23,874 bases of DNA from a virus. Positions 1 to 23,874 of this stretch are shown here, piece by piece. The first letter of the stretch is position 1. Every line of letters begins with the position of its first letter. Where the stretch lies: the IMG/VR virus record IMGVR_UViG_3300010370_000241, positions 1-23,874 of that record, one strand, 5' to 3'. A program made the position numbers and the translations under genes. The notes under the pieces are model-generated. The model was given only the letters and a program-made list of their open reading frames with translations. It did not search any database and was not told where the DNA came from.

Positions 1-96
1 AAGATCGTGCAAACTGGTTACGAGTCAGATATCAACGGATCGTCGCTGTCGATTCAGCGCATTGAAATCCAATACAAGGATGGGAAGCTGTCATGA
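1..96 (+). CDS. C-terminal end of a virion protein (partial)
   Basis: An open frame enters from the left edge and ends with a TGA whose bases overlap the ATG of the next gene (ATGA). Only the last 31 residues are visible; they end in IQRIEIQYKDGKLS, a beta-strand-like tail seen at the ends of phage tail and DNA-stabilisation proteins. Its place just before a tail-collar fibre suggests a tail or head-tail structural protein. The family cannot be named from this fragment; a P22 gp10-like stabilisation protein or a fibre are both possible. Confidence 0.6.
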   Translation, partial: KIVQTGYESDINGSSLSIQRIEIQYKDGKLS

Positions 97-794
97 GCAA
101 CTACACCAAGAGTACCAACTTTGCTACCAAAGATGCGTTGTCATCTGGCAATCCGCTGAAGATTGTCAAGGGCACTGAGATTGACACTGAGTTCAACAAC
201 ATTGCCACGGCTATCTCTACAAAGGCTGATCTTGCATCGCCTACGTTCACTGGTACGCCTGCCGCTCCAACAGCTTCGGCTAGCACCAACACCACCCAGG
301 TCGCAACTACTGCTTTTGTCCAAGCTGCGATTTCGTTGGGTATCCAGGCTCTGCATCCGGTTGGCTCTATTTATACGGCTATAGTGTCAACCAACCCTGC
401 GACATTGCTGGGCTTTGGCACTTGGAGCGCATTCGGTGCTGGTCGGGTCATGGTTGGTTTTGACTCCAGCAATGCTCTGTTCGACACGGCTGAAGAGACT
501 GGTGGAAGTGCCGATGCCATTACGGTTAGCCACACGCATACTGCCACAACAACGATCACGGACTCTGGTCACACCCACACTGCAAATGTGCCAAATGAAT
601 TTGCCACTGGCACGGTTGTGACAAGCGGTCTGTCTTCTAGCGATGGACTTAATTCTTTGGGTAAAAATGTGTTGACCAGTTCCAGTACTACTGGCATCAC
701 TGCCGCCACCACTGTGGCATCGTCTGGTTCTTCTGGCACAAATGCCAACTACCAGCCGTACATCACTGTATACATGTGGAAGAGGACTGCGTGA
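93..794 (+). CDS. Tail fibre with tail-collar domain
   Basis: A 233-residue virion protein, probably a short fibre or collar protein at the tail tip. Residues 45-80 contain the common phage fibre module (SPTFTGTPAAPTAS followed by TTQVATTAFVQAAI). Residues 88-123 are the phage tail-collar signature (HPVGSIY, GFGTWSAFGAGRVMVGFD), followed by a His/Thr/Ser-rich stretch (SHTHTATTT, SGHTHTANV) and the usual ending NYQPYITVYMWKRTA. Collar proteins of this type often end in that way and may carry receptor-contacting variable loops. The start overlaps the upstream stop by ATGA, and the stop overlaps the GTG of the following cupin gene. The family assignment is firm; the exact place in the tail is inferred. 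Confidence 0.85.
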   Translation: MSNYTKSTNFATKDALSSGNPLKIVKGTEIDTEFNNIATAISTKADLASPTFTGTPAAPTASASTNTTQVATTAFVQAAISLGIQALHPVGSIYTAIVSTNPATLLGFGTWSAFGAGRVMVGFDSSNALFDTAEETGGSADAITVSHTHTATTTITDSGHTHTANVPNEFATGTVVTSGLSSSDGLNSLGKNVLTSSSTTGITAATTVASSGSSGTNANYQPYITVYMWKRTA

Positions 795-1084
795 TTACAC
801 ATCACTTCAGTGACGGTCTGTATGCAAAAGAAGCAAGATTCCCTGCTGGATCTGTCATTCTCAAGCATACACATGAGTTCAGCCATCTATCGATCTTGGC
901 TCATGGGAAAGTTGCAGTGATGATTGGCGATGATGTGAAGATTGTGAGCGCACCTGCTTGCATTGAGATCAAGGCTGGTCTTACGCATGGCGTAAAAGCG
1001 ATTGAAGATTGTGTTTGGTTCTGTATCCATGCAACTGACGAGAAAGATGCGTCAAAAGTGGATGATGTTTTGATAGGGGTTTGA
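791..1084 (+). CDS. Small cupin-fold protein
   Basis: A 97-residue single-domain cupin. It has the metal-binding pattern HTHEFSH (His26, His28, His32), the glycine turn AHGKV, and a second-motif histidine at GLTHGV (His66), flanked by short beta strands. The GTG start at 791 was chosen because it overlaps the upstream TGA (GTGA) and has a GAGG ribosome site six bases away; a further in-frame GTG at 776 lacks one. Cupins are common as stand-alone genes next to phage fibre genes, where they may bind a metal or sugar or act as small structural proteins. The reaction, if any, is unknown. The next gene follows after one base. Confidence 0.75.
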   Translation: MITHHFSDGLYAKEARFPAGSVILKHTHEFSHLSILAHGKVAVMIGDDVKIVSAPACIEIKAGLTHGVKAIEDCVWFCIHATDEKDASKVDDVLIGV

Positions 1085-1085
1085 T

Positions 1086-2147
1086 ATGCCTATAGCAGCA
1101 GCAGCAATTATGGGTGGATCCTCCATACTTGGAGGTCTTCTAGGTGGACGTTCGGCTCAACGTGCAGCACAAGCATCTGCTCAAGCGCAACTTGAGTCTG
1201 CGCGTATCGCCGCTGAAGAAGCACGGTTCCGACCTGTAGGCATCACTACTAGGTTTGGTCAATCGACGTTTCAAACAAGCCCTGAAGGCCGCGTAACGGG
1301 TGCTGGTTACGAGTTGTCTCCTGAACTGCGTGCTTACCAAGACCGTCTGATGGGCTTGACAGGCATGGGATTGACCCAGGCCGAGGCTGCACCTGGGATG
1401 TACCAGTCACTGATGGCTGCTGCTCCTAGCCTGTTTGGGCTGGCTCAAGGCTATCTGGCAGAGACTCCACAGCAGGCTGCTCAACAGTACATGGCTCGTC
1501 AACAAGAACTGCTGGCTCCTAGCCGTGAGAGGCAGCTTTCACAACTTCAAAACCGACTGTTCCAAACTGGCCGTGAGGGTTTGGCTATTGGCGCTACTGG
1601 CGCTCGTCCTAGTGGCGCTGCTGGCCTTGGTGCGGCATCTCCGGAGATGGAGGCCTACTACAACGCTCTGGCTCAACAAGATGCTGAATTGGCTACTAGG
1701 GCACAACAGGCTGGCATGGAGCAGACTCGGTTCGGTGCTGGGTTGTTTGGCACTGGTGCTGATTTGCTGCGAGGCGCTTACCAGGGCCAGATCGGTGCTT
1801 TGGCTCCGTTTGAGGCTTATCTTGGCCAAGCCAAGGGACTTGAGTCTCTGGGTCAACAACCTCTTGCTCTGGGCATTGACATTGGCGCTAAAGGACAGAG
1901 TGGTGCTGCGGCTCAGGCAATGTTGTCAGGCGGTATGAGCGCAGCAAGAGCATTGGAAGCGGCTAATGCCTACAACCCGTTTGCTGATTTTCTTACTGGC
2001 TTGAGCCGAAATCCAGCATTGGGACAGGGTATCTCTAGTGCATTCCAACCGTACCGTGCTGGTAGAGAGGCTGTTGCCCAATACGGTGCTGAAAATGTTT
2101 ATGGATATGGTGGTAGCGGCGCAACTCCGACTGATTGGAGCTTTTAA
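1086..2147 (+). CDS. Putative internal virion / DNA-ejection protein, 353 aa
   Basis: A 353-residue Ala/Gly/Gln-rich protein. The N-terminus is a hydrophobic glycine-rich segment (AAAAIMGGSSILGGLLGGRSA), as in many phage internal proteins that must cross or form a channel in the host envelope. It is followed by a long helical region with many Gln, Ala and Arg residues (about residues 24-50 and 120-210) and a Gly/Ala-rich second half. The stop TAA lies two bases before the next ATG, and a good AGGGG ribosome site precedes the start. Its place between the fibre genes and the lysis genes, followed by two larger proteins of similar composition, matches the ejection-protein clusters of podoviruses. 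The function is inferred from position and composition only. Confidence 0.65.
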   Translation: MPIAAAAIMGGSSILGGLLGGRSAQRAAQASAQAQLESARIAAEEARFRPVGITTRFGQSTFQTSPEGRVTGAGYELSPELRAYQDRLMGLTGMGLTQAEAAPGMYQSLMAAAPSLFGLAQGYLAETPQQAAQQYMARQQELLAPSRERQLSQLQNRLFQTGREGLAIGATGARPSGAAGLGAASPEMEAYYNALAQQDAELATRAQQAGMEQTRFGAGLFGTGADLLRGAYQGQIGALAPFEAYLGQAKGLESLGQQPLALGIDIGAKGQSGAAAQAMLSGGMSAARALEAANAYNPFADFLTGLSRNPALGQGISSAFQPYRAGREAVAQYGAENVYGYGGSGATPTDWSF

Positions 2148-2149
2148 TC

Positions 2150-3988
2150 ATGGCAACTGATATCGTAGGTTCCTTGTTTGGTGTAACGCCAGAGGTATTG
2201 CAGCAGCGTCAGATGGAGATGGCTGACAGGCAGGCAATGGAGTACGCGCAACTAAGTCCTTTGCAAAGGGCTAGTTACGGTCTTGCTCGTGGCGGCTATC
2301 AACTTGCTGGCGCATTGGGTGGCCAAGACCCGCAACTGCGTATGATCAGCAATCGCAATGCCATTGCGCGTCAGATTGATCCTACAAACCTAGAGTCGAT
2401 GCAGATGGGCATCCAGGCTCTACAGCAAGCTGGCGACTCTGTGGGCGCTATGCAGTTGGCTCAAGTGCTGCGGCAGGCTGAAAGCGAAGCGGCGCAGCGT
2501 TTCCAACGTGAGGCTGCTGGTGAGGCTTCTCTTGCTACTGCTCGTCGTGAACGAGTTCAAGCAACGCCAAGGGAAATTCAGTTGGCTAGGGAGTTGGCTT
2601 CTCAACGTGGTGCCCCAGGTACACCAGAATATCAAGAGGCCTACAACGCTGAATTGACAAGGCTGACTACCACTGGAGAGTCTGCTACTCCTGAGATGCG
2701 TAATGCGGCGGCACTTGCTTCTAAAAAGGGCGCTCCAGGATCTCCTGAATACGAGACCGAGTATCAGGCTCAACTTTCTCGCTTGACTACTAAAGCAGAG
2801 GGTCGTGAGGCAACAAGTACAGAACTGACAAATGCTAGGGCTTTGGCAGCACTAGCTGGCCCAGTTGGTTCTGCAGAATACAACGCTGAGTTCAGAACAC
2901 AGCTTAATCGTCTAACGACGAAGCCAGAAGGTCGTCAGGCCACCACTAACGAGATCCAAAATGCTACTGCGTTGGCTCTGACGGCTGGCCCCATTGATTC
3001 TCCTGAGTACCAAGCTGAGTTTAAGACGCAACTGGCTCGTCTAACGGCGAAACCAGAAACTCGTCAAGCAACAACCAATGAGATTCAGAATGCTACTGCG
3101 TTGGCTCTGACGGCAGGGCCAATCGGCTCTCCAGAATACGAAGCTGAGTTTAAGACGCAACTGTCTCGTCTCACCACTAAGCCAGAAGGACGAGAGGCTA
3201 CCACACCAGAGTTGACAAATGCTCGGGCTATTGCCGAACGTGCTGGTCGTCCTGGCTCTCCTGAATATGAGGCCGCATTCAATGCCGAGTACAGAAGGCT
3301 GACGCAAAAAGATGGGCAGCAGACTGAACTTGCAAGACTGCAAGCATTGCGTGATAGTTATGCTCCAGGATCTCAAGCTCGCAAAGAGGTACAAAACCGC
3401 ATTGATGCTCTTGGCAAGGGTGGAGGAGTTAGCGTCACAAACGTGCTTCCGAGACAAGAAGCTGGCGTTAACAAAAATAAAGTTGAGTTGGCTGGCCAAG
3501 TGGAATCTAGTGCGCTCAATGCGACTGATAGGATTACGCTGGCAAGGAATCTGCGGTCATTCTTGCCACAGGCGTTTACGGGTCTTGGTAGTGATGTCAA
3601 ACTGGAAGCCTCTCGATTTGCTGCGGCTCTTGGCATTCCGGTCACTGGGACAACTGAGTCACAGATCATTGATCAGATTCTTGGTCAGATGACCATTGGC
3701 GCTGCTGGCCAGCTTAAAGGTGCCTTGTCTGATAAAGACCGAGAATTCTTGAAGCAAACGATTGGTACACGCGGTCTTACTCGTTCTGCGCTTGAATTTG
3801 TGTCTCAGCGCATTGAACGAGAGGCTCGTGTTGATGAACGACTTAACGAAGCAGTTCAAGCATGGCAAAAATCTGGTAAGAGCCTGAACGACTTTAACTT
3901 TGTGACGCAGCGCAGTGAAGCCGCAAGGCAAATTGATGCTGACATTAAGCGTTTGGAAGAGCTTCGGCGCAAACAAAAGGGTGGATAA
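2150..3988 (+). CDS. Putative internal virion protein with six ~43-aa repeats
   Basis: A 612-residue, largely helical protein. Residues 1-137 are Gln/Ala/Arg-rich helices. Residues 138-391 are six tandem repeats of 41-43 residues, each with an N-terminal helix (AT..E..NA.ALA), a turn AGP.GSPEY, and a second helix ending TQL.RLTTKPEGR. The remainder (392-612) is charged and helical, ending KRLEELRRKQKGG. Repeats 4 and 5 are nearly identical, so they duplicated recently. The start at 2150 follows the previous stop by two bases with GGAG about ten bases upstream. I do not recognise a named family. Its place between two other internal-protein candidates suggests a structural or ejected protein, and the repeats may act as a spacer or stacking rod. 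Confidence 0.7.
   Translation: MATDIVGSLFGVTPEVLQQRQMEMADRQAMEYAQLSPLQRASYGLARGGYQLAGALGGQDPQLRMISNRNAIARQIDPTNLESMQMGIQALQQAGDSVGAMQLAQVLRQAESEAAQRFQREAAGEASLATARRERVQATPREIQLARELASQRGAPGTPEYQEAYNAELTRLTTTGESATPEMRNAAALASKKGAPGSPEYETEYQAQLSRLTTKAEGREATSTELTNARALAALAGPVGSAEYNAEFRTQLNRLTTKPEGRQATTNEIQNATALALTAGPIDSPEYQAEFKTQLARLTAKPETRQATTNEIQNATALALTAGPIGSPEYEAEFKTQLSRLTTKPEGREATTPELTNARAIAERAGRPGSPEYEAAFNAEYRRLTQKDGQQTELARLQALRDSYAPGSQARKEVQNRIDALGKGGGVSVTNVLPRQEAGVNKNKVELAGQVESSALNATDRITLARNLRSFLPQAFTGLGSDVKLEASRFAAALGIPVTGTTESQIIDQILGQMTIGAAGQLKGALSDKDREFLKQTIGTRGLTRSALEFVSQRIEREARVDERLNEAVQAWQKSGKSLNDFNFVTQRSEAARQIDADIKRLEELRRKQKGG
2561..3322 (+). repeat. Six tandem ~129-bp coding repeats
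   Basis: Within the preceding gene six in-frame units start near 2561, 2684, 2810, 2939, 3068 and 3197. Unit lengths are 41, 42, 43, 43, 43 and 42 codons, so the frame is always kept. Units 4 (2939-3067) and 5 (3068-3196) differ at only a few residues; the outer units have diverged. Every unit keeps GSPEY or a close variant, and RLT near its end. Confidence 0.9.
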
Positions 3989-3989
3989 G

Positions 3990-5984
3990 ATGGCACTTAC
4001 TGAGCAAGAACGGCAAGAACTAACTGCACTGGAAGCATCTTACGGTTCTCAAGAATCCGTACTTAGCCCCAACTACCAGCCTCCTGGGCTATTGCGGCAA
4101 TTTGGACAGGCCGCACTACAAACTCTTCCTGAGATTGGTGGATTGGTCGGTGGAGTAGTTGGTGCCGCAACTACTAGAAGCCCAATTGGCGCTCAGTCAG
4201 CCGCTGCTGTTGGTCGAACTGCTCTCAGTTCACTGGGCCGAGGATTGATGGGCACGGGTGTTGGCACAGTAGGTGGCACTGCGATTAAGCAACAGGTAGA
4301 CACAGTACTTGGTCGCCCACAACCGCTGGAAAAAAATCTTGCGGAACAGTTGAGCAACGCGGCTACCAACGTTGCACTGGATGGCGCTGGCAATCTTGTG
4401 TTCCAGTTGGCAGGCAAGGCATTCAAAGTCGCTAAAGAAGCTCTTCCCGCGTCTGGCTTGTTTGGCCGTGGAGTAGCAGAGAAAGACTTGAAGTTGCAAG
4501 TCCAGCAATTGTTGGAGCGTGAAGGTGGAAGCCTGACCCGCTATCAAGTTTCTGGCGGTCCTTTGGCAAGTGTTACTGAATCTATTGGCCGCGCTGGCGT
4601 TTCTGGCCGTCCAACATTTACGCAACTGGAACAAGCCAACCTGCGAGCCTTGCAAAGCTCTAGGGATCAGGTTCTTGATGACGTAACAACAAGGTTTGTC
4701 GATGACCTGAATGCTGGTGCAGCGTATAAAGACATCATCACACGAGGACAGGAAGCTCTTAGTCGAACTGTCAAGCCTTTCTACGAGCAACTTCCGAAAC
4801 GTGGCGGCGACATCCCTGTTATCACGCAAGGTATCGCTCAATCAGCTAGTCAACAGTTGGCTAGGGCAGAAGCCATTTCTAAAACCTCTGACCCATCGTT
4901 GAGCCTTGGTTCTGAGGTTGTTTCTGATTTGAGGAAACTGGCCGATTTGAAGGACAACATCAGTTTCGCAGAGGCTCATGAGTTCCGCTCGAAACTGGGT
5001 GAGCGTCTCCGCGCAGCACGAGATGAGTTTGGCAAGAACTCACCTCAAGTCGCGTTGTTGTCGCGCACCATGAAGGATATTGATTCTGCGATGGATAACG
5101 CAGCGGCACGGTTGGACCCTGCGCTTAAAGCTGAATACGATAGCACCTCAAAGTTTTACAAAGAAGGTATTACCGAGCTTTTCCCCAAGACACTTGCTAA
5201 GCTAGATAGGACTACTGCTGAACGACTTGGCGAAACAGTGTTCAGGTCTGGCAATGTGTCAGAAGTGGCGGATTTTTACAAGTCTCTAGACAGGGCCAAA
5301 CAGCTTAATCCAAACCTGGACGTTGCGTCTGTCAGGTCTGGCATTCAGCGTGGGTATCTTGCCAGCCAGATCGGCGAGGAAGGCACAGACTTCTCAGCAA
5401 GTTCTTTGTTGGCGCTTGGCAAGAAGCTACAAGAAGACAAGAAGTTTCGTAGAACGTTCGATACCGCACTTGACCCTGCCGTCAGGAAGAATGTGGACTT
5501 GCTGATCAATGCGGTTAAACTGTCTCAACAGAAGCCTCAAAACACGTTCTCTCTGGCTATCAACTCAGAACAGGCTGAGGGTGTGCGGGGTGTGCTGCAA
5601 GGTCTTGTAGCCGCATCTGGTGCCTTGGGCGCATACAGCGAACTGGGATTGGTTGGTGGAGTGGCTGCTGGAACTGGCATCTTGTTGACTCCACGAGTCA
5701 TGGCCAAGTTTGCGACTAATCGAGAGGCTGTTAATGCACTCTTAGATGCAGAGCGTTCTTTCAGGAACTTGGGCAATCTCCCTGCTCAGCAAAAGCAGCA
5801 GGCTGCGTTGAGAACAATTGCTCTCATGAACTCTGCATATGACCGAGCAGGTGTGACGGCTGAAGATTTGGCACCGCAGCAGCAACCAGCTGCCGCTCCA
5901 TTGCAAGCACCTGCTGGTGGGACTCTAACCCCTGAAGAGCAGGAAGAATTGAAAAAGTTGATGTCTCGTTATGAGCAGGAGTAA
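3990..5984 (+). CDS. Putative DNA-ejection / internal virion protein, 664 aa
   Basis: A 664-residue protein. The N-terminal 120 residues are hydrophobic and rich in Gly, Ala and Thr (LPEIGGLVGGVVGAATT, GRGLMGTGVGTVGGTA), resembling the membrane-active part of ejection proteins. The middle (about 170-530) is a charged helical region with no catalytic motif I recognise. A second Gly/Ala-rich stretch (about 545-590) is followed by a Pro/Gln/Ala linker. The first and last 17 residues share a motif: ALTEQERQELTALEASY and TLTPEEQEELKKLMSRY. The start at 3990 is one base after the previous stop, behind an AAGGGTGG ribosome site; in-frame codons upstream lie inside the previous gene. The holin gene starts three bases after the stop. 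The role is inferred from composition and position. Confidence 0.65.
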   Translation: MALTEQERQELTALEASYGSQESVLSPNYQPPGLLRQFGQAALQTLPEIGGLVGGVVGAATTRSPIGAQSAAAVGRTALSSLGRGLMGTGVGTVGGTAIKQQVDTVLGRPQPLEKNLAEQLSNAATNVALDGAGNLVFQLAGKAFKVAKEALPASGLFGRGVAEKDLKLQVQQLLEREGGSLTRYQVSGGPLASVTESIGRAGVSGRPTFTQLEQANLRALQSSRDQVLDDVTTRFVDDLNAGAAYKDIITRGQEALSRTVKPFYEQLPKRGGDIPVITQGIAQSASQQLARAEAISKTSDPSLSLGSEVVSDLRKLADLKDNISFAEAHEFRSKLGERLRAARDEFGKNSPQVALLSRTMKDIDSAMDNAAARLDPALKAEYDSTSKFYKEGITELFPKTLAKLDRTTAERLGETVFRSGNVSEVADFYKSLDRAKQLNPNLDVASVRSGIQRGYLASQIGEEGTDFSASSLLALGKKLQEDKKFRRTFDTALDPAVRKNVDLLINAVKLSQQKPQNTFSLAINSEQAEGVRGVLQGLVAASGALGAYSELGLVGGVAAGTGILLTPRVMAKFATNREAVNALLDAERSFRNLGNLPAQQKQQAALRTIALMNSAYDRAGVTAEDLAPQQQPAAAPLQAPAGGTLTPEEQEELKKLMSRYEQE

Positions 5985-5987
5985 ACA

Positions 5988-6491
5988 ATGTTGTCCCTTA
6001 TCTCTACCCTCGGTGGCCTACTCATCAGCGGCCTGCCCAAGCTGCTCGAATACTTTCAGAACAAGGCCGATCAGAAACATGAGCTTGCACTGGCCCGGAT
6101 GCAAAACGAGCGAGAGTTGGCTCTGGCTGCACAAGGTTACGCCGCGCAGCAGCGCATCGAGGAGATTCGCACGGATCAAGTCATGATGCAGACCGAGGCG
6201 CAGATGACGGAAGCCGCGCTCAAGCACGACGAGAAGATTCTGGACAGGGCGCACAAGTGGGTTGCCAGTTACGTCGGCACTGTGCGTCCGACGGTGACGT
6301 ACATCTTCGTGATTGAATTGGTGCTGATCAACCTGTTCCTGTGCTACTACCTGTACACGAACCCTGGAATGATCAAAAGCATGGACGACGTGCTGCGCTA
6401 CTCGGACATCATCTTCAGCCCTGATGAAATGGCTATGCTTGGCGGCATAATTGGCTTTTGGTTCGGCTCTCGCAACTGGAACAAGAAGTGA
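5988..6491 (+). CDS. Holin, three-TM (GTA holin-like)
   Basis: A 167-residue membrane protein placed directly before the lysozyme. Residues 2-17 form a short hydrophobic segment, 25-95 a charged Gln/Glu/Ala-rich helical coil, 102-124 a clear transmembrane helix (TYIFVIELVLINLFLCYYLY), and 147-160 a third hydrophobic segment (MAMLGGIIGFWFG). This order, with a cytoplasmic coiled segment before the two main helices, fits the 3TM holin family first named in gene transfer agents. Holins open the inner membrane to release endolysin at the end of infection. The following gene starts in the GTGA overlap at the stop codon. The codons here are more GC-rich than in the three genes upstream. Confidence 0.75.
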   Translation: MLSLISTLGGLLISGLPKLLEYFQNKADQKHELALARMQNERELALAAQGYAAQQRIEEIRTDQVMMQTEAQMTEAALKHDEKILDRAHKWVASYVGTVRPTVTYIFVIELVLINLFLCYYLYTNPGMIKSMDDVLRYSDIIFSPDEMAMLGGIIGFWFGSRNWNKK

Positions 6492-7030
6492 AACTCAGCA
6501 AGGTCGGCGCTGACTTGATGCATAAGTACGAGGGTTTTAGAAACCGCCCATACCTGTGCCCGGCGCACATCTGGACAATTGGGTATGGCCATGTGCTGTA
6601 TCAGGAGCAGATCAAGCTGCCGATGTTCCGGCCAGAAGGAAAGACCAAAGCCGACATCCCGATGATCCGCAGTGAGTACCCATTGAAACCGGAGGACAAC
6701 CGTGTCTGGTCTAAGCAAGAAATCAATGATCTCTTCGACGCGGATGTCGCAAGTTTTGAGCGTGGTGTTTTACGACTTGTGCCCGGCAGTGTTGGCCGTC
6801 AAGGCCGCTTTGACGCTCTGGTCAGCATTTCCTTTAACTTCGGGCTAGGTAATCTGCAGCGCTCCACCATCCGAATGAAGGCCAACCGGGGCGATTGGGA
6901 AGGTGCTGCCGATGCATTCATGCAATGGACAAAGGGCGGTGGGCGTGAACTCCCCGGCCTTGTCAAACGTCGCAAGGACGAGCGAGCGCTATTTCTGTCG
7001 GATAGCAGCCCTGTTGGCTTGCAGCACTGA
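6488..7030 (+). CDS. Endolysin, T4-type lysozyme (glycoside hydrolase 24)
   Basis: A 180-residue muramidase that would cut the peptidoglycan glycan chain during lysis. The catalytic triad region is visible: Glu15 (KYEGFR), Cys24 (YLCPAH) and Thr30 (WTIGYGH). The spacing is that of T4 lysozyme Glu11-Asp20-Thr26, but with cysteine in place of the aspartate, a natural variant common among phage lysozymes. Further family signatures are ALVSISFNFG and the ending LPGLVKRRKDERALFL. An insert of about 40 residues (38-78) follows the first motif. There is no signal-anchor helix at the N-terminus, so export should depend on the holin. The GTG start at 6488 overlaps the holin stop (GTGA). No separate spanin gene was found. 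Confidence 0.9.
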   Translation: MKLSKVGADLMHKYEGFRNRPYLCPAHIWTIGYGHVLYQEQIKLPMFRPEGKTKADIPMIRSEYPLKPEDNRVWSKQEINDLFDADVASFERGVLRLVPGSVGRQGRFDALVSISFNFGLGNLQRSTIRMKANRGDWEGAADAFMQWTKGGGRELPGLVKRRKDERALFLSDSSPVGLQH

Positions 7031-7041
7031 CCCAGTTGTTC

Positions 7042-7422
7042 ATGCCTAAGTCGGTCAACAAGCCGAGCGACGAGCAGGCACAGCAGTTTGACGAGTATGT
7101 CAAACACTGGCAACAAACACTGAATCTAATGGATTGGCGCTTAGAGCGCAGTAGCAAGCCTGTGAAGGCTGCAATGGCGGCAGTGCAGTGCGACAGTCAG
7201 GCTAGGCTAGGGTCGTACCAGTTGGGCGACTTTGGATCCACACAGATCAACAGCGAGTCATTGTCGATGACTGCGCTACACGAGTGTTTACATGTCTTCC
7301 TATTCGACTTGATTTCGACAGCACAAGACAGGGCAGCAACACCTGAGCAGCTTGATGCGGCAGAACATCGAGTAATCAACGTGCTTGAGAGGGTTTTATA
7401 TGGCGCAGCCAGTAGTCAGTGA
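7042..7422 (+). CDS. HExxH-motif putative zinc metallopeptidase
   Basis: A 126-residue protein with the zinc-binding motif HECLH at residues 80-84 (TALHECLHVFLFDL) on a predicted helix. A possible third ligand is Glu108 in the final helix (AAEHRVINVLERVL). The N-terminal half contains WRLERSSKPVKAAMAAV and a strand region leading to the helix. This is the layout of minimal phage metallopeptidase-like proteins. The substrate is unknown, and enzyme activity is inferred from the motif alone. The start is ATG at 7042, with a weak ribosome site, so reading may depend on the lysozyme gene that ends 11 bases upstream. Its end overlaps the phosphoesterase start by 23 bases. Confidence 0.7.
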   Translation: MPKSVNKPSDEQAQQFDEYVKHWQQTLNLMDWRLERSSKPVKAAMAAVQCDSQARLGSYQLGDFGSTQINSESLSMTALHECLHVFLFDLISTAQDRAATPEQLDAAEHRVINVLERVLYGAASSQ

Positions 7423-8374
7423 GCGAGATTTCATCGATCTCTGGGAGAAGTATAAGTCCGCATCACAGCTAGCAAAGGTACTTGGCATTGCTGAACGCAA
7501 TGTCATGGCCCGTAGAAAGCGCATCGAGGCCAGGACAGGGCAACTCCTGGAGACTCTGGACAGGCGACACACCAGATCGTTTGACCACCTTAGCCCATCC
7601 AAATCCTCGTCTGCAAGGTATGCCCTTGGCATTGAGAACGGCATCGTGCTTGTCTTCTCAGATGCCCACTTCTGGCCTGGGATCAGGTCTACAGCCTATA
7701 AAGGTCTGCTATGGGCCATCAAGAACTTGAAGCCAAAAGCTATCATTAACAATGGTGACGCTTTTGACGGGGCAAATATATCCCGTCACCCTAGGATAGG
7801 GTGGGACAGTAAGCCTAGTGTAGTGCAAGAACTGAAGGCTTGTGAAGCAGCTTTGGAAGAGATTGAGGAAAGCGCCAATGGTGCAAAGTTGGTGTGGTCA
7901 TTGGGGAACCATGATGCGAGGTTTGAGAACCGGCTGGCCAACACAGTGCCAGAGTTCATGCACATCGGCGGGTTCAAGCTCTCAGATCACTTTCCTGCCT
8001 GGATACCATGCTGGTCGTGCTGGCCAACGGATGAGGTGGTTGTCAAGCACCGCTTCAAGAATGGCGTTCATGCCACCCACAACAACACTGTCAACGCTGG
8101 CATTAGCGTAGTTACAGGCCATCTGCACAGCCTCAAGGTCACCCCGTTTTCTGACTACAACGGCGTGAGATTCGGTGTTGATACGGGCACTCTGGCAGAG
8201 ATTGACGGCCCCCAATTCACTGATTACATGGAAGACAATCCAGCGAATTGGAGGTCGGGCTTTGCTGTGCTAACGATCCACAAGGGTAGGCTTCTATGGC
8301 CAGAGCTTGTGCATCGCTACGCACACGACAAGATCGAGTTCAGGGGTCAGGTGATAGACGTAGAGGCCTTCTGA
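7400..8374 (+). CDS. Calcineurin-like metallophosphoesterase with N-terminal HTH-like segment
   Basis: A 324-residue protein. Residues 20-45 (SASQLAKVLGIAERNVMARRKRI) look like a helix-turn-helix. The rest is a calcineurin-like phosphoesterase with the full metal-site series: FSDAH (Asp88, His90), NNGDAFD (Asp120, Asp123), LGNHD (Asn170, His171), His225 and VTGHLHS (His241, His243). Such enzymes cut phosphodiesters with two metal ions; in phages the substrate may be nucleic acid or a nucleotide, but this cannot be told here. ATG 7400 was chosen over in-frame codons at 7385 because of the AGGG ribosome site. Its 3' end overlaps the end of the convergent minus-strand operon by 28 bases, with no terminator between them. 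Confidence 0.85.
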   Translation: MAQPVVSERDFIDLWEKYKSASQLAKVLGIAERNVMARRKRIEARTGQLLETLDRRHTRSFDHLSPSKSSSARYALGIENGIVLVFSDAHFWPGIRSTAYKGLLWAIKNLKPKAIINNGDAFDGANISRHPRIGWDSKPSVVQELKACEAALEEIEESANGAKLVWSLGNHDARFENRLANTVPEFMHIGGFKLSDHFPAWIPCWSCWPTDEVVVKHRFKNGVHATHNNTVNAGISVVTGHLHSLKVTPFSDYNGVRFGVDTGTLAEIDGPQFTDYMEDNPANWRSGFAVLTIHKGRLLWPELVHRYAHDKIEFRGQVIDVEAF

Positions 8375-8589
8375 GCCTTCAGATCCTCTTGCTCTTTCAA
8401 TATGGCGCGATAGGCTTGTAGTGCAGAGCGCAGATCCTGCCTCATGTGGGAGACTTGATCTTCCAGGTCATTGATCTTCTGTAGGGATTCGTGAGCGAAC
8501 CGGATCAACTGGTCGGTCTTCCAGCTTGCGAAATCGTGCGCCTCCGTGCTTGGCTTTTGGGATTGGGCGTTCTTCTGTGTGGAAATCAT
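8347..8589 (-). CDS. Small coiled-coil protein, last gene of minus operon
   Basis: An 80-residue protein. Residues 18-72 form a charged amphipathic helix (FASWKTDQLIRFAHESLQKI followed by NDLEDQVSHMRQDLRSALQA) likely to make a coiled coil; the N-terminal 17 residues are polar and probably disordered. It overlaps the zinc-ribbon gene upstream by 122 bases and the convergent phosphoesterase by 28. I recognise the pattern as a common small phage protein but know no function. The heavy overlap makes the start uncertain; a shorter form beginning near the first helix is possible. Confidence 0.55.
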   Translation of the reverse strand: MISTQKNAQSQKPSTEAHDFASWKTDQLIRFAHESLQKINDLEDQVSHMRQDLRSALQAYRAILKEQEDLKAQKASTSIT

Positions 8590-8683
8590 GCTCGTTGCCG
8601 CATTTTCTGTGTCTGTAGATCAACCCGTTTCTCTGGCTCGTTCTTTCTACTGTCGTCCATGTTCCGCAAACGGGGCATTTCAC
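8468..8683 (-). CDS. Zinc-ribbon small protein
   Basis: A 71-residue protein beginning (GTG) with MKCPVCGTWTTV. CxxC at residues 3-6 and a single further cysteine with histidine (HRKCGNEHDFHTEE) resemble the zinc ribbons of NrdR-like and other small phage regulators, although the second CxxC is replaced by Cys/His. The C-terminal half is basic and then acidic and lies in a different frame over the next gene. It overlaps the genes on both sides by about 100 bases or more. It is probably a nucleic-acid-binding accessory protein; the ligand and target are unknown. Confidence 0.55.
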   Translation of the reverse strand: MKCPVCGTWTTVERTSQRNGLIYRHRKCGNEHDFHTEERPIPKAKHGGARFRKLEDRPVDPVRSRIPTEDQ

Positions 8684-8777
8684 TTGGGGGACTCCATCCG
8701 AATTTTCTCCATGTTTGCTGTACGTCTGTTGCAGCGGCAGGAATATACCTGAATTTCGGGTCTAAGATGCTTAACAT
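8586..8777 (-). CDS. Hypothetical protein, 63 aa
   Basis: A 63-residue protein starting MLSILDPKFRYIPAAATDV, followed by QQTWRKFGWSPPSE, an N-terminal pattern I recognise from many short phage proteins of unknown function. After PPSE the sequence becomes basic and low in complexity, and from there (8683 down) it runs across the zinc-ribbon gene in another frame, so the natural protein may end earlier or be joined to the ribbon by a frameshift. The ATG overlaps the stop of the preceding gene (ATGTTAA). Confidence 0.5.
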   Translation of the reverse strand: MLSILDPKFRYIPAAATDVQQTWRKFGWSPPSEMPRLRNMDDSRKNEPEKRVDLQTQKMRQRA

Positions 8778-8980
8778 TTTTCTACTCCAAAAGCCTTTCT
8801 GATGAGGTCGGCAGAATGGTACGGCTCGGCCTCGTATGCTATGTCGGCACAGCGATTGGCAACGACTGAGGCGAAACGCTGAAGAGTGGCGTTAGAGAGA
8901 CAGACCATTGATCCCTGATTGGCATCTACCAGACGATACGCTCCAGCCTCTTGAGCCAGCTTGATGATGTCTTCTTTCAT
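8771..8980 (-). CDS. Hypothetical protein, 69 aa
   Basis: A 69-residue, mostly helical protein (MKEDIIKLAQEAGAYRLV, then LQRFASVVANRCADIAYEAE). I recognise the IIKLAQEAG...RFA..VA pattern from frequent phage accessory proteins, but no function is known. The ATG overlaps the stop of the upstream gene (ATGA), so it should be translated by coupling. No membrane segment or metal motif is visible. Confidence 0.65.
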   Translation of the reverse strand: MKEDIIKLAQEAGAYRLVDANQGSMVCLSNATLQRFASVVANRCADIAYEAEPYHSADLIRKAFGVEKC

Positions 8981-9165
8981 GCTTTCCCCCTTGCTCGGAT
9001 GGCACGATTAATTTCCTCAGCGTTGTTGTCGCTGATGCACAGGCCCGTAACGATGCGGCACACTGCCTCACGCTCATCAGCCCGAACGATAGCCTCGACT
9101 GCCTGGGCGAATTCATGCACTTCCTGATGCTTGCGCCAAAGCTCTACGATTTCTTTGTGGATCAT
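8977..9165 (-). CDS. Hypothetical protein, 62 aa
   Basis: A 62-residue helical protein (MIHKEIVELWRKHQEVHEFA, then DEREAVCRIVTGLCISD and INRAIRARGKA). The phrase REAVCRIV resembles a motif seen in many small phage proteins. The function is unknown. The start overlaps the upstream stop and its stop overlaps the downstream start, both as ATGA. Confidence 0.65.
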   Translation of the reverse strand: MIHKEIVELWRKHQEVHEFAQAVEAIVRADEREAVCRIVTGLCISDNNAEEINRAIRARGKA

Positions 9166-9413
9166 GTGTTTCTGTCCCTGAGTATCTTTTCAATGTCCAT
9201 CACGACATCTCGAACGTCATAGTCCCACTCTGCGATCTCAGCGTCAGTCAGCCCGACCCACTGGCGCTGTTCTGGTTGCTTCTCAGCCTGCTCGATGGCG
9301 ATGCGGATAGCGGTGATGGCGGCATCATGTGCAGATTCTGGGAAGTTCTCAAGCCCGTCCTCCCAAATGCGCGTCAGCGCCTCCAGCGCCTGCCTCATTG
9401 CTTCGATGCTCAT
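9162..9413 (-). CDS. Hypothetical protein, paralogue of its upstream neighbour (83 aa)
   Basis: An 83-residue protein with a modular build. Residues 1-13 (MSIEAMRQALEAL) and about 33-45 (IRIAIEQAEKQ) match the neighbouring gene at 9410-9655 almost exactly, while the part after AEKQ is unrelated to it. This AIEQAEKQ module heads many different short phage proteins with variable ends. No activity is known. The start overlaps the neighbour's stop by ATGA, and its stop overlaps the next start in the same way. Confidence 0.65.
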   Translation of the reverse strand: MSIEAMRQALEALTRIWEDGLENFPESAHDAAITAIRIAIEQAEKQPEQRQWVGLTDAEIAEWDYDVRDVVMDIEKILRDRNT

Positions 9414-9655
9414 ACATCCCCCTTACGCATCCAGTACGCTTTGTGCCGCAGCGTTTCGGATTTGTTGTCTGCAATGGCCTCCGCAATCATGTCCAGATAG
9501 TCGGCCATCAGTTCTTTTGTTAGCCACGCCACCGGCTCCTGCTTCTCAGCCTGCTCGATGGCGGTGCGGAGGGCGTGTTGGGCTTTCAACACATCGTAGG
9601 GTTCGCTTAGTCCGTCCAACGCCTCCAGCGCCTGCTTCATTGCTTCGATGCTCAT
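9410..9655 (-). CDS. Hypothetical protein, paralogue pair with 9162-9413 (81 aa)
   Basis: An 81-residue protein with the module MSIEAMKQALEAL and ALRTAIEQAEKQEPVAW, followed by a distinct end (LTKELMADYLDMIAEAIADN). EPVAW after AEKQ is typical of this phage module. Together with the next gene it is a tandem pair that shares the N-terminal half and differs in the C-terminal half, as expected from duplication followed by exchange of ends. The function is unknown. The ATGA overlap at the start couples it to the upstream gene. Confidence 0.65.
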   Translation of the reverse strand: MSIEAMKQALEALDGLSEPYDVLKAQHALRTAIEQAEKQEPVAWLTKELMADYLDMIAEAIADNKSETLRHKAYWMRKGDV

Positions 9656-9945
9656 CTGCGACTCTTCTTCATCTTTGGCATTTCTACCGTTACCTTGCGA
9701 GGATTGATGCCCTCAAAAGCCCCGACTCTAGAGGCCACTGATGGATAAGGCTCTACGCCTGTCTTGCGCTTGTCGTTGAGGACTCTAGAGGCCTGATAAG
9801 AGCGTTTCCTATCAGTCTCTAGATCTCTGAACGACAGTTGCGCTTTGTAGTCTTTGTCGAATGGGTTCATAAAAAGGTGGCCTACTCGCTGCGTCTGTGC
9901 TTTGCTTGGAAGCCGAGCACTTGGATCGTTGCTACAGCACAGCAT
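9652..9945 (-). CDS. Hypothetical basic protein, 97 aa
   Basis: The frame ends with the basic tail VTVEMPKMKKSRR. From ATG 9945 it would give 97 residues beginning MLCCSNDPSARLPSKAQTQR; from ATG 9870, 72 residues beginning MNPFDKDYKAQLSFRDLETD. Start 9945 is favoured because it leaves only 17 bases after the upstream gene, in line with the packing of this operon, but neither start has a strong ribosome site. The composition is rich in Lys and Arg with no recognised domain. Its stop overlaps the next ATG (ATGA). Confidence 0.5.
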   Translation of the reverse strand: MLCCSNDPSARLPSKAQTQRVGHLFMNPFDKDYKAQLSFRDLETDRKRSYQASRVLNDKRKTGVEPYPSVASRVGAFEGINPRKVTVEMPKMKKSRR

Positions 9946-9962
9946 CCGCTTTCGGCCATTGA

Positions 9963-10112
9963 TCAGAAGCAGTTGGTTGTACAGTTGCCGAAATAACAGC
10001 AGGTCGTACATGTAACCATACGTCCATTCATGGTGTAGGTATGGGTAGAACAAGATGCCCAGGCTCCGGTGGTCACCAGGGCGATTCCAATGGCTGCAAA
10101 AAACTTCTTCAT
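9963..10112 (-). CDS. Small secreted cysteine-rich protein, 49 aa
   Basis: A 49-residue protein with a clear signal peptide: MKK, a hydrophobic core (FFAAIGIALVTTG) and an AWA signal-peptidase I site at residues 17-19. The mature part of about 30 residues holds seven cysteines (ASCSTHTY, VTCTTCCYFGNC, TTNCF), so it is probably disulphide-bonded or metal-binding in the periplasm. The cysteine just after the cleavage site lacks a proper lipobox. It overlaps the upstream stop by ATGA. A possible role in altering the infected cell's envelope is speculation. Confidence 0.7.
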   Translation of the reverse strand: MKKFFAAIGIALVTTGAWASCSTHTYTMNGRMVTCTTCCYFGNCTTNCF

Positions 10113-10306
10113 GCTGTCACCTCTTTAACTTTTGCTTGGGTTTGTTCCAGGGCTTCGATCAACTCTTCGACTTGTCCTTGATCCAGAGAGATGTTCATGC
10201 TGCCGTTGAGGGTATAGATGGACAGCAGGATCTTGTTTTGCAACAAGGACACGAAGACGTTTTGCTCTCCGTTTTTGACTTTGACTTGCATCGTGTGATG
10301 GTTCAT
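10109..10306 (-). CDS. Hypothetical protein, 65 aa
   Basis: A 65-residue protein starting at ATG 10306, which overlaps the upstream stop (ATGA) and has a TGGAG ribosome site. It shows beta strands (MQVKVKNGEQNVFVSLLQNK) followed by a helix (QGQVEELIEALEQTQAKVKE). There is no recognised family. Conserved-looking hydrophobic spacing and tight coupling suggest that it is a real gene. Confidence 0.6.
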   Translation of the reverse strand: MNHHTMQVKVKNGEQNVFVSLLQNKILLSIYTLNGSMNISLDQGQVEELIEALEQTQAKVKEVTA

Positions 10307-10512
10307 GATTTCTCCAGTGTGTAGTACCAGTAGGGGCCTTTGCGTTGACACGCAATGTTGATTCCGTTTTGTCTCAACTCTGAGATGATTGAGTTGACAG
10401 CGCAGACATTCGCATGTCTGATGATGTCCAGGGTGCTAAATTCACCGCCAACTTCCAGCAACTTCAACACCCTGTTTAGCCGATCACTTTTATCGAGTCG
10501 GGCGCTGTTCAT
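10303..10512 (-). CDS. Winged-helix DNA-binding-like protein, 69 aa
   Basis: A 69-residue protein that reads as a single winged helix-turn-helix: helix LDKSDRLNRVLKLLE, then FSTLDIIRHANVCAVNSIIS as helix 2 and the recognition helix, and a wing GINIACQRKGPYWYYTL. Such stand-alone folds are common in phage early operons and probably bind DNA. It starts two bases after the stop of the SSB-like gene. The target is unknown. Confidence 0.65.
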   Translation of the reverse strand: MNSARLDKSDRLNRVLKLLEVGGEFSTLDIIRHANVCAVNSIISELRQNGINIACQRKGPYWYYTLEKS

Positions 10513-10514
10513 GT

Positions 10515-10772
10515 TCAGAACGGAATGTCTGCGTCATCAATGTCAGGAGCCTGACGAACTGGCTTGCGCTCTTCCTCTTCCTTCTTAGGGTTGTTGATGT
10601 AAGCCCAGCCATCCCAGCCACCCTCTTTGAGCGGGATGCTATCGATCTTGAGCATTGCACCGTTCTTGGTGTCAATGATGCTACCAATGCGGGTATACCG
10701 CTTCTTGACCTCACCCTGGGCATTCTTGTACTCGCCCGTAACGCAGGAAATCTCTTTCAGAACTTTACTCAT
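10515..10772 (-). CDS. Single-stranded-DNA-binding-like protein with acidic tail
   Basis: An 85-residue protein with a strand-rich core (KEISCVTGEYKNAQGEVKKR, then YTRIGSIIDT and MLKIDSIPL) and a charged linker ending in DIDDADIPF. That last motif is the acidic, phenylalanine-ended tip by which bacterial and phage SSB proteins dock partner proteins. It lies directly after an exonuclease and an annealing protein, so it fits as the third part of a recombination cassette. The core is short for a classical OB-fold SSB (usually more than 110 residues), so it may be a reduced or different strand-binding or partner-docking protein. It has a GGAGA ribosome site and starts two bases after the exonuclease stop. 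Confidence 0.65.
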   Translation of the reverse strand: MSKVLKEISCVTGEYKNAQGEVKKRYTRIGSIIDTKNGAMLKIDSIPLKEGGWDGWAYINNPKKEEEERKPVRQAPDIDDADIPF

Positions 10773-10774
10773 CT

Positions 10775-11413
10775 TTACTCTCCAATCTTCTGTTTCAACG
10801 CTTGCACTTTTTCATCCACTTCAGCCAGGAACTTCTTGACCTCAGTTTCAGCCTCTTCAATCCACCTGTCATCCCGATTTACCCTAGCAATAAATAGTTG
10901 GGCTTTCGGTGGAAACCGTGGGTCAAAAACAACATAGTCACACCAGGGCCGGTCAGCACAGCGCATCTGCCACTGCATTTGAGCGTAATACTGTGCAGAC
11001 ACCGGATTGTTGGACAGCATGACTTCTAGGAATGTCTTGGACTCCGGGCACTTGATCTCGACCATGCCACCTTCTACAAGCCCATCAGGAGACGCTCCAG
11101 CCATCGCAATGGTTGGGTGATGGATAAACCCCACCTCCTCGACTAGAACGCCCCTATAGGCCTCGTATGCAGCCCTGGCGAACTGCTCTTGCTCGATGCC
11201 CCACTGGAGGGAAGAATTGGTATAGCCGTCTGCTCGGTTGCCGGTGATCCGCTCCAGGACTAGCTGGGTCAGGTAGTGGCCGCGATCAGCACCATAGCCG
11301 GTCTTGGTCTTCGCTAGCACTTTGTGCAGATTGCTGGCGGTGACTTTGCCACATCTGGCGCTTTGCCATGCATCAGTCCCTTGTTTAATATTTCGGTAGT
11401 CGTTTGCATCCAT
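10775..11413 (-). CDS. YqaJ / lambda-type viral recombinase exonuclease
   Basis: A 212-residue nuclease that would resect double-stranded ends so that the annealing protein can load. Family motifs in order: GTDAWQSARCGKVTAS (11-27), WGIEQE with Glu74 and Glu76, GASPDG with Asp110, and VEIKCP with Glu119 and Lys121, followed by the tyrosine/glutamine helix around YYAQMQWQM. These match the lambda exonuclease metal site (Glu, Asp, Glu-X-Lys). The start at 11413 has a TGGAG ribosome site and overlaps the end of the HNH gene by 29 bases. A fragment resembling another copy of its N-terminus lies on the far side of the HNH gene, which suggests that the endonuclease gene moved into this locus. Confidence 0.9.
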   Translation of the reverse strand: MDANDYRNIKQGTDAWQSARCGKVTASNLHKVLAKTKTGYGADRGHYLTQLVLERITGNRADGYTNSSLQWGIEQEQFARAAYEAYRGVLVEEVGFIHHPTIAMAGASPDGLVEGGMVEIKCPESKTFLEVMLSNNPVSAQYYAQMQWQMRCADRPWCDYVVFDPRFPPKAQLFIARVNRDDRWIEEAETEVKKFLAEVDEKVQALKQKIGE

Positions 11414-11996
11414 CTTTAGGACTCCACGTTTTATTTCTACGTTTATCTGTCCAACCATCAACCCATTTGACGATTGTTTGTTTTTTTACACCATGTGCTG
11501 CTGCTGCCGTTACGAGGGATTCGTAAACAACACCATGAACAAGCCACAAGCACGATTTCGTTTTATTTAACTGCTGCTGTGAGTGAGTTGCCCATCGGCA
11601 GTTTTCTGGTGAGTACCCTTGATCGTTATTTATGCGATCTATTGATGTGCCATGCGGTTTTTCTCCCATATCTTTGTAAAACTGCTCAAAAGAGTTAAGC
11701 CACTGATTGCAAACAGTAATGCCCTTCCCGCCATACTTTGCAAAGTCTTTAGATTTTGGATTAGTGCATCTATCTTTCATGGATACCCATGATGAGTAGG
11801 TTGCTGTGTTTTTCATCCCATGTCTTTTGACCTTAGATCCAATCAAAGCCTGAGTACATTTTTTGCAACTAGAGACTCGATTGTGTTTGACCCTTGTTGC
11901 TAAGTACGTTCCAACGTCACCACAAGAGCATTGGCAAAGCCACTGGATATGACTGTCTTTGGAGCGTTCTGTAAGCACAGAAATGAATGTCAACAT
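11385..11996 (-). CDS. HNH homing endonuclease with NUMOD-like C-terminus
   Basis: A 203-residue stand-alone HNH endonuclease. An N-terminal zinc-finger-like region (CQCSCG, then SSCKKC, residues about 22-47) is followed by the HNH core (GTSIDRINND and YSPENCRWATHSQQQ, about 113-142) and a NUMOD-like helix-turn-helix (VVYESLVTAAAAHGVKKQTI). Such enzymes cut an allele that lacks them and spread by repair. It sits inside an otherwise tight recombination operon and its bases are more AT-rich than its neighbours, both signs of transfer. The frame is open further upstream (reading EKSITARCF before MLTF), which resembles the usual family start, but no normal start codon is seen there, so the N-terminus may be damaged or begin at 11996. 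Confidence 0.85.
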   Translation of the reverse strand: MLTFISVLTERSKDSHIQWLCQCSCGDVGTYLATRVKHNRVSSCKKCTQALIGSKVKRHGMKNTATYSSWVSMKDRCTNPKSKDFAKYGGKGITVCNQWLNSFEQFYKDMGEKPHGTSIDRINNDQGYSPENCRWATHSQQQLNKTKSCLWLVHGVVYESLVTAAAAHGVKKQTIVKWVDGWTDKRRNKTWSPKDGCKRLPKY

Positions 11997-12025
11997 GAAA
12001 CACCTTGCTGTAATGGATTTCTCAA

Positions 12026-12079
12026 TTATAAACCATTACGGCGCTGCTGGAACCACTCGTCGGTGCGCTGCTCATCCAT
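12026..12079 (-). pseudogene. Orphan exonuclease N-terminus fragment
   Basis: A 17-residue frame, MDEQRTDEWFQQRRNGL, starts at an ATG overlapping the end of the annealing-protein gene. QRTDEWFQQR is the usual beginning of YqaJ-type exonucleases and parallels KQGTDAWQSAR of the intact exonuclease downstream. Homology stops just where the conserved RxGK(V)TAS motif should follow, and the HNH gene begins. I read it as the remnant of the original exonuclease start left behind by HNH insertion. At 17 residues chance similarity cannot be excluded. Confidence 0.5.
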
Positions 12080-12644
12080 TGGATTTCTCCTGCTTGGCAC
12101 GGGCGATCCGAGCGGCTTTGGCCTCGATCACCTTCTTGATGGAGTCCTGGTGGCCCTGACAAGCATCGTAGGCCTGTTTGTAGACCGTCTGCAGCTCTTC
12201 CCCTGTCACAGTGGCCTCGATGGCTGCAAGCCAATCTGTAACGTCAGGCGCATCACCCTCGGGTAGATCCTCACCGGCATAGATGTAAAGACCCAAGCCA
12301 TGCAGACTCAGAGCCTTAGTCATGCAGCGCATGATGGCCGTGTTTACCGCAAACGCATCTGGGTTAGGGATAGCCTTGTTTCGGTGATCCATAACCGGAA
12401 GCTGGCAGGTCATGGGCTTGCCAAAGATCGTTACTGTGACCCAGACCAGCGCAGTGCCTCCTGGCAGGGTCATGAACGGCTCTTCGGTGTACTGATCTCG
12501 CTTGAACGTCTCCACCTTGAAGGTGGCGGTTGGATCAGCCTTTAGCGCCTCTGCCCAGGCCCATGCCCACGATAGGTAGGTAAGTCCATTCTTGCGCTCT
12601 GTGTGCTCGTTGACGTTAGTCTTGAGCAGATTCTCGATACTCAT
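12072..12644 (-). CDS. DUF1071 / Rad52-superfamily single-strand annealing protein
   Basis: A 190-residue protein of the DUF1071 type, a phage annealing protein related to Sak/Rad52. Signature segments are LTYLSWAWAWAEALKADP (22-39), PFMTLPGG, LPVMDHRNKAIPNPDAFAVN (about 91-110) and RCMTKALSLHGLGLYIYAGE (about 114-133), followed by a charged C-terminal helical tail. It would coat and anneal single strands made by the exonuclease encoded downstream. The start at 12644 has a strong AAGGAGAG ribosome site; a longer upstream frame (to 12989) runs through the promoter and is not credible. It is the first gene of the long minus operon. Confidence 0.85.
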   Translation of the reverse strand: MSIENLLKTNVNEHTERKNGLTYLSWAWAWAEALKADPTATFKVETFKRDQYTEEPFMTLPGGTALVWVTVTIFGKPMTCQLPVMDHRNKAIPNPDAFAVNTAIMRCMTKALSLHGLGLYIYAGEDLPEGDAPDVTDWLAAIEATVTGEELQTVYKQAYDACQGHQDSIKKVIEAKAARIARAKQEKSNG

Positions 12645-12691
12645 CTTCTCTCCTTGAAAGACCCCGGCGGGATTGCTAGGGCATGGGGTGG

Positions 12692-12719
12692 ATTGTACAG
12701 TTCTCTTAACGCCACACAA
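12692..12719 (-). promoter_or_regulatory. Promoter of the minus-strand recombination operon
   Basis: Reading the minus strand, TTGTGT (12719-12714), a 16-base spacer, then TACAAT (12697-12692) with a preceding TG give a good sigma-70-type promoter. Transcription would start near 12685, leaving a leader of about 40 bases before the annealing-protein ATG at 12644. The shared dyad at 12731-12743 stands 32 bases upstream of the -10 element. The -10 overlaps a TGTACA palindrome also found in part near the cro start, so Cro could cover it. Confidence 0.6.
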
Positions 12720-12730
12720 GACTTTTTCAT

Positions 12731-12743
12731 AGGGACTTACCCT
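12731..12743. promoter_or_regulatory. Operator-like dyad AGGGACTTACCCT between divergent genes
   Basis: The arms AGGG and CCCT are separated by five bases. This is one of a family of sites with the same arms found at 16751, 16775, 17130-17219 and 17568. Here a single site lies between the divergent recombination and cro promoters: 23 bases before the plus-strand -10 and 32 bases before the minus-strand -10. That geometry would allow one bound protein to act on both. Confidence 0.6.
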
Positions 12744-12767
12744 AACCCGTAGCCAGTGAATGTAGAG

Positions 12768-12780
12768 TACACTGTACGGA
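12768..12780 (+). promoter_or_regulatory. cro promoter -10 with ATG at predicted +1
   Basis: TACACT at 12768-12773 places the expected transcription start exactly on the A of the cro ATG at 12780. CCCTA of the upstream dyad ends 23 bases before TACACT. No convincing -35 hexamer is present, so the dyad-binding protein may supply that contact. The sequence GTACACTGTAC over the start is a short imperfect palindrome that could be a Cro operator. Confidence 0.5.
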
Positions 12781-12938
12781 TGACCAAAGAAGAGGCGATC
12801 AAACGGGCGGGTTCTCAAGCTGCACTGGCTCGGATACTGGGCGTGTCCAGGGGCGCAGTGAATCAGTGGAAGCAGATGCCACAGGGCCGCGTCTATCAGC
12901 TGATGGTCATCAAACCCGAGTGGTTTGTAGGGGCTTGA
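12780..12938 (+). CDS. Cro-like repressor, 52 aa
   Basis: A 52-residue protein consisting almost entirely of one helix-turn-helix of the Cro/YdaS type: GSQAALARILGVSRGAVNQW at residues 11-30, then a short strand and VIKPEWF. It would bind operators in the divergent control region in front of it. The ATG at 12780 was chosen over an in-frame GTG at 12756, which lies inside the promoter; there is no ribosome site and the ATG coincides with the predicted transcription start, so the mRNA should be leaderless. A partner CI-type repressor is not visible in the window. The stop codon overlaps a TTGACA element for the candidate RNA downstream. Confidence 0.8.
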   Translation: MTKEEAIKRAGSQAALARILGVSRGAVNQWKQMPQGRVYQLMVIKPEWFVGA

Positions 12939-12961
12939 CAAGTCCATAGAAATCCTAGACA
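12935..12961 (+). promoter_or_regulatory. Candidate promoter for small RNA
   Basis: A perfect -35 (TTGACA, 12935-12940) overlaps the cro stop codon, followed after 15 bases by TAGACA (12956-12961). The spacer is short by about two bases, so strength is uncertain. Transcription would begin near 12966-12968, just at the first hairpin of the structured region. Confidence 0.4.
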
Positions 12962-12964
12962 CTG

Positions 12965-13069
12965 CACTTGTTGTCGTAGCGGACAGCAAGTAAGGCCGTT
13001 TAAGTCTATCCCTGGCCCCGGATCCTCCCGGGGTTCCGCTACCGGGGATAGAACTTAAGCGGCTTTTTT
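12965..13069 (+). ncRNA. Candidate structured small RNA ending in a strong intrinsic terminator
   Basis: No protein frame is convincing here, but two stable hairpins are. The first pairs 12966-12975 with 12982-12991 (ten pairs, one G-U, six-base loop). The second is very long: 12995-13015 pairs with 13042-13063 with one bulged base, and encloses an inner hairpin 13016-13021/13028-13033 (CCCCGG with CCGGGG). Six T residues follow at 13064-13069. It may be an independent RNA of about 105 bases, like the small antisense or anti-repressor RNAs of other phages, or simply the terminator region of the cro transcript. The structure is seen directly; the role is unknown. Confidence 0.55.
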
Positions 13070-13353
13070 GTTTTCCGAAGACAACCGTCAGGGCGCGTTA
13101 GCTGATGGTCTGCATGGACTGAACCCAAGAAACACCGCACACCGATACACCCCGGTGCAAAAGGCGACCAGCGTTGATTGACCGACTGGTAAAGCGTGAG
13201 GGACACGGTGGAACAAGACCTCTCGTATAAGCGAATCAATCCGTCAGGCGCACTTGGGCTGATGACTGCTTTTTTGGTTTAATTAAGATGAATTGCGGTA
13301 GCAGATCGAAAGCTGGAGCGGGAGGATCGTAGTTATCCACCCTTGGGGAACCT
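13070..13353 (+). other. Non-coding stretch with two related hairpins and a DnaA-box-like site
   Basis: About 280 bases without a credible gene. Two similar elements occur: 13085-13108 (CCGTCAG, ten-base loop, CTGATGG) and 13241-13264 (CCGTCAG, loop, CTGATG), each a 6-7-pair hairpin, and the second is followed by TTTTTT at 13270-13275. TTATCCACC at 13333-13341 matches the DnaA box at eight of nine positions. Together with the replication-protein-like gene that follows, this could be a replication control region; the evidence is slight. Confidence 0.4.
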
Positions 13354-13725
13354 ATGACTGAAAGGAAATCAATGTTTGAGAGTGGATTCGACAGATTCTG
13401 GGCAGCATGGCCAAAATCATTCAGAAAAGGCGGCAAAGCAGCCTGCCTAGCAAAGTGGAAGAAGACCTATTGTGAGACGTGTGCAGATCAGATCATCAAG
13501 CACGTTGAGTGGATGAAAACAACCGATCAGTGGCGAAAAGACAACGGTGCATTCATTCCAGCACCACTTGTCTACCTGAACCAGCAGCGTTGGGATGGGG
13601 CAGAGATTCCAGAAATCAAAAAGCCGCTTACTATGGAGCAAGAGTACCAGCAGCGTATTGCCAACACAGTCCCGATGCCTGACCACATCCGGGAGCGGCT
13701 GGCTCAGATCAGGCGAGGCGTATGA
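13354..13725 (+). CDS. Replication-protein-like C-terminal domain, stand-alone (123 aa)
   Basis: A 123-residue protein with the pattern FDRFWAAWPKSFRKGGKAAC (about 12-31), HVEWMKTTDQWRKDNGAFIP (about 51-70) and PLVYLNQQRWDGAEI. This is the common C-terminal region of phage replication (O-like) and primosomal DnaT-like proteins, here without the usual N-terminal DNA-binding half. It may help load the helicase. ATG 13354 has GGGG five bases upstream; an alternative ATG at 13372 has an equally good AAGGAA site and would remove the first six residues. The stop overlaps the next ATG (ATGA). Confidence 0.65.
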   Translation: MTERKSMFESGFDRFWAAWPKSFRKGGKAACLAKWKKTYCETCADQIIKHVEWMKTTDQWRKDNGAFIPAPLVYLNQQRWDGAEIPEIKKPLTMEQEYQQRIANTVPMPDHIRERLAQIRRGV

Positions 13726-13928
13726 GCGCAAACCAAACCCAAGTTGCAGGGCAGCACTACAAAACCGAAATCCAGCCCTGGGATTTCATTGCTGCCAACA
13801 AGCTCGACTACTTTGAGGGCAACATAATCAAATACGTCAGTCGGTGGAGGGTCAAGGGAGGCGTAGAAGACCTACGCAAGGCCCGGCACTACCTGGATAA
13901 ACTCATTGAGATGAACGTCAAACCATGA
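13722..13928 (+). CDS. DUF3310 protein, 68 aa
   Basis: A 68-residue protein clearly of the DUF3310 family: HYKTEIQPWDFIAANKLDYF, then EGNIIKYVSRWRVKGGVEDL and RKARHYLDKLIE. These small phage and plasmid proteins are helical and of unknown biochemical role, sometimes annotated as nucleotide-kinase-like. It covers the whole domain. Both ends overlap the neighbours by ATGA, so it belongs to one operon with the replication-like gene and RusA. Confidence 0.85.
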   Translation: MSANQTQVAGQHYKTEIQPWDFIAANKLDYFEGNIIKYVSRWRVKGGVEDLRKARHYLDKLIEMNVKP

Positions 13929-14143
13929 CCCATGAGCAAGCCCAAAAAATCCTCGACAAAGTACGCGAGGGTGTTGCCTACCCGGCCAGTATTGTGGATT
14001 TCGCCCTATTCCTCACCGGAGACATTGAGTCATATGAGGCGCACGGAAGCCAGGGAATGGGTGGAGCGGTACAAACGCAAGGCCCGGCAAGTTGGGGCAG
14101 AGCAAGCCCGGATATGGTGGAGCGTCATCATCTCGGCCATTGA
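13925..14143 (+). CDS. Hypothetical protein, 72 aa (3' half dual-coding)
   Basis: A 72-residue frame beginning MTHEQAQKILDKVREGVAYP and continuing ASIVDFALFLTGDIE, a start I recognise from short phage proteins. After about residue 37 the sequence is Gly/Ser-rich and overlaps the next gene in another frame. The start overlaps the DUF3310 stop (ATGA), which supports the 5' half. The 3' half may be a lost-stop extension over the following gene. Confidence 0.55.
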   Translation: MTHEQAQKILDKVREGVAYPASIVDFALFLTGDIESYEAHGSQGMGGAVQTQGPASWGRASPDMVERHHLGH

Positions 14144-14210
14144 GCGTAAACGGGGCTTAGACGCGGCAACCGAACTGCGTAGACTCATGAACGAGGAGCG
14201 TAAGAAATGA
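14034..14210 (+). CDS. Basic helical protein, 58 aa
   Basis: A 58-residue protein, MRRTEAREWVERYKRKARQV, then GAEQARIWWSVIISAIERKR and GLDAATELRRLMNEERKK. It is strongly basic and helical; I recognise the pattern W..RY..KA..VG...A..WW from small phage proteins next to RusA. The ATG at 14034 is preferred to one at 13932, which would run for 34 codons antiphase over the preceding gene. The stop overlaps the RusA start (ATGA). The function is unknown. Confidence 0.6.
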   Translation: MRRTEAREWVERYKRKARQVGAEQARIWWSVIISAIERKRGLDAATELRRLMNEERKK

Positions 14211-14635
14211 CCTTTATGGTTCAGTTTCCGATTGACGCAAACCCAGTACCGAAGGGCAGGCCTAAATTCAGCAAGATCGGTGGCTTTGTCCGAACCTACA
14301 CGCCCCGCAAAACCAGCGACTATGAAACCATAGTCCGGGAAACCGCAAGGCAAGCGATGGGGCCGACTGAAGTCCTAGAAACGCCTGTAGCAGTCTATCT
14401 GTACATCAGGCTACCTATCCCTAAGTCATACCCTAAAAAGCGCCTGGAGGCCTGTTTACGGGGCTTGGAGAGGCCAACTAAAAAGCCCGACATTGATAAC
14501 CTAGCGAAAAGTGTCCTGGACGGGCTGAATGGTGTAGTTTATGTTGACGATGGCCAGATCGTCAGCCTCCATGTGACCAAAGTCTATTCATCCGCGCCTG
14601 GGGTTGATGTTCTCATCAAAGAAGAACTGCCATAA
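14207..14635 (+). CDS. rusA: RusA-type Holliday junction resolvase
   Basis: A 142-residue endodeoxyribonuclease of the RusA family, which cuts four-way junctions made during recombination or replication. Family motifs: PVPKGRPKF near the N-terminus, KKPDIDNLAKSVLDGLNG with Asp95, Asp97 and Asp105, and YVDDGQIV with Asp114 and Asp115; these are the metal-binding acidic residues. The length is normal for the family. It would work with the exonuclease and annealing protein encoded on the other strand. The start overlaps the previous stop by ATGA, and a second in-frame ATG lies three codons on. It is the last gene of the plus operon and is followed by a terminator. Confidence 0.92.
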   Translation: MTFMVQFPIDANPVPKGRPKFSKIGGFVRTYTPRKTSDYETIVRETARQAMGPTEVLETPVAVYLYIRLPIPKSYPKKRLEACLRGLERPTKKPDIDNLAKSVLDGLNGVVYVDDGQIVSLHVTKVYSSAPGVDVLIKEELP

Positions 14636-14662
14636 AAAACGGCCCCGTAGGGCCATTCTTAC
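14635..14662. terminator. Bidirectional intrinsic terminator between convergent operons
   Basis: GGCCC, a four-base loop and GGGCC (14641-14654) are preceded by AAAAAA on the plus strand, which is a T-run for minus-strand transcripts. On the plus strand ATTCTT follows, a weaker U-tract. The RusA operon and the minus operon ending at 14694 meet here. The element should stop the minus operon well and the plus operon partly. Confidence 0.7.
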
Positions 14663-14693
14663 CGCTTGCCTAGGATGATCCTAAGCAGCAGGG

Positions 14694-14930
14694 CTAATCC
14701 AGCGTACAGCATACAGAGGCCTCAATCTGTTCAATGATGGTTGGGTCAAGCACCGGCAGGATATCCAGCCCGTGTACTTTGGCTGACATGAGATAGGCCA
14801 CTGGTGGCCATGCTGGGCCGCAGGTTGGCGACTCTGGGTCAGTGTTGGCGGGTTCGCCTGGATCATACTCAAGCTCACAGTCAAGCTCGATTCCTGACCC
14901 TGCGGCATAGGTATGGTTTATTGTTCGCAC
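14694..14930 (-). CDS. Hypothetical acidic protein, 78 aa
   Basis: A 78-residue acidic protein (IELDCELEYDPGEPANTD, then LMSAKVHGLDILPVLDPTII) of a pattern frequent in phages: a strand pair, an EPA...P loop, then VDILPVL before a C-terminal helix. The function is unknown. The GTG start at 14930 has an AGGA ribosome site and overlaps the upstream gene by 13 bases. It is the last gene before the terminator at 14641-14654. Confidence 0.65.
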   Translation of the reverse strand: MRTINHTYAAGSGIELDCELEYDPGEPANTDPESPTCGPAWPPVAYLMSAKVHGLDILPVLDPTIIEQIEASVCCTLD

Positions 14931-15121
14931 ATTAAATCCTCAGGTACTTCATGCTCAAGACCAAAGGCCTCGGCTAGTTCTTCAATGGTCAACCTGTGCG
15001 CCCTGTAGTCATGGAAACTGTCGCCACCGCGCTGTTGGTAATCCTGCAACGCACCGCACAGGTCAGCAAGAGCGCAGCGCACTGCGCTCAGTTGTTTCTC
15101 TGTCATTTTTGATTTTTCCAT
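14918..15121 (-). CDS. Hypothetical helical protein, 67 aa
   Basis: A helical protein with MTEKQLSAVRCALADLCGAL and YRAHRLTIEELAEAFGLEHE. The first half resembles small phage proteins that count as DUF-type accessory factors; no activity is known. ATG 15121 gives 67 residues. ATG 15106 gives 62 and makes an ATGA overlap with the stop of the gene upstream, the usual coupling in this operon, so the shorter form may be the natural one. Confidence 0.6.
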   Translation of the reverse strand: MEKSKMTEKQLSAVRCALADLCGALQDYQQRGGDSFHDYRAHRLTIEELAEAFGLEHEVPEDLMCEQ

Positions 15122-15276
15122 ATCTTGTAATCTGTAAAATACTCAAAGACCAAAAAACCGCCGTCAACCTTAGCAGCGACTGCTCCCCAAGGACAGCGGC
15201 GCATAGCGGTACGATGGTCTGCACATTCAACAAACCGAAAAGGCTTCATGTATGGTCTTTCTAATGTATTTTTCAT
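15103..15276 (-). CDS. Hypothetical small protein, 57 aa
   Basis: A 57-residue frame, MKNTLERPYMKPFRFVECAD, then HRTAMRRCPWGAVAAKVDGG and FLVFEYFTDYKIWKNQK. It has a good GGAGGG ribosome site eight bases upstream and fits the gap between two small genes exactly: two bases after the TM-peptide stop and overlapping the next start. Its compact strand-rich sequence with two cysteines is unlike any family I know. Confidence 0.6.
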   Translation of the reverse strand: MKNTLERPYMKPFRFVECADHRTAMRRCPWGAVAAKVDGGFLVFEYFTDYKIWKNQK

Positions 15277-15278
15277 AA

Positions 15279-15362
15279 TCAAGCCCTCCAGACGATCAGA
15301 TCAGCAAACAGCACGGCAATGGCCAGCAAGTAGACGATTCCGAGAATGATTCGATGTGCCAT
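15279..15362 (-). CDS. Single-span membrane peptide, 27 aa
   Basis: A 27-residue frame consisting of one membrane helix: MAHRIILGIVYLLAIAVLFA, then DLIVWRA. It is flanked by genes two bases away on each side, so it lies in a gap that is otherwise unexplained. The upstream AAGGGTT may serve as ribosome site. Tiny phage membrane peptides can act as lysis or membrane-protein inhibitors; here the role is unknown. Confidence 0.5.
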   Translation of the reverse strand: MAHRIILGIVYLLAIAVLFADLIVWRA

Positions 15363-15364
15363 GA

Positions 15365-15436
15365 TTAACCCTTTTCTGCTTCAATGATCTTGGTGATATA
15401 GGAAATCCGCTTTAATTCCACTTGATAGGTTTTCAT
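15365..15436 (-). CDS. Very small protein, 23 aa
   Basis: A 23-residue frame (MKTYQVELKRISYITKIIEA, then EKG) whose ATG overlaps the stop of the gene upstream (ATGA) with GAGGAAA before it, and which ends two bases before the next ATG. Exact packing on both sides is the main support. It is short enough that it could be only a coupling device. No homology is recognised. Confidence 0.4.
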   Translation of the reverse strand: MKTYQVELKRISYITKIIEAEKG

Positions 15437-15624
15437 TGTTCATTTTCCTCATATTGGTATGCTTTTACGGGGAATCTAACTTCAATATTTTTTTCGTAAA
15501 AGTGTTTCCGGGCTTGATCTAGTGCAGATTCTCTTGTATCTGCTATGACGGAAACACCACTATGCGAAAATTCACCGATAGCACCATTGTGGCGCGTCTC
15601 ATAAACAACAAACCAAGGTTTCAT
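15433..15624 (-). CDS. Hypothetical protein, 63 aa
   Basis: A 63-residue protein, MKPWFVVYETRHNGAIGEFS, then GVSVIADTRESALDQARKHF and YEKNIEVRFPVKAYQYEENE. It looks like a small alpha/beta fold, with strands at both ends around one helix. ATG 15624 was chosen for its AAGGGG ribosome site; the frame is open to 15756, but that part lies over the end of the Gp88-like gene. The function is unknown. Confidence 0.6.
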   Translation of the reverse strand: MKPWFVVYETRHNGAIGEFSHSGVSVIADTRESALDQARKHFYEKNIEVRFPVKAYQYEENEQ

Positions 15625-15634
15625 GATGTGCCCC

Positions 15635-16315
15635 TTAGTGCAAAGCATACGAAACGATAGCATCTGTCCAGCACAGACGGCAATCCCGGCATTCCCCATT
15701 CTGAGCGGGTGCATTGCAGGCTTGGCCATGTACAGGCTTGCCTGATGTATGCACATTGGATGCAGTGATGCCTGGGATGCCCTGCAAACTGGCAGGCAGT
15801 TTTACAGGCTGATCTGGATACATGGCTGACAGACGGATTGTCAGATTAGCGGGCAATGCGCCATGTTTGACAATGTACTCTTTGACAATGCCATATTCCC
15901 GTGTTGGCAACCAATGCTCGCATTTTGGCGTGGCATTGCAGACGGCAGCGATTAGTTCCAGATGAGCCAGACCCTGTAGGTCTCCGCTATCGTGCCAGCG
16001 GAAATAGGCATCCTGGCCAATGTGAGCCACCATACCAGAGACCCAGGCCTGAGCATGGTCTGCGCTATCCATTGCAAGCCAGACGCTATCGAGCCGGGCA
16101 AATTGTGCGGGCTTGATGGTCTTGGCGTACATGGCATAGTTGCCCTTATCCGCGTAGCAGCTGGCACAGATTGAGCCTGCTATCTTGGCCATGCGGAACC
16201 CTGTTTGGCAGGATTCTGTTGGCAGGGAGAATGAGCGGCAGGGCATTTTGGTCGTCTGGGTGACAGACCCGCAGACCGCAGTAGCAGCTGCTTTGGTGAT
16301 CGGAATGATTCGCAT
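15635..16315 (-). CDS. Gp88-family (mycobacteriophage gene product 88-like) protein
   Basis: A 226-residue protein matching the phage Gp88-domain family in pattern: CRSFSLPTESCQTG (about 26-39), GSICASCYADKGNY (about 47-60), YFRWHDSGDLQ (about 109-119), HWLPTREYGIVKEY, NLTIRLSAMYPDQPV and a C-terminal cysteine cluster (CNAPAQNGECRDCRLCW). Eight or more conserved-looking cysteines suggest zinc or iron-sulphur binding. The biochemical role of the family is not established. ATG 16315 has a TGGAG ribosome site; a longer TTG-initiated frame to 16405 is less likely. The region 16316-16401 then holds no gene. The protein is by far the largest of this operon. Confidence 0.8.
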   Translation of the reverse strand: MRIIPITKAAATAVCGSVTQTTKMPCRSFSLPTESCQTGFRMAKIAGSICASCYADKGNYAMYAKTIKPAQFARLDSVWLAMDSADHAQAWVSGMVAHIGQDAYFRWHDSGDLQGLAHLELIAAVCNATPKCEHWLPTREYGIVKEYIVKHGALPANLTIRLSAMYPDQPVKLPASLQGIPGITASNVHTSGKPVHGQACNAPAQNGECRDCRLCWTDAIVSYALH

Positions 16316-16401
16316 ACGAAATGCTCCAAATAGACCCGTGAGGGCATTAGTGCAACAGCGCACCCCATAGCACCCAGTGGATGCTACAGGGTAGGTTGTG
16401 T

Positions 16402-16671
16402 TCAATCCTGCGATTTCGGAAAGGCTACGGCAAGCAGTTTGTACATCACTGCGTACCCTTCACTGTCTGCTGCGCCGAAGCTGCTATACCTATCTTGTGC
16501 AAGAGCGATGGCCTGCGCCGCCTCGCCTTCGGTTGCGCTATTGTTAAGCGCCTCCTCAGCCAGCTTATTTAGTTCTTGCGCCGCCTCTTCACGTCCCTCG
16601 ATACTATATAAAGCCCATTGGGCTGCCGTCAAAGCTACCTTGAACGAACGTTTGACTGTCACATTTAACAT
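16402..16671 (-). CDS. Hypothetical helical protein, 89 aa
   Basis: An 89-residue protein with an N-terminal strand (NVTVKRSFKVALTAAQWALY) and Ala/Glu-rich helices (EEAAQELNKLAEEALNN). No family is recognised. The AGGAG ribosome site seven bases before the ATG is good. The ATG overlaps the stop of a 16-residue leader frame upstream, so translation may be coupled to it. It is the first ordinary gene of the second minus operon. Confidence 0.65.
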   Translation of the reverse strand: MLNVTVKRSFKVALTAAQWALYSIEGREEAAQELNKLAEEALNNSATEGEAAQAIALAQDRYSSFGAADSEGYAVMYKLLAVAFPKSQD

Positions 16672-16715
16672 TTACTATCTCCTGAATAGACCGCCTTGCG
16701 AATTGCTTGCGGCAT
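16665..16715 (-). CDS. Leaderless 16-residue leader peptide
   Basis: The frame MPQAIRKAVYSGDSKC starts at an ATG lying exactly seven bases after TACAAT, that is at the predicted transcription start, and stops with TAA overlapping the start of the 89-residue gene. At cro and terS the ATG has the same distance from the same promoter type within one base. It may be translated from the bare 5' end and couple ribosomes to the following gene, or it may be a chance ATG. Confidence 0.45.
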   Translation of the reverse strand: MPQAIRKAVYSGDSKC

Positions 16716-16721
16716 GATGGT

Positions 16722-16754
16722 ATTGTATAGGAATCTGAACACCAGGGAATAGGG
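16722..16754 (-). promoter_or_regulatory. Promoter of second minus operon (dyad-22-TACAAT)
   Basis: On the minus strand the dyad AGGGTTTGTCCCT (16763-16751) and its following A are 22 bases before TACAAT (16727-16722). The 12-base string TTCCTATACAAT (16733-16722) is identical to that of the terS promoter at 17598-17609, and CCCTATTC follows both dyads. No good -35 hexamer is present. Confidence 0.6.
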
Positions 16755-16786
16755 ACAAACCCTAATAGACCACTAGGGGAAACCCT
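16751..16786. promoter_or_regulatory. Two operator-like dyads between divergent genes
   Basis: AGGGACAAACCCT (16751-16763) and AGGGGAAACCCT (16775-16786), start to start 24 bases. The first is placed for the minus-strand promoter. The second lies 22 bases before AACAAT (16810-16815) on the plus strand, which could be the -10 of the regulator-like gene at 16830. A TTGCTT-17-TATAGG pair (16703-16731) on the plus strand is an alternative, more distant promoter. Confidence 0.55.
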
Positions 16787-16829
16787 TAGAATCCAGGGCC
16801 TGAACAATCAACAATGTGAGCGAGGACTA

Positions 16830-17084
16830 ATGGCTAGACCATGCCGTCAGGATACTGTCAATTTCACCCGCGTGCTGACCGACGAACAACGCGCAATCCT
16901 ACTGGCAGCAGGCGATGGAGACCTCACTGTAGGATTCAATGAGTGCCTGTCGCTGTGGGTATCGATCAACCCCATCAAGGCCAGTTTCTGTGGCAACGTT
17001 TCACGTGAAACACCCAGACCCAGGATGCACCGCAAGACCCCCAAGGAAGCACCATCCTCGTCACCCACCCTCGCTGATTCATAG
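16830..17084 (+). CDS. Small regulator-like protein, 84 aa, carrying a parS-like site
   Basis: An 84-residue protein. Residues 1-45 (MARPCRQDTVNFTRVLTDEQ, then RAILLAAGDGDLTVGFNECL) read as a basic start, a strand and two helices, the order of ribbon-helix-helix-like phage regulators. The last 35 residues are basic, Pro/Ser-rich and probably disordered. It is a single gene between two operator-like dyads and the repeat array, so it is a candidate to bind those sites. GAGGA lies just upstream of the ATG. The codons for NVSRET contain a near-perfect parS palindrome. The assignment as DNA-binding is tentative. Confidence 0.6.
   Translation: MARPCRQDTVNFTRVLTDEQRAILLAAGDGDLTVGFNECLSLWVSINPIKASFCGNVSRETPRPRMHRKTPKEAPSSSPTLADS
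16997..17012. promoter_or_regulatory. parS-like ParB-binding palindrome
   Basis: CGTTTCACGTGAAACA matches the bacterial chromosomal parS consensus TGTTNCACGTGAAACA at every defined position except the first T. The central 14 bases GTTTCACGTGAAAC are a perfect palindrome. A half-site GTGAAACA follows at 17085-17092. It lies inside the small regulator-like gene. No ParB gene is in the window, so the host protein would be the reader. Binding is not shown, only sequence identity. Confidence 0.6.
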
Positions 17085-17129
17085 GTGAAACAATGCATCC
17101 TCCGCATAACCTCATGCGTCTGGCGTATC

Positions 17130-17219
17130 AGGGTTTACCCTACTATCGTTAACCCTATTAGTGTTTACCCTATCAGTAGAAACCCTATGAGGGTTTACCC
17201 TGTGCGGGTTTGCCAGGAT
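17130..17219. repeat. Six tandem 15-bp repeats (iteron-like array)
   Basis: Units begin at 17130, 17145, 17160, 17175, 17190 and 17205 with exact 15-base spacing. Units 1 and 5 carry AGGGTTTACCCT and unit 3 AGTGTTTACCCT. Units 2 and 4 keep mainly the AACCCTAT half, and unit 6 has CGGGTTTGCC. The unit contains the same dyad found alone at the promoters. Arrays of this kind serve as initiator-binding iterons, partition sites or multi-copy operators; which applies here is not known. Confidence 0.75.
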
Positions 17220-17227
17220 TTGTGATA

Positions 17228-17249
17228 GGGGGGGGAGGGTCGGGGTGGG
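17228..17249 (+). other. G-quadruplex-type G-rich tract
   Basis: Runs of 8, 3, 4 and 3 guanines are separated by one or two bases (A, TC, T), which meets the usual G-quadruplex rule with very short loops. It begins eight bases after the repeat array. The complementary strand is equally C-rich. The pattern is seen directly; folding is inferred. Confidence 0.6.
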
Positions 17250-17567
17250 TTGTAGAAATTTTGTGGTGCCCCACTCCCTCCGAAAAAGTGGATTTAGCCT
17301 AACAGCGTGGCGACAACGCCTGCTAAAAAAAGAGAGGAGAAAGAGTAGAGACCCGTAGATGGGTAGTCCTCTTGAAGAGGGAGCCTCTCGTTTATCTAGA
17401 CTATGCCTGATGGCACCTGAGTTACGTTGCCCCGTTCACCTGACCTGCGGTGTCTCACGACATTGGCAGGGGGCTACTAGAAACTCACCCAGTTCGTCAC
17501 GTTTATCCTACTTGGTCGGCTCAACCGCATAGAGGGGTGGGTCATGCCCCCGTGAACTCACTATATC

Positions 17568-17609
17568 ATGGTTTACCCTATTCTCGTAAACGCTAGTTTC
17601 CTATACAAT
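17568..17609 (+). promoter_or_regulatory. terS promoter (dyad-23-TACAAT), ATG at +1
   Basis: ATGGTTTACCCT (17568-17579) is a degenerate left arm plus the conserved right half of the shared dyad. After CCCTA there are 23 bases to TACAAT (17604-17609, within TATACAAT). The ATG of the next gene begins six bases after the hexamer, so the start of transcription and of translation nearly coincide and no ribosome site is present. Confidence 0.6.
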
Positions 17610-17614
17610 GGCTT

Positions 17615-17917
17615 ATGGCTTACAGAACACCTGCTGTTTTACCCAAGACTGAGTACCAGCGGCTCAAAGAGCTAAAGAAGATGTTGGTCGAGTCTAAGGG
17701 CGAGGCTGTCGTCAAGAAGGTCATTGACATCGCCATGAACGACGACCACCCCCAACAGATGGTTGCACTTAAGATGTGCATGGAGAGGGCTTTGCCGGTC
17801 AGTCTGTTTGAGAAGACCAGCGCCCAGCGTAGTGCTGTCAATATCACCATCTCTGGCATCGGTGTCCAGGTTGGTGAAACTATAGAAGCCGAGGATGTGG
17901 AGCCAAAGTATGACTAA
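17615..17917 (+). CDS. Putative small terminase subunit, 100 aa
   Basis: A 100-residue protein directly upstream of the large terminase module. Residues 10-60 are helical (PKTEYQRLKELKKMLVESKG, then VVKKVIDIAMNDDHPQQMVA and LKMCMERALPVSLFEK), and the end has strands (AVNITISGIGVQVG) and an acidic tail. The pattern is often annotated as terminase small subunit or as an unknown protein in the same place. Such subunits bind the packaging start on DNA and hand it to TerL. There is no ribosome site; the ATG matches the predicted transcription start. The assignment rests on position and general pattern. Confidence 0.6.
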   Translation: MAYRTPAVLPKTEYQRLKELKKMLVESKGEAVVKKVIDIAMNDDHPQQMVALKMCMERALPVSLFEKTSAQRSAVNITISGIGVQVGETIEAEDVEPKYD

Positions 17918-18104
17918 TGAGGTGACTCGGTGGATGGTCACAGTTGAGCGTCCTACTTACTTAGAGAAAACCAGGACTTTGGTTGATCATCGTCATCTTG
18001 ATGAGTTTGTTGGCAAGCTAATGAAGCTATACAACTGGTCACAAAAAGACCGCATCACCATAGAGCCAACAGAAATCGCACCGTACATAGGCAACAATGA
18101 GTGA
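17910..18104 (+). CDS. Hypothetical protein between TerS and TerL, 64 aa
   Basis: A 64-residue protein starting at ATG 17910 behind a GGAG site and overlapping both neighbours by eight bases. It has a strand-rich start (MTNEVTRWMVTVERPTYLEK) and an amphipathic helix (LDEFVGKLMKLYNWS). No family is recognised. Close overlap with both genes suggests co-translation with the packaging genes. Confidence 0.65.
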   Translation: MTNEVTRWMVTVERPTYLEKTRTLVDHRHLDEFVGKLMKLYNWSQKDRITIEPTEIAPYIGNNE

Positions 18105-19353
18105 CCTGAACTTCTCACTACTGCCCTGGCAGCAAGAGGTCTACGCAGACCCTACCCGCTTTAAGGTGATTGCTGCTGGCCGTAGGTGTGGGAAGTCCAG
18201 GCTGGCCGCCACCATGCTGATCATCGAGGGGCTGCGGTGTCCCCAGGGTTCAGCGGTGCTGTACGTTAGTCCCACTATGGGACAGTCCCGCCAGATTGTA
18301 TGGGACTTGCTGCTTGAGCTTGGCAGGGAGGTGATCCAGACCTCCAACGTCAACAACCTAGACATTACCCTGATAAACGGGGCCAGAATCTACGTCCGTG
18401 GCTCTGACCGTCCTGACACCCTGCGAGGCGTGTCTCTGACGTTCGCGGTGCTTGACGAGGTTGCCGACATCAAACCCCAAGCCTGGGAGCAGGTTATCCG
18501 CGCTTCTCTATCCGACAAGAAGGGCAAGGCTATTTTCATTGGCACTCCAAAGGGCAGGAACTGGTTTCACGACCTGTGGAAGTTGGGCCAGGATGGAGAT
18601 GACAAAGATTGGAAGTCCTGGCACTTTACGACTAAAGACAACCCGCTGATAGATCCGGACGAGATCGAGTCTGCCAAGAAAACGCTGTCCAGCTTCGCTT
18701 TCAAGCAGGAATACATGGCCAGCTTCTCCAATGCTGGATCGGATGTCTTCAAGGAAGAGTGGATCAAATATGGCGAAGAACCGCCTTATGGCTCTTATTT
18801 TGTAGCTGTTGATCTGGCTGGCTTCGAGGAAGTGGCCAAACAGGCTGCAAACTCCAAAAAACGGCTAGATGAGTCGGCCATTGCGGTGGTCAAGGTCACG
18901 GATGAGGGCAAATGGTTCGTCCAGGAGATCGACCACGGCAGGTGGGATATCCGGGAAACGGCCACTAAGATTCTGACCAAGATGCGGGATTACCGGCCAT
19001 TGAGTGTCGGAATCGAGCGTGGGGCGCTAAAGAACGCGGTTTTGCCGTATTTGAGCGATCTCATGAGGAAAAACAACGTGTTTTCGCACATCGTTGATTT
19101 AACTCACGGGAATCGCAAGAAAACGGATAGAATCGTGTGGGCATTGCAAGGCCGGTTTGAACACGGCAGAATAGTGCTAAACAGCGAAGAGAATTGGGAC
19201 GACTTTGTTGACCAACTTCTGATGTTTCCCGCGCAAGGGGTACACGATGATCTGCCAGATGCACTCAGCTATATCGACCAGTTGGCTGTGACAAGCTACT
19301 TTGAAGATGCTGATGATGGCTGGGAGCCGATTGACGTTATTTCTGGTGTTTAA
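18097..19353 (+). CDS. terL: Terminase large subunit (ATPase and nuclease)
   Basis: A 418-residue packaging motor protein. ATPase part: Walker A AAGRRCGKS (26-34), Walker B FAVLDE (116-121) and coupling motif GTPKG (149-153). Nuclease part (RNase H-like): Asp239 in VAVDLAG, Glu306 in VGIERG, and Asp383/Asp384/Asp387 in HDDLPDALSY. The length is on the short side but complete for the family. It cuts concatemeric DNA and drives it through the portal. It overlaps the gene upstream by eight bases. A GGAG site and 15 bases separate it from the next gene. Confidence 0.95.
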   Translation: MSDLNFSLLPWQQEVYADPTRFKVIAAGRRCGKSRLAATMLIIEGLRCPQGSAVLYVSPTMGQSRQIVWDLLLELGREVIQTSNVNNLDITLINGARIYVRGSDRPDTLRGVSLTFAVLDEVADIKPQAWEQVIRASLSDKKGKAIFIGTPKGRNWFHDLWKLGQDGDDKDWKSWHFTTKDNPLIDPDEIESAKKTLSSFAFKQEYMASFSNAGSDVFKEEWIKYGEEPPYGSYFVAVDLAGFEEVAKQAANSKKRLDESAIAVVKVTDEGKWFVQEIDHGRWDIRETATKILTKMRDYRPLSVGIERGALKNAVLPYLSDLMRKNNVFSHIVDLTHGNRKKTDRIVWALQGRFEHGRIVLNSEENWDDFVDQLLMFPAQGVHDDLPDALSYIDQLAVTSYFEDADDGWEPIDVISGV

Positions 19354-19368
19354 CTGAAGGAGTTGAGA

Positions 19369-19734
19369 ATGGCAAGCGCTTATAAAAGAGGCACTGGTAG
19401 CATCTATTCTGAAAAAGATCTAGCTGATGCTGAACGTGTTGCTCGTTTGACAAAACGTATCAAAAGTGATTCATTGCGCCGAAAAATGAGCGGTGAAAAA
19501 GGAATCACAATGACTCCTTATGACGTAGAGAGTCAAACTCGTAATGCGAGACGCATCTATCTTGAAAATCTTTCCACAGAAAAGGGTCGAGAGCTTAATC
19601 GCAGAAATGAAGAATTTGAGAGGGCCGTTGATTTGCCTCGCGCAAATAGCCGCGCTCAGTACGATTCTGAGAGGGCCGCTGGGGATCCATATGCGCTATC
19701 TATGTCTTTTGAGCAATGGCAAAATCTTGATTGA
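19369..19734 (+). CDS. Hypothetical protein between TerL and portal, 121 aa
   Basis: A 121-residue, highly charged protein (MASAYKRGTGSIYSEKDLAD, then ERVARLTKRIKSDSLRRKMS), with helices rich in Arg, Glu and Asn and the ending MSFEQWQNLD. There is no hydrophobic core typical of an enzyme, so it could be a structural adaptor or a scaffold-like factor. ATG 19369 has a GGAG site. The sequence is more AT-rich than the flanking terminase and portal genes. No family is recognised. Confidence 0.65.
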   Translation: MASAYKRGTGSIYSEKDLADAERVARLTKRIKSDSLRRKMSGEKGITMTPYDVESQTRNARRIYLENLSTEKGRELNRRNEEFERAVDLPRANSRAQYDSERAAGDPYALSMSFEQWQNLD

Positions 19735-19751
19735 TTGATTGGAGTCGCGTC

Positions 19752-21779
19752 ATGGATCAAAACGAGTTCTACGAGCCGACAGAGAACGACAAAGAACTGA
19801 CGGCGTTCGTCGTAGATCACTGTGATCGGTGGCGCGACTACCGAAACACCAACTTTCTAGACTCTTGGCTGGAATACGAGCGCATCTTCCGTGGCGAGTG
19901 GGCTGCTGAAGATAAGGTCCGTGACTCCGAGCGTTCCCGCATCGTCACTCCCGCTACCCAACAAGCCGTCGAAACCCGCCATGCCGAGATCATGGAGGCG
20001 ATTTTTGGCCAGGGCGAGTTCTTTGACATCCAAGATGATCTCAGGGATGTGAACGGCAATCCTCTCGATGTGTCTATCCTCAAGGCACAGCTTATGGAGG
20101 ACTTTAAGCAGGACAAGATCCGTAAGTCTATCGACCAGATTGAGTTGATGGCCGAGATCTACGGCACTGGCATTGGCGAGATCATCGTCAAGACGGAGAA
20201 AATCTTTGAGCCAGCAACCCAGCCTATCCCTGGTCAGCCTGGACAAGCAGCCATCGGTGTGATTGAAAAGTCCCGTGTTGCTGTCAAACTCAACCCGATC
20301 AACCCTAAAAACTTCCTGTTTGACCCCAACGGCACCTCTATTGACGACTGCATGGGTGTGGCCATCGAAAAGTACGTCTCGATCCACAAAGTCGTCGAGG
20401 GAATCGAAAAGGGCATCTACAAGAAGGTCAACATCGGGACTACCTACGAGGATTCCGACCTTGAACCGACCCAAGAGCCTAGCCAGTACCAAGATGAAAA
20501 GGTTCTGCTGCTGACCTACTATGGTCTCGTGCCGCGTGAATACCTTCAGGAGAATGATACCGAGACGGTTGTGCTGTTTCCTGACGACTCCGTGGCTGAA
20601 GACTACACGGATATGGTCGAAGCCATCGTGGTTATCGCCAACGGCTCGATGCTTCTGAAGGCAGAAGAGAACCCGTACATGATGAAGGATCGTCCGGTCA
20701 TCTCGTACCAGGACGACACCGTGCCAAACCGTTTGCTGGGACGTGGGACTGTCGAGAAGTCTTACAACATGCAGAAGGCTATCGATGCCCAGATCCGTTC
20801 GCACCTGGATTCCCTGGCTCTGACGACTGCTCCGATGATGGGTATGGACGCTACGCGCCTACCGAGGGGTGCTAGGTTTGAAGTAAAACCGGGTAAGGCG
20901 TTCATGGTCAACGGCAACCCAGCCGAGATCCTGTATCCCTTCAAGTTTGGCCAGACCAGCCCGGATAACCTGCGTACCGCCCAAGAATTTGAGCGCATGT
21001 TGCTGCAAGCAACAGGTACTCTGGACAGCCAAGGCATGGTCACGAACGGTGCGCGTGATGGGCAGGCAATGTCCACCGCCGTTGCGACGATCATCAAGAA
21101 GTACAAGCGCACTCTGGTGAACTTCCAAGAGGATTTCTTGATCCCGTTCATCCAGAAGGCCTCGTTCAGGTACATGCAGTTCGATCCTGAGCGGTATCCG
21201 AGCGTGGATATGAAGTTCATCCCGACTGCTACCTTGGGCATCATTGCCAGAGAGTACGAGCAGCAGCAATTTATCGGTCTGCTGCAGACTCTTGGCCCGA
21301 ATACGCCGGTTCTGCCGCTGATTTTGAAGGGCATCTTGAACAACTCCAGCCTGTCGAACAGGTATGAGTTGATCGCAGCCCTTGATCAGATGTCGCAGCC
21401 CGATCCAGAGGCCCAGCAAATGGCGATGGCGGCACGGCAGTTGGAGTTGCAAGCGGCTCAGGCTCAGATCGCTGACAAAACGACCCAGGCCGAGAAGAAT
21501 CGTGCTGAAGCGCAGAAATTGCTCACTGAAGCGCAACTTATGCCGCAAGAAGTACAGGCCAAAGTCATCGCTTCGACGACTACGAACCTGCCGCAAGGTC
21601 AAGAGGCTAGCGAGTTTGACAAGCGGGTTAAGATTGCCGAGTTGATGCTCAAAGAGGCAGACATCAAAAACAAGTCTAAGATCGTCGAACTCCAGATGGC
21701 CGAGAAAAAGAACAAGGTAACCGGCATGGAAGAAGACTTCTTGGAAGAATTGTCCAGGGAGTTGAGCAATGGACGTTGA
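19752..21779 (+). CDS. Portal protein (P22/BPP-1-like)
   Basis: A 675-residue protein with the layout of a podovirus portal. The N-terminal part (WLEYERIFRGEW, SRIVTPATQQAVETRHAEI, MEAIFGQGEFFDI) is the characteristic entry region. The middle has PINPKNFLFDP and a wing region with DRPVISYQDDTVPNRLLGRG. The stem and crown follow (AIDAQIRSHLDSLALTTAPM). The last 120 residues are a long Ala/Gln/Glu/Lys helix like the barrel of the P22 portal. It forms the twelve-part ring through which TerL pumps DNA. ATG 19752 is chosen for its GGAG site rather than the TTG at 19731. Its stop lies 11 bases inside the next gene. Confidence 0.85.
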   Translation: MDQNEFYEPTENDKELTAFVVDHCDRWRDYRNTNFLDSWLEYERIFRGEWAAEDKVRDSERSRIVTPATQQAVETRHAEIMEAIFGQGEFFDIQDDLRDVNGNPLDVSILKAQLMEDFKQDKIRKSIDQIELMAEIYGTGIGEIIVKTEKIFEPATQPIPGQPGQAAIGVIEKSRVAVKLNPINPKNFLFDPNGTSIDDCMGVAIEKYVSIHKVVEGIEKGIYKKVNIGTTYEDSDLEPTQEPSQYQDEKVLLLTYYGLVPREYLQENDTETVVLFPDDSVAEDYTDMVEAIVVIANGSMLLKAEENPYMMKDRPVISYQDDTVPNRLLGRGTVEKSYNMQKAIDAQIRSHLDSLALTTAPMMGMDATRLPRGARFEVKPGKAFMVNGNPAEILYPFKFGQTSPDNLRTAQEFERMLLQATGTLDSQGMVTNGARDGQAMSTAVATIIKKYKRTLVNFQEDFLIPFIQKASFRYMQFDPERYPSVDMKFIPTATLGIIAREYEQQQFIGLLQTLGPNTPVLPLILKGILNNSSLSNRYELIAALDQMSQPDPEAQQMAMAARQLELQAAQAQIADKTTQAEKNRAEAQKLLTEAQLMPQEVQAKVIASTTTNLPQGQEASEFDKRVKIAELMLKEADIKNKSKIVELQMAEKKNKVTGMEEDFLEELSRELSNGR

Positions 21780-23520
21780 AAGCCTCGCCAAACAACTGAT
21801 TCTTAAGGGGATGACGGAGGAACAGCAGAAGGCTGTTCTAATGTCTATCCGCGAATCTGTCCAGAAGACGCGGGAGCTACAGAAACAGAAGGTTGGCGAG
21901 AACGCCCAACTGGTCATTCAGGCTCTCAAGAAGATTGAGTCTGATATACGCGACAGATACGATGACCTTGGTAACAAGATCGAGTCTCGCGTCAGGTCTA
22001 TCAAGGACGGCAAAGACGGGAAAGACGGCAGGAACGGCGCTAATGGCCGTGATGGCCGCGATGGCTCTATGGGTCCAATGGGTCCAAAGGGCAAAGACGG
22101 TCTGAATGGCAGCGATGGCAAAGACGGTGAAGATGGCGTATCAGTAACTGACGCGCACATCGACTTTGACGGTAGTTTGATCATTAGTCTGTCAAGCGGC
22201 AGGACTATCAATGTGGGTGAGGTGGTTGCTCCTGATCTTGCTGAGAAGATCAAGGTGATTACCAATGGTGGCGGCACTAGTCAATCAGTGCTTGACACAT
22301 TGGCCAGCCTCCAGACACAAATCAACAACCTGATCCCTAGCCAAACTGGTCAAGGAGGCAAGTTCCTCACCACTAATGGTTCTGTTTTGTCGTGGGCATC
22401 GGTTGCTGGTGGCTTGAGCTACCAGGGCACTTGGAACGCATCGAGCAACACGCCGACTCTAGCGTCTGGTGTTGGTACAAACGGGTACTACTACATCGTT
22501 GCGACAGCAGGTTCGACGAATCTGGACGGCATCACTGATTGGCAGATCGGTGATTGGCTAATGTTCAACGGAACTGTCTGGCAGAAGATCGACCAATCCA
22601 ACTTGGTGACCTCTGTCAACTCTCAAACTGGTGCTGTGGTGCTTACCACCACAAACATCAACGAGGGCACCAATCAATACTATCTGGACTCTAGGGCGCG
22701 TTCTGCTCTGAGTGCTGGCACAGGCATTAGCTATAGCACTTCGACAGGTGTGATCACCAATAGCGCACCGGATCAGACGGTTGCGCTTACTGCTGGCACT
22801 GGGATCAGCACATCTGGGACGTATCCAAACTTTACGATCACTAATACTGCTCCAGATCAAACTGTCGCTCTTACGGGAGCAGGCACAACCAGCATTAGCG
22901 GAACGTACCCAAACTTTACGATCACATCGAACGATCAGTACGTTGGCACGGTCACATCTGTTGGTGGAACTGGCACTGTAAACGGTATCACTCTGAGTGG
23001 CACGGTTACGTCTAGTGGAAACTTGACGCTTGGTGGCACTCTTTCTGGTGTTGATCTCACAACCCAAGTGACCGGCACGCTACCTATTGGCAATGGCGGT
23101 ACGGGACAGACAACGGCCAATGCTGCGTTTAACGCTCTTGCTCCTAGCCAATCATCTCAGTCTGGCAAGTACCTGACCACTGATGGCACAAACACATCGT
23201 GGGCTACAGTCAATGCTGGTGCATCGATTACCAACGACACCAGTACATCTACTAACCTGTATCCGCTGTTTGCTGCTGCAACTTCTGGAACGCCAACGGT
23301 CATTTACACCAGCAATGCCAAGTACCTATATAAGCCATCCACGGGTGAGTTGCAGGCATCTGCTTCGGTATCGACAAACGGTCTGATAATTAACAGCACA
23401 ACGGTTGCATCCAGCTACACAATTGCATCTGGTCAAAACGCAATGAGCGTAGGGCCGATCACCATGAACTCTGGCGTTACTGTGACCGTATCTTCAGGTC
23501 AGCGTTGGCTGGTTCTGTAA
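21769..23520 (+). CDS. Collagen-like tail fibre protein
   Basis: A 583-residue fibre. Residues 1-75 are a helical, charged N-terminus (SLAKQLILKGMTEEQQKAV, then RELQKQKVGENAQLVIQALK), possibly the trimer base. Residues 81-123 hold 14 Gly-X-Y triplets (GKDGKD, GRDGRDG, GPMGPKGKDG), a collagen-like rod. Beta-rich fibre modules follow: GGKFLTTNGSVLSWASVAGG, two SGTYPNFTIT units, GNGGTGQTTANAAFNALAPS, and a C-terminal Ser/Thr-rich region. The start has GGAG nearby and overlaps the portal stop. It presumably forms a trimer for receptor contact. It is unusual that it follows the portal directly, where a scaffold or capsid gene is more often found. Confidence 0.85.
   Translation: MDVESLAKQLILKGMTEEQQKAVLMSIRESVQKTRELQKQKVGENAQLVIQALKKIESDIRDRYDDLGNKIESRVRSIKDGKDGKDGRNGANGRDGRDGSMGPMGPKGKDGLNGSDGKDGEDGVSVTDAHIDFDGSLIISLSSGRTINVGEVVAPDLAEKIKVITNGGGTSQSVLDTLASLQTQINNLIPSQTGQGGKFLTTNGSVLSWASVAGGLSYQGTWNASSNTPTLASGVGTNGYYYIVATAGSTNLDGITDWQIGDWLMFNGTVWQKIDQSNLVTSVNSQTGAVVLTTTNINEGTNQYYLDSRARSALSAGTGISYSTSTGVITNSAPDQTVALTAGTGISTSGTYPNFTITNTAPDQTVALTGAGTTSISGTYPNFTITSNDQYVGTVTSVGGTGTVNGITLSGTVTSSGNLTLGGTLSGVDLTTQVTGTLPIGNGGTGQTTANAAFNALAPSQSSQSGKYLTTDGTNTSWATVNAGASITNDTSTSTNLYPLFAAATSGTPTVIYTSNAKYLYKPSTGELQASASVSTNGLIINSTTVASSYTIASGQNAMSVGPITMNSGVTVTVSSGQRWLVL
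22009..22137 (+). repeat. Collagen-like Gly-X-Y coding repeat
   Basis: Fourteen successive Gly-X-Y codon triplets (nine-base period) occur within the fibre gene, mostly GKD, GRD and related charged triplets with two Gly-Pro units. Asp and Lys in place of hydroxyproline are typical of bacterial and phage collagen-like rods. Confidence 0.85.
22771..22938 (+). repeat. Duplicated fibre module (~78 bp)
   Basis: Two adjacent units encode PDQTVALTAGTGISTSGTYP and PDQTVALTGAGTTSISGTYP, each followed by NFTIT. The second has kept the protein sequence while changing many third codon positions (for example GTTGCG against GTCGCT), so the duplication is not recent. Confidence 0.75.
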
Positions 23521-23529
23521 GGATAAAAG

Positions 23530-23874
23530 ATGAGCAAGATCGCTATTGAAGGCAATGCAAGCGGAACGGGTACGTTCACCATTGCATCTCCAAACTCGAA
23601 TTCCAGCCGAACCCTGTCATTGCCTGATGGAACTGGCACTTTTGTTGTCAATGGCATCAATAGCTCAATTGTCTCCGGCACAGCCGTGGCTTCAACGTCT
23701 GGTACGTCGATTGATTTCACCGGCATCCCATCGTGGGTGAAGCGGATCACTGTGATGTTTAACGGGGTGAGCACGAACGGTTCTTCTTCCCCGTTGGTTC
23801 AGTTGGGCACTAGCGGCGGTGTGGTTACAAGCGGTTACGGTGGTACTGGCAGCTTGATTGCTTCAACTGTGACA
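23530..23874 (+). CDS. Tail fibre / virion protein, N-terminal part (runs off window)
   Basis: An open frame of 115 codons reaches the right edge. It starts MSKIAIEGNASGTGTFTIAS, then PNSNSSRTLSLPDGTGTFVV and IPSWVKRITVMFNGVSTNGS. This is a well-known beginning of environmental phage tail proteins with beta-rich folds. It lies nine bases after the collagen-like fibre with an AAGGATAAA ribosome site. Probably a fibre accessory or receptor-binding protein. The C-terminus is outside the window. Confidence 0.75.
   Translation, partial: MSKIAIEGNASGTGTFTIASPNSNSSRTLSLPDGTGTFVVNGINSSIVSGTAVASTSGTSIDFTGIPSWVKRITVMFNGVSTNGSSSPLVQLGTSGGVVTSGYGGTGSLIASTVT

Follow-up and report, generated by a model that had tools for sequence, protein, structure and literature searches.

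A phased 15-bp dyad array ahead of the terminase genes of an uncultured phage, a candidate platform for a host DNA-binding protein

Which protein would read a tandem array of short dyads in the non-coding DNA ahead of a phage's terminase genes, and to what effect? The question is raised by a viral DNA stretch of 23,874 nucleotides (the window, which means this whole stretch throughout), in which a preliminary description had seen six 15-base repeats built from a promoter dyad. An origin with iterons, a multi-site operator and a packaging or partition site had been offered there as candidate functions. The region has no DNA match to sequenced phages. The large terminase subunit (TerL) is less than 60% identical to that of any named phage and has a single match among genomes, on a marine MAG contig, and the capsid protein gives distant matches to cyanopodovirus-like and actinophage capsids. 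Comparisons were made within a set of relatives, for which a TerL search yielded 80 related viral contigs and two DNA pattern scans added further ones. The best explanation sees in the array a multi-site platform for one, probably host-encoded, DNA-binding protein, placed inside a hub at which host factors would dock. Judged from sequence comparison, the chance that this is correct is close to even.

The array in the window and in its relatives

The existence of the array in the window is confirmed. Its units start at 17126, 17141, 17156, 17171, 17186 and 17201 and read TATCAGGGTTTACCC, TACTATCGTTAACCC and TATTAGTGTTTACCC, followed by TATCAGTAGAAACCC, TATGAGGGTTTACCC and a weak sixth unit, TGTGCGGGTTTGCCA; the features of the locus are collected in Table 1. 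Self-identity amounts to 0.68, 0.65 and 0.64 at lags of 15, 30 and 45 bp, compared to 0.09-0.34 at the other lags tested. The best 15-bp lag match of the whole window is located here, at 17137 (0.717 over 60 positions), and the corresponding maxima of 30 Markov shuffles had a mean of 0.529 and a largest value of 0.583. These data bear out the exact 15-base spacing described previously. The array was also said to be the only one of its kind, which holds for non-coding DNA: no second non-coding array was found elsewhere in the 23,874 nt, and the one further tract of strong periodicity, at about 22000, is made up of a 9-bp repeat within a coding gene.

Complete dyads in units 1, 3 and 5 had been reported to alternate with half-kept units 2 and 4. 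Units 1 and 5 are indeed complete and the right half is present at 17145 and 17175, whereas unit 3 deviates from the full dyad by one mismatch. The 30-base super-period that was deduced from this pattern is not significant in the window alone (permutation p = 0.71 with six units and 0.083 with five), but an A-B-A-B alternation occurs in several relatives, namely L137 (seven units), L020 (five units), L086 and L103, and supports it at the family level. One of the alternating types carries the full dyad (CAGGGTTTACCC...), and the other, a half unit, is composed of TATCG or GCTCG, then TTTACCC. Close relatives carry the array at the same location with three to seven units, spaced by 15 bp in 59 cases and by 30 bp in 6. 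A loss of the array or of its phasing in close relatives, which the preliminary description had named as the outcome that would speak against it, was looked for, and the register proved to be retained.

Table 1. Features of the array locus and of related sites, by position in the window
Feature	Position	Strand	Remarks
Dyad AGGGACTTACCCT	12731..12743	.	AGGG-N5-CCCT; between divergent cro-like and sak-like genes
cro-like gene	12780..12938	+	P22_Cro / YdaS family HTH; candidate phage-encoded dyad binder
-10 box TACAAT	16722-16727	-	leftward promoter
Dyad AGGGACAAACCCT (+ strand reading)	16751..16763	-	leftward promoter; AGGG-N5-CCCT
Dyad AGGGTTTCCCCT (minus strand reading)	16775..16786	-	second leftward-promoter dyad
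Small ORF, family-wide	16830..17084	+	84 aa, MARP...; extended segment-helix-helix model
parS-like site CGTTTCACGTGAAACA	16997..17012	.	one mismatch to TGTTTCACGTGAAACA; inside 3' part of small ORF
ATGC-N7-GCAT dyad ATGCATCCTCCGCAT	17093..17107	.	between parS and array; seen directly, recurs in relatives
ATGC-N7-GCAT copy ATGCGTCTGGCGTAT	17114-17128		second copy, imperfect
15-bp tandem array	17126..17215	+	six units, consensus TATNAGGGTTTACCC; right half-site GTTTACCCTA most constant
Unit 1, full dyad AGGGTTTACCCT	17130..17141	.	
Unit 2, half unit ATCGTTAACCCT	17145..17156	.	right half only; B-type unit, recurs in relatives
Unit 3, near-full dyad AGTGTTTACCCT	17160..17171	.	one mismatch
Unit 4, half unit AGTAGAAACCCT	17175..17186	.	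right half only
Unit 5, full dyad AGGGTTTACCCT	17190..17201	.	
G-run GGGGGGGGAGGG	17228..17239	+	upstream of terminase genes in nearly all relatives
Conserved structured RNA	17350..17545 (approximate ends)	+	array-to-terS interval; compensatory changes
Dyad ATGGTTTACCCT	17568..17579	+	N4 version; ahead of terminase genes/terS
Probable terminase small subunit (terS)	17615..17917	+	by position; no family match
Terminase large subunit (terL)	18097..19353	+	Pfam E 4e-16

The promoter dyad and its possible phage regulator

The dyad is not confined to the array. With up to three mismatches, AGGGTTTACCCT occurs 27 times in the window against 13.0 expected occurrences, a number that was reached by none of 100 shuffles. 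The same dyad is found at promoters, at a fixed distance from the -10 box, in agreement with the earlier proposal that the array was built from a promoter dyad. Measured from CCCTA to TACAAT across loci, this distance is 22 nt in nine distinct sequences without a visible -35 box; in 13 further distinct sequences, ten of which have a recognised -35, it is 32-33 nt. The difference corresponds to about one helical turn, so that the face of the DNA is retained, and the dyad centres come to lie near -42 and -52, a placement that would be expected of an activator touching RNA polymerase. The same geometry is present in the array-less phages L061, L085 and L134, which indicates that the array was probably derived from the promoter site.

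Ahead of terS, the distance is 23 nt in six distinct sequences, the window included, where TACAAT is located at 17604-17609 and no -35 box is seen. Confidence in this promoter is lower than in the leftward ones, because its predicted start site coincides with the start codon (leaderless). The 350 bases that had been given as the distance between array and terminase promoter apply to the interval from the array end to the dyad at 17568 (about 350 bp), not to the -10 box at 17604. The word terminase itself is sound for TerL, while the small subunit is assigned by position.

Among the functions that had been considered at the outset, a multi-site operator fits best, since the same dyad occupies fixed promoter positions. 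The array would work like such an operator; we do not assign it to the Cro operators, the centromeres or the iteron origins. One way to account for it is that the array serves the phage's own Cro-like repressor or activator and tunes or sinks this regulator of the early, cro/sak and late promoters. The dyad is found at the regulator's own promoter, in the cro/sak divergent region, as well as at the leftward promoter and ahead of terS. It also adjoins the cro genes of the diverged phages L014, L016, L079 and G007, and cro and promoter dyads occur together in four of four near-complete genomes and are both missing in two of two. Inverted-repeat operators at divergent early promoters beside a cro-like gene are a likeness to the P22/lambda-type Cro operators, from which the phage differs by a six-unit 15-bp tandem array away from the promoter and by a dyad position and a missing -35 that look activator-like. 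Against a Cro-like binder, G005 retains the dyad despite a different Cro recognition helix, the array has no promoter-like -10 at the conserved spacing, and the same array accompanies parS sites in an unrelated phage. A Cro-like operator is a possible explanation of the array, though a rather unlikely one.

A variable hub with sites for host proteins

The favoured reading, a platform for a host protein, takes its main evidence from the surroundings of the array. In nearly all relatives, the terminase genes are preceded by a G-run of the form G7-9AGGG, then a C-rich tract and GAAAAAG. The variable segment upstream of this G-run is called the hub here; the G-run was used to define hubs, some of which are partial owing to assembly breaks. 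The hub follows the family-wide small ORF, and its sequence varies from phage to phage. The protein family of the small ORF ranges from 66 to 95 aa among relatives and is possibly of the ribbon-helix-helix type according to its model; no family or fold match was obtained with Foldseek or VIA-align. The 3' part of the gene is overlapped by parS or Fur boxes.

In the clade of the window, the hub consists of parS plus the 15-bp array, whereas other hubs contain DnaA-box arrays, the XerD half-site A[CT]TTAACATAA, SlmA-like boxes, GC-rich repeats or Fur-like boxes, the last where the small ORF ends. The site labels follow what we take to be the Fur, SlmA, XerD, DnaA and parS consensus sequences. 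Because the hubs share a common descent, the counts given here are not independent events. Of 61 distinct hubs, 19 contain parS (up to one mismatch), 9 contain Fur boxes and 13 the XerD arm; a further 554 kb of phage DNA outside the hubs contains none of the three. The DnaA box TTATCCACA is 66-fold denser in hubs than in other phage DNA, and SlmA-like boxes (up to one mismatch) number 16 in nine hubs versus two in 570 kb. Reversed-motif controls gave no matches in the 61 hubs. Near-complete genomes have their sole close match to parS or Fur, or every exact DnaA box, within the hub. Motif classes and orientations vary between hub lineages. The motifs of matS, Noc, KOPS, Chi and CRP showed no convincing enrichment particular to hubs. 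LexA-like CTGT-N8-ACAG sites were observed in the hubs of L067 and L084 (about 17-fold denser in hubs, five versus five hits). In the hubs of L013, L023 and L112, TGTTGTATTTACGCAACA dyads stand in for part of the 15-bp array.

The array begins 114 bp downstream of the parS-like site of the window. Mean heterozygosity of this site is 0.056, whereas that of the flanking DNA is 0.47-0.48, and its changes are almost confined to the degenerate positions of parS, even at the cost of a protein change. The partition site that had been listed among the candidates has a counterpart in a conserved, near-consensus parS next to the array, but the array itself is not parS, and 14 long records yielded neither a ParB gene nor an integrase. 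A ParABS role of the site would call for the ParB of the host. The exact or one-mismatch 16-bp site and its strong site-specific conservation are shared with the chromosomal parS/ParB-CTP centromere; the single copy, the location beside the terminase genes and the lack of a detected ParB in these records are differences. Exact parS sites were also seen in many other viral contigs, among the matches listed, and the uncultured viral contigs L174, L200 and L209 carry three to five of them in a cluster, which adjoins G-rich runs in L174 and L200.

The combination recurs outside the family. A scan for 15-bp phased pairs found 37 contigs, and L280, L283, L290, L303 and L306 carry arrays of GCTCGTTTACCCTAT-like units, 8-11 in number, together with four or five parS. 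Array and parS lie directly ahead of terL in L280 and L290. The TerL of L280 is 21% identical to that of the window over the C-terminal half and its capsid belongs to another family; a GP88-type gene is common to the window and these contigs. It is this recurrence with parS, and the company of parS, DnaA, Fur, XerD and SlmA sites, that points to a host-encoded binder of the array.

Under the platform reading, a sequence-specific, probably dimeric protein would bind multiple copies of the dyad TTAGGG-N4/5-CCCTAA, of which the half GTTTACCCTA is the most constant. The dyad of the phage promoters would have been expanded in whole 15-bp units within the hub, whose common property would be sites for host DNA-binding proteins (ParB here; Fur, DnaA, XerD or SlmA-like elsewhere). 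Most likely, the array would recruit or titrate its host protein near the place where packaging begins. Late in infection, the many genome copies could gather that protein, and the bound proteins might also, or instead, mark or insulate the terminase region.

It is conceivable, as a tentative extension to which we give somewhat less than even weight, that several lineages possess an exchangeable docking hub upstream of the terminase genes for ParB, DnaA, XerCD, SlmA, Fur and the binder of the array, which recruits or titrates these proteins and couples packaging or the positioning of phage DNA to the takeover of the host cell cycle. Clustered sites for host cell-cycle proteins are known from datA-like DnaA-titrating clusters and SlmA-site arrays; the phage locus differs in using several host proteins alternatively, and titration is only proposed here. 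No published account of such a hub was found in the open-access literature. If the proposal is correct, phages without an integrase carry, beside their packaging genes, cis-acting landing sites for host proteins of segregation, replication initiation and division control, and the choice of protein is swapped among close relatives. This would be a gene-free means of taking over or blocking the host cell cycle, and the hub sequence might serve as a host-range marker for uncultured phages.

Origin, packaging and the interval before terS

The same sites can be read as parts of a replication origin with iterons, in which the DnaA boxes of relatives play the same role and the parS and XerD sites serve plasmid-like maintenance. 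Plasmid origins are usually neighboured by parS, an XerD arm and DnaA boxes. Phased direct repeats of 15 bp are present as in lambda ori or plasmid oriV, and the DnaA-box arrays that relatives have in this position keep the candidate alive. However, an AT-rich hub is seen in G005 but neither in the window nor in G004, no initiator gene is adjacent, an O-like C-terminal domain at 13354 being all that was found, and GC skew tracks net drift and gene direction without a clear switch. For want of an AT-rich unwinding element, an adjacent cognate initiator and an informative skew, the iteron origin suggested earlier is not supported in the window. Moreover, G002 has different early genes at that place and yet the same hub layout, and repeat identity is exchangeable between close relatives, unlike in iteron origins. 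An origin is on balance distinctly improbable.

By position, a packaging role of the locus is possible, and the G-run is possibly related to packaging. The repeats would then be sites for the small terminase subunit next to a cos or pac cut at the G-run. The near-universal G-run, the position of the array immediately ahead of the terminase genes and the array preceding terL in the unrelated phage agree with this assumption. Recognition repeats that are conserved together with the terminase were not found: unrelated sequences replace the repeats in phages with about 88-90% identical TerL, an exchange that weakens recognition by the small subunit. In addition, the dyad recurs at promoters distant from the terminase and the ends of the fragmentary contigs show no clear terminus, which leaves packaging sites a very slim chance. 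That the array is a non-functional minisatellite, grown through slippage of one operator, would agree with the differing unit numbers among relatives but is hardly credible in view of the alternating A and B units, the exact 15-bp register despite divergent spacers and the joint recurrence of array and parS in an unrelated phage.

The interval between array and terS harbours a further conserved element, a structured RNA of about 200 nt that is present in the parS/array clade. It comprises 57 pairs, with 98% of the alignment cells paired; nine of the pairs show compensatory changes, and covariation is 0.174 versus 0.03-0.05 for slid controls. Rfam gave no credible match to this RNA in the window and none in four relatives. 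In L018, L020 and L060, a different insertion of about 1 kb replaces the RNA element between hub and terS; inspection by eye revealed an apparent HNH-type endonuclease gene in this insertion, on the opposite strand.
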